Assembly: GCF_015207735.1 (NCBI RefSeq)
Contig: NZ_JADEWG010000001.1
Coordinates: 62,001 to 126,000, forward strand
DNA length: 64,000 nt
Source: [Phormidium] sp. LEGE 05292
GTDB lineage: Bacteria; Cyanobacteriota; Cyanobacteriia; Cyanobacteriales; Aerosakkonemataceae
Direction: 5' to 3'
The notes under the pieces are model-generated. The model was not told the origin of the DNA, did not search any database, and saw nothing but the letters and a program-made list of their open reading frames with translations. The translations under genes were made by a program, and so were the position numbers. How positions within the stretch are numbered: position 1 is the first letter of the stretch; each line of letters begins with the position of its first letter. Shown piece after piece: positions 1 through 64,000 of this stretch.

Positions 1-891
1 ATGAATGCCTTGTATCAACAAGTAAGACAAAGCCTGTTAAAATTAATTAGTTATGCCATTGAAGCTTTACCAGCTTTTCTGGCGGCGATTATTGTTCTTT
101 GTTTAACTAACTATGTTGCTAATTTGGTAAGAGAGATAGTAAAAAAGATTGGAGTACGTGCTGTTAAGAGTTTATCTTTGCGATCGCTCTTCATCCAAAC
201 CAGCTATGTTACAGTTTGGGTAATTGGTATTCTGGTCGCTTCTGTAATTGTTTTTCCTGATTTACGCTTAGGAGATTTAATCGGTTTACTAGGGTTAAGT
301 TCGGTCGCATTTGGTTTTGCTTTTCAAGATATATTCAAAAATTTTTTAGCAGGAATATTGCTATTATTGCAAGAACCTTTCCGCATTGGCGATCAAATAA
401 TTGTCCAAGATTATGAAGGTACAGTACAAGATATTGCTATTCGTTCTACACAAATTGTCACCTATCAAGGAGAAATAGTCGTAATACCAAATGCTGTTTT
501 ATTTACTAATCCAGTACAAGTATTAACCGCCCAACGTCAGCGTCGCACAGATTTACAAATAGGCATTGACTACAATACAGATTTACGTTCAGCTATAGAT
601 GTTTTACTGCAAGCTGTATTAGATATCGAGGGTGTTTTAGCTGAACCAAAACCCGAAGTTGATGGAATAGGTTTTGGGGAAAGTTCGATCGATTTTGTAG
701 TACGCTATTGGACTTTACCCCAAAAAATCCACGTTCGCCGCACTAGAACTAAAGTAATAATTGCCTTAAAAGAAGCGTGCGATAAAGCAGGAATTAATAT
801 TCCTTATCCTATCCGCACGCTTTACTATAATGACCAAGAAAAATATAACGATAACGCTGCTATTTTCAAAGGTAGAAAAGCTAGTGAGTGA
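1..891 (+). CDS. MscS-family small-conductance mechanosensitive ion channel
   Basis: The 296-residue protein has three hydrophobic N-terminal segments followed by the family's pore-lining and beta-domain region. The stretch around residues 95-125 (LSSVAFGFAFQDIFKN, then FLAGILLLLQEPFRIGD) matches the conserved TM3/beta-domain junction of MscS channels, and EGTVQDIAIRSTQI with VVIPNAVLF follows as the beta domain. MscS proteins sit in the cytoplasmic membrane and open under tension to release solutes during osmotic downshock. The length is normal for a minimal MscS. The window opens exactly on the ATG, so the ribosome-binding site cannot be seen and a slightly longer N-terminus is possible. 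The neighbour downstream is convergent. Confidence 0.9.
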   Translation: MNALYQQVRQSLLKLISYAIEALPAFLAAIIVLCLTNYVANLVREIVKKIGVRAVKSLSLRSLFIQTSYVTVWVIGILVASVIVFPDLRLGDLIGLLGLSSVAFGFAFQDIFKNFLAGILLLLQEPFRIGDQIIVQDYEGTVQDIAIRSTQIVTYQGEIVVIPNAVLFTNPVQVLTAQRQRRTDLQIGIDYNTDLRSAIDVLLQAVLDIEGVLAEPKPEVDGIGFGESSIDFVVRYWTLPQKIHVRRTRTKVIIALKEACDKAGINIPYPIRTLYYNDQEKYNDNAAIFKGRKASE

Positions 892-908
892 ACAATTACT
901 GAGTAAGA

Positions 909-1714
909 TTAGTTAGTTTGATTCTCAGATGCTTGCTGCACTTGTTCCACTGTCAATTCAAGTGCTTGGGCGATTTGTTCAACAGTTAAACCCAGTGCTA
1001 ATAAACGGGGTACTGCTGCGAATTTAGCTATCATTTCACCTTCCTCTACACCCTCTTCCTTGATGCTTTGGTAAATTCTTGTTTGTTTGAATTCGGTTTC
1101 GGTAAAGTTAAACATTTGGCGGATTTCCTCCCTGCTTAATTGAGTGAATTTGTAAACTAAGATTGTTTCTATTAATTCTAGAATTTCTCGCTTGGTTGTG
1201 GTATCTGTAATTTGTTCTCGCGCTTGAGAGATTAATTCCCTGGCGCTGGTAACTGCTGTTTCCTCCCTTTCAATTATTAATTGTACAATTCTCAATCCGA
1301 AAGTGTTGTTTGCTGCTTCTCCTAATTCATCTAAATAGATGCGTTGTACTTGGGGAGTGGAAAGCAAACTTTGATATGGTATTGTGTCAAATGTTTCTAT
1401 ACTGCGAGTGGGATAAACTACTACCGCACGCCAAAGATTTACGGTTTCGTTTTGGCGGAGATAAAGGAAGATTTCGGAGAATAAGCGGCGGTAAAATGTT
1501 GTATCTGGTTGGAATTGGACTTCAGTGAAATATACTGTTTCTGCGTTGGTGTTGGAAACGGGGATGAATACGCCATCTATTCGGAAGGCGGTTTGTTTGA
1601 TTTCAACTGAGACGAATTGATAGGTGTTGATATCGATGTTTGGTTGTCCGATTAATTCAAAAAAGATGCGGGGAAGGTTTTGAATAGGCGGTAGAATATT
1701 GAGTCGGTTTTCAC
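909..1714 (-). pseudogene. Rpn-family (PD-(D/E)XK nuclease/transposase-like) gene with a -1 frameshift
   Basis: The long frame runs open from 1766 to 909 and encodes NLPRIFFELIGQP, FRIDGVF, VYFTEVQFQ and FYRRLFSEIFLYL, the core of the Rpn/PD-(D/E)XK family found in many copies in cyanobacteria. It has no ATG, GTG or TTG upstream of that core. The expected N-terminus (KTDSIFYRLFKTFP) starts at a GTG at 1714 in the next frame and is lost at the four-G run 1670-1673, where one base appears to be missing. The only usable start in the main frame is a TTG at 1367, which would drop the nuclease core. The C-terminal half is helical and ends in a repeated LTVEQ motif typical of the family. It may be a decayed gene, a slippage site or a sequencing error. 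Confidence 0.75.
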
Positions 1715-1799
1715 GTTGGTTTTGCTTTTTGGCGTTGAGGTGGAATTTTAGTATTTTAGTGTAGCGTTAAAGCGCAACAACCTACCTTTTTTAGTTTGT

Positions 1800-2930
1800 C
1801 TATGGTTGGTGAATTGCTAATATTTCCTTAATCACTCTGTCTAAATCTTCTCTGGTTAAATTAGAACCTGAAGGTAAACAAATACCATGATTAAATAAAT
1901 CTTCTGATACCGCACCACCGAAATATTCACAATCAGCAAATACAGGCTGTAAATGCAAAGGTTTCCAAACTGGACGCGCTTCGATTTGCTGTTTGGCAAG
2001 TGCTAAACGAACTTGTTCTCTATCTGCACCAAAAGCTTCAGGATTAATTGTTAAACAAGTTAGCCAACGAGTAGCACGTCCAAAGTCGGCTTCTGGCATA
2101 AATTCAATTCCAGGTAAGTTTCCTAAAGCTTGTTGGTAAACAGCAAAATTATGTCTTCTGGCGTTTACTCTGTCTTCTAAAACGTGCAATTGTCCGCGTC
2201 CAATTCCCGCTAAAACATTACTTAATCGATAATTATAACCTATTTCTGAATGTTGGTAATGGGGAGCGCGATCGCGTGCTTGAGTTGCTAAAAAACGAGC
2301 TTTTTCTACTAGTTCTGAATCTTCAGAAACTAACATTCCGCCGCCGGAAGTGGTGATAATTTTATTGCCATTAAATGAGAAAATACCAATTTTGCCAAAA
2401 GTACCAGGAGATTTACCTTTATAGCTAGCACCAAGGGATTCAGCCGCGTCTTCAATTAAGGTAATTTCATATTGATTACAAGCTTCTAAAATCGGATTTA
2501 TATCGGCACTTTGCCCATATAAATGTACAAGAACAACCGCTTTCGGTAATTTGCCAATTTTAGCTTTTTTATCTAATGTTTCCCGTAATAATTCGGGATT
2601 CATGTTCCAGGTAGTGCGATCGCTATCAATAAAAACAGGTTTTGCACCCAAATAAGTAATGGGATTAGCACTAGCAATAAAAGTGAGAGTTGAGCAAAAC
2701 ACCTCATCTCCCACTTGAATACCTGCCAATCTTAAAGCTAAATGCAAAGCAGCAGTACCAGAACTCACAGCAGCAGCATGAGAAGCACCCACTACCTCAC
2801 AAAATTCTTGCTCGAAAGCATCAACATGAGGGCCAACAGGAGCGATCCAATTGGTGTCAAAAGCTTCTTTGACAAACTCCAATTCGCGACCTCCTATATG
2901 AGGCGTTGACAAAAGAATTGGTTTAGGCAC
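1800..2930 (-). CDS. DegT/DnrJ/EryC1/StrS-family sugar aminotransferase
   Basis: This is a 376-residue PLP-dependent aminotransferase of the family that aminates nucleotide-linked keto sugars. The N-terminus (STPHIGGRELEFVKEAFDTNWIAPVGP) is diagnostic, as are SSGTAALHLALR, the LIEDAAESLGA aspartate motif, and FNGNKIITTSGGGM, whose lysine carries the PLP. The start is GTG at 2930; no nearer ATG would keep the conserved N-terminus. It is the last gene of the polysaccharide block. With the CapD-like 4,6-dehydratase at the other end, it would convert a UDP-4-keto-6-deoxy-HexNAc to a 4-amino sugar, as PglE does after PglF. That exact substrate is inferred. Confidence 0.88.
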   Translation of the reverse strand: MPKPILLSTPHIGGRELEFVKEAFDTNWIAPVGPHVDAFEQEFCEVVGASHAAAVSSGTAALHLALRLAGIQVGDEVFCSTLTFIASANPITYLGAKPVFIDSDRTTWNMNPELLRETLDKKAKIGKLPKAVVLVHLYGQSADINPILEACNQYEITLIEDAAESLGASYKGKSPGTFGKIGIFSFNGNKIITTSGGGMLVSEDSELVEKARFLATQARDRAPHYQHSEIGYNYRLSNVLAGIGRGQLHVLEDRVNARRHNFAVYQQALGNLPGIEFMPEADFGRATRWLTCLTINPEAFGADREQVRLALAKQQIEARPVWKPLHLQPVFADCEYFGGAVSEDLFNHGICLPSGSNLTREDLDRVIKEILAIHQP

Positions 2931-2947
2931 CTTGGGGAATAATCAAT

Positions 2948-3724
2948 TTATTTTTTACAAACAAAGTATAGCATCCCTCTAATAGGTTCGTTAGCTAGTG
3001 TTGTTAGTGATTCATGAATCCTACCTTGACTCAGTTGGTAACGAGAACCAAAAGCAACAACATCGAAATTCACATCTGTTAATAGCTGATAAGCTTCTGG
3101 AAGTTTATACCAATAAACATGAGCTCCTTCATCAAACAGTGCTGCCAAGTTTGGTCGTTTCTCAAACCTCAGCCAAGGAAGATATTGAATTGAACGATTT
3201 GACCCGCGTAACTTTCTCAACAAGCGTATATACTCCACATAAGGACGGTATAAAGCACTGCTGAGTCTGGAGTCAAAACTGAGGAATGAAAATAAGGCAG
3301 TCCCCCCTACCTTAAGAATTCGGTAAGCTTCCTTTAAAGCTTTTAATCTTCCCAATTCATCATCTATGGAAGAAATCATTTGACCTAAATATAAGATTTG
3401 ATCGAAGCTACAATCTTCATAATTTAATTGAGTAGCATCTTGAACCTGAAAATCAATATTGCTATCTACATCTCTCTGTTTTGCTACCTCAATAAATTCG
3501 GGTAAGTAATCAAAACCATAAAGAGAGGTAAAACCTAACTTGCTCATTTCTAACAAAAGTCTTCCTCCTCCTGTGCCAGCTTCAACAGTTTTTTTGCTCC
3601 GATCTAAATAGTTGGCAATCAAATATTGTTCTTCAGATGACAAACCATTTCCATAAGCCCAACGTGAAAATTCTTTAGTTTGGTAAACTTCTTTATTGCA
3701 GAAAGCTTTTTTTAGCGCGATCAT
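2948..3724 (-). CDS. class I SAM-dependent methyltransferase
   Basis: The protein has a SAM-binding Rossmann fold. VEAGTGGGRLLLEMSKLG is motif I, YGFDYLPEFIEVA supplies the acidic residue for the ribose, and DFQVQDATQLNYEDCSFDQILYLGQM is the post-II region. I chose the ATG at 3724, which has AGAGG eight bases upstream, over an in-frame GTG at 3739. It lies between the aminotransferase and the PP-loop gene in the same orientation, so a role in methylating a sugar or side group of the polysaccharide is likely. The acceptor cannot be read from the sequence. Confidence 0.75.
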   Translation of the reverse strand: MIALKKAFCNKEVYQTKEFSRWAYGNGLSSEEQYLIANYLDRSKKTVEAGTGGGRLLLEMSKLGFTSLYGFDYLPEFIEVAKQRDVDSNIDFQVQDATQLNYEDCSFDQILYLGQMISSIDDELGRLKALKEAYRILKVGGTALFSFLSFDSRLSSALYRPYVEYIRLLRKLRGSNRSIQYLPWLRFEKRPNLAALFDEGAHVYWYKLPEAYQLLTDVNFDVVAFGSRYQLSQGRIHESLTTLANEPIRGMLYFVCKK

Positions 3725-3850
3725 ATCAACACCTCTCACTTATTTTTTCTCAAGGATTTGTTAAATGGAAAAAGCAAATATCTGGCAGTTTTGTAATCAA
3801 TAAATCTCAAACAAAAACAGCATTAGCTCTATGATTGCTGAGAGTTTTAC

Positions 3851-4933
3851 TTACCCTTTTTCGTCTTGATTAATTTGACTTTCTTGAAGCTTTTTATTAA
3901 CCATTTTTCGCAGAATTTCTGTATTATCTTTGATATCTGCAAGTTGTTCCTTTGCTTCCTCTTTATCAAGAAAACCTGCAATCACTTCCCTAGAGAGCAA
4001 ATTTAACTCTGGATGATAACCCAATCTTTGGTATATGGGATATTCTATTAAACCAGGAATAACACAATTTGTGCTGTTTCCATGTATTTTCACAGTTTTC
4101 CAACCGATATCATCCAGCATTTTGTAAACGTCTTTTTCTGTTAATTGCAAAGCAAATGGTAGAGAAAAGAACTGCATATTTAGTCCTGATGCTTCATCTT
4201 TTACCCACCGCACAGAACGAACTTCTGGTTCAATCCAACGCCACCAGTTACGGCCTAAAATCACCCGATTAATACCCTTGTCTCCACAGTATTTTTGAAT
4301 TTCTTTGTGGAACATTTCCCCGCATTTATAGCAAGGATAGCCATTAGTAAAATTTTTATCCATCATCTCTTTTACAAAAGGCGCGAGCTCTATGTTTAAA
4401 ACAACGAGTTCCACGCCTAACTTGTCGCATAAAATTATACCATTATTGATAACTTGTTCTGGAATAAACCCGTTTTGTACTAAGACAGCAACCACCTCTA
4501 AATTCAACTTCTTTTTCGCCCAATAAAGAGCCGCAGCACTGTCTTTCCCTCCAGAAAATGCTACTACTGCATCTAGATTAGCTCCTTTCTCTCGCGGGGT
4601 ATTGATAAATGTTTCCAATTCGCTCTGGAGAATTTCTAACTTGAAATTCTTTTTGTAAGTCATACACATATTACAAAGACCATCAGAGCAAATGTAGATG
4701 TTTGGTATCCTGGTATCAAACAGACAATTATTACATTCTACAGGTTTGATAAAGGGATTTTTGCCTGTGTTAACCCAAGTCTTAATCATATTTTGCCAAT
4801 GTATCAGTCGCGCCCGGAAATTATAATTTTCTCGGTTCGCGGAGACATTGCATTTGTAGGGTGAGTAATCTTCTCGTAAAAATTTAGGTAGCAATAAACT
4901 AAAGGTGTTAAGTAAAGAAGAATTAGAGTTCAT
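3851..4933 (-). CDS. PP-loop N-acetyl sugar amidotransferase (WbpG/PseA-like)
   Basis: The central motif AFSGGKDSAAALYW is a PP-loop ATP-pyrophosphatase signature, here near residues 127-132. It is preceded by a four-cysteine zinc-type cluster (ECNNC and CNMC). A CYKCGEMFH motif follows later. This layout matches WbpG/PseA-type enzymes, which adenylate and amidinate N-acetyl sugars using ammonia. The start is taken at the ATG at 4933, which has GGAG at good spacing; an ATG at 4948 has no ribosome-binding site. WbpG-type enzymes normally draw ammonia from HisH/HisF-like partners. None is encoded in this window, so either a partner lies elsewhere or the enzyme takes another nitrogen source. Confidence 0.8.
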   Translation of the reverse strand: MNSNSSLLNTFSLLLPKFLREDYSPYKCNVSANRENYNFRARLIHWQNMIKTWVNTGKNPFIKPVECNNCLFDTRIPNIYICSDGLCNMCMTYKKNFKLEILQSELETFINTPREKGANLDAVVAFSGGKDSAAALYWAKKKLNLEVVAVLVQNGFIPEQVINNGIILCDKLGVELVVLNIELAPFVKEMMDKNFTNGYPCYKCGEMFHKEIQKYCGDKGINRVILGRNWWRWIEPEVRSVRWVKDEASGLNMQFFSLPFALQLTEKDVYKMLDDIGWKTVKIHGNSTNCVIPGLIEYPIYQRLGYHPELNLLSREVIAGFLDKEEAKEQLADIKDNTEILRKMVNKKLQESQINQDEKG

Positions 4934-5005
4934 AGTTTGTGTCTCCATTATTTTGGTTGTTAGTTATCTAATTAGAAAATTTTTCCAGTTTAACGAGTAG
5001 TCGAT

Positions 5006-6079
5006 TTACTTTTTAATTAACTGGTGATTTTGCGATCGATAAAGCGGGAAAAAATCATTGTCAAAATCATTGCTATATCCATATTTTTCCTCCCAAGCTT
5101 GAATAAGCTTTGTATATTTTTCTGGGTTGATAATCATTCGATATGTATAAAAATTAGACCTTAAATCAGAGAATCCAGATTTGAATTTAAACAAAGAATC
5201 ATCACGGGAACCTACACCTCCACCTAAATGAAGCAAGCGATTTCCATTTTCTTTAGCCCAGCGCCGTATCACATCAATTTCTAACTTAGAAGGTGCTAGA
5301 TAAAGATATTTTTGAAATGTTCCTGAAAGATAGGTTTGTACAATGCCATTAATTGAGATAAACAATAAACTGGAAGCGACTTCTCCTTCAGGGGATAAGA
5401 TGGTGCAAAGGTGCAAGCGATCGCCAAGAATAGAACGCAACTCAACAAAGTAACTCTCATCAAAAAAGTAAAACTCACTAGCCGATACACGCTGCATAGT
5501 TGCCCGGTACAGGGCAATAAATTTATCAAAAAAGCTCCAATCATCAATCAAAGCTTGAAAACCCAATCTGGTCAGCTTATTAATATCTTTCCTGTGATTT
5601 TTTGTGGTTTGCGACCACATTTCTTCAACAGATGAAGACAGATCAATATATACAGTTTGACCATGTTTGACAACTGTTCCAAATTTAGCTAACACATCTA
5701 AATTTTGCGGCAGTAAAGGATGCAAACGGAAGAACGCACTAATCATTCCAGATGCCGCTCCCATCTCTCGAAAAGACTTGAGAAACATCTCTAAATTCGA
5801 TGTATCATCAGGAGGAATTAAGAGAGGTGTTGGATAGCCATAAGGGGTAGTCGCATCGTACCAGTTATCAGGTGCTTTCAGGTTTTCTGGAATCTTTCGA
5901 GTTAAAAGAGGAACCAAAAACGCCGCTTCATCTGTCTCTCCATAGAAAGCAATAGGTTGACTTTGTTCATATTTTGCTGATAAAGAAACATACTCTGGCA
6001 GATGGTAAAAATCGTGAAAAGTCAGTGATAAAAAACGTTTCCATTTTGGATCGCAAGGCAAAATAAATTCTGACAACAT
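5006..6079 (-). CDS. GNAT/FemAB-like acyltransferase of a polysaccharide locus
   Basis: The predicted fold is a GNAT/FemAB-type (BioF2-like) acyltransferase. Supporting stretches are VEEMWSQTTKNHRKDINKLTRLGF, the mid-domain ASSLLFISINGIVQTYLSG, and LLHLGGGVGSRDDSLFKFKSGFSD near the C-terminus, which is typical of FemAB-like members of exopolysaccharide loci. The start is the ATG at 6079, preceded by AAAGGAGCG. A longer frame reaches 6136 but would overlap the PIG-L gene and has no better signal. It probably transfers an acyl or aminoacyl group to an amino sugar exposed by the adjacent deacetylase. The donor is unknown. Confidence 0.7.
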   Translation of the reverse strand: MLSEFILPCDPKWKRFLSLTFHDFYHLPEYVSLSAKYEQSQPIAFYGETDEAAFLVPLLTRKIPENLKAPDNWYDATTPYGYPTPLLIPPDDTSNLEMFLKSFREMGAASGMISAFFRLHPLLPQNLDVLAKFGTVVKHGQTVYIDLSSSVEEMWSQTTKNHRKDINKLTRLGFQALIDDWSFFDKFIALYRATMQRVSASEFYFFDESYFVELRSILGDRLHLCTILSPEGEVASSLLFISINGIVQTYLSGTFQKYLYLAPSKLEIDVIRRWAKENGNRLLHLGGGVGSRDDSLFKFKSGFSDLRSNFYTYRMIINPEKYTKLIQAWEEKYGYSNDFDNDFFPLYRSQNHQLIKK

Positions 6080-6095
6080 GATCGTTTCGCTCCTT

Positions 6096-6776
6096 TTAAA
6101 TAATTTCTCGCACCAGAACAAACGCCTCTGCTGCAAAACGTCCTACCGTACTTCCTCGTAACGTCGCCAAAGCTTTTAAAGTTTCTTGCGATCGCTCGTG
6201 AGGAAAAGGTTTGAGTTGAGAAGCATATATTTCCATTGCCTCAATTTTCATTTCCAAATAACCGGAAATATCTATAAAAACATTCGGAACAAAATTAGGC
6301 GTTAAATAAGGAGCATTCCAGTTCGTTTCTGAAAGTGTTTCGTAAGCATAAATTCTGTTTGGTGTATTAATACGATTGGGTCGTGCTGCTACCAAAGCTG
6401 ATAAGAAAATTTTTTGATGGTCTACATGAAGATCGCCATTGAAAGGAATATAAAGAACCTGTGGTTGGATGTTGTGAATAGCTTCGACCAATTGATTATT
6501 AATCTCTCGGTAGGGAACACTATCTAAATTCGCTGCTGGTAGAGGCAGAAATTGGGTTTGTTTTACACCAAGTAATCGATTAGCAACTAAAGCTTGTTCG
6601 CGAACAATTTTAGATACTTCTTCTGAGTAATCAGGTGGATAACCTTGAGTGGCGATGATTACATAAACTTCAGCACCCTCAGCAGCAAACCGAGCCATTG
6701 AACCGCCAACACCAAGAACTTCATCATCAGCATGAGGTGCTATTATTAGGATTTTATTTTTCATCAATTGACTCAC
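6096..6776 (-). CDS. PIG-L/LmbE-family N-deacetylase
   Basis: The N-terminus carries the family's metal-binding signature PHADDEVLG, and the second histidine motif appears as DLHVDHQKIF. PIG-L enzymes are zinc-dependent deacetylases acting on N-acetylglucosaminyl groups. The first start is a GTG directly after the stop of the preceding WbqC gene, with GGAG eight bases upstream. An ATG at 6764 is the alternative and would shorten the protein by four residues. The tight packing with WbqC and the acyltransferase suggests that deacetylation and re-acylation happen on the same sugar. Confidence 0.85.
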   Translation of the reverse strand: MSQLMKNKILIIAPHADDEVLGVGGSMARFAAEGAEVYVIIATQGYPPDYSEEVSKIVREQALVANRLLGVKQTQFLPLPAANLDSVPYREINNQLVEAIHNIQPQVLYIPFNGDLHVDHQKIFLSALVAARPNRINTPNRIYAYETLSETNWNAPYLTPNFVPNVFIDISGYLEMKIEAMEIYASQLKPFPHERSQETLKALATLRGSTVGRFAAEAFVLVREII

Positions 6777-7472
6777 TTAATTAGCTCCTAAAAATTTCCT
6801 CGTTTCTAGACCACAACAGAATAAAGTATCGATAATCGATAGGTTAGGTAAAAAGCCCAACTCTGGAAAGAGTTGATTATAAGATTGAAAGTTAAATTCT
6901 TGCCAGATTACATTGATTCCAGCAGATTCAAAAAGTGATAAATCCATATATCTTTTACCGCCAGAACCGGATAAATAAGTATCAGCATCTACTGCTTTAC
7001 AAACGTCGATGAGAAGTTCACTTTTAGTTCCGTCTATTGCCAAGTCCGACAAATAAACAATCTGCTTTTTAATGCCTAAAACCTCCATAATCCATTCAAT
7101 TAAAACCATGTCAAGTTCGCAGAGATAATGCCATTCTTTTTCCAGTAATTGTTGAAGTTCCCAGGCATATTTATCAAAATAAGGAGCAGGGGAGTAGTTG
7201 GTGAGCAGCGTATTCCAATGCTTCCGCGCCCAAGGAAGTTCCGAGTCAATTTGCACTTCTTTGATATACTCTTCTTCTCTGGAAGATTGATGGAATACGG
7301 GAACTGTTAACCATTGCTCACCTTTTTGGGTTTTAATTTTGTTGCGATGTTGAATACCGCGTCGCATAAATTGCACGCTATCCATGACTACAAAAATGTC
7401 GCCTTGGTTCAGTTTATGGAAGAAACCCAAATAGGGTAAGTATTGAGGTTGGTGAATTACTGCGATCGTCAT
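6777..7472 (-). CDS. WbqC-family protein
   Basis: The N-terminus AVIHQPQYLPYLGFFHKL and the following DSVQFMRRGIQHRNKIK are the signature of the WbqC family, found in O-antigen and capsule loci. The biochemical role is poorly defined; members occur with enzymes that decorate amino sugars. I use the ATG at 7472, which has GGAGG nine bases upstream, not the in-frame codon at 7487. Its stop is directly adjacent to the PIG-L start, so the two are very likely translationally coupled. Confidence 0.85.
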   Translation of the reverse strand: MTIAVIHQPQYLPYLGFFHKLNQGDIFVVMDSVQFMRRGIQHRNKIKTQKGEQWLTVPVFHQSSREEEYIKEVQIDSELPWARKHWNTLLTNYSPAPYFDKYAWELQQLLEKEWHYLCELDMVLIEWIMEVLGIKKQIVYLSDLAIDGTKSELLIDVCKAVDADTYLSGSGGKRYMDLSLFESAGINVIWQEFNFQSYNQLFPELGFLPNLSIIDTLFCCGLETRKFLGAN

Positions 7473-7533
7473 ATAGCAATCCTCCATTAATTTAATGAAA
7501 CTTGCAGTAGATGATTAGTTAAACTGCTTTTTA

Positions 7534-8214
7534 TTACCTATTTAATTTGACAGAAACATCATCTTTAGGATATGCACCTTCTTTAGTAAAAACCACGGGA
7601 ATTGTCCGAAAAAGGATAACTAAGTCTAACCAAACATTCCAATTATTGACATACCAAACATCCAGAGTTAACCGTTTTTCTAATGTGTTAAAAAGACCTC
7701 CTTGTACTGCCTCCCAAGCTGTAACACCTGGGTAAACTAAAAAGCGTTGTTTTTGCTCATCGGTGTAAGTTGGTAAACACTGAATTAACAGCGGTCGAGG
7801 CCCAACTAAACTCATTTCACCCCGTAAAACATTGAAGAGTTGTGGTAATTCATCAAGATGATATTCGCGTAAGAATCGACCGATCGCAGTGACACGAGGA
7901 TCGCCTTTAAAAGTATTAATCCCCGCACCTTGATGGATCGCACCATCAATCATTGTCCGAAATTTATAAATTTCAAAAGGTTTTGTTAGCTTCCCCAGTC
8001 GTTGTTGGCGAAATAAAATTGGGCCTGGGGAACTTAAGCGGACTGCTAAGGCAATTAAAGCTAAAACTGGAAGTAAGATGAGGATGCCAAGACTGGCGAT
8101 CGCCAAATCTAATAAACGTTTCAATACCAGATTAACTCGAATTCCTTGCCGTTTGTTTAGATAAGCTGTTTCTAAATCTTGCCACTTTTGGGCTGTCCAA
8201 ACTTCCGTCATCAT
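7534..8214 (-). CDS. undecaprenyl-phosphate sugar-1-phosphate transferase (initiating, WcaJ/EpsL-like)
   Basis: This is a short bacterial sugar transferase with one membrane hairpin (KRLLDLAIASLGILILLPVLAL). The catalytic motifs follow: FRQQRLGK, FEIYKFRTM, LREYHLDELPQLFNVL and GEMSLVGPRPLL. Such enzymes load the first sugar phosphate onto undecaprenyl phosphate at the inner face of the membrane. The length of about 226 residues fits the small monotopic phosphoglycosyltransferases that lack the N-terminal four-helix domain. The ATG at 8214 has GAGGAG six bases upstream; the TTG at 8220 is rejected. It is the likely first committed step of the repeat unit built by the surrounding genes. Confidence 0.88.
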   Translation of the reverse strand: MMTEVWTAQKWQDLETAYLNKRQGIRVNLVLKRLLDLAIASLGILILLPVLALIALAVRLSSPGPILFRQQRLGKLTKPFEIYKFRTMIDGAIHQGAGINTFKGDPRVTAIGRFLREYHLDELPQLFNVLRGEMSLVGPRPLLIQCLPTYTDEQKQRFLVYPGVTAWEAVQGGLFNTLEKRLTLDVWYVNNWNVWLDLVILFRTIPVVFTKEGAYPKDDVSVKLNR

Positions 8215-8265
8215 TTGCAACTCCTCTGGGTAATAACTAATTCAATCAATGTAAAAGATAAAAAA

Positions 8266-9456
8266 CTAGACAGGATTTGCTGCTGGAGAATAGCGCAGAA
8301 ACTCAATACCTAATTCTTGGTATAATTCTTCAAGTCTTTGGAAGACAAATCGCTCGTCATATTCAGCTTCAACTCGTTGCCTTCCTGCTAATCCATAAGC
8401 TTTTCTCAACTTGGGATCTGACAATAATTTTGCTAAAGCTTCGGCTAACTTTTCGCTATTTTGAGAAGGAACAATCAGACCTGTCTTTTCGTGGATAACC
8501 GCTTCTCGGCAGCCGCGAATATCCGTAGCAATAACAGGTAAATTCATTGCCATCGCTTCGAGAATTGAGCGAGGAAGTCCTTCATTATGGAAAGTTGGCA
8601 ATACAAAAATATCTAAAAGTCCCAACAATTCCGGTATATCTTGACGTTTACCTGTCAAAGTAACGCGATCTTCAAGACCCAAGGTGCGAATTTTAGCAAT
8701 TAACTCGGTTTGAAAAGGTTCTGGATCGGTGCTTAGTTGGGGGCCAATAATCAAAATATGCAAATGGGGAAACTGCGGCAGTAATGAGGCAGCTGCTTCA
8801 ATTAAGTAGGCACTCCCTTTTTTGCGAGTTAAACGTCCAACAGTACCGACGATCAAATTGGCAGTCGCTGGAATATTTAAAGAGTCCCGTAATTGTTTTT
8901 GATGGCTGGGAGAGAGACGATCGCATTTGAATCTATCGATATCTATCCCATTTCCCAAGTAAGCAATTTTTTCCCGTGAACAAAGACCCTTTTGTTTTGC
9001 GGTAGCAACATCTTCATAATTTTGGGTCAGGATTAGGTCAGTGAATAAAGCCGCAAATTTTTCAATATTAAAGTAAACGGCATATTCTAGGGGTGGAGAT
9101 TGTTCATAAAATGGAAAACCATGAGCGGTATAAACAATCCGTTTTACCCCAGCTAATTTAGCAGCGACCCGACCTAAAACCGCAGCTATTGGAGTATGAA
9201 CATGAACGAGATCGTATTGTTTTTCCACCATCAATTTTACCATATTGTAAATACTTTTGAAATTAGGTAATAGTGAAATTCTACGATCGATTTGAATCGG
9301 ATGAATGACGTAACCTTGTTGTTGCAGACGTTCCGCTTCTACCCCAGGAGAACAGGCTATTTCAACCAATACATTCCTAGATAAGAAGTAGTCTATTTGA
9401 GGTTTTAAAAGTCCTTCAGCAGTGACGCTAAGGGCACAAATATGTAAGATTTTCAT
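8266..9456 (-). CDS. family 4 glycosyltransferase (GT-B)
   Basis: This is a 396-residue GT-B enzyme. The N-terminal acceptor domain has YDLVHVHTPIAAVLGRVAAKLAG and RIVYTAHGFPFYE. The C-terminal donor domain has VGTVGRLTRKKGSAYLIEAA and the nucleotide-binding EGLPRSILEAMAMNLPVIATD, with the E-x7-E retaining GT4 motif. It sits downstream of a 272-bp spacer with hairpins and may therefore be expressed from its own promoter. The donor sugar cannot be assigned. Confidence 0.88.
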   Translation of the reverse strand: MKILHICALSVTAEGLLKPQIDYFLSRNVLVEIACSPGVEAERLQQQGYVIHPIQIDRRISLLPNFKSIYNMVKLMVEKQYDLVHVHTPIAAVLGRVAAKLAGVKRIVYTAHGFPFYEQSPPLEYAVYFNIEKFAALFTDLILTQNYEDVATAKQKGLCSREKIAYLGNGIDIDRFKCDRLSPSHQKQLRDSLNIPATANLIVGTVGRLTRKKGSAYLIEAAASLLPQFPHLHILIIGPQLSTDPEPFQTELIAKIRTLGLEDRVTLTGKRQDIPELLGLLDIFVLPTFHNEGLPRSILEAMAMNLPVIATDIRGCREAVIHEKTGLIVPSQNSEKLAEALAKLLSDPKLRKAYGLAGRQRVEAEYDERFVFQRLEELYQELGIEFLRYSPAANPV

Positions 9457-9728
9457 CTTTGAATACCCGAACTTTTGTAAGTCAATTCTTGATTGACGAG
9501 AGGTTCGATAGGTGCTCCTGTTCTGATTACCCTATGTGGAACATTAGTACGTTCCACAGGGACTATTTTCTGTCACACACTTCTGAAAGATCTTCTTCTA
9601 CTTTTAGCGCATGGGTTGGGGCGCAAAAAACTCTTCCTGTCGCCACCGCTATTTGTTAAAGCTCAAATATAACATCCATTGTTTTCACCTGCCTTACCAA
9701 AAATCAAAAAATTGATAAATTCCTACTT
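9457..9728. other. 272-bp spacer with two inverted repeats inside the polysaccharide cluster
   Basis: This is the longest gap within the sixteen-gene block. It contains GTCAAT-N5-ATTGAC at 9481-9497 and a hairpin TGTGGAAC-N8-GTTCCACA at 9535-9558. I see no gene in it. It could hold a terminator or promoter that divides the block into two transcripts. Confidence 0.5.
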
Positions 9729-10889
9729 TTAAACAGAAACCATTTGCTTGACCTGTTCTAACGCCTCTGCATACAACGCTTCGTGCAAATTGAGAATCTG
9801 CTGCAAGTCATAGTTAGCCATGAGTTCCCGTCCCCGTTTGCCCATTGCTTTTGCGGCTATGGGGTGGTCTAAAATCCAAGTCATAGCCTGAGAAAGTTCC
9901 TCCACATTGCCCAACTCCACGAGTAAACCGCAATCTCCTTCCAGCAAATCCTGGATACCCCGAATTTCAGTACCAATAACTGGAACTTCCAAGCACAAAG
10001 ACTCCATCACACTCCTGGGTAGCCCCTCCTGTTCCGAAGCCAGTACCGTTGCTACCGAAGCCTTAATCAAAGTCGGAATATCCCGCCGGAAACCCAAAAA
10101 ATGCACTCTATTTGCCACACCCAACGCAGCGGCTAACTGCTGTATTTCCGGCATCAGTGGGCCACAGCCAGCAAAAGCTAGATGAACTTTAGGTCGATCG
10201 ATCTTCGCAAATGCTCGTAAAACATCGCGATGGCGCTTCCGGGGAATGAACTCCGCAATTGATAAAAATAGAGGCGTTTCCGGTGCCAGTCCCAGTTCTT
10301 TTAGTGTCTGCACTACGACAGCATCAGAAATAGCATTCAGGTTGTATTGTTGAAGATCTACGCCAATTCCTGGCATATAGCGGACTTTTTTGGCAGGAAG
10401 AAGACCGTATCGCTTGGCGGCGGCTTCATCCTCGCGATTTATCGTCACTATGTAATCAGTCCATCGCCCCGCTAACTTTTCCAGAGTTAAAAAGATCGCG
10501 TTTTTCAGGGGATTTTCCCCATTGTAGAAGTTAAAGCCGTGAGCCGTGTAGATAATTTTTGGCTTTTGGCATTTTTTCAAATCTTTCAGGGCGTACCGAG
10601 TGACAAAACCTGCAACTGCTATATGAACATGAACGATATCATAGCCTTCCCGGACTACGATTTCGCGGATTTTTGACGGAGCAACTAAGAGATTTCGGGG
10701 ATGATAAGGGCTGCGGGAAAATTTCACATCCCAAACGCGATCGAAAACTTTTGCACATTCAGTACAAGCTGAAACACCGTGAGCCATTGCATCTACTCGC
10801 CATCCCTGAGCGCGAAAACGATCGGCAAAAGGAAGCAAGAAAGCACGGAGGGCATTGGGAACAGCAGTAACAATTAACAATTTTTTCAT
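9729..10889 (-). CDS. family 4 glycosyltransferase (GT-B)
   Basis: A 386-residue GT-B enzyme related to, but clearly distinct from, its neighbours. Acceptor-domain motifs are YDIVHVHIAVAGFVTRYALK and KIIYTAHGFNFYNGENPLK. Donor-domain motifs are PLFLSIAEFIPRKRHRDVLRAFAK and EQEGLPRSVMESLCLEVPVIGTE. The ATG start has GGGAG upstream. Similar proteins are annotated as transferases in capsule loci of the EpsD/PssD type. The sugar added is unknown. Confidence 0.87.
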   Translation of the reverse strand: MKKLLIVTAVPNALRAFLLPFADRFRAQGWRVDAMAHGVSACTECAKVFDRVWDVKFSRSPYHPRNLLVAPSKIREIVVREGYDIVHVHIAVAGFVTRYALKDLKKCQKPKIIYTAHGFNFYNGENPLKNAIFLTLEKLAGRWTDYIVTINREDEAAAKRYGLLPAKKVRYMPGIGVDLQQYNLNAISDAVVVQTLKELGLAPETPLFLSIAEFIPRKRHRDVLRAFAKIDRPKVHLAFAGCGPLMPEIQQLAAALGVANRVHFLGFRRDIPTLIKASVATVLASEQEGLPRSVMESLCLEVPVIGTEIRGIQDLLEGDCGLLVELGNVEELSQAMTWILDHPIAAKAMGKRGRELMANYDLQQILNLHEALYAEALEQVKQMVSV

Positions 10890-10919
10890 TCAGATCTCCC
10901 GCAAAACTCATGAAAATTC

Positions 10920-12173
10920 CTAGTATTTTTGTTTGAGCCAAGCCTGGGTTGTATCGCGGACATAGCGGTAAAATGCAATTCTGCGATCGCGCAACACCTC
11001 CTCTCGATAATCTTTTGCCTTTGATAAATTCCGCGCCGACATCCGAGCCATGCGTTCTGGGTGAGTCGCTACCTCACGAATTTTTTTCGCAAGAGCCGCC
11101 ACATTACCAGGTGGCACCAGATCTTCGGGCGGTAATAATTCGGGAATACCTCCTACAGTTGAGCCAATGCAAGGAAGCGCCCGCGCCATCGCCTCAATCA
11201 TCGCTCGCGGCAAGCCTTCTTGATGGGATGGCAAGACAAACAGATCTGCCCAATCTAACTGAGTTCGCACGGCTTCCCCCGCAGGCAAGTTGCCCAGGAA
11301 AAAAACCCGATCGCTCAAATTCAGCTTTGCAACTTGTGCTTCCAGTTCCCCCCGGTGCTTGCCATCTCCCACCAGCACTAATTGAAGGTCTAATCCCGCT
11401 TGTACGCAGACAGCAACAGCATCAATCAGCACATCTGGAGCCTTATAAAGTTGATCCAGCGTACCTACGGTAATTAGAGTTAAAGGGCGCATTACTTGCT
11501 TAAGTGAACGAGGAAGAGGTACGAAAGCTAGATCCGCTAACTCCACGCTGGAATAGTGTGTCGAAAAAGCATCATTTGCTGGGGGATAACGCTGTTGCAA
11601 GGCTCTTTCGGTAACGTAAGCAGCAGCACAAGCTCGATCGCACTGCTGTTGCAATCGACGGGTGAACATCCAGCGGAAGAAAGTTCTCAAAGGATGTTTA
11701 ACAGAACCAGGTGCAAAAACATCGTAGGGATCGGCTACAACTTCCACACCGTAGGGATGCTGAGTTTGACGCAGCACAGGTTCGAGATCGTTAGCCAATT
11801 GGGAACCAACGCGCAAAATCACCGCATCAGTTCGATTTAAAGCATTTCTGACTACCTGTTTTACCTGCATCGACCGGAAAAGATACTGAAGCGGCCCGGT
11901 GTAGTCTGGTACTAGTGCAAATGTTACCCCCGCACCGTCAGCCCGTTTCCAGTGAGGAGGAATCTCCCTGATTTTGCTCATCCGCGCCACAACTTTTACC
12001 CGATCGAAAACGTCCAGGTAACGCAACCAAAAGGAATAGGGAAACATTGTCTGCGTCCAGACTGCGCGATCGGGAGTCTGCAAAAAGTGATGCTCAAGCA
12101 CAACAATTACATCCATCTTTGTTTCACTTTTTTGGAGACTTTTGTTCATTTTAGCTGTCTCAGTTCTTAGCAT
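10920..12173 (-). CDS. family 4 glycosyltransferase
   Basis: The 417-residue protein has a less conserved N-terminal half and a clear GT4 donor domain: LITVGTLDQLYKAPDVLIDAV, VFFLGNLPAGEAVR, and the HQEGLPRAMIEAMARALPCIGS motif with the retaining glutamates. The ATG at 12173 follows the stop of the polymerase gene by two bases and is preceded by AAAGGAAAG; later in-frame ATGs exist at residues 9 and 20. The tight spacing supports co-translation with the Wzy-like gene. Confidence 0.83.
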   Translation of the reverse strand: MLRTETAKMNKSLQKSETKMDVIVVLEHHFLQTPDRAVWTQTMFPYSFWLRYLDVFDRVKVVARMSKIREIPPHWKRADGAGVTFALVPDYTGPLQYLFRSMQVKQVVRNALNRTDAVILRVGSQLANDLEPVLRQTQHPYGVEVVADPYDVFAPGSVKHPLRTFFRWMFTRRLQQQCDRACAAAYVTERALQQRYPPANDAFSTHYSSVELADLAFVPLPRSLKQVMRPLTLITVGTLDQLYKAPDVLIDAVAVCVQAGLDLQLVLVGDGKHRGELEAQVAKLNLSDRVFFLGNLPAGEAVRTQLDWADLFVLPSHQEGLPRAMIEAMARALPCIGSTVGGIPELLPPEDLVPPGNVAALAKKIREVATHPERMARMSARNLSKAKDYREEVLRDRRIAFYRYVRDTTQAWLKQKY

Positions 12174-12175
12174 TT

Positions 12176-13723
12176 TTACTTTCCTTTAAGCTTCATTGTT
12201 TTGGCAGAATCAGTAGATAAATAGTTCTCTTTTTGCGATTTACTAACAATTATTTTGTCTGTACTTAGTAACATTACTATAAAAGGAAAACCTCCATTTT
12301 TCATCAAGAAATATATCTGATTATCCAAATCGCCAACCAAAATTACAAAACAGTAATTTACTAAAAACGGCAACAAAATTAATCGGTTATCAGCAGGTGA
12401 CAAAGTGAAGAGGAGACGGCGAACATTCCCAACAACAACGCCAAGAAAAATAAAAGCAAACGGAATTACCATTGGCCCAAAGTTGAGCATAGTTTCACCA
12501 GCTAAACCATAAACTTTTGAAGATGCCCAAAGTTGAGGATGATAAGTTCCCATGCCATATTGTGCCTCTGTCCCTTCTTTAATCTTGTCGGGTGGTTTAT
12601 TAGGCCAAAAAACGCTAGGAACCAGCATAGAAAGTGCTGAATAATAGGTGTGACCCCAGGCATATTTGTAGTCGCTAGTAGGTTGCATTAATCTGTAAAG
12701 CAAAAATGCCTGAACGTCGCTCCTACCCAAGTCTTGGAGAACTAATCCTTGCCACGATCGGCCCGATTTTTTTTCCAGAGTAGCACGCGCTTCCTGTCCT
12801 TCTAAAGCTGTACTCACCCCTTCCAAACCACCAGTCTTAAAAAAGCCATAAAGGTACATGAAAAAGACCATAAATACTAGACCGATCGCTATTTGTTTCT
12901 TAGTAATTGAGCGAATCCAAAAATTAATAATCCCCACAGCCCAAAACAAAGCCCAAATTGTGTTGCTCCGGCTACCGCGCAGACCGCCAAAAAGCATTTG
13001 TAGAACTATAAAAACCAGCAAAACTATTACTAATACAGTCCAACTTCGCATTTTTTGATTTTTTTGGGCATAAGCAGCAAAACCCATCATTGCTAATATT
13101 GGAAAACTCTCTGAAAACAAAAAGATGATACCAGATCCGGCAAATTCACCTTCTCCTTCTCTTCTAGCCGCTCTTGTAGCAGCTTCAATATAGTTAGTTA
13201 TTCCACCAAACTTTTGGTAAACCAATAGTTGTAAGACAGCAGAAAGCATCAAACCAAAGCAAAGAATCGGGATAAAACGCCGTCGGTTGAGTTGCCAAAC
13301 TGTTTGCTTTGCCGGATTTTCCTTTGGCTGAAAGACAATATTTCTAGAAAGCCGATATATCCAAAGACCTAAAAAATTCAGAATCGCCATCCAGCCAATC
13401 CAAGGTCGCCAGTCGGGAGGCGGTGTAGCATCTCCTCCCATCCAAAAATCCCAACTGACATGAAACAGGGGTGCTAAGAAGAAGAAATGAAAACCTAATA
13501 AGCCGATAATCCCAACGGGATCGAAAATACCTAAGCGACCGCGAAACCAATCAACCGCATCAATTCCTATGAGAATTCCGCATAATGTGACGGGGAACAA
13601 AAACCAGTGTAAAAACTGATCTGAAGTTTGGATAAAAACTAAAACAATCAGGAGGCTGAGGAAAAAAGAAACGATCGCACTATCCTTATATTCAGTTTTG
13701 ATGGGTAAACTATTCTGATTCAT
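12176..13723 (-). CDS. O-antigen/polysaccharide polymerase-like membrane protein (Wzy-like)
   Basis: A 515-residue protein with about ten to twelve hydrophobic segments and a long hydrophilic loop between about residues 300 and 400. That layout is typical of Wzy/O-antigen polymerases, which join lipid-linked repeat units on the periplasmic side. FGGLRGSRSNTIWALFWAVG in the middle and TYYSALSMLVPSVFWPNKPPDK in the loop resemble members of the oligosaccharide-repeat-unit polymerase family. Wzy proteins are poorly conserved, so the call rests on topology and position between a ligase-like gene and a glycosyltransferase. The start overlaps the stop of the upstream gene by four bases (ATGA). Confidence 0.72.
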   Translation of the reverse strand: MNQNSLPIKTEYKDSAIVSFFLSLLIVLVFIQTSDQFLHWFLFPVTLCGILIGIDAVDWFRGRLGIFDPVGIIGLLGFHFFFLAPLFHVSWDFWMGGDATPPPDWRPWIGWMAILNFLGLWIYRLSRNIVFQPKENPAKQTVWQLNRRRFIPILCFGLMLSAVLQLLVYQKFGGITNYIEAATRAARREGEGEFAGSGIIFLFSESFPILAMMGFAAYAQKNQKMRSWTVLVIVLLVFIVLQMLFGGLRGSRSNTIWALFWAVGIINFWIRSITKKQIAIGLVFMVFFMYLYGFFKTGGLEGVSTALEGQEARATLEKKSGRSWQGLVLQDLGRSDVQAFLLYRLMQPTSDYKYAWGHTYYSALSMLVPSVFWPNKPPDKIKEGTEAQYGMGTYHPQLWASSKVYGLAGETMLNFGPMVIPFAFIFLGVVVGNVRRLLFTLSPADNRLILLPFLVNYCFVILVGDLDNQIYFLMKNGGFPFIVMLLSTDKIIVSKSQKENYLSTDSAKTMKLKGK

Positions 13724-15102
13724 ACAACAGCCTCGCTATAATTTTGAATATCTCGCTGTTCAAAATCAACCACAACAGCACTAAACTTAGCTCTCGAACC
13801 TCTGCGAGAAATCGAGGAAAGATACCTAAATTCAATCTGTACGTTTGTCTGCAAACGCTTAATTAACTGCTCATAAATTAAATGTTCTAAATACTCGTTT
13901 TCTACTGAATCTGCTTCAAATTTGACAATATTACAGATAAATTTTTCGTAATCTACCTGGACAATCTGACTTTCTTTAACACCAGGAAGGTCTTTAAGAA
14001 CGCTGTAACCCAGCATTCCAATCCTGCGCCCATCCCTAGTTTTTACCAGGTTCTCTAACCTTCCCTCAACTTGAGCAATAATCGGCCATTTCAAACCACA
14101 AGAACAGTTTGAGACATAACTTGTTGATATGGCAGCATCTCCTAGTTCGTAACGAATCAAAGGCATACTTTTTCGCAGCAGTCCAGTGACGACAACTCTT
14201 CCTAACTTGCCTTCTTTCACGGGTCGATCGTATTTGTCTAGGATTTCGACAATACCCACTAGTGGATTGATGTGCATTTGTCCTTCTAGACATTCCACAG
14301 CTAAATGACAGTATTCTTGTGAAGAGTAATAGTTAAAGACTTTCCGGCAAATTGAGTTTTCAATATTAGCACGCCAATCAGGTTGCAGGGTTTCGGAAGT
14401 GACAACAGCAACGCATCGATCTTTTGATAGAAAAGTGCGATCGCCTAACAGAATCGCTAATTGGTGAACGGCTGAAGCGTAGCCCCAAATTAGTTGTGGT
14501 TTCAGGTTGTTAATTAACTCAATGATGCGAGCGCGATTGCGAGAATTTAATGAGTAAATAGACAAAGCAACATTGCCAAATAAAATATCGCGCCAGTATA
14601 ATTCTTCACTGTTAGGTGAAGGTGTCATAAATCCGGTAAGATAAAGCGATCGCGGATAGCGAGTTCCGCAAATGCGAAGAAAAAATTCTTCATTAATTGC
14701 TTGAAAAAATCCTTTTTCCCCAAGAGTTTCCGACAAGCGCAGCGGAGTTCCACTCGTACCGCTAGTCGTGTGAAACATTGTTAACGGTAACAATGGAGAA
14801 GGTAAAAAATTAGAATTGTTGGCTCGCAGCGTTTGTTTAAAAAGAACCGGAAACTGAGAAAGAATTTCTAAAACATTGTCATCTCTAGAAGAAAGGACGG
14901 GATAATCATTGAGATTCTTTTGGTAAAAAGGAACTCGATTTCTGGCGAATTCGTAAACGGATTTAAAAGCAGTTGCTTGGTAATTCCAGAATTCATCAGT
15001 AGACATCTGCCAAGCATTTCGCACCAGGGAACGATTTGGCAATCCTGCCAAACTTTTAATTCTAGTATTGAGTTCAATTTTGGTGGCTTTCCAGTTACTC
15101 AT
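13720..15102 (-). CDS. PaaK/CapK-like adenylate-forming enzyme
   Basis: The protein resembles phenylacetate-CoA ligases and the capsule protein CapK. The phosphate-binding loop TTSGTSGTPLRL is near residue 130. It also has VTSETL, YSSQEYCHLAVEC and VVVTGLLRKSMPLIRYELGD, the last being the conserved A8-like region, and a small Cys motif (NCSCG). CapK-type proteins recur in exopolysaccharide loci, where they may activate an organic acid that is transferred to the polymer. The acid and acceptor are unknown. It overlaps both neighbours (four bases downstream, eight bases upstream), which is strong operon evidence. Confidence 0.85.
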   Translation of the reverse strand: MSNWKATKIELNTRIKSLAGLPNRSLVRNAWQMSTDEFWNYQATAFKSVYEFARNRVPFYQKNLNDYPVLSSRDDNVLEILSQFPVLFKQTLRANNSNFLPSPLLPLTMFHTTSGTSGTPLRLSETLGEKGFFQAINEEFFLRICGTRYPRSLYLTGFMTPSPNSEELYWRDILFGNVALSIYSLNSRNRARIIELINNLKPQLIWGYASAVHQLAILLGDRTFLSKDRCVAVVTSETLQPDWRANIENSICRKVFNYYSSQEYCHLAVECLEGQMHINPLVGIVEILDKYDRPVKEGKLGRVVVTGLLRKSMPLIRYELGDAAISTSYVSNCSCGLKWPIIAQVEGRLENLVKTRDGRRIGMLGYSVLKDLPGVKESQIVQVDYEKFICNIVKFEADSVENEYLEHLIYEQLIKRLQTNVQIEFRYLSSISRRGSRAKFSAVVVDFEQRDIQNYSEAVV

Positions 15103-16351
15103 AAATTTCTCCAGATTGATTTATCTGTGAATTTGGGTAGCACACCTGGTAAGACTTGCTGGCGTTCAAGCTATAAAGTTTCACCAAAGCTTCAATTCCT
15201 TTTTCGATGTTCAAGGAACTCTGCTCAATAACACTCATAGCTTCTGATTGCTTGATGACTGACGGATCGTGAAATCTAGCTAACACTGCATCCGCCCAAA
15301 CAGAAGCAGGTTGGGAAAGGGATAGCCGCTGCACCAGCGGCTTGACCGCATCTACTTCTTCGGTAATTACATCTGAAAATATACAGGGTAGCCCTGCCGC
15401 CTGTGCTTCGAGCGAGACTAGGGGCAACCCTTCGTAGAAAGAGGGAAACAGGAAAATATCCATTGCACCTCGCATCAAGCGAGATATATCAGACCTGACA
15501 CCCGCAAAGATTACGCGGTCAGTTAAACCTAACTGTGCAACTTCCTGTTCTATTCTCGGACGCAGCACGCCGTCACCTATGAGTAACAGGTATGTTTTTG
15601 GTTCTCGTTTGGCGACTTCTGCGGCAATTTTTAAGAGAAACAGGTGATTCTTTTGTTTGGCAAATCTGCCGACGTGACCGATGACAATGGCATCTACTGG
15701 AATATTCAACTCGGCGCGAACTTTAACCGGATCGATCGCATCTCGAAAACCTTTTAAGTCAATACCGTAGTAAAGTACTTGCCAACGAGGATCGCTTTCC
15801 CAGTTAGCACCGAACAAAGCTGCAACTGCTGGGCGAGCACACCCTAAACCAAGGGTGGCATAGCGATCGATCCAATGTTTCATCACAGTGGAATATAAGC
15901 GCCGATATAATCCGGCTTGAGCTTGCAGGAGAGAGCTATCATTATGGCTGTGGGCAATGCGGACGGGTACGCCAGCTTGTTTTGCCAAGCGCAGAACATA
16001 GCCGCTGAAGAGATGGGGGTGGCTGTGAACGATGTCGTATGGGCCATACTCGCGCAAGATGCGCTTGAAGTTGGCAGCAAAACTCCAAGGATTCCAGCGA
16101 TCCAGCGGACAGGGGATAATTCGACTACCCAAGGCGCGAATCTCTTCATCGTAATCGCCCGGTTGAGTTGTCAGAACCAGGAAATCCATCAAGAAACGAT
16201 CGCGATCGATATGTCGCAAAACGTGCATCAACCAAGTTTCTATTCCACCCCGCACCATTTGACCGACAACGTGCAAGATCCGAATTGGTCGATCGCCTAA
16301 AGTGCTTTGTAGATGCAGTTTTGATTTAGCTGTCGAGTCTGTGTCATACAT
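15095..16351 (-). CDS. family 4 glycosyltransferase (EpsF-like)
   Basis: The N-terminus PIRILHVVGQMVRGGIETWLMHVLR is a hallmark of EpsF-like GT4 enzymes of exopolysaccharide loci. The donor domain contains IGHVGRFAKQKNHLFLLKIA, RVIFAGVRSDISRLM and FPSFYEGLPLVSLEAQAAGLPCIFSD. The enzyme is a cytoplasmic, membrane-associated retaining GT-B transferase adding one sugar to the lipid-linked repeat. The eight-base overlap with the CapK-like gene suggests coupling. Confidence 0.87.
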   Translation of the reverse strand: MYDTDSTAKSKLHLQSTLGDRPIRILHVVGQMVRGGIETWLMHVLRHIDRDRFLMDFLVLTTQPGDYDEEIRALGSRIIPCPLDRWNPWSFAANFKRILREYGPYDIVHSHPHLFSGYVLRLAKQAGVPVRIAHSHNDSSLLQAQAGLYRRLYSTVMKHWIDRYATLGLGCARPAVAALFGANWESDPRWQVLYYGIDLKGFRDAIDPVKVRAELNIPVDAIVIGHVGRFAKQKNHLFLLKIAAEVAKREPKTYLLLIGDGVLRPRIEQEVAQLGLTDRVIFAGVRSDISRLMRGAMDIFLFPSFYEGLPLVSLEAQAAGLPCIFSDVITEEVDAVKPLVQRLSLSQPASVWADAVLARFHDPSVIKQSEAMSVIEQSSLNIEKGIEALVKLYSLNASKSYQVCYPNSQINQSGEIYE

Positions 16352-16374
16352 CTTTTTCAGTTCCTCTCACCTCT

Positions 16375-18312
16375 TCAATCACGGATATTCACTACAGCTT
16401 GGAATTTTGGGCCTAGCATATACTGAGTGCTGTTTGGCAGGTTTTGCAAAGAAAGAAAAACGGTTTCGAGTCCCTCTAATTGACTGTCGAGTTTGGGTTG
16501 AATTGCGATCGCGCCCGTACTCGCGCCAACAGGAATTGTCACCGAGTTAGGAATAGTTTGGTAATCTACCCCATTTTCGGCTGTTCCCCGGATGCTGTAA
16601 TTCACCGTTAATGCTTGACTTAAATTGCCCGTGCGAGTAATGCGAAACTCTCCTAGATCCCCTGATTCAGAGGCATACATATCTGGCGCTACTATGTTGA
16701 CAATTATCGGATCGCTTTGAGTGAAATTTAAGTTGACATATTGTTTTCCATCTTTCTCGCTAGGTAAAAAATCAAAGGGGGCATCCTGGGAATTTGCGAT
16801 CGGCTTTCCTTCAATCGAAAGGTTATCAAAATTGATATTGTTGATGTTGCGATCGGCATCGTAGCCTTGAAAAACTGACTTACTACCACCGCGATCGTCT
16901 ACTTTCAGGTTTTGAATATAGACGTTTCTGATATAGCCAAATTGATTTGGTGTTGAATCAGACCGCCACGAACCTACCCGAATTTGCCAGTTAAATAGAC
17001 GGGCTGATTTATCATTTTGCGGAATATCAAGAATATCTTCAACCCGAATATTTTTAAAATAAATATCTTCAAAATAGCCTCCAGCGATCGGCCAAAATCC
17101 TGAGAGTTCATTGGCAAACACAACATCGATATTTTCGTAGGTGATATTTCGGATAAAATTTGGTTTTTTTGTTGAGGCTAATTTGAATCCATTACCACCA
17201 TAAAATACAGAATTTTTTACATTAATATTTTCATTATTTTGAATCGCACCCTTCAAGTCTCCACCGTGAGCAGTAGCATCATCCGTTCCTTTGTAAAGCA
17301 CGTTATCGATCGTAATGTTTCTGGAAGACCAAAAATCAAAGCCATCTGTATTGAGAAATTCCGGCTGCGGATCGGCTAAAATCTTGACATTGTAAATATC
17401 AACATTTTCTGAATAAGATATCCAAACATTGGCAACTGCTGGATCTTGGAGAAGAGTATCCTGAATGAGAACATTTTTCGCATTCTTCAACAAGATTAAA
17501 CTGTACCATCCCCCTCTCGATCGCCAATAAGTCCCATTACCATTAATGACTCCACGCCCGATAATTTTTACATTATCAGCGTTTTCAATTTGGATTAAAC
17601 CCTTTCCATAAGAAGGATTTATTTCTTTGGTGGCATCCAAAACTGCTCCTGGAGCCAAATATAAAGTGAGATTACTCTTCAGGTTGAGTTGCCTAATTTT
17701 GTATACTCCAGCAGGGAAATAAAGCACACCGTTTTGGGCTGAAGCTTCATCAATGGCTTTTTGAATTAGTTCCGTTGCCTCTTGTTTACCAGTATTATCA
17801 ACGTTGTAATTTAAAATGTTGGTAACATTAACTTCGTCAATGCTGGGAGGTTTTTCTTCTAACGGTTCCGCAAAAATAAATAACTTTTCATCCAATGAAT
17901 TGACTTGATGAAGAATTAACTTTCTGGGATCAGTTAGGGAAAAAGAAATTTTATTCCCGTTCCGATTGGTGGGGATTTCGTAGCTTGTAGGACTAAGGGT
18001 GTATTTTTCGCTCGCTTCATCAGCCGTAATTTCAATATCAACTTTCCCAGCAAAAGCAAATTGAATATAACTCAACGAATTATATTTTTGTACTGATACA
18101 GGTTGACCATTGACGGTGACTGAATAAGCACGGCTTTCTGTTGATAAAGCTGACTTGGGATAGAGTTCAACTAAGCTTTCACCCGACGATATGATACTGT
18201 TCATAGATAGCGTGTCCTGATATACAAAAAGGATGGTTGCTAAACAAGCTATTGCCAAAAGCAACCAATTAAATTTCCATCTCCTCAGATTTGGGAATTT
18301 TATGTAGGGCAT
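16375..18312 (-). CDS. membrane-anchored right-handed beta-helix protein (pectate-lyase/GH28-like) with a C-terminal Calx-beta domain
   Basis: After a short cytoplasmic start and one hydrophobic segment (NWLLLAIACLATILFVY), the protein has a predicted all-beta region and then the pectate-lyase-superfamily entry motif (TELIQKAIDEASAQNGVLYFPAGVYKI). About ten beta-helix rungs follow, with repeated N-x-x-I-x-N-V patterns and the GH28-like stretch LNTDGFDFWSSRNITIDN. The last 110 residues are a Calx-beta domain (GENGVDYQTIPNSVTIPVG-type, with LEGLETVFLSL). The ATG at 18312 follows GGGGGTGG; an upstream TTG at 18348 is rejected. It overlaps the flippase gene by 44 bases. It may trim, epimerise or bind the exported polymer; the substrate is unknown. 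Confidence 0.78.
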   Translation of the reverse strand: MPYIKFPNLRRWKFNWLLLAIACLATILFVYQDTLSMNSIISSGESLVELYPKSALSTESRAYSVTVNGQPVSVQKYNSLSYIQFAFAGKVDIEITADEASEKYTLSPTSYEIPTNRNGNKISFSLTDPRKLILHQVNSLDEKLFIFAEPLEEKPPSIDEVNVTNILNYNVDNTGKQEATELIQKAIDEASAQNGVLYFPAGVYKIRQLNLKSNLTLYLAPGAVLDATKEINPSYGKGLIQIENADNVKIIGRGVINGNGTYWRSRGGWYSLILLKNAKNVLIQDTLLQDPAVANVWISYSENVDIYNVKILADPQPEFLNTDGFDFWSSRNITIDNVLYKGTDDATAHGGDLKGAIQNNENINVKNSVFYGGNGFKLASTKKPNFIRNITYENIDVVFANELSGFWPIAGGYFEDIYFKNIRVEDILDIPQNDKSARLFNWQIRVGSWRSDSTPNQFGYIRNVYIQNLKVDDRGGSKSVFQGYDADRNINNINFDNLSIEGKPIANSQDAPFDFLPSEKDGKQYVNLNFTQSDPIIVNIVAPDMYASESGDLGEFRITRTGNLSQALTVNYSIRGTAENGVDYQTIPNSVTIPVGASTGAIAIQPKLDSQLEGLETVFLSLQNLPNSTQYMLGPKFQAVVNIRD

Positions 18313-19573
18313 AAACGACCACCCCCAAAGTAAAAACAGTTTGGACAATAGCTGCCAAAATCAGTGCTAGTGCTGCTCCAGGTAATCCCAGAGAAGGAAT
18401 GAACCACAGACTTGCGATCGCACAAGTACCTGTCACCGCAATAAACAAAGGAATTTGAATCACGAAATACCGAGCAGCGGTGATTCCGTAACCCAGGAAA
18501 GAAGCTATATAACCGATCCCAGCCGCCACCATCACTTGAACAAACAAATCACTATGCTGGGCATACTCAGGTCGATAGATAATAGTCAATAGTTCCCGAC
18601 CTGCAACCTGTGCTATCAAAACAGCCACTACACCGATCGCTCCACCCATCCCCACTAACTTGATTAGCAGCGTGCGGAAAGCTTGACTATTTCCCATCGC
18701 GTAGTATTTCGCTAATCGCGGACTGGCTGACTGTCCTAAAGCCAGGATCACCATATTCCCGGCTACCATTAGGTAGGCTAAGGCAGCAAAAATCCCCAGT
18801 TCCCTTTCCCCTAAATAAGATTCGATAAAGTATCGCGGGATATTGCTATTCAAGGAAATCAACATCATCACCAAACCCAAAGGCAAGCTCAACCAAGTGA
18901 GTTGACCCAAGGTTTTTAGGTTCCAACGCGGGCGTAACGGATTTTGGGAAGTAGTGCTTTTGTGCTGACTTGTTCCCCAAGGGCTAGTTTTCAGCAGCAA
19001 AGCACCACTACGAATGTCATAACTAAATAAGACGATCGCCCAAGCGATCGCTAATCCGACACTTCCCCACAGCACACTCCTGGTAAAGTAGACCCCAATA
19101 GCTAATAGTAAAAGTGATAAAGGGCCTTTAATCATCATCGAAATAGCGATGCGATCCATCCGTTCATGTTGTTGGATGAGTCCGTAAAATACATCGCTAA
19201 TCGACTCAAATCCCTTAGCCAAACCGATAGTGAGAATCACCAGTGAAGTCTGCCAACGATATCCAGATGCGATCGTAATTGCCGAAATTATCAACAGTCC
19301 CAACGTCGTGGCGATCGATCTCAAACCCAAGTAATCGCTAAACTGATACTTATGTTTAGCATCCGTCGCCTGCACATTGCGTAATGAGAGATTGGTCAAC
19401 ATGATCGCAGGTGCTGTCACCGCTAGACCCAAGGTAAACTGACCGACCATTTCAGGAGAGCCAAGTTTAGCCAGCACGACCAACATTCCCCATTGACAAG
19501 CCGCATAAACAGCATTGCCAGCGAATGTCCAAGAAAAATTTCGGCGTAATGTTAGTGGTTTGATCTGTTCCAT
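18269..19573 (-). CDS. polysaccharide flippase (Wzx/PST family)
   Basis: A 434-residue protein with about 12 membrane segments. The N-terminal stretch SWTFAGNAVYAACQWGMLVVLAKLGSPEMVGQFTLGLAV is typical of the PST/Wzx branch of the MOP exporter superfamily. Such proteins move undecaprenyl-linked repeat units to the periplasmic face, where a Wzy polymerase joins them. The presence of both a Wzx-like and a Wzy-like protein, plus the Wzz/BY-kinase across the gap, indicates Wzx/Wzy-dependent assembly. Confidence 0.87.
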   Translation of the reverse strand: MEQIKPLTLRRNFSWTFAGNAVYAACQWGMLVVLAKLGSPEMVGQFTLGLAVTAPAIMLTNLSLRNVQATDAKHKYQFSDYLGLRSIATTLGLLIISAITIASGYRWQTSLVILTIGLAKGFESISDVFYGLIQQHERMDRIAISMMIKGPLSLLLLAIGVYFTRSVLWGSVGLAIAWAIVLFSYDIRSGALLLKTSPWGTSQHKSTTSQNPLRPRWNLKTLGQLTWLSLPLGLVMMLISLNSNIPRYFIESYLGERELGIFAALAYLMVAGNMVILALGQSASPRLAKYYAMGNSQAFRTLLIKLVGMGGAIGVVAVLIAQVAGRELLTIIYRPEYAQHSDLFVQVMVAAGIGYIASFLGYGITAARYFVIQIPLFIAVTGTCAIASLWFIPSLGLPGAALALILAAIVQTVFTLGVVVYALHKIPKSEEMEI

Positions 19574-19658
19574 TGGTTACTGATTGCAATAGCTCGATTT
19601 AATGGGCAATCCTTTCCTTTTCATCAGTCAGGAATCACCAGTTACTTGATAAATATCT

Positions 19659-22376
19659 TTATCGATTTGGAATTGCCTTGGCTTCAATTAATGTCTTCAC
19701 TGCTTTACTTTCTACAGGTTTCGAGAAAAAGTAGCCCTGACCATAAACACACCTGAGAGACTTTAATTGAGCTATTTGACTCACTGTTTCGACACCTGTA
19801 GCGATAATACTCACACCTAATTTTTGGCTAAAACTAATTATCTCCTGAAGAGTTTCTGAGTTGACTTGGGTAGAATCAAATTCCTGAATCGCACAACAAT
19901 CCATCTTTAAGCTATCAATTCGACCATGACTGAGGCTGGTTAAATTGTAAAGATAATTCAATGATGAATTGCTTAATTCAAAGTTATCGATTTGTAATTG
20001 TACTCCCAAAGGCTTGAGTTTACTGAATATTTTACTAGCTAATTCAGGATTTTGAGCCATCACTGTTTCTGGAATTTCCAACCTCAAATTAGAAGCATTA
20101 AGTTTGGTTTCTTCTAAAATTTCGCTAATTTTTTCAATTAAGTTAGTTTGGAAAAACTGTTTGCTCGAAAGATTCACTCCCATAGATAATTGTACATCCA
20201 GGAAGTATTGTTGCTGCCAAACATACATCTGATGACAAGCTTCCCGCATCACCCACCAACCGATCGGAATAATTAAACCAGTTTCCTCAGCCACAGAGAT
20301 AAAATCTGTGGGAGAAACTAAGCCATAGTCTGGGTGTTGCCAACGCAACAAAGCTTCAAAACCAATCAGTTGATCTGTTTCCAACCGCATAATTGGTTGG
20401 TAGTGAATTTGAAACTCTTCACATTCAATCGCCCGCTTTAAGTCATTTTCTAAAGCGTGTAAATTAACGGTCGAATATCCAGGAGTATATTCCGGGACTA
20501 ATTGCTCTAGCAAAAAGACAATCAAGTTGGCATTATTTTGCTCTGCTGCTTTACAGAGTGAATCAATCTTAGTATCGATTAATTCTGGAACAATGCGGCT
20601 GGCATTTTCGGCTGTCAGGATCTTTTCGTGTCGCGTGCGGTTATATTGTTCACCGCAAATAAACAATTCTTCGTAAAGTTTTTCTCCGGGACGCAACCCT
20701 GTAAAGGTAATATCAATGTCTTTGCCAAGCTCTAATCCTGAGAGGCGAATTAAATCTTTTGCTAAGTCTACAATTTTGACTGGTTTGCCCATGTCGAGCA
20801 TGAATACTTCACCGCCACGTCCGAGTACAGATGCTTGCAATACTAGTTGTACTGCTTCGGGAATTGTCATGAAATAGCGGCAGATTTCTGGATGAGTAAT
20901 GGTGATTGGCCCACCTTTAGCGATTTGGTTTTTGAAGGTGGGAACAACGCTACCTCGACTACCTAAAACATTGCCAAACCGAACTACTACAAATGGTTTG
21001 CCACTCTTTTGAGCGGTTCGCAGCACTAACATTTCCGCAATTCGCTTGCTAGCTCCCATAATATTGGTGGGATTAACGGCTTTGTCTGTGGAAATCATGA
21101 CAAAGTTCTGCACATCATAGTGCAATACTAGGTCTAACAGATTTTTGGTTCCCCGCACGTTATTTGTTATTGCTTCTGGTGGGTTTAATTCCATCATGGG
21201 AACGTGCTTGTGAGCCGCAGCGTGAAATACCACTTCTGGACGAAATTTCTCAAACACATACTTCATCCTTGGTAGGATTCGTAAGTCAGCGATGAAAGCA
21301 GTAATTTGGGGTAAATTTTCTAGTTCTTCGCCTTTATTTTTCAAGGATTTAATGATACTTTGCAGTTCTTGTTCTATGGTGAATACAGAATTTTCTCCAT
21401 GTCCCAGTAGTATCATTTGAGCTGGTTTACATTTGAAGATTTGCCGACAAAGTTCGCTGCCTATTGAGCCGCCTGCGCCTGTAATTAAAACTTTTTTACC
21501 TTGGAGAAGTTGGGAAACTTTTTCGATGTCGGTTTGGATAGGTTCGCGGCGTAATAAGTCTTCTATTTGTACTTCTCTGACATTGCCTGCGTTGGCACGA
21601 GAATAGATAATTTCATGAATTGCAGGTAAGGTACTGGTGAGAATTTTATTAGACTGACAAATATCAACTATTTTGCGAATTACATCGCCAGAAGCACTAG
21701 GGATGGCAATAATTACCCGGTGAATATGCAGGGAGTGTACGATTTGGGGAATTTGACTACGATCGCCAACTACATTGATGCCACAAATCTTTAAGTTCAG
21801 TTTTTTCGGGTTGTCGTCAATAAATGCAACAGGATAAAGTCCTAGTTGAGGATTCTGTTGTAAGTTCTTGACTAAGGATACGCCAGCACTACCAGCACCA
21901 ACGATTAAGGCGCGATCGCGACGATGGAATTTTTTATGTTGTTTGCTGATCCTTTCTAGAACTGGCACACTAAAACGAATGCTACCAACTAATAAAAAGC
22001 TGAGTATTCCATCTAGCAAGGGTAGTGATTTAGGTACGCTGTGAACTAGGGGATTATGCAAATAAAAGATTTTCAAAATAATTATTTCTGCTACAACAGT
22101 AATAATCATGGCGAAACCTATTTGTTCGAGTTCATCAAGTCCAGCATAGCGCCAGTAACGTTTGTAAAAACCAATATTATAAAGTAGCGCAATTTTTGCT
22201 AATGAAAATAGTATCGTTACTGCTATGAGTCCTTCTAGGTATGGCGCGATCGCTACTCCATCATCTAAACGAATTTTTAAAGCAATCAACGGGGTAATTA
22301 GAAACACACTTGTATCTATTAGTAAAAAGTGTCTATTTCTCAATCCCCGAACTAATTCTGCTAATTTATTTGTCAT
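19659..22376 (-). CDS. CapD/FlaA1-like nucleotide-sugar dehydratase fused to a degenerate EAL domain
   Basis: The first part (residues 1 to about 600) is a full-length membrane CapD protein: four N-terminal hydrophobic segments, a first Rossmann domain (VGAGSAGVSLVKNL), then the SDR domain with VLITGAGGSIGSELCRQI, and the catalytic STDKAVNPTNIMGASKR of UDP-HexNAc 4,6-dehydratases such as PglF. Residues 642-905 form an EAL domain: GFEALLRWQHP (E674), VNLSSKQF (N735), RLEIPET (E767), QIDNFELSNSSL, SLKMD (K824), IIATGVET. The second Asp of the DDFGTG loop is Asn798 and the catalytic Glu of AEGVE is Thr860. The EAL domain may therefore bind c-di-GMP without cutting it; that is inferred. It is the first gene of the minus-strand block, preceded by GGGGGTG. 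Confidence 0.88.
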   Translation of the reverse strand: MTNKLAELVRGLRNRHFLLIDTSVFLITPLIALKIRLDDGVAIAPYLEGLIAVTILFSLAKIALLYNIGFYKRYWRYAGLDELEQIGFAMIITVVAEIIILKIFYLHNPLVHSVPKSLPLLDGILSFLLVGSIRFSVPVLERISKQHKKFHRRDRALIVGAGSAGVSLVKNLQQNPQLGLYPVAFIDDNPKKLNLKICGINVVGDRSQIPQIVHSLHIHRVIIAIPSASGDVIRKIVDICQSNKILTSTLPAIHEIIYSRANAGNVREVQIEDLLRREPIQTDIEKVSQLLQGKKVLITGAGGSIGSELCRQIFKCKPAQMILLGHGENSVFTIEQELQSIIKSLKNKGEELENLPQITAFIADLRILPRMKYVFEKFRPEVVFHAAAHKHVPMMELNPPEAITNNVRGTKNLLDLVLHYDVQNFVMISTDKAVNPTNIMGASKRIAEMLVLRTAQKSGKPFVVVRFGNVLGSRGSVVPTFKNQIAKGGPITITHPEICRYFMTIPEAVQLVLQASVLGRGGEVFMLDMGKPVKIVDLAKDLIRLSGLELGKDIDITFTGLRPGEKLYEELFICGEQYNRTRHEKILTAENASRIVPELIDTKIDSLCKAAEQNNANLIVFLLEQLVPEYTPGYSTVNLHALENDLKRAIECEEFQIHYQPIMRLETDQLIGFEALLRWQHPDYGLVSPTDFISVAEETGLIIPIGWWVMREACHQMYVWQQQYFLDVQLSMGVNLSSKQFFQTNLIEKISEILEETKLNASNLRLEIPETVMAQNPELASKIFSKLKPLGVQLQIDNFELSNSSLNYLYNLTSLSHGRIDSLKMDCCAIQEFDSTQVNSETLQEIISFSQKLGVSIIATGVETVSQIAQLKSLRCVYGQGYFFSKPVESKAVKTLIEAKAIPNR

Positions 22377-22798
22377 GTGTCACCCCCAACTATTTCTTAA
22401 TTTTGATAAAAATTTTATATCTGTTTTTTTCCTGCGAAGGAAAAGCTAGTGCAGCGCAACAGAGATTATTGAGCAGTTCAAAATAGGTAAAAAGCTGAAC
22501 ATAAAAGCTTTCTTACCCTCTACCTTCTGCCTTTGGAATACTTGAGAGATTTAGAAAAAAACTGAGGAAGAAAAAAATTTTAGAAATTTCTCAAAATATA
22601 TAAAACTTTTCAACCACAGAGACAACAAGAATCATGAGCTTTTGATTGCAAGTCATCAGTCTCACAAGGAAAATATTAAATTGTCATAGCAATTCTCCAT
22701 CAAGTGTACTTAATACTTCGTAATTATCCTCCCTGAAATCGTAGCTAGAGATAACACTCAGTACAGAAAGTATTAAGCATATTCTTAAAGAGAAATGG

Positions 22799-22892
22799 AT
22801 AAGCTGACACGCATTTAAATTGGGATTTTTGAAGCCTCAATTCCTTACACCAAAGGTTTCAGGCTAAAGAATTTAAATGCTGAACAGCTTAT
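22799..22892. repeat. 94-bp imperfect palindrome
   Basis: The arms read ATAAGCTG-N4-GCATTTAAATT at 22799-22821 and its inverse complement ending at 22892. A shorter inner pairing (GAAGCCT with AGGCT) occurs between the arms. It can fold as one long hairpin. It may be a structured leader, a protein-binding site or a small repeat element. Confidence 0.6.
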
Positions 22893-23366
22893 AGAGAGAC
22901 GTTTGTTGAAACATGAAATAATCCATGAGTCACTAAAAAATTTTTTATCTACTACAAAATAGCGTACCGCTCGCTATAAAGACAACTGGTTGGTAATAAA
23001 CTTTATAGAAACTTTAATCATTTTGATGTCCTGAATCATTTTATTTAATTAAAATTACTTATCAGGCTAGCATAGCTATGCCAAAGTCCAGACCCATTTA
23101 AAAATAACTGTTGTCTACTGTAAATTATTGAAATAATTTTAACTCAAAGTGTACGCGATAAAAACATAATTTGCATATTTGAACCAATCCAGTGAACAGA
23201 TGTAAGAAAGAATGATTAAGTAGTCGCAAATATGCAGTATCTTTTTTAACTAAAACTTTAATCTTTATTGATGAAACTGTAAATACTTGTGCTACATTTT
23301 TTTACTTATAGTAAGTTTTACAAAACTATTTTTTTTATATTATAATAATAAATTGAAAGGCTATAA

Positions 23367-23410
23367 TCCTTACCAAATCCTTACCAATTTCTTCCCAAAT
23401 CTTTACCAGA
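23367..23410 (+). promoter_or_regulatory. four 11-bp direct repeats, PhoB/OmpR-type operator candidate
   Basis: Four consecutive units read TCCTTACCAAA, TCCTTACCAAT, TTCTTCCCAAA and TCTTTACCAGA. Each is an 8-base core close to CTTACCAA with a 3-base spacer. An 11-bp period matches head-to-tail binding by PhoB/OmpR-family regulators, and the 8+3 layout matches cyanobacterial Pho boxes (core CTTAACCT), although the core differs. A possible -10 element TAAGAT lies at 23430-23435. The regulator and its target (probably the BY-kinase gene) are inferred. Confidence 0.55.
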
Positions 23411-23789
23411 TCATCTATTAAAATACACATAAGATAAATAAAATTTATCAACGATCGATCTAGACGTAAATGGCTGAGCTTTACAGATTCTTCATAATTA
23501 GAGCTTTACAGTTGATATATATATTTTTTTTATAAATTTGTGTTAAATATGTATAATAAGTTACTTATAAAAACTATTTTACCGTATTCTCCAAAGCTAT
23601 AATAGGGCTGGAAAAACCGAAAAATAAGCTTCAAAAAACTTTACCAGGAAATTCAAACCAAACCTTAAATTATTTTAAGCTACATTACTAGTACTGAAAC
23701 ACATTACAACTACTCTAGCTGGGTGAGTTACTATAAATCTATTCGTTAAAAAATTTTCATACACTGTATAAAGCTAACTGGAGTCATAG

Positions 23790-26006
23790 ATGGAATCTAC
23801 AGAAACTTCTACAGGATTGCAGCATTACTGGCTAATTATCAAACGGCGTTGGCAACCCGCATCCTTTGTATTTATGTTAGTTGTTGTCCTTTGCACCTTA
23901 ATTACGTTCCGAGAAAAACCAGTTTATGAAGCAGTAGGAAAACTTTCATTTAAAAAGATCAGTCCTACTTCCTCTTTAACAGGCTTAGGGAAAGAGATAG
24001 GAGAAGTTACTGCTGTAGGAGAACAAAGTAATCCATTAAGTACAGAAGTAGAAGTAATCCGATCTGTGCCAATGCTCCAAAAAACCATTAATCAGCTAAA
24101 ATTAAAAGGCAAAGAAGGAAAAGCACTAAAAATTAATGATTTTTTAGCCAACCTGAACGTAATTAATATTCGCGGAACAGATGTACTAACAGTTTCTTAT
24201 AAAGATCAAAATCCGCAAATAACCGCAGCAGTTGTAAATACATTAATTAACCTATATATAGAAAACAATCAAACTGTGAACCGGATGGAAGCTGCGGCTG
24301 CTCGCGATTTTCTGGAAAAACAATTACCTCAAGCAGAAGCAGCTTTGCGGCAAGCAGAAGCAGCTTTGCGAAAATTTAAAGAACAAAATAAAGTAGTAGT
24401 TTTGCCGGAAGAAGCTAAGTCAGCAGTAGAAGTAATTGCTAAATTGGAAGAGCAAATTGCTGTAGCCAAATCTCAATACGCCGATATAAATGCTCAAAAG
24501 CTTTCCTTTGAAAAAGAGTTGCAGATGAATCCTAAGCAGGGGTTAACAGCAACTTCTCTGAGCCAATCTTCTGCGGTACAGGAAGCACTCAAAGAATATC
24601 AGCAGACAGAACGCCAGTTGGCAATAGAAGCAATACGCTTTCAGCCAACACACCCTGTAATAGTCGATTTAAAAAATAAGAAAGAAACGTTGCAGGCTTT
24701 ACTAAAAGCTCGAATTGAAACAGTTGTTGGTGAGGCAAAATTAAATAAGGGAAATTTACAAATTGGAGATTCAAAACCAAGGCTCATTGAAGAATTTGTC
24801 AAAGTGGAAGCGAAACGCCAGGGTTTAGCTAATCAGATTGTTGCTTTATCAAATGTGCAAATGGCATATAAGCAAAGAATGAACGTTTTGCCCAGGTTGG
24901 AAAAAGAACAACGAGAACTAGAAAATAAATTACAAGTATCACAATCTACATACGCGCTACTATTTCAAAAGCTTCAGGAAATCCGCATTACAGAAAACCA
25001 AAATGTAGGTAATGCACGCATTATTGAAGCGCCTGAAGTTCCTGAAGAACCTATCACTTCTCGGAAGAAATTATTTATTGTTTCAGGTGTTCTGTTGGGT
25101 AGCCTGCTGGCTATAGCTACGGCGCTGGTTTTAGAATCTTTAGATAAATCTTTGAAGACGGTTGAAGAAGCAAAAGAATGTTTTGGGTTGACTTTGCTAG
25201 GAGTAATTCCGGCGCTGAAAAAACCGGACAAAGTTGCTCAGGGTAATTTCTTTTGGAAAGATAAGCCTAATCACAAAGACTTAGAGCGACCGACTCCAAA
25301 GATTGTAGTGACAAACGATTTACATACTCCTATTAGTGCTGCTTACCGGATGTTACAAGCGAATTTGCGATTTCTGAGTTCTGATAAAGAGCTAAATACT
25401 ATTGTGGTGAGTAGTTCGGTTCCTCAAGAGGGTAAGTCTACGGTATCTGCAAATTTGGCGGTAGCTGTGGCACAAGTGGGACGTAAGGTGTTACTGGTGG
25501 ATGCAGATATGCACCATCCTGTGCAGCATCGGATTTGGGATCTGACTAATCAGGTTGGTTTGAGTAATGCTATTGTCGGACAAGCAGAACTAAGAATGGC
25601 AATTAGGGAAGTGATGCCTAATTTGGATGTGCTCACTTGTGGGGTAATTCCACCTAATCCTATGGCTTTACTTGATTCTCAAAGAATTTCTTCGTTAATT
25701 GATGAGTTTACAACGCTATATGATTTGGTGATTATCGATACGCCTTCGTTGAATGTGGCTGCTGAGGCGCTGATTTTGGGTAAAAAGGCAGATGGTCTTT
25801 TGTTTGTAGTGCGACCTGGTGTAGTAGATTCTGCTAGTGCTACTTTTGCTAAAGAGCTGTTGGAAAAATCAAATCAGAATGTGCTGGGTTTGGTGGTGAA
25901 TGGAGTGATTCCTAATCACGAACCTCATAGTTGTTATTATTTTGCTAATGAATCTTACTCAGATGCAGAGAATCTAACGGATGTCTTTGCAGATAAACAC
26001 AGATAA
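23790..26006 (+). CDS. Wzz-type chain-length determinant / BY-family tyrosine kinase
   Basis: This is a 738-residue polysaccharide co-polymerase. It begins with the Wzz domain (HYWLIIKRRWQPASFVFMLVVVLCTLI), continues with a coiled-coil periplasmic segment rich in A, E, Q and K (residues about 170-400), and crosses the membrane again at LFIVSGVLLGSLLAIATALVL. The cytoplasmic BY-kinase domain has Walker A (SSVPQEGKSTVSANLA), Walker A' (VLLVDADMHHP) and Walker B (LVIIDTPS). A small tyrosine cluster (CYYFANESYS) at the C-terminus is the likely autophosphorylation site. Such proteins control polymer length and export. The ATG is preceded by GGAG. It is transcribed away from the biosynthetic block and most likely serves it. 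Confidence 0.92.
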   Translation: MESTETSTGLQHYWLIIKRRWQPASFVFMLVVVLCTLITFREKPVYEAVGKLSFKKISPTSSLTGLGKEIGEVTAVGEQSNPLSTEVEVIRSVPMLQKTINQLKLKGKEGKALKINDFLANLNVINIRGTDVLTVSYKDQNPQITAAVVNTLINLYIENNQTVNRMEAAAARDFLEKQLPQAEAALRQAEAALRKFKEQNKVVVLPEEAKSAVEVIAKLEEQIAVAKSQYADINAQKLSFEKELQMNPKQGLTATSLSQSSAVQEALKEYQQTERQLAIEAIRFQPTHPVIVDLKNKKETLQALLKARIETVVGEAKLNKGNLQIGDSKPRLIEEFVKVEAKRQGLANQIVALSNVQMAYKQRMNVLPRLEKEQRELENKLQVSQSTYALLFQKLQEIRITENQNVGNARIIEAPEVPEEPITSRKKLFIVSGVLLGSLLAIATALVLESLDKSLKTVEEAKECFGLTLLGVIPALKKPDKVAQGNFFWKDKPNHKDLERPTPKIVVTNDLHTPISAAYRMLQANLRFLSSDKELNTIVVSSSVPQEGKSTVSANLAVAVAQVGRKVLLVDADMHHPVQHRIWDLTNQVGLSNAIVGQAELRMAIREVMPNLDVLTCGVIPPNPMALLDSQRISSLIDEFTTLYDLVIIDTPSLNVAAEALILGKKADGLLFVVRPGVVDSASATFAKELLEKSNQNVLGLVVNGVIPNHEPHSCYYFANESYSDAENLTDVFADKHR

Positions 26007-26007
26007 A

Positions 26008-26157
26008 TAAAATTGGCTCTCTCGTACTTGTGGTGGAAAACCTTGGTTTTTGGGATTGGGGATTGGGTACTGGGTAAAGGGATTCATTGTAGCTCAAGCG
26101 TTTCCCGAATTAATTAGCTTTACCGATCGCCATGAGTACAAGAGAGCCAAAATTATT
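26008..26157. repeat. 150-bp inverted repeat between the BY-kinase and ispH genes
   Basis: Arms of about 25 bases (AATTGGCTCTCTCGTACTTG on the left, its near-complement at 26130-26157) flank about 95 bases that include GGGATTGGGGATTGGG-type short repeats. The arms lie just after each of two convergent genes, so they could act as a shared terminator. The interior looks like an inserted low-complexity repeat. Confidence 0.5.
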
Positions 26158-26163
26158 AAACTT

Positions 26164-27369
26164 TTAAACTGCTACAGCGGCTTTTAACTGGAAGATTTTT
26201 TCGATCGCATCTTCTACAACTTTATCCGGTGTAGAAGCACCAGAGGTAATTCCTACGACAATTTTGCCAGCAGGTAGCCAATTTTCTACTACTTCTAAAT
26301 CGCCGTGTAAAATTTTATGTTCGATGCGATTTCCAGGGCCGATTCTCTCAGCACAATCGATATGATAAGAGGGAATTTTCCGCTCGATCGCTATTTCTTG
26401 TAAATGCGTAGTGTTGGAAGAATTATACCCGCCAATTACTACCATTAAATCCAATTTTTCATCGACTAATTGGAACATGGCATCTTGGCGTTCTTGTGTG
26501 GCATCGCAGATCGTATTGAAGCTTTGGAAATGCTCGTTTAACCGATCGGGCCCATACTTTTTCATCATCGTATGTTCAAACAATTTACCAATTTGCTCGG
26601 TTTCACTTTTGAGCATGGTTGTTTGGTTGGCAATACCGATATGTACTAAATCTACATCCGGATCGAAACCTTGAGAACAAGCACGGCTGAATTTAACTAA
26701 AAATTCCTCACGGTTGCCACCATTGAGAATATAATTCGCTACATATTCGGCTTGTGCCATATTCAAGACAATCAAATATTTATCAGCAAAAGAACTCGTG
26801 GCGATCGTCTCTTCGTGGTTATATTTGCCGTGAATAATTGAGGTGTAGCTCTTTTTCTTGTGCTTTTCGACAGTGTTCCAAACTTTCGACACCCAAGGAC
26901 AGGTAGTATCAACAATTGTGCATTTTTTTTCGGAAAGCAATTGCATTTCTTGGACGCTGGCACCGAAAGCGGGTAAAATTACCACATCACCCATACCAAC
27001 GCCAGAAAAATCTTTGTTACCCTGTTCTACAGGAATAAATTCTACTTGCATTTCCCGCAATCTGTGATTCACAGAAGGATTGTGGATAATTTCATTAGTA
27101 ATCCAAATTCGTTCTGTGGGGAAATGCTGACGAGTTTCATAAGCCATTGCCACCGCACGTTCCACACCCCAGCAAAAGCCAAACGCCTCTGCTAGTCGGA
27201 TGGTGACATCTCCCCGTTCCAGGGTATAGTTATTTTCGCGGATTTGCTGAATCAGACTGCTTTCATACTCGGATTTCAGAACTCCAGCGACTTCTTCTTG
27301 ATGACCGAATCCTTTACGATGGTAGTTTTCTGATTGTTGCAGTGAACGTTTAAAAGCTTTTGTATCCAT
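26164..27369 (-). CDS. ispH: 4-hydroxy-3-methylbut-2-enyl diphosphate reductase
   Basis: IspH (LytB) makes IPP and DMAPP in the last step of the MEP isoprenoid pathway, which feeds carotenoids, phytol and quinones. The three cysteines that hold the catalytic iron-sulfur cluster are visible in [26 protein letters not shown] and [12 protein letters not shown]. The 401-residue length and the [23 protein letters not shown]-terminus are those of the long cyanobacterial form. I use the ATG at 27369; an upstream in-frame extension to 27432 is not supported. Confidence 0.96.
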
Positions 27370-27435
27370 TTTTGTCCCTTGTCTGAAAAGTCCAAGTGCA
27401 GATGTTTTCAGACTACCGGGAAATTGGCACAATTG

Positions 27436-27535
27436 TCATGTGATTTTAAGAAGGCAGAAGGCAGAAGGCAGAGGGCAGAAGGGAAGAAAGGCAGAAGGCA
27501 GAAGGGAAGAAAGGGGAAAGGGAATAGGATAAGTT
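27436..27535. repeat. purine-rich heptamer-type short tandem repeats (GGCAGAA)
   Basis: The stretch upstream of ispH on the minus strand repeats GGCAGAA with variants (GGCAGAG, GGGAAGAAA). Short tandemly repeated repetitive sequences of this heptamer kind are common in filamentous cyanobacteria. I see no gene here. Confidence 0.7.
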
Positions 27536-27536
27536 T

Positions 27537-28532
27537 TCAATAATTTTCTCCCCTGCTCCTGTGCTCCTGTGCTCCTGTGCTCCTGTGCTCCTGTGCTCCT
27601 GTGCTCCTGTGCTCCTGTGCTCCCCTGCTCCCCTGCTCTCCTGCTCCCCTGCTCCCCTGCTCTCCCAAAACTAACTGAGAGTACATTTGCAAAGCCGATC
27701 GCCAAACTAGATAACCTTGACGGTTAAGATGTAATCCATCAGTGGTTAAATCGGCGCGAAGATGACCTTGAGCATTTGTAAATAAAGGATATAGATCTAA
27801 AAATTTTACTTCTTCTTCTTGGGCGATCGCAGCTATTTGTTGGTTAAGCTGTTGAATGCGACTGATGGGAATAGCCTTTAAGCGATCGCGCCCTTCCCAA
27901 GTTGCCTCTTCTCCACCATGAGGTAAAATCGACTGGACGACAATTTGGGTTTGGGGATGAACTCGCCGCAATCGTCGCAGAATCTTGCGGTAATTTCTTA
28001 ACAAAGTCCGATCGTCTACTCCCCGAATCAAATCATTAATCCCAATCATGATGTAGATTCTTTCTGGTTGAGTGCGATCGAACAACCCCAACCTCCGCCA
28101 TAAACCAAGAGAATCTTCCCCAGAAATTCCTTGATTCAACCAATTTTGGTCTGTGGGTAACAAATCTGGCGGAAACCATAAACTCAAGGAATCACCCAAC
28201 AAAACATTTAAATGTGTTGGCTGTTTTTTAGCTGCTACTTCTGCTTCCTGCTGCAAAATAGTCATCCACTTTTGATATGACAGTTGGTGTCTTTTACCTA
28301 ATCCAGGAGTGGCAGAAAAATCTTCTGACAACAGACTTTCTCTTGCAGGTGAAGTACTAATCTGATAATCAACTGGCCACCAACTATCACGTAGTAGCCA
28401 GCCAACCACCAGTATCAGTAAAGCATTAACAGCGAGAGACAGCAAAGCCCAAGTCGGGTAATTCTTGAGCGAATGTAATACCCGTTTGGATGTTAATGTT
28501 TTTGGTTCTGATTTGAGAGTGCGATCGGTCAT
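27537..28532 (-). CDS. SGNH/GDSL-type hydrolase with an N-terminal membrane anchor and a repeat-encoded C-terminus
   Basis: The protein has one hydrophobic N-terminal segment (WALLSLAVNALLILVVGWLL) followed by an SGNH hydrolase domain. The blocks are LLGDSLSLW with the nucleophile serine (block I), QGISGEDSLG (block II), MIGINDLIRG (block III) and DGLHLNRQGY with the catalytic Asp and His (block V). It probably acts as an esterase or acyl hydrolase outside the cytoplasmic membrane; the substrate is unknown. After the domain ends near MYSQLVL, the last 40 or so residues (EQGSRGAG, AQEHRSTG units) come entirely from an octamer DNA repeat and are unlikely to be functional. Confidence 0.85.
   Translation of the reverse strand: MTDRTLKSEPKTLTSKRVLHSLKNYPTWALLSLAVNALLILVVGWLLRDSWWPVDYQISTSPARESLLSEDFSATPGLGKRHQLSYQKWMTILQQEAEVAAKKQPTHLNVLLGDSLSLWFPPDLLPTDQNWLNQGISGEDSLGLWRRLGLFDRTQPERIYIMIGINDLIRGVDDRTLLRNYRKILRRLRRVHPQTQIVVQSILPHGGEEATWEGRDRLKAIPISRIQQLNQQIAAIAQEEEVKFLDLYPLFTNAQGHLRADLTTDGLHLNRQGYLVWRSALQMYSQLVLGEQGSRGAGEQGSRGAQEHRSTGAQEHRSTGAQEHRSRGENY
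27555..27666. repeat. fourteen tandem octamers (GCTCCTGT and variants)
   Basis: Eight exact copies of GCTCCTGT (27555-27618) are followed by six variants such as GCTCCCCT and GCTCTCCT. The array encodes the C-terminal tail of the SGNH hydrolase. Eight is not a multiple of three, so a change of one unit shifts the reading frame and moves the stop codon. Confidence 0.9.
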
Positions 28533-28616
28533 TCGATTTTAAATTTTAGATTTTAGATTTTAGATTTTTCTGTTTCGTTCAGAATAGAACAAATCTAAAA
28601 TCCAAAACGGTATAAA
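28533..28616. repeat. heptamer TTTTAGA repeats forming an inverted repeat between amt and the SGNH gene
   Basis: TTTTAGA is repeated about four times near 28540-28568, and its complement (AAATCTAAAAT) appears at about 28590-28603. The stretch can fold as a hairpin after the amt stop codon. It may work as a terminator, although no clean T run follows. Confidence 0.5.
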
Positions 28617-30233
28617 TTACTCGCCCAGACTCAACCCGGAAGCAAACTCTTCTCCATAAGCTTCTTCGCCATGTTCGTTGATATCTAAACCTTGGTCTTC
28701 TGTCAATGGTTTTACCCGCAGTGGCATCACCAATCCCAAAAGCTTCAAGATAATTAGTGTCCCAACAGCAGCAAAGATATAGGTAGCTATCACACCAACT
28801 AATTGGGTAATGACTAATCCGGGATTGCCATATAGTAACCCATCACTTCCCGCGCTGTTAACTGCCTTAGTCGCAAAGAAACCCGTGAGAATCGCGCCTA
28901 TAGTCCCGCCTACGCCGTGAATCGGGTAAGTATCTAAAGAATCGTCGAATTGTAACTTCGCCCGCAAGCTAACAGCCCAAAAACAACAGAAAGCAGTGAT
29001 CGAACCTATTAAAATTGCCCCCAAGGGAGTCACGAAACCTGCGGCGGGAGTTACACCTACTAATCCAGCGAGGAAACCGCTAGCGATGCCAATCGCGGTG
29101 GGTTTGCCTCTTAATACCCATTCCACAATAGTCCAAGTTAGACCCCCGGCAGCAGTGGCTACCGTAGTAGCTACAAAAGCTACAGTTGCTAATGGGCCTG
29201 CACCTAAAGCACTACCACCGTTGAAACCCATCCAGCCAAACCACAGCAAACCAATTCCCAGTAGAACATAAGGGACGTTGTGAGGGGCTGCGGGTTGGGT
29301 GGGGTAAGTTTTCCTGGGGCCTAAAATCCAAGCAGCGACTACGGCAGAGACACCGGAACTGATGTGTACGACGGTTCCTCCGGCAAAGTCTAAGGCTCCC
29401 AAAGTACCGATCCAACCTTTGCCCCAAACCCAGTGAGCTAAGGGAGAATAAATAAAGGTAGACCAAAGGAGAATGAACCAGAAGTAAGCTTTAAAACTTA
29501 CCCGTTCCACAATTGCCCCAGAAATTAGGGCTGGGGTGATGATGGCGAACATCATCTGGTAAACCATGAATAGTTGATGGGGAATGGTGGGTGCGTAGCC
29601 AACGGGATCTGGTTGATCGAAGGCAACACCATTCATAAATGCCCATTTCAAGCTGCCTAAAATGGGATTCATAATGTAAGGAGGATTGGCTCCTGGTGCC
29701 AGTTCGTTGGGTGCAAAAGCGAGGCTGTAACCCCACAAAATCCAGGTGACACCAACAACTGCCATTAGGATCAAGCTCATCATCATGGTGTTGAGGACGT
29801 TGCGCGATCGCACCAACCCCCCATAGAAAAAGGCTAATCCTGGTGTCATCAACAACACTAATGCTGAAGAAATTAACATCCAGGCACTATCCCCAGTATC
29901 GATTTTCGATGCTTCATTTGTGGCTGGTGTGGTAGCTTCCTGACGAGAGGCATCTGGTAAAGGTGACTCTGGTGCCGGGGGGGAAACTGCTCCCGGTGTC
30001 GGACTCGGAGAGACTAATGTAGGAGATGCTTCTGGCGAAACTGTCGGACTCGGAGAGACTAACGTCGGAGATGCTTCTGGCGAGACTGTCGGACTCGGAG
30101 AAACTAACGTAGGAGATGCTTCCGGTGAGACTGTCGGACTCGGAGATGGTGATTGCGCCAAGGATTGGATTGCCGTTGGCCCAACTAATACCAGAGCCGA
30201 AATTATGAAAGGAAGAATAAATTTTTTCAACAC
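28617..30233 (-). CDS. ammonium transporter (Amt/Rh family) with a Ser/Pro/Thr repeat N-terminus
   Basis: The protein has 11 or so membrane segments and the Amt landmarks SALVLLMTPGLAFFYGGLVRSRNVLNTMMM, ALDFAGGTVVHISSGVSA and GVGGTIGAILTGFFA. It moves ammonium into the cell. The start is GTG with AAAGG close upstream. A signal-like segment (FILPFIISALVLVGPTAIQSLAQS) is followed by three copies of a 15-residue repeat (SPSPTVSPEASPTLV), which is unusual for the family and would sit outside the membrane before the first transport helix. A second amt gene lies 260 bp upstream on the same strand. Confidence 0.93.
   Translation of the reverse strand: MLKKFILPFIISALVLVGPTAIQSLAQSPSPSPTVSPEASPTLVSPSPTVSPEASPTLVSPSPTVSPEASPTLVSPSPTPGAVSPPAPESPLPDASRQEATTPATNEASKIDTGDSAWMLISSALVLLMTPGLAFFYGGLVRSRNVLNTMMMSLILMAVVGVTWILWGYSLAFAPNELAPGANPPYIMNPILGSLKWAFMNGVAFDQPDPVGYAPTIPHQLFMVYQMMFAIITPALISGAIVERVSFKAYFWFILLWSTFIYSPLAHWVWGKGWIGTLGALDFAGGTVVHISSGVSAVVAAWILGPRKTYPTQPAAPHNVPYVLLGIGLLWFGWMGFNGGSALGAGPLATVAFVATTVATAAGGLTWTIVEWVLRGKPTAIGIASGFLAGLVGVTPAAGFVTPLGAILIGSITAFCCFWAVSLRAKLQFDDSLDTYPIHGVGGTIGAILTGFFATKAVNSAGSDGLLYGNPGLVITQLVGVIATYIFAAVGTLIILKLLGLVMPLRVKPLTEDQGLDINEHGEEAYGEEFASGLSLGE
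30001..30135. repeat. three 45-bp tandem repeats inside amt
   Basis: Units at 30001-30045, 30046-30090 and 30091-30135 differ at only a few bases, and an 11-base partial copy follows. They encode the three SPSPTVSPEASPTLV units of the Amt N-terminus. The length is a multiple of three, so copy-number change keeps the frame. Confidence 0.9.
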
Positions 30234-30494
30234 TTACCTTTTCCTTCTATTACCAACCAAAGATTTTACAGCAATGTTAATTGAACGAATTATAAGTATA
30301 TGGTTTCTGTGTTTTTGCAAACAAAATAATTTAATTTTTCTAATCTTTTCTGTTTGTAACTTTAGTGAATTATAGTAAAAAACCTAAATTTTAAACATAA
30401 AGTCCCGCATATTTTCAGAAATTTTCCTGAACTTATGACGGGAAGATTATTGACAAACTAATGAATATATTTGCTGCAATTAGTCAAGCATTAA

Positions 30495-32282
30495 CTAAAA
30501 TTTACTAGTTATGCCACCAGAACTATTAGAAATTCCTCCTGATTTACCTCCCAAAGTGGAAGGGCTAGCTTCTTTGACAAAGCCGCTGTAGCCTTCCATT
30601 CCGTGTTCCCCAATATCCAAACCAACGATTTCTTCTTCTGGAGATACACGAATGCCCAAAGTGGATTTGAGTGCTAACCAAAAGATGGAACTGATCAGAA
30701 CGGTGATGCCTCCGACGGAAAGAATGCCGACGATTTGAGGCCAGAGTGTGGTGAAACCGCCACCCATAAACAATCCGTGTGGGCCAATTGGTTTACCCGC
30801 CAGGTCAACCATCCAGGGATAACCACCAGGGCCAACAGCAAATAGACCAACAGCTAATGTACCCCAAATCCCGCAAACTAAGTGAACTGAGGTTGCACCT
30901 ACTGGGTCATCTATTTTTAAGCTATCGAAGAAGGTAACTGCAAATACAACAATCACTCCAGCCACTAAGCCGATAATGAAGGCGCTACCCATGTTGACGT
31001 AGGCGCAGGAGGCTGTGATGCCAACTAAGCCAGCCAAGATGCCGTTGATGATCATGGATAGGTCTGGTTTACCAAGGTAAAGCCAAGCGGTAATAGTAGC
31101 TGCAATTCCACCGACGGCACCAGCCATGTTGGTGGTGAGGGCGATGTGTGCGATCGCTCTACCATCAGCAGCCATTGTCGAACCTGGGTTAAATCCAAAC
31201 CAACCCAACCAAAGAATTAAGCAACCCAAGGTGGCAATACTCATATTGTGACCGGGTAAAGCCACAGTTCCGCCACTTTGATATCTGCCAATACGTGGCC
31301 CCAAAAATGCTGCGCCCATCAGTGCTGCCCAGCCCCCAACGGAGTGAACTACAGTAGAGCCAGCAAAGTCAAAAAACCCCATGTCTGCTAACCAGCCACC
31401 GCCCCAAATCCAGTGCCCAGTAATCGGGTAAGCAATACCAACGAGTAAAACGCTAAAGATTAAGAAGTCAAGGAATTTAATTCTTTCCGCCACAGCCCCA
31501 GAAACAATAGTGGCTGCGGTTCCGGCAAATACTAATTGGAACAAAAACTTGGCTTCTAAAGGTACACCTGTCCAGTTCAAAGCACCGAAAATGCCTTTGT
31601 AAGCGTCTCCTGTGGCAGGACTGTTATCTTGTCCGTTGAGGAACATTCCTCCTAGTCCACCGATGAAGTCGTTGCCGTCAGCAAACATCAAGCTAAAACC
31701 AATTGCCCAAAATGCAACGGTGGAAAGAGCAAATACAATTAGGTTTTTCGCTAAAACGTTAACCGCGTTTTTCTCCCGACAAAAGCCAGTTTCTAACATA
31801 CAGAAGCCAGCGTTCATGAAGAAGACTAAAAAGGCGGCGATTACTACCCAGACTGTATCCAACGCTATTTTTAACTCAGCAGTTGTTGGGCCAGCCGCAG
31901 GTACAGCTGGGCTAACTACTGCTGAGTCAGCAGGTGTAGCTGGTACAGTTACAGGTGCGAGTACAGGCGATGGAGTGGCTGTGCCATCTGGTGTAGTTGT
32001 GCCTTCTATTGGTGATGGAGTTGGTGTAGCTTCTTGTACAACTCCTGGCTGTAAAGGTGTAGTGGTGGGTGTGGCATCTTGTGCGATCGCCATGTAACCC
32101 CACGACAACAAAATCATTAGAGCTAAAGGAATACAAGCTTGCCAACTAGGAGACAATCTCTTCACTCTCGCTGGCAATTTCTGCAAAAATTTTACACTTA
32201 ATACTTGGTCGAGCAGTCTATGTGCAAATGGTCTTCTAGCTTTTGCTCTCGACCTCTTTTTTCTGAGGACTAATTTAGGCAT
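30495..32282 (-). CDS. ammonium transporter (Amt/Rh family) with a long N-terminal extension
   Basis: This is the second Amt, 595 residues. The core starts near residue 140 with [38 protein letters not shown] and continues with [21 protein letters not shown] and [18 protein letters not shown]. Before it come a basic stretch ([13 protein letters not shown]), one hydrophobic helix and a Thr/Pro-rich linker ([21 protein letters not shown]). Upstream at 32462-32477 is a perfect TGTA-N8-TACA site matching the NtcA consensus, which suggests induction under nitrogen limitation. The paralog downstream has a different linker, so the two extensions seem to have arisen or been remodelled separately. Confidence 0.93.
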
Positions 32283-32461
32283 GATTACCGCACTATTCTT
32301 TTTCGATGTGTAAAATGTCTCAGCTTTGTTTGACTAATTGTTTGGTGATTGTAACTTGAAGGAGAACCGTTTTAGATATGTTTTTCCCCTTTTACACTTA
32401 GGACAACTATGCGCTTTAGGTTTCAAATCTGACTATCGTCAAACTTTTTGTTTAATTATTC

Positions 32462-32477
32462 TGTAACAATTCATACA
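32462..32477 (-). promoter_or_regulatory. NtcA-type binding site upstream of the distal amt gene
   Basis: The sequence TGTAACAATTCATACA contains GTA-N8-TAC with full TGTA/TACA symmetry, the classic NtcA recognition site of cyanobacteria. It lies 180 bases before the amt start on the minus strand and after purE, so amt is the only sensible target. A TTGACG element follows 26 bases downstream in the direction of transcription. I could not find an ideal TAN3T -10 box at the canonical spacing. Confidence 0.65.
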
Positions 32478-32571
32478 ATTTCTCAAAAGAGTAAGCGGTA
32501 ATTAAGGAAACACGGGGACAAGGAGACAAGGAGACTGAAAAATCCCCCAGCTAACAAAACTGTCCGATCGC

Positions 32572-33099
32572 TTAATGTGTTTCGGGCAAATATTGCTTGT
32601 AACCAACAGCATCTAGCTTTGTTTGCTTGTTATATACTGATTGTGAGAGATTTTGGCGGTATTCTACTACTTTTTCTTGCAATTCAGGATCGTAAGTTGC
32701 TAGAATTTGCACTGCTAAGAGTCCAGCATTGATGGCGTTGCCAATAGCAACGGTTGCTACAGGAATTCCGGCAGGCATTTGCACAATGGAATAAAGCGAG
32801 TCAACACCTTGGAGATGGCGACTGGCTACGGGTACACCAATTACTGGCAAAGGAGTTAAGGAGGCTACCATTCCGGGCAAGTGAGCAGCGCCACCAGCAC
32901 CAGCGATAATAATTTTTAGGCCACGCTGGGCTGCTGTTTGGGCATAATTTACCATACGTTCGGGGGTGCGATGGGCGGAGACGATGGCAACTTCACAGTT
33001 TACGCCAAATTCTTCACAAATGGCGATCGCTCCCTGCATAGTAGGTAAATCAGAATCGCTGCCCATGATAATACCAACTAATGGTTGGTTATTGGTCAT
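32572..33099 (-). CDS. purE: N5-carboxyaminoimidazole ribonucleotide mutase
   Basis: PurE converts N5-CAIR to CAIR in purine synthesis. The signatures [55 protein letters not shown] and [26 protein letters not shown] are all intact. The 175-residue length is normal. It is transcribed divergently from nagA with only 49 bases between the starts, so the two share a promoter region. Confidence 0.96.
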
Positions 33100-33148
33100 T
33101 TTACAAAAGTTCGACAGGTCAAAAGGTCATTAGTTATTCTGACAGAGG

Positions 33149-34348
33149 ATGCAGCAAACAGAACAAATGATTTTTCCGGTGCAGATCGCTAACGTTAGAT
33201 TTCCAGGGTACAAAGGGTTACAAAAAATCTTGACCGACTCCCAAGGCAAAATTACCAAAATTCAGCAAATGGGTGTTGTTAATTCCCAAAATTCAGCAGC
33301 AAAAAAACATATTATAGATGTTGCGGGTGACTGGGTTTCTCTAGGTGGAGTTGACTTACAAATTAATGGGGCGCTTGGTTTACCATTTCCCGAATTAAAT
33401 TTAGATAATTGCGACAAACTTCCGATAATTTGTGATTTTCTTTGGCATCAAGGAATTGATAGCTTTTTACCAACTTTGGTAACTACTTCTATTGAAAATT
33501 TTCACCGTAGTTTAGCAATTTTTGCTGATTTTGTTAGTTCCCAGTCTGAAACTAAACCAACAGCAAAAGTTTTGGGTGTTCATTTAGAAGGGCCATTTTT
33601 AAATCCCGAAAAACGCGGAGCCCATCCGGCTGAGTATCTTTTGCCTTTAACGATCGACAATGTAAAACGAGTTTTGGGCAACTATGCAAATGTTGTAAAA
33701 CTGATTACTTTAGCACCAGAATTAGATCCAAATGATGAAGTAATTCCTTATTTACAAGATTTGGGAATTACTGTCAGTTTAGGACATTCCCAAGCGACTT
33801 TTAATCAAGCAGAAAAGGCTTTTAAATTGGGTGCGTCAATGGTGACTCACGCTTTTAATGCTATGCCAAGTTTACATCATCGTGAACCAGGATTATTAGG
33901 GGCAGCAATTATTGATTCTAATGTAAGATGTGGTTTAATTGCTGATGGACAGCACGTTTCTGTACCCATGATGCAAATATTACTCAGTGCAAGTCATTAT
34001 GAAAAGGGCATTTTTTTAGTTAGTGACGCACTTTCTCCTTTAGGTTTACCTGATGGTGTTTATCCTTGGGATGTCAGAGAAATTGAAGTAAAAAATAGTA
34101 CTGCTAAGTTACCAGATGGTACTTTGGCTGGGACTACTTTACCGTTATTATCTGGAGTACAAAATTTGGTAAAGTGGGGAATTTGCGATCGAGAAAAAGC
34201 GATCGCATTAGCCACCGTTTCTCCTCGCAAAGCAATGGGAATTAAAGGTATAATTGGGCAATCTGTCTATCAATTATTACGTTGGCAAACAAGTCAATTA
34301 CTAGAAACTAATGAAACTCTCTTAAGTTGGGAAAGACTCTTAACCTAA
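33149..34348 (+). CDS. nagA: N-acetylglucosamine-6-phosphate deacetylase
   Basis: The protein is an amidohydrolase-superfamily enzyme that removes the acetyl group from GlcNAc-6-phosphate, recycling amino sugars. It has VLGVHLEGPFLNPEKRGAHP, SLGHSQATFNQA, VTHAFNAMPSLHHREPGLLG and LVSDALSPLGLPDG, which cover the metal ligands and the catalytic aspartate. The first ATG has GAGG directly adjacent to it; a second in-frame ATG at 33167 is possible. Its last nine bases overlap the convergent acetyltransferase gene. Confidence 0.93.
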   Translation: MQQTEQMIFPVQIANVRFPGYKGLQKILTDSQGKITKIQQMGVVNSQNSAAKKHIIDVAGDWVSLGGVDLQINGALGLPFPELNLDNCDKLPIICDFLWHQGIDSFLPTLVTTSIENFHRSLAIFADFVSSQSETKPTAKVLGVHLEGPFLNPEKRGAHPAEYLLPLTIDNVKRVLGNYANVVKLITLAPELDPNDEVIPYLQDLGITVSLGHSQATFNQAEKAFKLGASMVTHAFNAMPSLHHREPGLLGAAIIDSNVRCGLIADGQHVSVPMMQILLSASHYEKGIFLVSDALSPLGLPDGVYPWDVREIEVKNSTAKLPDGTLAGTTLPLLSGVQNLVKWGICDREKAIALATVSPRKAMGIKGIIGQSVYQLLRWQTSQLLETNETLLSWERLLT

Positions 34349-35188
34349 CTCTAAAGTTGTCACGCCAAAAACTCGTGTAATATCAAACTCAGGTATGCCA
34401 CGAGTGTACATTCTCACGCATTCAAATACTGGCTGCATACTATACTTTTGCGCTAAGTAAATAGCCTGGGAATTAGCATCAGGTGTATCGAGAAAAATTG
34501 GTTGATTTTGGGCATGGTTAATCAAAGCTAGAAACAGCGACTCTGCTATTTCTGAATCTTCAGCAAATAAAGGCCCAATTTTAAAACCATTGCGGCATTT
34601 TCTCAAGACTCCATAACCAGATAAATTGTCATTTTTTAAGAATCCGTAAGCAGCATTTTCCGGTTGGTTAATCCATTTTTGCAGGAATTGAGGACGGGGA
34701 GTGGGGAAGTATTGGCGATCGTAATTCAATAGTTTTTCCATTCCTACATCCGATAACAATACAAGACTTTTGTTAATCTCTGTAGTCATTCCCAAACCTG
34801 CGTAACGTACATGACGATAAGCTAGCTGAAAACCAAATTTACGATAATTTTCGACTTGTGCTAAAACTCCATCAAGAGCAATATTGCGATCGCCTAATAA
34901 TTTTAAACCTGCGTTCCAAGTTTGTAAACCGAAACCTTGACCTCGCCAATTAGGTTGAACAATATACAATCCAATAAAACCAAATTTGTCATCATACCTA
35001 ACAGCCGAAATGCTACTAATTGGTTCGCCATTAATTTCACCCATTAAAAAGCCACCAGGATCAGTTGCATAAAATGCTTCTGCATCGTAAATTCCAGGGT
35101 TCCAACCTTCTGTTGCTGCCCATTCTAAGGATAATTCTAAATCAGCAAGAGTCATCGGACGAATTTTAAATTGGTTGCTGTTCAGCAT
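34340..35188 (-). CDS. two-domain GNAT-family N-acetyltransferase
   Basis: The N-terminal half is a standard GNAT fold; the acetyl-CoA pyrophosphate loop is WRGQGFGLQTWNAGL. The C-terminal half (from about residue 150) is a second, degenerate GNAT-like domain of the YitH type, starting near SDVGMEKLLNYDRQYFPTPRPQFLQKW. The acceptor is unknown. It is convergent with nagA. Confidence 0.82.
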   Translation of the reverse strand: MLNSNQFKIRPMTLADLELSLEWAATEGWNPGIYDAEAFYATDPGGFLMGEINGEPISSISAVRYDDKFGFIGLYIVQPNWRGQGFGLQTWNAGLKLLGDRNIALDGVLAQVENYRKFGFQLAYRHVRYAGLGMTTEINKSLVLLSDVGMEKLLNYDRQYFPTPRPQFLQKWINQPENAAYGFLKNDNLSGYGVLRKCRNGFKIGPLFAEDSEIAESLFLALINHAQNQPIFLDTPDANSQAIYLAQKYSMQPVFECVRMYTRGIPEFDITRVFGVTTLELG

Positions 35189-35305
35189 GGCGATAAAACC
35201 TACCTATTTGCAATTAACTGTTAACGAAAATTTTATATTCTTGTTTTTGCTTACCATAATTATGCTAAATTGATTCCTGGCAACTTGTTAGGCAAACCCA
35301 AATTC

Positions 35306-35998
35306 ATGAACGCAGCTGACGACAAAACTATTGTTCAGGACTACTTTAATTCTACTGGCTTTGACAGATGGCGACGCATTTACGGCGACGGCGAAGTTAA
35401 CAAAGTCCAACTGGACATTCGCAACGGACACCAACAAACTGTAGATACAGTAATTAGCTGGCTAAAAGCAGATGATAATTTAGCAGATTTATCCATCTGC
35501 GATGCTGGTTGTGGTGTGGGTAGTCTCAGCATTCCCTTAGCACAAGCTGGCGCTAAAGTTTATGCTAGCGATATTTCGGAAAAAATGGTGGGAGAAGCTA
35601 AAGATAGAGCACAAGAAGTTCTCGGAAATAATCATAATCTCACCTTAGCTGTTCAGGATTTGGAATCATTAAGCGGCAAATATCACACAGTAATTTGTCT
35701 AGATGTTTTAATTCATTATCCTCAAGAAAAAGCGGCTGATATGATTAATCATCTCAGTTCTTTATCAGAATCACGCTTAATAATTAGCTTTGCACCAAAA
35801 ACTCCTTGTCTAAGTTTGTTGAAGAAAATTGGTAGCTTTTTTCCTGGGCCAAGCAAAACCACACGCGCTTATTTGCACCGGGAAGTTGATATTGTGAAAA
35901 TTTTGGAAAGTTGCGGATTTTCCATCGAAAGAAAAGCGATGACTAAGACTCGTTTTTACTTTTCTCGCATCCTAGAAGCTACTCGTAAGTCAGCTTAA
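35306..35998 (+). CDS. chlM: magnesium protoporphyrin IX methyltransferase
   Basis: ChlM methylates the C13 propionate of Mg-protoporphyrin IX in chlorophyll synthesis. The protein shows the family start (KTIVQDYFNSTGFDRWRRIYG), the SAM motif CDAGCGVGSLSIPLAQAGAKVYASDIS, and the C-terminal region around SFFPGPSKTTRAYLHRE. I start at the ATG at 35306, giving 230 residues, the usual size; an upstream TTG at 35270 is rejected. Confidence 0.95.
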   Translation: MNAADDKTIVQDYFNSTGFDRWRRIYGDGEVNKVQLDIRNGHQQTVDTVISWLKADDNLADLSICDAGCGVGSLSIPLAQAGAKVYASDISEKMVGEAKDRAQEVLGNNHNLTLAVQDLESLSGKYHTVICLDVLIHYPQEKAADMINHLSSLSESRLIISFAPKTPCLSLLKKIGSFFPGPSKTTRAYLHREVDIVKILESCGFSIERKAMTKTRFYFSRILEATRKSA

Positions 35999-36030
35999 GG
36001 AATTGTAAGTAAAATTTCTTATTTAAGTTT

Positions 36031-36210
36031 GTTGTAACGAATTTAGTCGTTTCTTTGCCAGAATAGAAGGACTAAAGTCCTTACAACGAACAAGTTTGAA
36101 CAGGTCTGTTGTAACGAATTTAGTCGTTTTTTTGCCAGAATAGAAGGACTAAAGTCCTTACAACGAACAAGTTTGAACAGGTCTGTTGTAACGACTTCAG
36201 TCGTTTCTTA
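36031..36210. repeat. 77-bp tandem repeat, two full copies and one partial
   Basis: Units begin at 36031, 36108 and 36185 with GTTGTAACGA. Each full unit contains a hairpin pairing TTGTAACGAATTTAGTCGTT with AAGGACTAAAGTCCTTACAA. The third, partial copy ends in a perfect stem AACGACT-TC-AGTCGTT. The array separates chlM from the next gene and looks like a small palindromic element that has amplified. Confidence 0.85.
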
Positions 36211-36223
36211 GTTAGTAAAAATT

Positions 36224-36601
36224 ATGATGCGAATTTTTCTCATGTTTGGGGCAATTTTTGGCGCTGTGTCTGTAGCTGCTGGCGCTTTTGCTTCCCACGC
36301 TTTGAAGGAAAAACTTACAGAAAGAGCGATCGCAATCTTTGAAGTAGGCGCTCGTTACCAAATGTATCACGCTTTGGCTTTGGTCTTGGTGGGGTTGTTG
36401 TTAACCCAAATTGAAAAACCCACACCGTTTCTGGTAACATCTGGGTGGGCATTTATTGCGGGTGTCATAATTTTTTCTGGTAGCTTGTACGCTTTGAGTT
36501 TAACCGGGATCGGGTGGCTAGGCGCAATTACGCCCCTTGGGGGTGCAGCTTTTATAGTAGGATGGAGTTGTCTGGCGATCGCTGCTTGGGCATTGAAGTA
36601 G
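36224..36601 (+). CDS. DUF423-family membrane protein
   Basis: A 125-residue protein with four hydrophobic segments. The conserved DUF423 pattern is GAVSVAAGAFASHALKEKL, GARYQMYHALALVLVGLL and SGSLYALSLTGIGWLGAITPLGG. The function of the family is unknown. Two ATG codons, three bases apart, could both serve as the start. Transcription follows chlM across the repeat. Confidence 0.9.
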   Translation: MMRIFLMFGAIFGAVSVAAGAFASHALKEKLTERAIAIFEVGARYQMYHALALVLVGLLLTQIEKPTPFLVTSGWAFIAGVIIFSGSLYALSLTGIGWLGAITPLGGAAFIVGWSCLAIAAWALK

Positions 36602-36655
36602 TCAGCCATTAGCATTATTATTTTCCCCTATCATGTTTAATTAGAGGGGGGTGTC

Positions 36656-37279
36656 ATGAAAGAACTCTTAATGATTTCGGGTGGAATTTTCTTAATTTTA
36701 ATTGCTTTAATTGCAGTAACCGTGTTGGGAATAGTTGTTGCTGTGTTTATTTTTTTACCGAGATATCTTAAATCTCTGCCTCAAGCATTGGAGGTAAACG
36801 AGGAAGCACAAGATTATGTGAATGCAGCAATTCTAGAAACCGTCAGTGATTGGAATTTTCAAAAGCTTTACGAAAAAGCTACACCACAACTTTTAGAATT
36901 ATCCCATTTAGAAGAAGCAGAAAAAATCGTTAATTTTTGTCGTCAACTGGGTAAATTAGAATCTTATAAAGGTGCGGTGGGAGGATGGCAAACTTCCGCA
37001 GAAGGAAGCAAAGAACTATATCCGAAGGGTAGTCATAAATTTGGCAAAATCACTTTAGGTAATTATGTTGCAGAAGCAGATTTTGAAAACGCATCAGCTA
37101 CAATAAAAGTGCAAATTATTAGGCGGGAAAATCAATGGTTAATTAATAGTTTTACCATTAGCACTCAGGGAGTAATTACAACTTTGGGAATACCAACTAC
37201 TTTAGAAGCATTAGTAGATACAGATCAAAAGAAACGTTTATTAGAAGCTTTAATTAAGGGAGATGAACTGAAAGATTAA
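36656..37279 (+). CDS. hypothetical membrane-anchored protein
   Basis: The 207 residues begin with one strong membrane helix (ISGGIFLILIALIAVTVLGIVVAVFIF) followed by a soluble alpha/beta domain of about 170 residues. It has ILETVSDWNFQKLYEKATPQLLEL, GKITLGNYVAEADFENASATIKVQIIRRENQWLINSFTIST, and a helical end. The strand-rich C-terminal half resembles a small NTF2-like or DUF4864-like fold, but I cannot assign a family. It has a strong AGGGGGG ribosome-binding site. Confidence 0.75.
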   Translation: MKELLMISGGIFLILIALIAVTVLGIVVAVFIFLPRYLKSLPQALEVNEEAQDYVNAAILETVSDWNFQKLYEKATPQLLELSHLEEAEKIVNFCRQLGKLESYKGAVGGWQTSAEGSKELYPKGSHKFGKITLGNYVAEADFENASATIKVQIIRRENQWLINSFTISTQGVITTLGIPTTLEALVDTDQKKRLLEALIKGDELKD

Positions 37280-37372
37280 CCATTGTTTTTGAGTAGTTAC
37301 CTAAATTTATGAAAAACCCAAGTTTTTTCATATTTGTAGGGTAAAATTACCATTATTGCGTTAGACATAAAA

Positions 37373-37702
37373 TTACCTCCGCTCTTTTTTAGTAACTGGT
37401 TTATCTAGGGAAAAATTAAGGGTTTCTAGAAATTCTTCCTCTTTTATTTGAACTTCATCACTAATATTTAATAGTGATTTTGGTTCGCTCAGCAGTTGTC
37501 GCATTAATATTTGGATTTCTGTTTCAAATTGGCGCTTTCCTTGTTGAAAGAAATCTTCAGAACTTGAACGGTATAAACCGTTAGTTACCTGCTGAGGAAT
37601 AGTATTCGCTAATATGGGCGAACTCAGTAATAAAATGAGTGAAATTCCCCATCCCGTCGCATTAGCTAGTCGGTAAAGTATCAGAGCCGGATTAATTTTC
37701 AT
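37373..37702 (-). CDS. hypothetical short secreted or membrane-attached protein
   Basis: A 109-residue protein with a hydrophobic N-terminal segment (GWGISLILLLSSPILA) that resembles a signal peptide, followed by a charged helical stretch (FFQQGKRQFETEIQILMRQLL). I recognise no family. It is transcribed divergently from the CPBP protease gene. Confidence 0.55.
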   Translation of the reverse strand: MKINPALILYRLANATGWGISLILLLSSPILANTIPQQVTNGLYRSSSEDFFQQGKRQFETEIQILMRQLLSEPKSLLNISDEVQIKEEEFLETLNFSLDKPVTKKERR

Positions 37703-37801
37703 TTTTTAGCACATAAATAATCCTGCGTCAATCTTATTATAGACAGTAGAAAAAGATTATTACTTATGATATTTTTTTTGTAACGCATACTTGTATAAAA
37801 T

Positions 37802-38755
37802 ATGGCAGATAGATATTTATTTTTGGCGCGTCGTGGCAAAAACCAATGGTGGCGTTACCTGTCAGGAATATCGTTGATTTTAATTTCTTGGTTAGTGATT
37901 GGTAATATACCTACTTTAGCTTTGATTCTTTTAGTATTTTACGATAGTGACGAGCCGACAAAGTTTAACTCTCAATTCAATCAAGTTGAGGAGATAGATT
38001 TATTATTTAATTATATAGTAACTAATTTTACTTTTATTGCTTTCATCGTTGCTTTGTATATTGCAATTAGATTTATACATCAGCGACAATTTATTAGTTT
38101 AATTACTCCGAGAAATAAAGTGAATATTTTCAGAATTATCCAAGGATTTTTGCTATGGTTGATTCTTTTAAGTATTGCTTGTGCGATCGAGTATGCACTA
38201 TTTCCTCAGAGTTATGAGTTTAGTTATAACCAAACTAATTTTTTAATATTTCTCCCTATAGCGTTAATATTTACCCCGATTCAAACTAGTGTTGAAGAGC
38301 TTTTCTTTAGGGGGTATTTAATGCAGGCAGTTGGCTTAATTACTCGTCTATCCTGGATTCCGGTTTTGTTTTCTTCATTAATATTTGCCCTTCTCCATTT
38401 CGGAAATCCCGAAGTAACAGCAAATTTTTCTATCTTAGCTCTTTTTTACTTGGGATTATCTTTTTTCTTAGCCATTATTACTGTTAAAGATAATAGTTTA
38501 GAACTAGCTTTAGGAGTTCATGCAGCCAATAATTTATTTACTGTTTTGTTAGTTAATCCAACTAATTCTGCTTTACCAGGTTATGCAGTTTTTGAGTATA
38601 CATTAAATCCCTTCTACACTTTAGTAAGTTATGCGATCGCATCGCTCATATTCTATAGGATTCTCTTGCAGAAAAAGCCAAAAAATAAACAAGATAATGA
38701 AACAACTAAAAGACCGGAACCAAAAATTAAAAGGAAACCCCAGCAACCAATTTAG
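37802..38755 (+). CDS. CPBP-family intramembrane metalloprotease (CAAX/Abi type)
   Basis: The 317-residue protein has seven or eight membrane helices and the CPBP active site: SVEELFFRGYLMQAVG (the EExxxR motif), FALLHFGN with the histidine, and LGVHAANNLF (HxxxN). The family includes CAAX prenyl proteases and bacterial proteins of uncertain substrate. The C-terminus is basic and soluble (KKPKNKQDNETTKRPEPK). Confidence 0.88.
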   Translation: MADRYLFLARRGKNQWWRYLSGISLILISWLVIGNIPTLALILLVFYDSDEPTKFNSQFNQVEEIDLLFNYIVTNFTFIAFIVALYIAIRFIHQRQFISLITPRNKVNIFRIIQGFLLWLILLSIACAIEYALFPQSYEFSYNQTNFLIFLPIALIFTPIQTSVEELFFRGYLMQAVGLITRLSWIPVLFSSLIFALLHFGNPEVTANFSILALFYLGLSFFLAIITVKDNSLELALGVHAANNLFTVLLVNPTNSALPGYAVFEYTLNPFYTLVSYAIASLIFYRILLQKKPKNKQDNETTKRPEPKIKRKPQQPI

Positions 38756-38873
38756 CAGGTTCCCAATGCAAGAAAGCAGAAAGTATAAGGAATAAAAGAC
38801 TTTACTCTTAATTCAGCTTTTTACCTGATTTCAACCGAGCGGTTACTTCTGCCTCCCTGCACTAACTTTTCCT

Positions 38874-39248
38874 TCAAAATCTTAACAATTGTAATTGAAT
38901 AAAATTGTCCCCTTGCCTGTGATTTGGTTCTGTTACTACTTGCCCTTCGCCTAATTTGACAAGATAAGCATCTGGCAAAGTTTCTTCTAAATCTGGGCCA
39001 CCAATACCTATAGGAAAAGTTTGAGTTCTGTAGGCAACAGCGCCATAAGCTGGTTGATAAAGACCTAAAGTAACCTCAACTTGACTAAATTGGTTGAAGT
39101 TGTATTGGTTAATTTCCAAATCCTCAACAACTGTAGGGTCGATTTGGATTCTGGATCTAGGTTCGACTTGTGCATTGGCAACAAGAGGCATCCCCGCAAG
39201 CAAAGCGGATATTCCCAAAACGGAAGCAATTTTGGCGATCGTTTGCAT
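38874..39248 (-). CDS. hypothetical secreted protein
   Basis: A 124-residue protein with a classic signal peptide and cleavage site (ISALLAGMPLVANAQ). The mature part contains FNQFSQVEVTLGLYQPAYGAVAYRTQTFPIGIG and is beta-rich. I do not recognise a family. The upstream region carries an unusual hairpin (39313-39350). Confidence 0.7.
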   Translation of the reverse strand: MQTIAKIASVLGISALLAGMPLVANAQVEPRSRIQIDPTVVEDLEINQYNFNQFSQVEVTLGLYQPAYGAVAYRTQTFPIGIGGPDLEETLPDAYLVKLGEGQVVTEPNHRQGDNFIQLQLLRF

Positions 39249-39555
39249 AGCTTGTTTCTCTGGTGTGATATTGGTTGAATTTATTTGTGCTACAAATCAA
39301 TATGGTTTACTTCAGATGTAGAAACGTTTCACGAAACATCCTTACATCTGTAGCTTTTTCACTCTCACCACACTTAACAAATACTTTTTTCTAGCTAGCT
39401 TCTATATTTAGAGTAACAATTATGGATGAGCAATTTCGCAGTCTAAAGGTATAGATTTCTTAAAAATAAATATGTATCGTGAAGTTTGTATAAGATAACC
39501 ATACAGAAGGATGAAACATTAGGACTTACGCAAAAATAATGCGTAAGTCCTGACA
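39249..39555. other. intergenic region with two hairpins
   Basis: This 307-bp stretch contains CAGATGTA/TACATCTG arms at 39313-39320 and 39343-39350 enclosing GAAACGTTTC-type symmetry, and the TAGGACTTACGCA-type hairpin at 39521-39551. No gene is evident. Confidence 0.55.
39521..39551. terminator. perfect 12-bp hairpin at the 3' end of a hypothetical gene, MITE-end sequence
   Basis: AGGACTTACGCA and its exact complement are separated by seven A/T bases. The same terminal sequence borders the MITE at 57916-58032, and ACATT occurs close to both sides here (39516-39520, 39553-39557). It lies at the stop of the minus-strand gene and may serve as its terminator. No clear T run follows. Confidence 0.5.
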
Positions 39556-40164
39556 TTAACAAATTGGACGATGACCGGGTTTTACGGCATGGATATACTC
39601 ACTACCGGAAGTAGGCCATCCTCGTTTGTAAGCAGCTTCCTCTGGGTTTCCCCATCCCAACTGCAAGAGAATTTCCAGAAAGTCTGACTTTTCCCACTTG
39701 TAAAGATTAGCCCATTCTGTTCTATATGCGATTCTACTCACATCAGCGGGAGCGATCGCACGATAGTCTTTACCATGATTGACACTCAGATAAAAATCCA
39801 TAGCGGATGTTACCTCATGCCAAAATTTCAGTATGGAGGATTTAGCAGCTTTTAAAATCTCCACATCGCTTGGTAAAGCAATTAAGTGAGAATCAACTTC
39901 TGGAAAGCGCAAAGACTTGCCATGAATGACAATCTCGCGCCAAACAATCCCAGAAACTTCATGTTGTCTTTGGTAATGATGAATAGTAGCTTTAAAATCT
40001 TGATAAGCTGTAAACTTTTGTACTCCCTCCGATTTCAAAAATCTGTCTATTAAAGGATTTCCCGAAGGTTTCGCACTCAAGCTAAGGCGCTGTCCAGTGA
40101 GACAGGCTTGACGCTCGTGCTCCAAAATTGTTATTAGATCCTGGGTGGTGTAAACCTTTGTCAT
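39556..40164 (-). CDS. hypothetical protein
   Basis: A 202-residue soluble protein without a signal peptide. The middle (FWHEVTSAMDFYLSVNHGKDYRAIAPADVSRIAYRTEWANLYKWEKSDFL) is rich in aromatic and charged residues, and the C-terminus is AAYKRGWPTSGSEYIHAVKP. I recognise no family or catalytic motif. The coding frame is long and uninterrupted with cyanobacterial composition, so the gene is probably real. Confidence 0.7.
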   Translation of the reverse strand: MTKVYTTQDLITILEHERQACLTGQRLSLSAKPSGNPLIDRFLKSEGVQKFTAYQDFKATIHHYQRQHEVSGIVWREIVIHGKSLRFPEVDSHLIALPSDVEILKAAKSSILKFWHEVTSAMDFYLSVNHGKDYRAIAPADVSRIAYRTEWANLYKWEKSDFLEILLQLGWGNPEEAAYKRGWPTSGSEYIHAVKPGHRPIC

Positions 40165-40391
40165 GAGAACACCATTCAGTTGGTTTAAAGCAAGTTTAAC
40201 CTCTGAACCAATATTTTTTGGTTATCCTTTACTAATAATTTGGAAATTTGGTTTTTTACAGGGTTGACACATTGACTTGACGAATTTGAAGCAGCGTTCC
40301 AGGGATTGCTTGCCATGAGCCATTCCTCCCGTCATCTCCCTTGTGACAGTTTTGGGTGCGGAATGTGGGTACTATCCTCAACCCAAAATCT

Positions 40392-40421
40392 TGTAGAGAC
40401 GTTATATATAACGTCTCTACA
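40392..40421. repeat. perfect 30-bp palindrome
   Basis: The half-site TGTAGAGACGTTATA is followed directly by its exact reverse complement. Similar GTAGAGACGTT palindromes are dispersed in many cyanobacterial genomes. It lies just after the 40448-41026 gene in the direction of that gene's transcription. Confidence 0.9.
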
Positions 40422-40447
40422 TTATGTCTAATCAACCGGACATGATA

Positions 40448-41026
40448 TCAATTGGCTAACTCGCTGTTGAACTCGTTGAAAGCTCTTGGTTTTAACTCCT
40501 TAGACTCGGTACGAGGTAGCAAGTTAAACAGTTCCCGAAAGGCATCATCGATTTTTTCAAAGGGTACTTGTCCTTTTTCGTTAATTACTTGTTTACCTGA
40601 CTTGTCAAGTAATACGACTTGGGGAACAAAATCTTTGTAATAATAACCAACTTCTGTGGGTGCGTAGTTGGATTTAATGGGGATGGAATCGACGCTGACG
40701 GGGATAAAGTCTGCGGCTCGACCGTAAAATGCTTGTAGTTGGGAAACAACGATCGCATATTGCTTACAATCTTTACTATCGTCGGCGTAATACACTAACA
40801 GAGTCGGCTTATCTCGTTTTAAGGACTCTGCTAACGTTACCTTTGGTGGTACTAAAGAACCATTTCCGCCATAAAGGACGAAAATATTGCCATCATAGTT
40901 ATCATTGTTCATACCCGCTAGGGCTGAGGGTGTTCCGAAGAGAAATAGGCAACTGAGGGTAGCTACTACCAAGATTAGCCAGCTAAACAGTCGTCGTCCA
41001 GAATTGAGAAAAGTAGCGATACTCAT
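40448..41026 (-). CDS. probable thylakoid photosystem I accumulation factor (thioredoxin-like)
   Basis: A 192-residue protein with an N-terminal hydrophobic segment ending in a signal-like site (LFLFGTPSALAG). The mature part is strongly conserved among cyanobacteria: YDGNIFVLYGGNGSLVPPKVTLAESLKRDKPTLLVYYADDSKDCKQYA and FYGRAADFIPVSVDSIP. I recall this family being named a thylakoid photosystem I accumulation factor with a thioredoxin-like fold. The CXXC of classical thioredoxins is absent; only one cysteine (DSKDCKQY) sits in that place. Confidence 0.7.
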   Translation of the reverse strand: MSIATFLNSGRRLFSWLILVVATLSCLFLFGTPSALAGMNNDNYDGNIFVLYGGNGSLVPPKVTLAESLKRDKPTLLVYYADDSKDCKQYAIVVSQLQAFYGRAADFIPVSVDSIPIKSNYAPTEVGYYYKDFVPQVVLLDKSGKQVINEKGQVPFEKIDDAFRELFNLLPRTESKELKPRAFNEFNSELAN

Positions 41027-41057
41027 TGTTACTCAGAATCCTTACGCTTTTATTATC

Positions 41058-42080
41058 TCAGCGCAACTGCACTTCTCTGATGCTTTCAATTAACACCTTA
41101 TTACCTCTTACCAGGCGATACTCTCCACGCCAAACGCCGGGAACTAAAGGTTGACTGGCAGAGTTTTTCTTGCCAACGTAACTCAACCACACACGATGAG
41201 TGGATTTTAGCGGTTGCTTACTGTTAATTACAGTTTTACCATCAGGTGCTATCAGGCGAAACTGTTCTTCATCTCCCTGACGCACTCCAAAAGCTTGCAC
41301 CCAAAACAACAATGCCGGATTATTTTTAGCTAAAGTAGTTTCTGCCAACTGTCCTTGCCAAATTTCTGCCATTTCTGGTTGTTTGCTAGCAAAACCTGCA
41401 CGAATCAAACCTGTAGGAACATATTCTAAAGGTTTTTGCCACAAAGGTTGACGCGCCACGTTACAACCTTGAGAACTGCCAGTACCAACAAAAGGGTCTA
41501 CAACTTTATCCTGATAGCGAACTGTTAAATGGACGTGGGGAAAAGAAGCTAAACCCGATTCTCCCACCATACCTAAAACGGCACCCGATGCCACTGATGT
41601 ATTTGGTTTGACGACAACACTACCTTGGCGAAGATGACAATACTGACTTTGCCAGCCGTTACCATGATCGATAACTACACCGTTACCGCATTCTATACCT
41701 TGAACTCTGCTTTTGTCTGTTTGGTCTGCTACCCGAATGTCGGGAACTCCGTCGCGTATTCGTAAGACTTTCCCGGAAGCAACTGCTTTCACTGCTACAC
41801 CTTTTGCCATCGCCCGTTCGTCTGGAATCGCAAAATCTGTGCCATTATGAGTGTCGTAGGTAAGTTGACCACAAGCAAAATCTATTGCTGCGGGACTAGG
41901 GTCACGGTCTAGATAGTGCATGATAAAACAGTCTTTGCCTAATGTACAATTAATCGGCAAGCCAAGTTTAAAACTGTTTCCTGCTGATTGGGCTGAAGTT
42001 ATATTTGATTGTTTATTTATGGCAAGAATAACTGTGAGGAGAAAAACCAAAGTTGCTATAGCTAAAAAAGTTTTTTTCAT
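41058..42080 (-). CDS. secreted M23-family peptidase
   Basis: After a signal-like N-terminus (FLAIATLVFLLTVILAI) the protein carries an M23 (LytM-type) domain: THNGTDFAIP supplies the first histidine and the aspartate, GNGVVIDHGNGWQSQYCHL is the central strand, and FPHVHLTVRYQ has the HxH motif. These residues bind zinc, so the enzyme is probably active on peptidoglycan peptide bonds. A C-terminal beta domain of about 120 residues follows. I use the ATG at 42080 since the upstream TTG at 42110 lies in a repeat. Confidence 0.88.
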   Translation of the reverse strand: MKKTFLAIATLVFLLTVILAINKQSNITSAQSAGNSFKLGLPINCTLGKDCFIMHYLDRDPSPAAIDFACGQLTYDTHNGTDFAIPDERAMAKGVAVKAVASGKVLRIRDGVPDIRVADQTDKSRVQGIECGNGVVIDHGNGWQSQYCHLRQGSVVVKPNTSVASGAVLGMVGESGLASFPHVHLTVRYQDKVVDPFVGTGSSQGCNVARQPLWQKPLEYVPTGLIRAGFASKQPEMAEIWQGQLAETTLAKNNPALLFWVQAFGVRQGDEEQFRLIAPDGKTVINSKQPLKSTHRVWLSYVGKKNSASQPLVPGVWRGEYRLVRGNKVLIESIREVQLR

Positions 42081-42202
42081 GGATTTTTGGGGATTGGGGA
42101 TGACAGGCAAGATGCCTGTCCTACGGGACCGCCATCGACTGGGGACTGGGAGAATTTTGAGTTAGGGAGAAAGTTTGACCAAGATTTAAAAATTTACCAA
42201 CC

Positions 42203-42280
42203 TTCTTAATTAATCTTGTTCATCATGTAAATCCATCAACTTCAGCAAATTCTTAATTAATCCTGTTCATCATGTAAATC
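42203..42280. repeat. two 31-bp direct repeats
   Basis: TTCTTAATTAATC followed by TGTTCATCATGTAAATC occurs at 42203-42233 and 42250-42280 with one mismatch, 47 bp apart. Just outside, at 42102-42118, is a GACAGGCA/TGCCTGTC hairpin and GGGGATTGGGGAT-type short repeats. The function is unknown. Confidence 0.75.
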
Positions 42281-42300
42281 GATAAATACTGGTCTTGTCT

Positions 42301-42390
42301 TTAACTACTGCGACTAAAAAAAATTGCCGCTAGAATGATGAGACTTAAAAGTGTTAGGGGAACCCAAAGGTCAATTATTTGCTGAGACAT
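42301..42390 (-). CDS. candidate 29-residue single-pass membrane peptide
   Basis: The frame ATG (42390) to TAA (42301) encodes a short polar N-terminus (MSQQIIDLW), one hydrophobic helix (VPLTLLSLIILAAIFF) and SRSS. The composition is like the very small photosystem, cytochrome or NDH-1 subunits of cyanobacteria. I cannot match it to a named one, and no good ribosome-binding site precedes the ATG. It lies alone between the M23 gene and the 4Fe-4S fusion gene. Confidence 0.4.
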   Translation of the reverse strand: MSQQIIDLWVPLTLLSLIILAAIFFSRSS

Positions 42391-42444
42391 AGTTGTTTTA
42401 TAGGTTTGGCATTAGATTAAAAAACTTTGCTGGGAGTAGAATTC

Positions 42445-44997
42445 ATGAGTTATCCAGAGAGAGTGGTTTGGTTGGAGGAACGCACAGAGTTAGGTGTGTT
42501 ATCTGAAAATGCGTTGGCAGCAATTGGGGAAGTTTTAGAAGAAAAGGTAGTTCCGGCGCAGACTCGTTTGGTACAAGAAAATACTATACCTGATGGTCTT
42601 TATATTTTAAAACAGGGGAGGCTAGAGGGCGATCGCATTAATCAAACTGGTTCGGTTTGGATGATTAGTTTACTTCCTGGGGCTATAATTCATTTACAAG
42701 AACTATTATTTGGGCAGTTAACTCAAAGAACTGTTATAGCTTTGAGTGAATGTCAGTTATGGTTTATTCCTGCTAATAAGTTTCAGGAGTTAGTCGCTGC
42801 ATATCCCGAAATTAGCCAAGCTTTTACGCAAAAGTTAGCGATGGAATTGGTGCAGCTTTCTTCGCAGTTAACTTATGAACAAGAACGTCAAACAATTTTA
42901 CGCCCTTATTTAGTCACCAAAGCCAAACGTGGGGTTGTGGGAAAAAGCCGCTATGCGGAAAGGTTGCGCCAACAAATTAAACAAGCAACTAATGATATGG
43001 ATTCGGTTTTAATTTTTGGAGAACCTGGTTTAGAAAAAGATAACCTTGCCGCTTTAATTCATTTTGGTTCCGATCACAGAAGGGAACCAATGATTAAGTT
43101 AGATTGTAGCACTTTGCAAGCCAGCGGTGCAGATTTGTTTGGTCGTGCTGGCGGTAAACCGGGATTAATTGAATGGCTAGGAACAGGAACTTTATTGCTG
43201 AACAATATCCAAGAACTTCCCGAAGAATTAGTACCAAAAATTGCTCATTTACTGGAAACTAAAACTTTCACGCCTGTAGGTGTCCAAGAATTAGAAACTG
43301 CCGCTTTAGAAATTGAGTGTCAGGCTAAAATTATCATGATTTCGGAAAGGACATTACCTAGTATCGATCGCTTAGTCAAGCATCTAATCAAAGTTCCTCC
43401 TTTGCGAGTCAGAAAAGCTGATATTAGTGACCAATTAGAATACTATATGCGGTTATTTTGTCGGGCTAAAGGGGTTGCCAAACCGCAGATTACAGAGGAG
43501 GCTTTACGCAGGTTACAATCTTATGATTTTCCAGGAAATTTGCGGGAATTAGAGAGTTTGGTGCAAAGAGCGATCGTCCAATCCCCCGGCACTAAACTAT
43601 TAACAGAAGAAGTTTTTTGGTCAGTCCAAACTAAAAAGAAAGTATTTCGGGTTAATCTCTTAAATGCCTATCCTTGGTTAAGGCAATTTTTGCGTAGTCC
43701 TTGGTGGCCGGATAGAATAAATTATTGGTTCACTTTTAGCTTTTTCGCCTTTGTTGTTGCTGTCTTATTTCTGGCTCCCCAAAATCGTCAAGAAAACTTT
43801 GCTTTAAACTTATTTTGGGCTTGGTGGTGGCCTTTAATTTTAATTGGGTTTCCCTTTGTCGGACGCTTGTGGTGCGCGGTTTGTCCCTTCATGATTTATG
43901 GAGAAATTACCCAAAAATTATCTTTATGGTTATGGCCTAGACAACTGAAACGTTGGCCTAGACAGTCAGCAGAAAAATGGGGAGGTTGGTTTTTATTTGG
44001 CTTATTTGCCTTAATTTTCCTTTGGGAAGAACTCTGGAATTTAGAAAATACCGCTTATCTTTCGGCTTGCTTACTGTTATTAATTACTGCCGGAGCCATG
44101 ATATTTTCTACTATTTTTGAGCGAAGATTTTGGTGTCGCTATCTTTGTCCGATCGGGGGAATGAATGGCTTATTTGCTAAACTTTCGATGACTGAATTAC
44201 GAGCGCAACAGGGAACTTGTTCGGCTGAATGTACCACTTACCAATGTTATAAAGGTGGGCCGCAAAAAGGAGAAGGTTTAGCGACAAATGGTTGTCCTTT
44301 ATATTCCCATCCGGCACAATTAGAAGATAACAAAGATTGTGTTTTGTGCATGACTTGTTTAAAAGCTTGTCCGCATCGATCGGTAGAATTAAATTTGCGT
44401 CCTCCCGGAATTGAACTTTGGACAACTCACACTCCTCACAGCTACGAAGTAGCGTTGCTAATGTTGTTATTAGGTGGGGTTTTTCTGCATCGTTTACCAG
44501 AAATCAATTCTTGGTTGGGATGGAATTTGAATTTAACTCAATTTTGGCCTCATTTAGGGTTTTCTTTAGCAGCATTACTCCTGCCAGTAACAATTACATT
44601 TGTTGCTTATGGATGGATCAGGTTGATGATTTGGTTCAATGTAACTAGAACGCACAATTTTATTAAACCCCGCTCTTTTGTAGAGTTGGCTTATGGTTAT
44701 TTACCGCTAGTTTTAGGAGGAAATTTAGCTCATTATTTGCGTTTAGGTTTAGGTGAAGCAGGACGCATTTTACCCGTGAGTTTAGCAACTTTTGGTTTGC
44801 ATGGTGAAGGTTTACCAATAATAGTTGCTCACCCGGCTGTGATCGCATTTTTACAAGGAGTGACGTTGATATTTTCGGTAATTTGTTCGGTAATATTAAC
44901 CCAAAAAATTGCCCGTCAATCTTTTAGAGGTTTGTTGCCTCAACATCTAGCAACTATTGTTTTGTGTGTAGGGTTATGGGTGATTATTGTTAATTAA
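42445..44997 (+). CDS. fusion of a cNMP-binding domain, a degenerate sigma-54-type AAA+ domain and a NapH/NosR-like 4Fe-4S membrane domain
   Basis: The 850-residue protein starts with a Crp-like beta roll (residues about 15-140). An AAA+ domain of the NtrC class follows, but Walker A is GEPGLEKD, Walker B is GTLLLNNIQEL in place of the usual LDEI, and the GAFTGA loop is missing, so ATPase and sigma-54 activity are unlikely; cyanobacteria also lack sigma-54. The second half is membrane-bound with CAVCPFMIYGE, CRYLCPIGGMNGLFAK and a ferredoxin motif CVLCMTCLKACPH, like NapH/NosR/CcoG. The start is ATG at 42445 with GGGAG. It precedes the Hcp and Crp/Fnr genes. The role is probably redox or nitrogen-oxide sensing, which is inferred. 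Confidence 0.85.
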   Translation: MSYPERVVWLEERTELGVLSENALAAIGEVLEEKVVPAQTRLVQENTIPDGLYILKQGRLEGDRINQTGSVWMISLLPGAIIHLQELLFGQLTQRTVIALSECQLWFIPANKFQELVAAYPEISQAFTQKLAMELVQLSSQLTYEQERQTILRPYLVTKAKRGVVGKSRYAERLRQQIKQATNDMDSVLIFGEPGLEKDNLAALIHFGSDHRREPMIKLDCSTLQASGADLFGRAGGKPGLIEWLGTGTLLLNNIQELPEELVPKIAHLLETKTFTPVGVQELETAALEIECQAKIIMISERTLPSIDRLVKHLIKVPPLRVRKADISDQLEYYMRLFCRAKGVAKPQITEEALRRLQSYDFPGNLRELESLVQRAIVQSPGTKLLTEEVFWSVQTKKKVFRVNLLNAYPWLRQFLRSPWWPDRINYWFTFSFFAFVVAVLFLAPQNRQENFALNLFWAWWWPLILIGFPFVGRLWCAVCPFMIYGEITQKLSLWLWPRQLKRWPRQSAEKWGGWFLFGLFALIFLWEELWNLENTAYLSACLLLLITAGAMIFSTIFERRFWCRYLCPIGGMNGLFAKLSMTELRAQQGTCSAECTTYQCYKGGPQKGEGLATNGCPLYSHPAQLEDNKDCVLCMTCLKACPHRSVELNLRPPGIELWTTHTPHSYEVALLMLLLGGVFLHRLPEINSWLGWNLNLTQFWPHLGFSLAALLLPVTITFVAYGWIRLMIWFNVTRTHNFIKPRSFVELAYGYLPLVLGGNLAHYLRLGLGEAGRILPVSLATFGLHGEGLPIIVAHPAVIAFLQGVTLIFSVICSVILTQKIARQSFRGLLPQHLATIVLCVGLWVIIVN

Positions 44998-45044
44998 ATC
45001 AGATTTTACACCTTGAGGCAGAGCCTCTATTTTTCTTTCCCAGG

Positions 45045-45115
45045 TTGAACCTGGGAACAAGTAAATTAAGTTCCCTTCTTAAAAAGGGGGGCTAGGGGGG
45101 ATCTAGGTTTCAGGT
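45045..45115. mobile_element. MITE-like fragment related to the 57916-58032 element, inverse orientation
   Basis: The segment GTTCCCTTCTTAAAAAGG, GGGGCTAGGGGGGATCTAGG, and TTTCAGG matches the reverse complement of the interior of the MITE at 57916-58032 (AGCCCCCCTTCCCAAGG, and CCTGAAATCTAGATCC). Only part of the element is recognisable here, without clear terminal repeats. Confidence 0.5.
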
Positions 45116-45119
45116 AGAG

Positions 45120-45223
45120 AGTGCGATCGTATTAATACCAATTGTTTAACCCCTCCCCGTCTACAGGGAGGGACTAATGATTAAGTGCATTTTACAGAGA
45201 ATGGGTATTAATACGATCGCACT
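45120..45223. mobile_element. 104-bp element with perfect 20-bp terminal inverted repeats
   Basis: AGTGCGATCGTATTAATACC at 45120-45139 is repeated as its exact reverse complement at 45204-45223. The interior contains a hairpin CCCTCCC/GGGAGGG. The right end supplies the final codons and stop of the HAD phosphatase gene. It looks like an inserted palindromic element, but I find no clear target duplication. Confidence 0.75.
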
Positions 45224-45987
45224 TGCAAAACCAATTCTGCTAATTCTCTAAACCCTTCTCCTTCTTCTAAGGATGTGACGTAAGTAGGTAAAAATTTTAA
45301 TTTATCTTTGTAGTGTAAGATATTTGCCACACCAACAGAGAAAGGAAACAAACTGCGATCGAACAAAGTTTCATCATTAGGACTATCGCCAACGGTAATT
45401 AAATTTTCTGTAGTTATTTCGGTAAAATAACTATTTAATACTTGCAGTAAACTGGTAGCTTTTGTTTGATTTTGTGGTTTAATGTGACATTGTACTGTGC
45501 TATAAGTAAAACCCCAATTTTTTGCTTTACAAAGTTGTTCTAGTTGCTGTAATTCATCACTTGTTAAACCTTGAACATCAAATGTCCAGTCGGTGAGGCG
45601 GAAAGGGTTATCTGTAGATTCTTCTATTTGGGGAAAGTGGGATTTTAAATAGTCAAAGGTGGCAGCTAATTGTTGACGGTGATTAATTAAATTAGGAATA
45701 GGTGTTAAAAGTTTTGGTTGTTCGCTGTTGGCTGGAAAGAATACTCCGCCATTTTCTGCGATCGCACCTGTCACAGGTAAATAACTTTTTAAACCTTGTA
45801 CCCAACCAGCCGATCGACCCGTAATTAATAGTACAACAATTTTTGCTTCAGCTAACGCTTCTAAAGCCTTGAGTAAAGATGAAGTAAATTTCCCATGAGT
45901 GGTTAAAGTGCCATCCATATCAGTAGCAATTAAACTGATATTTCCGTTAATAAAAATACTTGGCGAAGTCAGGGTATCTAGAGACAT
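45208..45987 (-). CDS. HAD-superfamily IIB sugar-phosphatase-like hydrolase
   Basis: The protein has the HAD motifs: IATDMDGTLTTHG with the two aspartates, LLITGRSAGW, and TVGDSPNDETLF. The cap domain is of the IIB type, as in mannosyl-3-phosphoglycerate or sucrose-phosphate phosphatases, but the substrate is not clear. I use the ATG at 45987; TTG at 45999 is rejected. The last five codons (QVRSY and the stop) lie inside the inverted repeat at 45120-45223, so the natural C-terminus was probably replaced by that element. Confidence 0.85.
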   Translation of the reverse strand: MSLDTLTSPSIFINGNISLIATDMDGTLTTHGKFTSSLLKALEALAEAKIVVLLITGRSAGWVQGLKSYLPVTGAIAENGGVFFPANSEQPKLLTPIPNLINHRQQLAATFDYLKSHFPQIEESTDNPFRLTDWTFDVQGLTSDELQQLEQLCKAKNWGFTYSTVQCHIKPQNQTKATSLLQVLNSYFTEITTENLITVGDSPNDETLFDRSLFPFSVGVANILHYKDKLKFLPTYVTSLEEGEGFRELAELVLQVRSY

Positions 45988-46096
45988 AGAATATAACAAT
46001 AAAATTAGTTGTTTTATTTTAAAGCTATATAATTCACTTACAATTGTAACTTACTAGTATCTGAAAAGTAAAGTATTCTAGGACAAATTTTAAAGA

Positions 46097-46135
46097 AAAT
46101 GTAGGTTGGGCAAATATTAAACCCAACCTACATTT
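46097..46135 (-). terminator. strong hairpin after hcp
   Basis: AAATGTAGGTTGGG and its exact complement (14 bp each) enclose an 11-base loop and lie 18 bases after the hcp stop codon. On the minus strand the hairpin is followed by TTTCTTTAAAATTT. This fits a terminator for hcp, although GTAGGTTGGG hairpins are also dispersed repeats in cyanobacteria. Confidence 0.6.
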
Positions 46136-46152
46136 AAACATAAGATGAGAGA

Positions 46153-47790
46153 TTAACTTAAACAAGCTGCCAAATCTTCATCGGCGGTAGTAATCGGCTT
46201 CAAGTTATATTTTTCTGACAGTAACTTGAAGACATTTGGAGAGATAAAGGCTGGTAATGTTGGCCCTAAGCGGATATCTTTAATTCCCAGATAAAGTAGG
46301 GTTAATAAAATGGATACAGCCTTTTGTTCGTACCAAGAAAGAATCATTGATAAAGGTAACTGATTCACTTCTACATTAAAGGCATTTGCTAACGCTAAAG
46401 CAATTTGAATTGCCGAGTAAGCATCATTACATTGACCTACATCCATTAACCGAGGTAAACCTTCGATATCTCCTAAATCTTTGTCGAAGAAACGGAACTT
46501 ACCACAAGCCAAAGTTAAAACTATACAATCAGTTGGAACTTTTTCTACTAATTCGCTGTAGTAGTTCCTTCCTGATTTAGCACCATCACAACCACCGACT
46601 AAGAAAAAGTGGCGAATTTTGCCTTGTTTAACTGCATCAATTACATCACCAGCTACACCTAAAACTGCGTTACGGGCAAAGCCTGTCATTACTTCTTTAG
46701 CGACAACATCTTCAATAAATCCAGGCATTTCTAAAGCTTTTTCAATTACCAAATTGAAGTTGCTGTTGGTGAGGTGAATTAATCCAGGCCAACCAACAGG
46801 CCCAAGGGTATAAACGCGGTCTTTGTAGTTATCATGGGGTGGCATGAGGCAGTTAGTTGTCATCACGATCGGCCCAGGAAATGCCGGAAATTCTTTAGTT
46901 TGATTTTGCCAAGCGGTGCCATAATGACCATACAAATGAGGGTAGTTTTGTTTTAATTTGGGATAGGCATGGGCTGGCAACATTTCGCCGTGAGTGTAGA
47001 TATAAATGCCTGTATTTTCTGTTTGTTGGAGGAGGTATTCTAATTGTTTAAGGTCATGACCTGAAACTAAAATTGCTTTGCCTTTTTTCGCGCCTAAAGG
47101 TACAGATGTAGGAACCGGATGCCCATAAGTGTTGGTGTTTCCTGCGTCAAGTAATTCCATTGTTCGCAGGTTAATTTCTCCTAATTTTAAAGCTATATTT
47201 ACCCAATCTTCTAAGGTTTTATCATTGCTACCAAGGGCGGCTAAGGCTTCATGACAGAAGGCATAAACGCGATCGTCTTCTTGACCAAGTTCGGCAGCAT
47301 GATAAGCGTAAGCAGCAATGCCTTTTAGTCCATAAAGTACAGTGAGTTTTAAGGAGAAAATATCGACATTTTTGGCAGAAGAACTGATAAATTGGTATTC
47401 AATATCTTTGCCTTGTTGGACTAGTTCGCTAACAGTTTGTCCTGGTTGAAATTCAGCAAGGGTTGACCATTCTATATGTTGGCAACTGGTGAATAATGTT
47501 CGGGCTTTTAATTCATCCCGCAATGCTATGGCTTTGTGGATATAATTAACAAAGTCGTTGGGGTCAAAGTTGACGTTTGTTAGAGTAGAAAATAGGGTTT
47601 CACAAGTGAAGAAATCGGCTTCTTTATCGATGATATCAAAGCTACGAGCAGCGATCGCAACTTCTCCCAATCCCCGCAAACAATGAACTAATAAATCTTG
47701 TAGAGCATCAACTTCTGGGCTTTTACCACAAGCACCCCATTGATAGCATCCTTCTCCTTTGGTGGTTTGTTCACATTGGTTGCAATACAT
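46153..47790 (-). CDS. hcp: hydroxylamine reductase / hybrid cluster protein
   Basis: Hcp is a 545-residue iron-sulfur protein with a hybrid Fe-S-O cluster; it reduces hydroxylamine in vitro and protects against nitric oxide in enteric bacteria. The N-terminal cysteine motif (MYCNQCEQTTKGEGCYQWGACGK) has the CxxC-x8-C-x5-C spacing of the 4Fe-4S cluster. Ligands of the hybrid cluster appear in HGEMLPAH, NCLMPP, LTLACGKFRF and DVGQCNDAYSA. It is divergent from a Crp/Fnr gene with a perfect operator between the two. Confidence 0.95.
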   Translation of the reverse strand: MYCNQCEQTTKGEGCYQWGACGKSPEVDALQDLLVHCLRGLGEVAIAARSFDIIDKEADFFTCETLFSTLTNVNFDPNDFVNYIHKAIALRDELKARTLFTSCQHIEWSTLAEFQPGQTVSELVQQGKDIEYQFISSSAKNVDIFSLKLTVLYGLKGIAAYAYHAAELGQEDDRVYAFCHEALAALGSNDKTLEDWVNIALKLGEINLRTMELLDAGNTNTYGHPVPTSVPLGAKKGKAILVSGHDLKQLEYLLQQTENTGIYIYTHGEMLPAHAYPKLKQNYPHLYGHYGTAWQNQTKEFPAFPGPIVMTTNCLMPPHDNYKDRVYTLGPVGWPGLIHLTNSNFNLVIEKALEMPGFIEDVVAKEVMTGFARNAVLGVAGDVIDAVKQGKIRHFFLVGGCDGAKSGRNYYSELVEKVPTDCIVLTLACGKFRFFDKDLGDIEGLPRLMDVGQCNDAYSAIQIALALANAFNVEVNQLPLSMILSWYEQKAVSILLTLLYLGIKDIRLGPTLPAFISPNVFKLLSEKYNLKPITTADEDLAACLS

Positions 47791-47821
47791 AGTCTTGTTC
47801 CTGTTTCTCTCATCTACCCTC

Positions 47822-47827
47822 AGAATA
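47822..47827 (-). promoter_or_regulatory. candidate -10 element of hcp
   Basis: TATTCT on the minus strand would place the transcription start near 47815. The centre of the operator would then lie about 41.5 bases upstream, the position expected for a class II Crp/Fnr activator. Confidence 0.4.
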
Positions 47828-47849
47828 GGGGAAGCTAAAAAAGATAACC

Positions 47850-47863
47850 TTGACTTAAGTCAA
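47850..47863. promoter_or_regulatory. HcpR/Fnr-type operator TTGAC-N4-GTCAA
   Basis: TTGACTTAAGTCAA is a perfect palindrome in the 94-base gap between hcp and the divergent Crp/Fnr gene. It fits the FNR/DNR/HcpR half-site pattern TTGAY-N4-RTCAA. It lies directly before the ribosome-binding site of the regulator gene, which suggests autoregulation, and about 66 bases before the hcp start. Confidence 0.75.
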
Positions 47864-47884
47864 AAAATGAAGGATTGAAAAAAT

Positions 47885-48589
47885 ATGGCAAGCAAGGACA
47901 ACCAGAAAAGTATTGATTTACAGGAGTTTCTGAGCAATAGTCAAATGTTTTTTGGCTTGCCAACAGATGAGGTTGATGCTTTGTTAAGTATTGCTCAACA
48001 GCAAACTTACCAAAAAGGCGAGACAATTTTCTGGGAAGGGGATGCTGGAACGGGATTTTTTTTAGTAATTTCTGGCAAAGTAAAGGTTTTTAAGATTTCC
48101 CCGGAAGGTAAAGAACAAATTTTACAAGTGTTCGGTGCTCATGAACATTTTGCTGAAGTACCAGCTTTTGATGGGCAACCTTTTCCGGCTTCAGCTGCGG
48201 CTTTAGAGAAAACTGAACTGTTGTTTTTTCCCCGCACTACTTTTTTAGAACTAATCAAAAATAATCCAAGTTTGGCAGTTAATTTGTTGAAGATTTTCGC
48301 TCGTCATTTACGCAGGTTTGCTAAAGTTATTGAAGACCTTTCTTTAAGAGAAGTTCCCGGAAGATTTGCAGCTTATTTGTTGTATTTGAGCGATCGCACT
48401 GGCAACCAAGAGGAAGTAGAATTAGATTTAACTAAAGGACAATTAGCCGCTTTGTTAGGTACAATTCCTGAAACTTTATCGCGGGTATTTGCCAAACTCA
48501 GCCAGGAAGAAATTATTAGCTTGAATGGTTCAACTGTTAAATTATTGAATTTACAGAGGTTAAAAGTTTTAGGTGGCACTAGAGAGTAA
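47885..48589 (+). CDS. Crp/Fnr-family regulator, probable HcpR-like
   Basis: The 234-residue protein has a Crp-type sensor domain (GETIFWEGDAGTGFFLVISGKVKVFK) and a winged helix-turn-helix with the recognition helix IPETLSRVFAKL, whose E-x2-S-R residues are those that read TTGAT/TTGAC half-sites. There is no N-terminal cysteine cluster, so it is not an oxygen-sensing FNR. HcpR/DNR-type regulators use haem to sense NO; no haem ligand can be read with certainty. Divergence from hcp and the operator between them make hcp and its own gene the likely targets. Confidence 0.85.
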   Translation: MASKDNQKSIDLQEFLSNSQMFFGLPTDEVDALLSIAQQQTYQKGETIFWEGDAGTGFFLVISGKVKVFKISPEGKEQILQVFGAHEHFAEVPAFDGQPFPASAAALEKTELLFFPRTTFLELIKNNPSLAVNLLKIFARHLRRFAKVIEDLSLREVPGRFAAYLLYLSDRTGNQEEVELDLTKGQLAALLGTIPETLSRVFAKLSQEEIISLNGSTVKLLNLQRLKVLGGTRE

Positions 48590-48695
48590 TTGTTAAGAAT
48601 TTTTGAGACAAAGTAGATTCTGCCGAGAAGTGGGAAATCTGAAATGTAGGATAATCTTAACTTTATAGCTTGAAATTTACTTCTTTGCGATCGGT

Positions 48696-49817
48696 ATGCC
48701 TAAATCTAAATCAGCTAGTGGCTGCCGTAAAATGTTGCGGCGCACTTTTTTATTTTTAATAGTTTTTACTGCTACTCAAGTTTTAGCCGAATATTTTTCC
48801 GTACCCAAGAACCGCGATAATTTCTTCACGTTGATGGGAAAATTATGGCAAAAGCTGCTAGCTTTAAGAGAGCAACATCAGCAAAAAGTTACTACTGAAC
48901 TTCCGGCGAATAATCCAATAGGTGCAACTACTCCTTCTCCTCAACCAAAAGTTATTAATTCTCCATCTCCAGACCCAGAAAAACCAGCAAAAACTCCTGA
49001 AGTTAAGCTTTCTAATCAAAAAGGTAAGCCTGTACAAATTAGCCGCAAATCTATTGCTGGTGTTAGTTTTTATCAAACAATTATTGACCTGACAGATCCC
49101 GAAACTTTTATTACTGTTGGATTGGCTAATAATGCTGATATTGCTAATAATTATAAAATTAGTAAAGGCGATGAACCTTTTAAAGATTTAGTAGATAGAC
49201 AACAGGCTGCGATCGTAACTAATGGTACTTTTTTCGGCAAAGATAGCCAAAAAGCTGTGTTGGGTAATATGGTAGCGGCGGGAAAATTTGTTAAATATAG
49301 TCGCTGGGAAAATTACGGCACTACTTTAGGAATTAAAGCCGGAAATGAATTAGAAATGGTTACTGCTAGAACGGAAAGAAAGCCAGATTGGACAGAACAT
49401 TGGTTTTCGTTAACTTGTGGGCCAAGATTAGTTAAAGAAGGAAAAGTTTGGCTTTCTCCACTTTCGGAAGGTTTCAAAGATTCTCATGTTTTGGGTGTAG
49501 GTTCTCGTTGTGCGATCGGATTTCCTGAATCGAGAAAACAGTTATATTTGGTGACTTTTTTAACTAGTTTATCTTTACAAAAAGAAGCGGAAATTATGCA
49601 AGCGATCGGTTGTGTGGAAGCGATGAATTTAGATGGTGGTGCTTCTGTCGCCTTAGCGCACAAAGGTAAAATTTTAGTGTCTCCGGGACGGAATTTAACT
49701 AATGTAATCGCGGTTTATGATACAAATTATCCAGCGCCAGAAGAGTTAAAACAGTCTTGGTTACGCTTTCAAAATGGCGATCGTCCTTCACCTGCAACCG
49801 CTGATTTTTCAGATTAA
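48696..49817 (+). CDS. phosphodiester glycosidase (NAGPA-domain) family protein
   Basis: After a basic N-terminus and one hydrophobic segment (FLFLIVFTATQVLAEYF) comes a Pro/Thr-rich linker (PTPSPQPKVINSPSPDPEKP-like) and then the NAGPA domain: AAIVTNGTFFGKDSQKAV, NYGTTLGIKAGNELEMV, SLTCGPRLVKEGKVW and CVEAMNLDGGASVALAHKGKIL. The family removes a sugar from phosphodiester-linked glycans and is exported. The natural substrate in cyanobacteria is unknown. Confidence 0.88.
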   Translation: MPKSKSASGCRKMLRRTFLFLIVFTATQVLAEYFSVPKNRDNFFTLMGKLWQKLLALREQHQQKVTTELPANNPIGATTPSPQPKVINSPSPDPEKPAKTPEVKLSNQKGKPVQISRKSIAGVSFYQTIIDLTDPETFITVGLANNADIANNYKISKGDEPFKDLVDRQQAAIVTNGTFFGKDSQKAVLGNMVAAGKFVKYSRWENYGTTLGIKAGNELEMVTARTERKPDWTEHWFSLTCGPRLVKEGKVWLSPLSEGFKDSHVLGVGSRCAIGFPESRKQLYLVTFLTSLSLQKEAEIMQAIGCVEAMNLDGGASVALAHKGKILVSPGRNLTNVIAVYDTNYPAPEELKQSWLRFQNGDRPSPATADFSD

Positions 49818-50230
49818 ATAAGTGAAGTAATATCGTTTATACAAATGTTTGCTACAAATCAGGTAGGGGCGGGTTTAGCCAAAAGCTGAGAATACCCTGC
49901 AATAAAATTGAAATCAAAACCCGCCCTTTCCCAAGCATCTGTAGCCAACATTTAGGTAGTCGATATAAGGTAAAGGGAAAAGACAAAAGGCGAAGAGTAG
50001 AAGCAAGTTAAATCACGAGCTTTGTTCCTCTACATTCTCTTTTCCCAGTCACCAGTCACCAATCCCCAGTCTCTTTTTTATAGTTTTATTAACTTGCTAT
50101 CCTATTGAGTAATTTGGCAACTTTATGGGAATTATATCTATATGAAAATACCGTAAAGCTCCCAGTGAGATTTTGGTTACAGCTATCCTCAAATTTCCAC
50201 TTAAATCTATTTTTTAGAAGCAAAAAGAAG
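49818..50230. other. intergenic region with a long imperfect palindrome
   Basis: A palindromic stretch occupies roughly 49830-49966, with outer arms containing AAATGTTTGCTACA and inner arms GGGCGGGTTT/AAACCCGCCC. Further on is CAGTCACCAGTCACC-type short repetition near 50048. No gene is evident; a frame beginning at a TTG at 50105 is a non-coding extension of the kinase gene. Confidence 0.6.
49830..49966. repeat. 137-bp imperfect palindrome, MITE-like
   Basis: The two halves pair over AAATGTT-GCTACA-AT and over GGGCGGGTTT with small mismatches, leaving about 40 bases of loop. It sits just after the phosphodiester glycosidase gene and may also act as a terminator. Confidence 0.6.
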
Positions 50231-51643
50231 ATGAGAACTTTAACTAAGCAAATGATGCAAAATCCAGAATTACAGCCAAATTCTCTAGAATTTTTGCAAA
50301 AAGTCATCAATACCACTAGCGATCCCATTTTCGTTAAAAACGATCGGCATTGCTGGATTCTCTGCAATGATGCTTTTTGCAATTTTATCGGTATTAATCG
50401 TGAAACATTACTCGATAAATCTGACTATGACTTTTTCCATAAATCAGAAGCGGATATTTTTTGGGAAAAAGATCGACAGGTATTAGAAACAGGGATTGGT
50501 GATGAAAATGAAGAAACTATTACCACTTTAGAAGGCAAGATTCGCATCATTTCTACTAAAAAGTCTTGTTTTCAAGATTGCCAAGGTAATAAATATATCG
50601 TTGGTATTATCAGGGATATTACTAACCGCAAACATTTAGAAGAAGCACTAAAGCAGGTTGTTGAAGAGTTAGAAAATCGGGTTGAAGAACGCACCGCACA
50701 TCTGAAACAGGCGATCGAGCAATTAGAGATTGAAGTTGCTGAACGCAAAGAAGTAGAAGCATTGTTGCAGGAAAAAAACCAAAAATTAGAACAAACACTT
50801 TTGGATTTACAGCAAGCACAAACTCATCTCATTCAAAGCGAAAAAATGTCCAGTTTAGGACAGTTGGTAGCTGGAGTTGCTCATGAAATTAATAACCCAG
50901 TGAATTTTATTCATGGCAATTTAGTTCATGCGAATCAGTATATGAACGATCTGTTAGATTTGTTGCAACTTTATCAAGCTCATTGTCCAGGTTCGCATCC
51001 TGATTTAATAGAAAAAGAAGAGGAAATGGATTTAAAATTCCTGCGTACAGATTTACCAAAACTGCTTTCTTCTATGCAGGTAGGTGCCGATCGCATTCGT
51101 GCTGTTGTGCAATCTCTGCGTCACTTCTCCCGCATTGATGAAGCAGAAGTGAAAGGTGTGGATATTCATGAAGGAATTGAAAGCACATTAATGATTCTCA
51201 GTAATCGGTTGAAAGCTAAACCAGATATTCCGGCAATTGAGGTAATTAAACAGTATGGAAAATTACCTTTGGTTGAATGTTACGCTGGGCAACTCAATCA
51301 GGTATTCATGAACATTATTTCTAATGCCATTGATGCTTTAGAAGAACGTATGAAGCAAGAAATTGAGCATCAACCTAAAATTTGCATTATTACAGATTTT
51401 GTCGAACCAAACCGAGTAAAAATTTGCATTAAAGATAATGCTTTTGGAATGCCGAAATCCGTAATAAAACATTTATTCGATCCTTTTTTTACTACTAAAT
51501 CTATAGGCAAAGGAACGGGATTAGGAATGTCAATTAGTTATCAAATTGTCGTTGATAAACATGGCGGTACTTTAGATTGTAATTCTACATTTGGAAAAGG
51601 CACGGAATTTATTGTGGAAATCCCCATGCAAAGAAAACATTAG
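50231..51643 (+). CDS. PAS-domain sensor histidine kinase
   Basis: A 470-residue soluble kinase. One PAS domain (VINTTSDPIFVKNDRHCWILCNDAF onward) with a PAC end (DITNRKHLEEAL) is followed by a coiled coil (residues about 140-205) and a kinase core: the phosphorylated histidine is in SSLGQLVAGVAHEINNPVNFIHG, the N box is QLNQVFMNIISNAIDALEE, and the G box is GKGTGLGMSISYQIV. This core is typical of cyanobacterial kinases that couple to separate receivers. I take the ATG at 50231; the upstream TTG frame lacks domain support. A free Hpt protein lies immediately downstream on the other strand. Confidence 0.9.
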   Translation: MRTLTKQMMQNPELQPNSLEFLQKVINTTSDPIFVKNDRHCWILCNDAFCNFIGINRETLLDKSDYDFFHKSEADIFWEKDRQVLETGIGDENEETITTLEGKIRIISTKKSCFQDCQGNKYIVGIIRDITNRKHLEEALKQVVEELENRVEERTAHLKQAIEQLEIEVAERKEVEALLQEKNQKLEQTLLDLQQAQTHLIQSEKMSSLGQLVAGVAHEINNPVNFIHGNLVHANQYMNDLLDLLQLYQAHCPGSHPDLIEKEEEMDLKFLRTDLPKLLSSMQVGADRIRAVVQSLRHFSRIDEAEVKGVDIHEGIESTLMILSNRLKAKPDIPAIEVIKQYGKLPLVECYAGQLNQVFMNIISNAIDALEERMKQEIEHQPKICIITDFVEPNRVKICIKDNAFGMPKSVIKHLFDPFFTTKSIGKGTGLGMSISYQIVVDKHGGTLDCNSTFGKGTEFIVEIPMQRKH

Positions 51644-51650
51644 ATTTTGT

Positions 51651-52007
51651 TTAATCGGAAAAATGGATTTCTGCGAATTGTCGTGCTTTTTGGAAATAAT
51701 TTTCTATTTCATTGACTAGTTCATTAGCTTCTGGGAGTGTCTGTCGATCGGCTTGTTTTTGTAATTCTGCTGCTGCAATAGACATTTTTGGTATACCTAC
51801 GTTAGCACTAGAGCCTTTTAGTTGATGAGCTTTATGTTTTATGGTAGGAAAATCATGATTTGCGATCGCCTCTTTCAAAGCTGCAATATCTCCCTCAGCA
51901 GCTTGGAAAAAGATTTCTAAAAGGCGCTTTTGCATCGCTACTTTTCCCCTGCTAACTGCTTGCAGACGCTGCAAGTTTATCGGCAATTCTTCATCTTGTG
52001 GTAACAC
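51651..52007 (-). CDS. stand-alone Hpt (histidine phosphotransfer) protein
   Basis: The 118-residue protein is all helical with the Hpt motif FPTIKHKAHQLKGSSANVG, where the histidine in AHQLKGSS is the phosphate carrier. It starts at GTG. It ends eight bases after the histidine kinase on the opposite strand, so the two are convergent. It could relay phosphate between the hybrid kinase at 60308-63661 and the free receiver at 52627-53055; this is a guess from proximity. Confidence 0.88.
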   Translation of the reverse strand: MLPQDEELPINLQRLQAVSRGKVAMQKRLLEIFFQAAEGDIAALKEAIANHDFPTIKHKAHQLKGSSANVGIPKMSIAAAELQKQADRQTLPEANELVNEIENYFQKARQFAEIHFSD

Positions 52008-52626
52008 TGCTAGAGGCTGTTTGTAAAATTATTCTGATTTTACCGGAATAGCGATTAACTTTGTCTTATAAAAATCTTTACTTTCGGTAAAAATGTTACT
52101 TATGATACAAAACGCGGTTTTATTTTTTGATTAGATATTTTTAGTCTTTATTATTTTTTATCATTTATATAAATAAAAATATACGCTCAGGCTGAACTTA
52201 TAAAAGTGTTAATAGTTTTATAAGAGAACTCAACAATATTTTCTGTACCAAACTAGGCAAAAATCTTCCTGGCCTAATGCAAACACTACATCAAAATCGA
52301 TGGGTTTTTCTCCCCGTATTTCCGAACGCAATATTAATAATAATGGCACACAATGAACAACATACATGAGCTTCCTTTTGTCTAATTAATCTTCTGTTTT
52401 TCAAGGAAGTGAAGTATTCAGCTGTTCGTAGTAGAATATTTTATGCCAGTCATGAAGATTATTAAAGGATAATTTAATGTATGAGCTTGATTTGGTGAGC
52501 GTTATCTGCCTATTCTTTCATTGGTAGAATTACATCAAGTTTCTATGTCAATGGAGAACTAAAGCAAAAGTTAAATAGCAACTATCAATGTTAGATTACT
52601 ACTTAACAAAATAGGGAGAAAAAAGA
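52008..52626. other. AT-rich intergenic region upstream of a response regulator
   Basis: This 619-bp stretch has no credible gene. Short ATG-initiated frames of fewer than 20 codons are present. The last 30 bases carry AGGGAGAAAA, the ribosome-binding site of the receiver gene. Confidence 0.6.
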
Positions 52627-53055
52627 ATGAGTGAACCATTAGAAGATTGGCTAATCTTATCTGCGGATTCGGTAAATCTTGCAGGATTAAAAGTTTTGGT
52701 TGTAGATGACGACCCTGACTCTAGAGATTTAGTGGCATTTTTATTGGAAGAATACGGTATTGAAGTAATTGTGGTAGCCTCAGCATTAGAAGCATTAAAA
52801 ACTTTAGCTAGCGTTCAACCAGATATTCTTTTATGTGATATTGGAATGCCGGATATGGATGGTTATATGTTAATGCGTCAAATTCGAGGTTTACCACCAG
52901 AACAAGGGGGACAAATTCCTGCGATCGCGTTAACTGCATACGCGGGGGAATCTAACCAACAACAAGCATTAAAAGCTGGGTTTCAAAGGCATTTAGCTAA
53001 ACCAGTAGAACCAATGGATGTAATTGCTGTAATTGTTGAACTTACTAAAAAGTAA
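52627..53055 (+). CDS. single-domain response regulator (CheY-like)
   Basis: A 142-residue receiver with LKVLVVDDDPDSRDLV (the acidic triad), DILLCDIGMPDMDGYMLMRQIR with the phosphorylated aspartate, PAIALTAYAGESNQQ and the conserved lysine in GFQRHLAKPVEP. There is no output domain. The sequence is close to the receiver at the C-terminus of the 60308-63661 hybrid kinase (shared DIGMP, IPAIALTAY and QALKAGFQ motifs), which suggests a common origin by duplication. Confidence 0.92.
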   Translation: MSEPLEDWLILSADSVNLAGLKVLVVDDDPDSRDLVAFLLEEYGIEVIVVASALEALKTLASVQPDILLCDIGMPDMDGYMLMRQIRGLPPEQGGQIPAIALTAYAGESNQQQALKAGFQRHLAKPVEPMDVIAVIVELTKK

Positions 53056-53336
53056 ACAATTATTTGCTATAAAATTCACGTTTTAGGTTGAACAAAGTTT
53101 AATCCTATGATACCAACATTATTTATATTGAACTCGTTCTATAGATAGAAACATAAATTCTTCTTCGGATAGAGGTTTGGGTCAAATAGGATTGTTAATT
53201 TTTACTAACAGTAATCAGTTCTATATATCGCTGATTTTAAGTAATTAAAACAGCGAAAATTGGGTTTTAGAAAATTACAGTTTTTAATTCGATTAAGGCC
53301 ATTGTTAATTAATCACTAATAGCGGGGAATGAGTAG

Positions 53337-53447
53337 ATGAAAGAATATCAATTTTACGATGAATATAGTCTATCGGAAAGGGTAGAAGAGTTAGCTAAAA
53401 AAGCTCTGAAGTTAGGTTCCCAGTACCCAATTCAATTTCATCAATAA
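53337..53447 (+). CDS. possible small peptide (36 aa), doubtful
   Basis: A frame with a GGGGAATGAG-like ribosome-binding site encodes a charged 36-residue peptide (MKEYQFYDEYSLSERVEEL, then KKALKLGSQYP). Its last 53 bases overlap the convergent hydrolase gene. It may be a remnant or a small gene. I recognise no family. Confidence 0.25.
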   Translation: MKEYQFYDEYSLSERVEELAKKALKLGSQYPIQFHQ

Positions 53448-54201
53448 AATTGGAGACAGTTTTTGTAAATGTTTCTGTAAAAAAGAAGTTCCATTCATGA
53501 TAAACGCCATCAATAATTACCAGTTTGGAACCTTTAATATTTCGAGCAAATTCTTTAGCCATTGTCATGGGAGTGAGTAAATCATCTGCACCCCAAATAA
53601 TCAAACAAGGAGTATGAATTCGGGGCAACATTGAGCGGATATCTCTGTCTAGTACTAACTTAGCTGTTTCTAATACTTTTTTCGTATTAAACAGGCTATT
53701 GTAAAGTACACGGGCAAGTATAGCTAACGCAGGTTCAGGTTTTGCTTGCCACATTTGAGCAGACATTTCGATCGCTCTTCGCACTACAACTTCCGGCAAT
53801 GAATTCATCGGAATACCTGTACTATCTACTACTATTAAACTTCGGGTAAAATCAGGTTTTAAAGCTGCTAATGCCATTGCGATCGCACCGCCTAAAGAAT
53901 GGCCTACAATATGTACTGACTGAAGATTTAACGCCTTGAGAAAATCAATTAATACGGCAGCATAGTCGCTATAATCTTTGACAAAATGAGGGGCAGTTGA
54001 TTTTCCAAAACCTGGCAAATAAGGTGCTACTACGTGATAACGTTGCGACAACATATTTAAGTTTTCTTGATAAGGTTCAATTGATACAGACCACCCATGA
54101 ATAAATAATATAGAAACAGAATTAGTAGCTGTTCCGGCTTCTTGGTAAAAGATATTACTATCTGCTAAATGAATTTGCTTTTCGATGAACAAGCTCTCCA
54201 T
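53395..54201 (-). CDS. alpha/beta-fold hydrolase
   Basis: The 268-residue protein has the oxyanion stretch ILFIHGWSVSIEPYQ, the nucleophile elbow VGHSLGGAIAMALA with the catalytic serine, WGADDLLTPM with the aspartate, and the histidine in DGVYHEWNFF. It probably acts as an esterase or related hydrolase; the substrate is unknown. The ATG is preceded by AGGAG. Confidence 0.88.
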   Translation of the reverse strand: MESLFIEKQIHLADSNIFYQEAGTATNSVSILFIHGWSVSIEPYQENLNMLSQRYHVVAPYLPGFGKSTAPHFVKDYSDYAAVLIDFLKALNLQSVHIVGHSLGGAIAMALAALKPDFTRSLIVVDSTGIPMNSLPEVVVRRAIEMSAQMWQAKPEPALAILARVLYNSLFNTKKVLETAKLVLDRDIRSMLPRIHTPCLIIWGADDLLTPMTMAKEFARNIKGSKLVIIDGVYHEWNFFFTETFTKTVSNFIDEIELGTGNLTSELF

Positions 54202-54329
54202 AGCATTTACTCCTGGCTACTTTCATAAATTAATTTGTAATCCAAATTACCAAAAACTATCTGTAATACTTCAGCCGATGGAGGGGTTTACGAAAACAGT
54301 AAATAACTCATCATTCAACGTAAAGAAGG

Positions 54330-54521
54330 ATGAGGTCAGACATTATTATGTTAGCTTTAGAATATATAGTAATTGCACTGCTGTTCCTAGCGATTTTCCC
54401 TTTCTCAATTATACAAATGGGAACAGCTTTAGAGCAAGAAGATATTGAAGCTTTTTGCGTTTGGACTTTTTTAGCTTCTACGATCGCAGGTTTGCCATTA
54501 ATGACGGTTTTATTAATTTAA
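54330..54521 (+). CDS. hypothetical small two-helix membrane protein
   Basis: The 63-residue frame has two hydrophobic helices (EYIVIALLFLAIFPFSIIQ and CVWTFLASTIAGLPLMTVLLI) separated by an acidic loop (GTALEQEDIEAF). The pattern is unlikely in a shadow frame, so I think it is a real small gene. The start could be the ATG at 54330 or one at 54348; ribosome-binding signals are ambiguous. No family is recognised. Confidence 0.45.
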   Translation: MRSDIIMLALEYIVIALLFLAIFPFSIIQMGTALEQEDIEAFCVWTFLASTIAGLPLMTVLLI

Positions 54522-54583
54522 GTCTTTACCTCTTGTCGATTTTTGTTAGTAGGGAATAATTTTTTTGGTAGATTGCGATCGCT

Positions 54584-55519
54584 CTAAGCCGTTTCCGTAA
54601 CTGTATCTTTTGACTCCAGCATTTTGATGCTTTGAGAAGATTTCCAAGCCGAACCATATAGCTCAACAAATCTTTTAAATAACCAAGCAGTTTCGTGAGT
54701 TGAAACCATACTAACATTAAACAAACGGTCAATATTTCTATCTGCTAACTTCCTTAAGTATGGCAAATCTTCAAACAAAGTTAAGCAAGATGCAAAATGT
54801 AGTAAAAGTTGCAACAATGGTTTAGGCCAATCGAGATTGCTGTAAATGTCTATATACAATCTGTGTTCTTTATCACTAATAGGTTCGACATTAAACATCA
54901 CAACAATTCTTTTATTGCCATAAACGGGAATATTCAGTTCTACCGTATATGGGTTATAGAGAGCTAGAATTACTTCTACTAATGGTTGTCGCCAAATTCG
55001 CAGAGTATTAAAATCTGAATTTAGCATGGTTTGAAATTTAATAATTCCCCCGATAGCCGTCGGTTGAAAATGTGTAACTGAAACAACTCTTAGGTTACTG
55101 AGGCTAAAGCTGTGAACTGTTTCTAAGTGTTTTAAATTCAACAAATGATAGATTTGGCAAAGATGAGAAAAGGGTAATATATACTCCTGACTAATCATGT
55201 GTAATTTTCGGAGTTCCAGCATCCTATTTTGTGCTGAATCTGGGTTAATTTCGTGAGGAACCAAACTTATATCGGTAGGATAAGTATTGATTTCTACCTG
55301 ATAAGGTTTCAAAAACAGCCAACTTAAAAAGATGAAAGAAGCTGTAAATAGTTGCATGAAATCCATCGCTGATAAATAACCATCAGCTAAGGTAGCCATA
55401 CTGCGATCGGTAATTCCAAATAACCAAGAGGGAATTCCTAACAGCCAAATACCATTTCTCAGGCTAGTAATAAATTCTGAAATCTCTACAGAACTTTGCT
55501 CAGAGGTCAATTTATCCAT
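54584..55519 (-). CDS. hypothetical protein of unknown family
   Basis: The 311-residue protein has no signal peptide or obvious transmembrane domain apart from one hydrophobic stretch near residue 65 (FTASFIFLSWLFL). The middle is beta-rich (FSLSNLRVVSVTHFQPTAIGGIIKFQTMLNS, then VELNIPVYGNKRIVVMFNVEPI), and the C-terminal part is helical (STHETAWLFKRFVELYGSAW). I cannot assign a family or catalytic motif. The frame is long, uninterrupted and of normal composition, so it is likely a real gene. Confidence 0.65.
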   Translation of the reverse strand: MDKLTSEQSSVEISEFITSLRNGIWLLGIPSWLFGITDRSMATLADGYLSAMDFMQLFTASFIFLSWLFLKPYQVEINTYPTDISLVPHEINPDSAQNRMLELRKLHMISQEYILPFSHLCQIYHLLNLKHLETVHSFSLSNLRVVSVTHFQPTAIGGIIKFQTMLNSDFNTLRIWRQPLVEVILALYNPYTVELNIPVYGNKRIVVMFNVEPISDKEHRLYIDIYSNLDWPKPLLQLLLHFASCLTLFEDLPYLRKLADRNIDRLFNVSMVSTHETAWLFKRFVELYGSAWKSSQSIKMLESKDTVTETA

Positions 55520-55979
55520 AGTTGCTTAATTACTTTTAATTTCTAAACTGAGAATTTAAGCTACTAAAAATTAGCGCCAAGCAAAAACTTGGCTACATAA
55601 AGCTGCCAGCTTTATTAGCAAATAAAAATTCTTCAGGCAGACATACCTTGCCTAATCTTTTGGTTGCTTATCTATATATTAATCCTAATATTAATCCTAA
55701 TTATTAAGATTGCTTTCTATCGAAAGAGTAGTCTTGCAATCTATTCCAAGATATGCGTTTTTTCTATCAAAAAATAGTCAAAAATTGCATAATTTTAGCA
55801 AACAAAATATTACTTACATCCATCTTAAGTTGAGTAATTTAAAAATCATCCTTGCGATTGTTACTAAAGGCAGAAGAGTAGATAAGTTAACAGAGATACA
55901 GTTTAAAGAATAGACAATTATGAGCTATTGCTCTCACAGGCAATTAGCGATTTTAGAAGGATTTAGGAGAAGAGATAGT
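55520..55979. other. intergenic region with two small hairpins
   Basis: GCCAAG-N6-CTTGGC (55576-55593) and ATAAAGC-N5-GCTTTAT (55597-55615) stand side by side just upstream of the minus-strand gene. A 67-residue plus-strand frame at 55710-55913 is present but has no coding features. The ribosome-binding site of the next gene lies at its end. Confidence 0.5.
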
Positions 55980-57143
55980 ATGACTCTATTATCTATAGAT
56001 GAGTTAAAAAATTTAGTAGAACAACCTACAGGATTGTGTGTTTCAATTTATATGCCTACTTGCCGTTTAGGACAAGAAACGCAACAAAATCCAATTCGGT
56101 TTAAAAATCTCATTCGTCAGGCAGAAGAATTATTAGTAGAACATGGTTTCACCCAATCGGAAGCAGGAAAATTTTTGCAGCCTGCTCATAAACTAGACGA
56201 TCAAGATTTTTGGCAACATCAAAATAATGGGTTAGCAATCTTTGTAGCTGAGGGGGTATTTCATTACTACCGCTTACCATTAAACTTTGCGGAATTAGCT
56301 GTTGTTACCGATCGTTTCCATCTAAAACCGCTGTTACCTCTATTAACTAATGATGGGCTATTTTACATTTTGAGTTTGAGTCAAGAGCAAATCAAGCTAT
56401 TAGAATGTACCCGCTATGATGTAAAAGAAATTGAGTTAGAGGATGTCCCCAAAAATATGGATGAAGCTCTCATGTATGATGAGACTGCTAAAGAGGGACA
56501 GTTCCGCATCAACACATCAAAAGGGGGAACTAATAATTCCTTTCAACATTCTGGAACTTTTCACGGGCAAGGAAGTCCAGACAGAGATAATATTAAGGTA
56601 GATTTGTTGCAGTTTTTCTACTTAGTCGATCGCGGAATTCAAAAGTATTTGCGCGGAAAAAATGTACCTTTGGTATTAACTGGAGTAGAATATCTCTTCC
56701 CAATTTACCGAGAAGCTAATACTTACCCGCATTTAGTTGAAGAAGGAATTACGGGAAATACCAAAATCTCCACTCCCGAAGAATTGCAAAGTGAAGCTTG
56801 GCAAATAGTGGAACCGATATTTTCACAGGCGCAGGAAAAAGCGATCGCTTACTATCAAGAATCCGCAGCCGCTCAAAGAGCTTCAACTGATATCAAAGAA
56901 ACTGTCCCCGCAGCATATTATGGGCGCGTTGAACAATTATTTGTAGCTGTTGGAGTGCAGCAATGGGGTAATTTCGATCCCCAAAATAACACAATTGAAC
57001 TACATCCCGAACCCGAAACCGGAGATGAGGATTTATTAGATTCAGCCGCAGTTCAAACCATTTTAAATGGAGGAACTGTATATGCTGTTGAACCAGAACA
57101 AGTTCCCGATCGCGCTCCCTTAGCAGCTGTTTTTCGTTATTAA
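55980..57143 (+). CDS. baeRF family 3-like protein (bacterial archaeo-eukaryotic release factor-like)
   Basis: The N-terminal sequence LLSIDELKNLVEQPTGLCVSIYMPTCRLG and the middle section FYLVDRGIQKYLRGKNVPLVLTGVEYLFPIYREANTYPHLVEEGITGN fit the baeRF_family3 group, named for resemblance to eRF1. Members are thought to act on stalled ribosomes or as stress factors; that is inferred from fold alone. The start is taken at the ATG at 55980 after AGGAGA; an ATG at 55920 is a longer alternative. It sits ahead of a group of stress-type genes on both strands. Confidence 0.75.
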   Translation: MTLLSIDELKNLVEQPTGLCVSIYMPTCRLGQETQQNPIRFKNLIRQAEELLVEHGFTQSEAGKFLQPAHKLDDQDFWQHQNNGLAIFVAEGVFHYYRLPLNFAELAVVTDRFHLKPLLPLLTNDGLFYILSLSQEQIKLLECTRYDVKEIELEDVPKNMDEALMYDETAKEGQFRINTSKGGTNNSFQHSGTFHGQGSPDRDNIKVDLLQFFYLVDRGIQKYLRGKNVPLVLTGVEYLFPIYREANTYPHLVEEGITGNTKISTPEELQSEAWQIVEPIFSQAQEKAIAYYQESAAAQRASTDIKETVPAAYYGRVEQLFVAVGVQQWGNFDPQNNTIELHPEPETGDEDLLDSAAVQTILNGGTVYAVEPEQVPDRAPLAAVFRY

Positions 57144-57153
57144 TCTGCCCTAG

Positions 57154-57190
57154 TTCATGATTCATTAAATTATCAATTATGAATCATGAA
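57154..57190. repeat. perfect 12-bp inverted repeat (TTCATGATTCAT)
   Basis: The arms are 57154-57165 and 57179-57190 with a 13-base A/T loop, between the baeRF-like gene and the SRPBCC gene. It could be a weak terminator or a binding site. Confidence 0.7.
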
Positions 57191-57217
57191 CTTTTAGTAT
57201 TTTCAGGAGACAAACGG

Positions 57218-57904
57218 ATGGAAATTACCAAACAAAATACTACCAATCAACCAGAAAACACCAAGGATGCTGGACAATGGGCATCCTTAATTGGTGGTGG
57301 CGCACTTGTACTTTATGGATTATCGCGTCGCTCTCTTCGGGGTGCGTTGATGGCTCTTGCAGGTGGCGGTTTAGTGTATCAAGGTGTTGGTGGAAAAAGT
57401 GGCGTACAGGATGCAACAGGAATGAACCAAAATATCATAGTGGAAAAGACAGTAACTATTAACAAATCACCGGAAGAATTGTATCGTTTCTGGCACAATT
57501 TCGAGAATTTACCAACTTTTATGAAACATCTCAAATCTGTGAGAGTATCAGATCAAAAACGCTCTCATTGGATTGCTAATGCACCTATGGGTAACAGCGT
57601 AGAGTGGGATGCTGAAATAATTAATGACCAAGAAAATCATTTAATTGCTTGGGCTTCTTTAGAAGGTGCGGATGTAGATAATTCTGGTTTTGTTCGCTTT
57701 CAACCTGCGCCAGAGGGAAGGGGAACAGAAGTAAAAGTTGTCATGGAATATAACCCGCCTGCTGGTGCTTTGGGGGCTGCGATCGCCAAACTTTTTGGTG
57801 AAGAACCAGAACAACAAATCGGAGATGATTTGCGCCGCTTTAAACAATTAATGGAAGCCGGAGAAATTGCCACCACCGAAGGGCAACCTGCTGGACATAG
57901 ATAA
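57218..57904 (+). CDS. SRPBCC-family protein with an N-terminal glycine-rich membrane hairpin
   Basis: The 228-residue protein starts with a hydrophobic hairpin (WASLIGGGALVLYGLS and RGALMALAGGGLVYQGVGG), as in DUF2892-type proteins, and ends with a START/polyketide-cyclase-like domain: IIVEKTVTINKSPEELYRFWHNFENLPTFMKHLKSV and VEWDAEIINDQENHLIAWAS. Such proteins are common in cyanobacterial stress islands; the ligand is unknown. The ATG at 57218 follows AGGAGAC. Confidence 0.85.
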   Translation: MEITKQNTTNQPENTKDAGQWASLIGGGALVLYGLSRRSLRGALMALAGGGLVYQGVGGKSGVQDATGMNQNIIVEKTVTINKSPEELYRFWHNFENLPTFMKHLKSVRVSDQKRSHWIANAPMGNSVEWDAEIINDQENHLIAWASLEGADVDNSGFVRFQPAPEGRGTEVKVVMEYNPPAGALGAAIAKLFGEEPEQQIGDDLRRFKQLMEAGEIATTEGQPAGHR

Positions 57905-57915
57905 CTGTGTGTAAT

Positions 57916-58032
57916 TAGGACTTACGCACTCTGGAGCCTGAAATCTAGATCCGAACTAGCCCCCCTTCCCAAGGGGGGAACTTAATAGCCCCCTTGGGAA
58001 GGGGGTTGGGGGATCTCAGTGCGTAAGTTCTA
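57916..58032. mobile_element. 117-bp MITE with 15-bp terminal inverted repeats and a GTAAT target duplication
   Basis: TAGGACTTACGCACT at 57916-57930 is matched (14 of 15) by the reverse complement of 58018-58032. GTAAT flanks both ends (57911-57915 and 58033-58037) as a 5-bp target-site duplication. The interior contains CCCCCTTCCCAAGG/CCTTGGGAAGGGGG complementary blocks, so the whole unit folds on itself. It encodes no protein and would depend on a transposase elsewhere. Confidence 0.85.
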
Positions 58033-58043
58033 GTAATATCAAA

Positions 58044-58089
58044 AAAACACCGTTGATTATTGGAAAAATCCATTAATCAACGGTGTTTT
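58044..58089. terminator. bidirectional intrinsic terminator
   Basis: AAAACACCGTTGATTA and its exact complement (16 bp) enclose a 14-base loop. It lies between the convergent SRPBCC and ChaB genes and has A-run and T-run flanks, so it can end both transcripts. Confidence 0.85.
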
Positions 58090-58210
58090 CTGCACTCACT
58101 TATTCGTTCAGAATAAAAAGGGAGGGAAATTTTTAAAACCCGGATTTAGGTCTAGAATTCCTACAGAATATCTAAATAATTTTTGGCTCAATCGGCTCTT
58201 TTTTTGCTAC

Positions 58211-58456
58211 TTAGTTACCGCCTGAACTAACAGATTTGTAATGTATGCCTGGTTCTTCTGGCTTCTTGTGCCACTTGCCATCTTGAGCTTTTTCAAAGTT
58301 TACACCCAGGCTATTCCAAGCTACATTCATAGCAGATTCTTCATCCATTCCATTTTCGTAGGCGCTATTAAAAGCTGCCAGAAAATATTGTTCAGAACCA
58401 TCAGCTAATTGTTCTCTAACTTCAGGAGATAAGTCTTCGAGTTGTTTTACAGCCAT
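58211..58456 (-). CDS. ChaB-family small protein
   Basis: The 81-residue protein has the ChaB pattern: LEDLSPEVREQLADGSEQYFLAAFNSAYENGMDEESAMNVAW. It was named as a regulator of the calcium/proton antiporter ChaA in E. coli; in cyanobacteria the role is unclear. The ATG at 58456 is preferred, with one in-frame ATG at 58465 also possible. Small ChaB proteins often sit in stress islands. Confidence 0.85.
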   Translation of the reverse strand: MAVKQLEDLSPEVREQLADGSEQYFLAAFNSAYENGMDEESAMNVAWNSLGVNFEKAQDGKWHKKPEEPGIHYKSVSSGGN

Positions 58457-58612
58457 AAATACCATCCATTTGTTATTTCACTACTGGGATCATCATAAAA
58501 AGCAGAGTTTACAATTTCTTCATCCTTGGAGGTAATTATGGTATTTAATTCACTATGTCTGAGGTATGATTAGCAAATTAACAGTCACACTCAACAACTT
58601 AAAACAAAGTCA

Positions 58613-59086
58613 TTAAGCCGCTTCTGGATTGAGTTGAATCATTTCCCAAGTAGTATAAGTTCCAACTGGACTCCACAGCAAATAAGGAATTAATAAAGCA
58701 GCAGCCAAGCCAGAAATAGGCCAAATTAATAGTGTTAGTGAAACAGCTAAAACTAGTCCCACTGCTCCTAATATTAAGCCAACTTTTAGGCTTCTTAGCC
58801 TTAGTGTCATAGGGATATAAGCCACTGTCACTACTTCTAAAACTAGGTAAAGTGCCATGAGTAACCAAGTTTTTAAACTACCTGGATCTTTTTCCCAAAT
58901 CAGAATAGCTGACCCTGCACCACAGATAAAAATGAAAGTCCAAATGAAAGGAATAGCAGGTTCAAAAATTAGCCATTGAGGTCGAAGTAATTGTACTCCC
59001 CAAACGGTATCACGCGGTCTCATCAAAATAGTACCAAGGGCAACTATTAAAGTTATGCCTCCGATTACCAGCCAAGATTTAAGCAT
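58613..59086 (-). CDS. TspO/MBR-family protein
   Basis: The 157-residue protein has five membrane helices. The C-terminal LLIPYLLWSPVGTYTTWEMIQLNPE is the TspO signature, and the tryptophan-rich N-terminal loop (RDTVWGVQLLRPQW) is consistent. TspO binds porphyrins and related compounds and is linked to oxidative or osmotic stress. It lies next to the CrtW gene on the same strand, 150 bp apart. Confidence 0.75.
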   Translation of the reverse strand: MLKSWLVIGGITLIVALGTILMRPRDTVWGVQLLRPQWLIFEPAIPFIWTFIFICGAGSAILIWEKDPGSLKTWLLMALYLVLEVVTVAYIPMTLRLRSLKVGLILGAVGLVLAVSLTLLIWPISGLAAALLIPYLLWSPVGTYTTWEMIQLNPEAA

Positions 59087-59155
59087 TTTTATACCTCTGA
59101 TAATGCTAAATTATTTTGAATTTGTCATCATCCTGACAAGTGAACCAAAGAGTTT

Positions 59156-59190
59156 AATCAGTCTTGAGTATGAACATATCAAGACTGATT
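59156..59190. terminator. hairpin between tspO-like and crtW genes
   Basis: AATCAGTCTTGA and its exact complement enclose an 11-base loop. On the plus strand it is followed by TTTTTTGTATTTTT. No plus-strand gene reads into it, so its use as a terminator for crtW on the minus strand would rely on the hairpin alone. Confidence 0.55.
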
Positions 59191-59235
59191 TTTTGTATTT
59201 TTTATTACTGAGGCTAAACATTAAAAATTCTTCAA

Positions 59236-60024
59236 CTACTTTTGGTAAACTTCTGGTAGTTTCCACCAGGGAAGATGAGGGTATTCATGATGTTCTTTAT
59301 GGTAGCCAAAATGGTAACAGGTAATGAATGACCAGAAAGGTGAAAGATGATTACTTGTAGTTCTATGCTGATTGGTATAGCCTTCTTTTGGTTCTCGGTG
59401 GGTGAGGAAAGTTCCAAAATAAAACAATTGTAATGAGCTTAAAAGTGAGGGAATAATCCAAAATAAAACTAAGTTAATTATAGGTATATGGAACCATTCA
59501 GCTAGTAACGAGAATACTAATGCGAATCCTAAAAGTTGTTTCCAATTGGAGTAACTTTTCATAAAGTGGAAATACCAGCTAAAGAAGCTTTTATGTACCA
59601 GATCATGATAATCTGGATCGAAATGAGTCGCCGGATAACGGTGATGTAACCAATGTTTTTTCAGTAAGTTTTGATAGGAAAATAAACCGTATAAAAATAC
59701 TGCGATCGATCCGATTGAATGGTTAATTTTAAGATTTGCAGGAAATACTACTCCGTGCATGGCATCATGGGCAGTGATAAATAAACCTGCATAGAGAAAG
59801 GTTTGCAATAATATAGCGGGTATTATCCAAAAAAGCTGTAGCTTTGCGACATCAATAGAAAGTAATATTACTAAAGTAATTGCCCATAATGAAAGAATTA
59901 CAGCAGCAATAATAATTCCATAAAAGTTAGCTATATTCCGAGAAATTGATAGGCCATAAAAGTTGGCTTCTCTACTTTTAATAATGTTATTAAAAGCCGA
60001 TAAATTGGTGACTTCAGTCGTCAT
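59236..60024 (-). CDS. crtW: beta-carotene ketolase
   Basis: CrtW is a membrane di-iron enzyme that adds keto groups to beta-carotene to give echinenone and canthaxanthin. The histidine motifs are LFITAHDAMHGVVFP, KHWLHHRYPATHFDPDYH, FLTHREP and CYHFGYHKEHHEYPHLPWWKLPEV. The 262-residue length is normal for cyanobacterial CrtW. Keto-carotenoids serve photoprotection, including binding by the orange carotenoid protein. It is next to a TspO-like gene and upstream of stress-type genes. Confidence 0.93.
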   Translation of the reverse strand: MTTEVTNLSAFNNIIKSREANFYGLSISRNIANFYGIIIAAVILSLWAITLVILLSIDVAKLQLFWIIPAILLQTFLYAGLFITAHDAMHGVVFPANLKINHSIGSIAVFLYGLFSYQNLLKKHWLHHRYPATHFDPDYHDLVHKSFFSWYFHFMKSYSNWKQLLGFALVFSLLAEWFHIPIINLVLFWIIPSLLSSLQLFYFGTFLTHREPKEGYTNQHRTTSNHLSPFWSFITCYHFGYHKEHHEYPHLPWWKLPEVYQK

Positions 60025-60307
60025 TTCACATTACTTAACAATTACATTCAAATCGTAACTGTTAAAAATTATTCTTTTCTCTGTCTACAGTTCTAAAAGT
60101 CTTGCACTTCTGAAGACAGATATTTATGGGTTAAATAATACAAAAAATTCTGTGGCTATACCTAAAAAATGTAGAATATTTAATAAGTATCATTTTATTG
60201 AAGCGAAGTTTTTTTTAGCTAAATCTATCTAAAGCAGGGATTTTTGTTTGGAAAATAATGTGTTTTTCTACACTAGACATCTATAAAAAGGAGGAAATGT
60301 TTTTGAT

Positions 60308-63300
60308 TTAGGAATTATTAACTAAGTTAGCTACTAGGGCAATCAATTCTATTGGTTCTACAGGTTTAGAGAGATGTTTTTGAAATCCTGCTTTGAGGGC
60401 TTGTTTCTGATTAAATTCACCAACATAAGCAGTAAGTGCGATCGCCGGGATTTGGTTAATTTTTTGGTTGGGGTGATTTCTAATTTCGCGTACTAACATA
60501 TAACCATCAATTTCTGGCATTCCAATATCACTTAATAAAATATCGATTTCTGATTGTGTTAAAACTTGTAATGCTTCTTGCGCCGAGGCGACTGGAATTA
60601 CTTTGGCGCTTGCTTGTTCTAGGAGCGTGACAATTAATTCTCGCGTATCAGCTTGATCTTCTACAACTAAAGCTCGCACCCCATCTAATTTTATGTTTAA
60701 TTCAGAATCTTTGGTTTCTATTTTTGTTTCTAAAGTAGTTTGTTTTACTGGTAATTGAACTGTAAAGGTAGCTCCTTTACCTTCACCTAGACTATCTGCT
60801 TGTACAATTCCTCCATGTAATTCTACTAAATGGCGTACAATTGCTAAACCTAAACCTAAGCCACCAAATTTGCGAGTTGTACTGCTATTTTCCTGACGAA
60901 AGTAATCAAATATATAGGGGATAAAATCAGGTTGAATTCCTTTACCAGTATCGCTGACTCGAATTAATACAAAACTGCCTATTTGGTTTAATTCAATTTC
61001 TACTTGTCCGCCATTGGGTGTAAACTTAACTGCATTAGAAAGCAAATTCCAAATTACTTGCTGCAATCGATTCGGATCGCCAGAGATTAAGCTAATATTT
61101 GATTGAAACTGAGTTTTGATTTGAATTGACTTTGCTTCAGCAGCTAAATGCACAGTTTCAATTGCGGCATGAATGATAGTTTTTAAGTCCACAGAACAAA
61201 CATTGAGCGTCAGTTTACCTTGAAGGATGCGGGAAACATCTAATAAATCTTCGATTAATTCAGTTTGAAGTTTAGCATTGCGTTCTATTGTTTCTAAAGC
61301 GCGATCGGTAGTTTTTTGATCGAGTTTGCGGCTTCGTAGTAATTTTGACCAACCGAGAATAGGATTTAAAGGAGAGCGCAATTCATGGGAGAGAACTGCT
61401 AAAAATTCATCCTTTATTCTGTTAGCTGATTCGGCTTGAGTCCGAGCATTTTGTTCTGCTTCATATAATCGAGAATTTTCGATCGCAACCGAAGCCATTT
61501 GCGCCAACTGCACCAAAATATCTGCATCGGCTTCAGTAAAATCGCTGGAATGTTTATCAGAAAGTTGAATTACTCCAATATTTACTCCATCTCTTCTAAT
61601 TAACGGTGCAACTAATAAACCCCGCATTGGCGGATAATTTTCTACTTCTTGATTAAATGTTATCCATTGCGGATCTAAAATTAACTCGGTTTCCGTCATC
61701 CTTAAAACTTGATTCATCTGACAAATTTTTGGATAGATTTGGCAGATATCAAAATTAGGTTTATAATCTCGCCATTGAGCATATTTATCGGAAAAAGATA
61801 CAACATGAATTGGTTTTTGCCAATTTCCTTCGCTCGCCATAGTTGTAATTGATTGGTGAGCACCAATAATTATTCGCGCTTGTTCTGTGACTACTTGCAG
61901 TACTTGTTCAATTGACAGCACAGAATTCATTGCTAATGATGCTTCTGTTAATCCGCGTAATTGACTTGCTCTTTGTTGCACATCACCTAATAATTGATTG
62001 CGTTCAGTGACATCAGTTGCTACAGCAATTGCAATCCAACAATTCAACTCTGCTTCATATCGGGAAGTCATAATATCGGAAATCCAACGCCAAGTTCCAT
62101 CTTTATGTTGAAACCGATATTCCATTAAATTAGTTCGACCAGCAAAGATATCTTGATAACGATTAGGAAGCAATAAAGCTAAATCTTCTGGTAATACTCG
62201 TGACATCCAAAGATGATGATTTTCTGTTAATTCTGCGGCGGTAAAACCAAAAACTTTCTCACAACCTGCGGAAAAATATTCAGATTCCCAACTACCATCA
62301 GCAAATACTCGATAGCTGATAATAGCAGCGATCGCACTATTAAGAATATCATCAAGTTTAGCTTGCGAACGTTGTAAGGCTACTTCTAGCTGTTTGCGAT
62401 CGCTAATATTTGTAGTTGTCCCCACCATTCGCACCGAATTTCCCTGACTATCTTTAATCACAAAACCCTGATCTATAACATCCAAATATTGATTATTTTT
62501 ACAGCGAACTCTATACTCAACTTCATAACGATTTTGATTGACTAATTGACTCAATCCTCTCTCCTTTACTAAAGGCAAATCTTCTGGATGAATCACACTT
62601 GACCACCAATCTGGCGTTGGTTCTGCTTCTTCGGGTAAATAGCCAAAAATGCGTGTTAAACCATCGGTTCTTTCTACTAAATTTGTTTGCAAATTCCAGT
62701 CATAAATTAAACAATTTACTGCCGCAGCTGCTAATTCAAAACGCTCTTTTTGCAATTGCAAATCTGATAAAGCTTGCTTACGTTTACTAATATCATAAGC
62801 AGTACCGAGAATTTGTCTAGGTGAACCATCAGTATTTCGACTAAATACAGTTGCCCGACCACTAAACCAACACCACTCACCATTAGCTCGTCGCATCCGA
62901 TATTCTAGTTCTAAAACTTCTCCTTCTTTAAGTGAGTGAAACTGTGCGATATGAGCAGGAAATTTAATTAAATCTTCGGGATGCACCAATTGAGGAAATA
63001 ACATTTCTCCCATTTCTTGAATTTGTTGCGGTGTATATCCCAGTATGTCACTAATTTGCTGATTTACATAAATATTCCGATTTTCTAGTAAATCATAAAT
63101 ATATAAGATTCCTGGAATTGTATCAGTTATTTGCTGTAATAAATGTTGACTTTTTTGAAACTGCTGTTCATGAAGTGAAAGCTGCCGAAGCGGATTCTGA
63201 GTATTTTCTGTACAATTAATAAAAATTCCTCCCACCTGATTACTTTCATCCCGAATTGGGCTATATGAAAATGTTATATCAACCTCTTTTCGGTATTTAT

Positions 63301-63661
63301 TACGGTGCGTGAATAGCAGCATATTCTCCGAGCAGGCAGCTTCGCCAGTTTCCCTGACTTTTTGTAGCATTGAACCCATCTTTGACCACATTTCTGGACA
63401 AACTTCAGCAAAAGGTTTTCCTAACGCATGGGGATGATTTTCTGCCAAAAAGGGGATGTAATTATCGTTATAGAACTTGATAAACTGAGAACCCCAACAA
63501 ATGAAGATTGGATAAGGAGAATTGAGCAGAATACTCACCGCCGTCCGTAAACTTTGCGGCCAATTTTTTACTACACCTAAAGGAGTATTCCCCCAGTCAA
63601 AACTTCGCATTAATACTCCCATTTCTCCGCTACCAGCAAAAATATCTTGAGGAACATTCAT
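60308..63661 (-). CDS. hybrid histidine kinase with several PAS domains, a GAF domain and a C-terminal receiver
   Basis: The 1117-residue soluble protein reads as an N-terminal PAS-like part (PYPIFICWGSQFIKFYND), three further PAS/PAC units (ends at DISKRKQALS, NISDRKQLEVAL and DVTERNQLLG), a GAF domain (residues about 560-720, LRGLTEASLAMNSVLSIEQVLQVV and IENSRLYEAEQNA), a HisKA domain with the histidine in FLAVLSHELRSPLNPILGW, an ATPase (LQQVIWNLLSNAVKF, GGLGLGLAIV) and a receiver (LLSDIGMPEIDGYMLVREI). The PAS cofactors cannot be told from sequence. The receiver is similar to the free one at 52627-53055. Confidence 0.93.
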   Translation of the reverse strand: MNVPQDIFAGSGEMGVLMRSFDWGNTPLGVVKNWPQSLRTAVSILLNSPYPIFICWGSQFIKFYNDNYIPFLAENHPHALGKPFAEVCPEMWSKMGSMLQKVRETGEAACSENMLLFTHRNKYRKEVDITFSYSPIRDESNQVGGIFINCTENTQNPLRQLSLHEQQFQKSQHLLQQITDTIPGILYIYDLLENRNIYVNQQISDILGYTPQQIQEMGEMLFPQLVHPEDLIKFPAHIAQFHSLKEGEVLELEYRMRRANGEWCWFSGRATVFSRNTDGSPRQILGTAYDISKRKQALSDLQLQKERFELAAAAVNCLIYDWNLQTNLVERTDGLTRIFGYLPEEAEPTPDWWSSVIHPEDLPLVKERGLSQLVNQNRYEVEYRVRCKNNQYLDVIDQGFVIKDSQGNSVRMVGTTTNISDRKQLEVALQRSQAKLDDILNSAIAAIISYRVFADGSWESEYFSAGCEKVFGFTAAELTENHHLWMSRVLPEDLALLLPNRYQDIFAGRTNLMEYRFQHKDGTWRWISDIMTSRYEAELNCWIAIAVATDVTERNQLLGDVQQRASQLRGLTEASLAMNSVLSIEQVLQVVTEQARIIIGAHQSITTMASEGNWQKPIHVVSFSDKYAQWRDYKPNFDICQIYPKICQMNQVLRMTETELILDPQWITFNQEVENYPPMRGLLVAPLIRRDGVNIGVIQLSDKHSSDFTEADADILVQLAQMASVAIENSRLYEAEQNARTQAESANRIKDEFLAVLSHELRSPLNPILGWSKLLRSRKLDQKTTDRALETIERNAKLQTELIEDLLDVSRILQGKLTLNVCSVDLKTIIHAAIETVHLAAEAKSIQIKTQFQSNISLISGDPNRLQQVIWNLLSNAVKFTPNGGQVEIELNQIGSFVLIRVSDTGKGIQPDFIPYIFDYFRQENSSTTRKFGGLGLGLAIVRHLVELHGGIVQADSLGEGKGATFTVQLPVKQTTLETKIETKDSELNIKLDGVRALVVEDQADTRELIVTLLEQASAKVIPVASAQEALQVLTQSEIDILLSDIGMPEIDGYMLVREIRNHPNQKINQIPAIALTAYVGEFNQKQALKAGFQKHLSKPVEPIELIALVANLVNNS

Positions 63662-63961
63662 CTTCTATCTCTCCAATTTCTATCCCTGATAATTCAAGAT
63701 AATTTACTTGGACTGATTAAAATTTCCCTTGTTCTACTGCTCGCTTGCTGCAAGGAACTGATTGCTTATTGCCTCTCTGTTTTGGCACGATGAATTAGAG
63801 AAAAATGCAGCAGACATGGTTTTTTATTTTCTGTTCAACGAGTAATCCAAAAGATTTATTCCGTTAGTAAAAATCAGTTTATACCGGATGGCAGATGGGT
63901 TGAGTAAATTATTACTGATAAATTGTAAATGTCAAAAGAAGAGGTTAAAAAGAACATTACC

Positions 63962-64000
63962 ATGAATATTCTTGCTTGGATCATTTTAGGTTTGATTGCT
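63962..64000 (+). CDS. start of a GlsB/YeaQ/YmgE-family stress membrane protein (truncated by window)
   Basis: The 13 visible codons encode MNILAWIILGLIA, which matches the first helix of the short GlsB/YeaQ/YmgE family (transglycosylase-associated proteins, about 80-90 residues). An AGAAGAGG-like ribosome-binding site is visible upstream. The rest lies beyond the window. The family is induced by envelope or osmotic stress in other bacteria. Confidence 0.6.
   Translation, partial: MNILAWIILGLIA

Follow-up and report, generated by a model that had tools for sequence, protein, structure and literature searches.

The window (the whole stretch of DNA analyzed, 64,000 nt) encodes an 850-aa fusion protein which, with a probability of about 0.5, is a quinone-linked electron-transfer protein of the NapH/NosR superfamily, where a non-hydrolysing AAA+ domain and a Crp-type domain would form a regulatory scaffold, and whose function would lie in sulfur/thiol redox, not in NO metabolism. 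Judged from its sequence, it is neither a sigma-54 activator nor a member of an hcp/NO pathway. The architecture itself, a Crp-type domain, a sigma-54-type AAA+ domain and a 4Fe-4S membrane domain (polyferredoxin) in one chain, was described in an earlier note on this DNA and is confirmed by NCBIfam and Pfam, the latter with matches to cNMP_binding (residues 34-119, 2e-13), Sigma54_activat (165-288, 3e-15), AAA_lid_14 (321-394, 6e-14) and Fer4_5 (1.5e-7). The reading frame 42445-44997 (+) is open throughout, and the orthologue from a genus-mate of the window genome is also 850 aa long. The gene has the following features.

42445..44997, + strand: gene of the 850-aa fusion protein, with a Crp-type ligand domain, a non-catalytic AAA+ domain of sigma-54 type and a membrane polyferredoxin (Pfam, NCBIfam)
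42544..42801, + strand: cNMP-binding-type domain, aa 34-119, with no HTH after it and cAMP cassette residues unconserved (Pfam)
42937..43404, + strand: sigma-54-activator-type AAA+ core, aa 165-320 (Pfam, PspF alignment, fold matches, dN/dS 0.088)
43018..43041, + strand: degenerate Walker A, GEPGLEKD, aa 192-199 (alignment)
43189..43218, + strand: degenerate Walker B, TLLLNNIQEL, aa 249-258, N253 and N254 invariant in the branch A alignment
43405..43626, + strand: AAA+ lid, aa 321-394 (Pfam)
43645..44994, + strand: membrane polyferredoxin module, aa 401-850, about nine TM helices (NCBIfam, hydropathy, homologue alignment)
43873..43887, + strand: first membrane-face cysteine motif, CAVCP, aa 477-481
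44134..44151, + strand: second membrane-face cysteine motif, CRYLCP, aa 564-569
44218..44373, + strand: two [4Fe-4S] motifs, Cys 592, 596, 601, 617 and Cys 632, 635, 638, 642, predicted cytoplasmic

The fusion family was found in 212 of the 291 Cyanobacteriia genomes sampled, or in 202 after ten weak matches had been dropped, that is, in roughly two thirds. No description of this strongly conserved protein family or of its domain combination was found in the full text of the searchable open literature, and database labels of its relatives are 'nitrogen assimilation regulatory protein' or the name of a single domain. Full-length fusions were absent outside the cyanobacterial class, both from the phylum sample and from plasmids of other phyla, which yielded separate halves only. 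The family splits into two main branches, and the window protein belongs to branch A. A 903-aa paralogue, 40% identical to it and encoded in the same genome, represents branch B, whose 41 sequences form a clade of their own (support 1.0). The Crp-type domain is missing from a third, small clade that occurs in small genomes, as well as from some branch A members.

Several variants were also observed. Small-genome cyanobacteria (L211-L214, L225, L186) have the AAA+ and Fe-S parts only, with DQ, DC or SG in Walker B, and one genus (g71: G063, G077, G090; L166:286-3651) has a Crp-AAA-AAA-FeS variant with tandem AAA+ domains, the first carrying GEAGVGKV and LDH, and the second the usual dead motifs.

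The AAA+ domain belongs to the clade of sigma-54 activators (PF00158 and the lid are both above cut-off), and its AlphaFold model gives an AAA+ fold whose structure matches are NtrC1, NtrX, FleQ and PspF. Its catalytic motifs, on the other hand, are dead, as the earlier note had claimed for Walker B and for the sigma-54 contact loop. In Walker A the third Gly is replaced by Glu, the Lys being retained; the Walker B acids are replaced by NN; and, as an alignment with PspF shows, the GAFTGA loop is deleted, as is the arginine-finger segment, but PGNLREL, the sensor-II stretch, is still there. Moreover, the sigma-54 DNA-binding domain (PF04552, rpoN) is absent from the window genome (four control genomes were positive), consistent with the earlier note's claim that cyanobacteria have no sigma-54. 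Compared with such activators (bEBPs: PspF, NtrC, NifA), the window protein has the AAA+ fold and lid of the same clade, but lacks GAFTGA, Walker B acids, the arginine-finger segment and HTH, and its genome lacks rpoN.

A survey of Walker motifs among homologues, set beforehand as a test of these claims, yielded no intact catalytic site: Walker B Glu occurs in 0/206 distinct homologues, the DE pair in none, and a GAFTGA-like motif in 0/208. Residues G195, K198, D199, N253 and N254 are invariant across 29 branch A proteins; in the main branch A subtree, Walker B has NN in 152 of the 156 proteins, and Walker A is mostly GEPGLEKD or GEPGLGKD. In branch B, the GKT P-loop is kept in 40 of the 41 sequences, and the catalytic Glu is replaced (DN, NN, SN, DQ, DH, EN). 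Between the window gene and its genus-mate orthologue, dN/dS is 0.088 in the AAA+ core, 0.077 in the lid, 0.054 in the Fe-S membrane core, 0.217 in the Crp domain and 0.19 in the last helices.

Since the catalytic motifs are lost family-wide and dN/dS is low, sequence evidence indicates that the AAA+ domain is under purifying selection as a non-catalytic part, and that the motif loss is not local decay. The loss of several catalytic motifs could also mark a functionless, decaying relic, but this explanation is refuted for the family by the AAA+ dN/dS of 0.09, the invariant N253/N254 and the presence in about 200 of the 291 genomes. The retention of the AAA+ fold despite dead motifs, asserted in the earlier note, is borne out by the AlphaFold matches and by this dN/dS, and the near-invariance of the dead motifs in branch A supports its idea of a regulatory scaffold that has been reused, without ATP hydrolysis, in combination with membrane electron transfer. 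In this family, a once catalytic AAA+ domain has clearly become a conserved component without catalytic function, attached to a membrane electron carrier.

The two branches may differ in nucleotide binding. The Walker B variant E108Q of PspF binds ATP 30-fold tighter, with <1% hydrolysis, and forms a constitutive hexamer (PMC4132715), which suggests a precedent for reading branch B as a ring that binds ATP but does not hydrolyse it. Branch A is possibly nucleotide-independent, as the Mg-binding Asp is lost and the third Gly of the P-loop is mostly lost.

The Crp-like sensor of the earlier note stands as regards the ligand-binding fold only. The fold is present alone, and no HTH or other DNA-binding domain was matched by Pfam or NCBIfam anywhere in the 850-aa protein; hence the layout of Crp/Fnr regulators (a Crp-type ligand domain, then HTH) is not found here. 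In branch A, Gly-Glu is missing from the phosphate-binding cassette and the Arg position is unconserved; these positions (Gly-Glu ... Arg) we take to be the cAMP-binding residues of E. coli CRP.

These observations bear on the possibility that the protein is a membrane-bound transcription regulator, in which the AAA+/Crp part would relay the redox state of the Fe-S/quinone module to a promoter of sigma-70 type. The AAA+ domain does belong to an activator family, GAFTGA-less activators acting on sigma-70 promoters exist (NtrC of Caulobacter and R. capsulatus, VpsR; PMC10274813), and NosR homologues were initially named regulators (PMC5928378). VpsR is also among the PDB matches of the window AAA+ domain, and these activators share with it a same-clade AAA+ domain lacking the sigma-54 loop; still, they are soluble DNA-binding regulators, while the window protein sits in the membrane, lacks an HTH and contains Fe-S motifs. 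Given the lack of any DNA-binding domain (Pfam, NCBIfam), the fact that the redox core and not the N-terminus is most conserved, and the loss of the Crp domain in some homologues, we consider such a regulator unlikely, and the regulator label carried by relatives is contradicted by the present evidence.

The electron-transfer reading is centered on the C-terminal 450 aa, which contain CAVCP, CRYLCP and eight more cysteines in [4Fe-4S]-type spacing. These four sets of motifs, with twelve core cysteines in total, are kept in 207 of the 208 homologues. Two CX2-3CP and two [4Fe-4S] motifs among TM helices form the pattern of the NapH/NosR superfamily; among NCBIfam models, NapH/MauN (TIGR02163) matches the C-terminus best, but far below the cut-off (50.5 bits vs 213). 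Hydropathy gives about nine helices, and the positive-inside loops place the predicted clusters in the cytoplasm, on the same side as the Crp and AAA+ parts. Owing to the poor model of the membrane/Fe-S loop (pLDDT 25-33 in the Fe-S loop), useful information from the fold search was confined to the AAA+ part, and solved-structure relatives of the membrane module were limited to ferredoxin-like fragments.

A four-helix module with two CX3CP motifs is common to NapH and NosR, and in NapH it has been proposed to oxidise quinol (PMC5928378). NapH/MauN and NosR (TIGR02163, PF12801) resemble the window protein in the helical core, the two CX2-3CP and the two [4Fe-4S] motifs predicted to be cytoplasmic, but the latter has about five extra C-terminal helices and N-terminal AAA+ and Crp parts. 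Moreover, unlike NosR, it has no FMN-binding family, its N-terminus being Crp/AAA+ and not an exported FMN domain. A quinone site in the window protein is assumed from its likeness to NapH/NosR.

Homologous membrane modules occur in stand-alone 4Fe-4S membrane proteins (Deinococcus ficus, haloarchaea, Sulfurovum), which differ in having no N-terminal regulatory domains and other gene neighbours. The Deinococcus ficus protein WP_027463891.1 aligns over the whole 450-aa module with 31% identity, which argues that the module is an independent membrane redox unit. The regulatory domains would then have been grafted onto a pre-existing membrane module, if the direction of this change is read correctly from the sequences. 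Weaker matches come from haloarchaea, where the neighbour genes give no consistent hint, from Sulfurovum and from a rhizobial iron-uptake locus. The Deinococcus ficus module gene, located on a plasmid (L311:8965-10320), lies behind a gene for a His-rich membrane-anchored protein, near DUF305/DUF3105 genes.

Some of these neighbours could point to an iron- or copper-handling reductase of the FtrD or CcoG kind whose N-terminus would be sensory: the rhizobial module homologue is encoded among iron-transporter, cupredoxin and FTR1 genes, and the Deinococcus homologue near DUF305 and DUF3105 genes. However, no recurrent metal-transport genes are found beside branch A or branch B genes, and the rhizobial match spans just 42-46% of the module, making a metal-handling role quite improbable.

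The earlier note had linked the fusion with the nearby hcp gene and with electron supply for NO detoxification, the gene being next to hcp and an HcpR-like regulator. This region has the following features.

46153..47790, - strand: hcp (hydroxylamine reductase / hybrid cluster protein), a neighbour outside the system
47850..47863, no strand assigned: palindrome TTGACTTAAGTCAA in the intergenic region of hcp and the CRP-family gene, belonging to a separate hcp module
47885..48589, + strand: CRP-family regulator, divergent from hcp, a neighbour outside the system

Both genes are indeed downstream of the fusion gene, but a HAD-phosphatase gene sits between, and the regulator is below every curated family cut-off. 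The proposal that Hcp-based NO detoxification receives electrons from the fusion protein, or is controlled by it, is consistent with this adjacency, seen in the window genome and in one other examined genome of the genus, and with the NosR/NapH-like membrane domain. The survey of co-occurrence does not support it: hcp is found in 29 of the 291 cyanobacterial genomes, and the fusion in 22/29 hcp genomes vs 180/262 others (p=0.53, kinship ignored). Among branch A genes, just 2/98 have hcp within 8 kb, both in the window's genus; in genomes outside the genus that have both genes, these are far apart or on separate contigs; and none of 141 fusion genes has the hcp palindrome in its upstream region. 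We consider a role in the Hcp pathway very unlikely, and the fusion gene was rejected as a member of an hcp/NO-detoxification gene set on the co-occurrence, locus and palindrome counts.

Instead, hcp and the CRP-family gene form a divergent module of their own, separate from the fusion. A relative of the CRP-family regulator is near hcp in 13 of the 19 other loci examined, and TTGACN4GTCAA is found just upstream of hcp in eight of them, as in the window. The pair, often divergent and with TTGACTTAAGTCAA upstream of hcp, recurs in cyanobacteria and is likely to be a cyanobacterial HcpR-type module.

Branch A genes have no conserved neighbours beyond close relatives. Functional context comes from branch B, which is associated with sulfide loci. 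The cysteine synthase gene cysK is present in 26 of the 42 branch B loci, always on the same strand, and directly downstream in 21; its product passes the cysK family cut-off. Within 8 kb, cysK is found in 19/30 branch B vs 3/98 branch A loci (p=3e-12, kinship ignored), and the sulfide-quinone reductase gene (SQR) near 1/98 branch A genes, so that branch A shows no such association; many branch A genomes lack SQR. Also enriched within 8 kb of branch B genes are rhodanese, DUF3365, DUF4079, PetC, psbA, SQR and a nitronate-monooxygenase-like gene. As the markers for these locus tests were chosen after inspection of branch B loci, the genome-level test of SQR is the more independent one: SQR, identified by matches to solved sulfide-quinone reductases at 2e-89, is present in 32/37 branch B genomes vs 51/254 others (p=3e-15, kinship ignored). 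Although many assemblies are fragmented, 14 of these 32 genomes have it within 20 kb of their branch B gene. In the genus-mate of the window genome, SQR stands beside the branch B gene, while the window genome has none at E 1e-90, though branch B is present.

Two complete plasmids carry branch B islands. In Pseudanabaena galeata, the island on pPg_03 (L312) contains DsrE, glutaredoxin, fusion, cysK, rhodanese, DUF3365, DUF4079, DUF2892, PetC and psbA genes, and in Aulosira laxa, the one on plasmid2 (L313) contains a transcriptional regulator, fusion, cysK, petC_2 and psbA. Combining the fusion and cysK with genes for an additional Rieske protein (PetC), an additional D1 (psbA) and sulfur transfer, such islands are possibly portable kits for photosynthesis under sulfide. 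Branch B loci, which carry SQR, ArsR-type regulator, psbA, DUF302 and ACR3-type genes, are comparable to the SQR/ArsR sulfide loci of cyanobacteria (Geitlerinema, a Synechocystis plasmid; PMC5061849); the text describing the latter does not mention Crp, AAA, 4Fe-4S or cysteine synthase and describes neither the fusion nor cysK.

According to the preferred reading, quinone-linked electron transfer in sulfur/thiol redox, the Crp-type domain would sense a small ligand, the AAA+ part would be a static or nucleotide-gated ring, and the two parts would jointly determine how electrons pass between the two cytoplasmic [4Fe-4S] clusters and the plastoquinone pool. In branch B, this control would serve sulfide/persulfide metabolism and either feed or protect the cysteine synthase, whose gene follows immediately downstream, while branch A, including the window protein, would be a general-purpose version for thiol/quinone redox balance. 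We infer the latter role from the sister branch and from the wide, neighbour-independent distribution of branch A; given the identity of about 40%, the lack of a conserved neighbour and the many genomes without SQR, it could differ from that of branch B. A bolder formulation, rather doubtful as a whole, is that the entire family consists of redox sensor-transducers in which a recruited, non-hydrolysing sigma-54-type AAA+ ring gates plastoquinone/Fe-S electron flow, branch B being a sulfide/persulfide component with its own cysteine synthase, carried on plasmid islands together with alternative D1 and Rieske genes, and branch A a housekeeping form in most cyanobacteria. The branch B association offers a direct and testable way into the question of how sulfide, the synthesis of cysteine and the electron flow of photosynthesis are coupled in cyanobacteria.

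Two further observations on branch B loci were made by eye only. One branch B gene (L127:8570-11014) is divergent from chlN-chlL-like genes (oxygen-sensitive chlorophyll synthesis), and HdrB-like CCG-domain genes are found near three others (L120:19324-19899, L124:2-733, L125:2287-3198).
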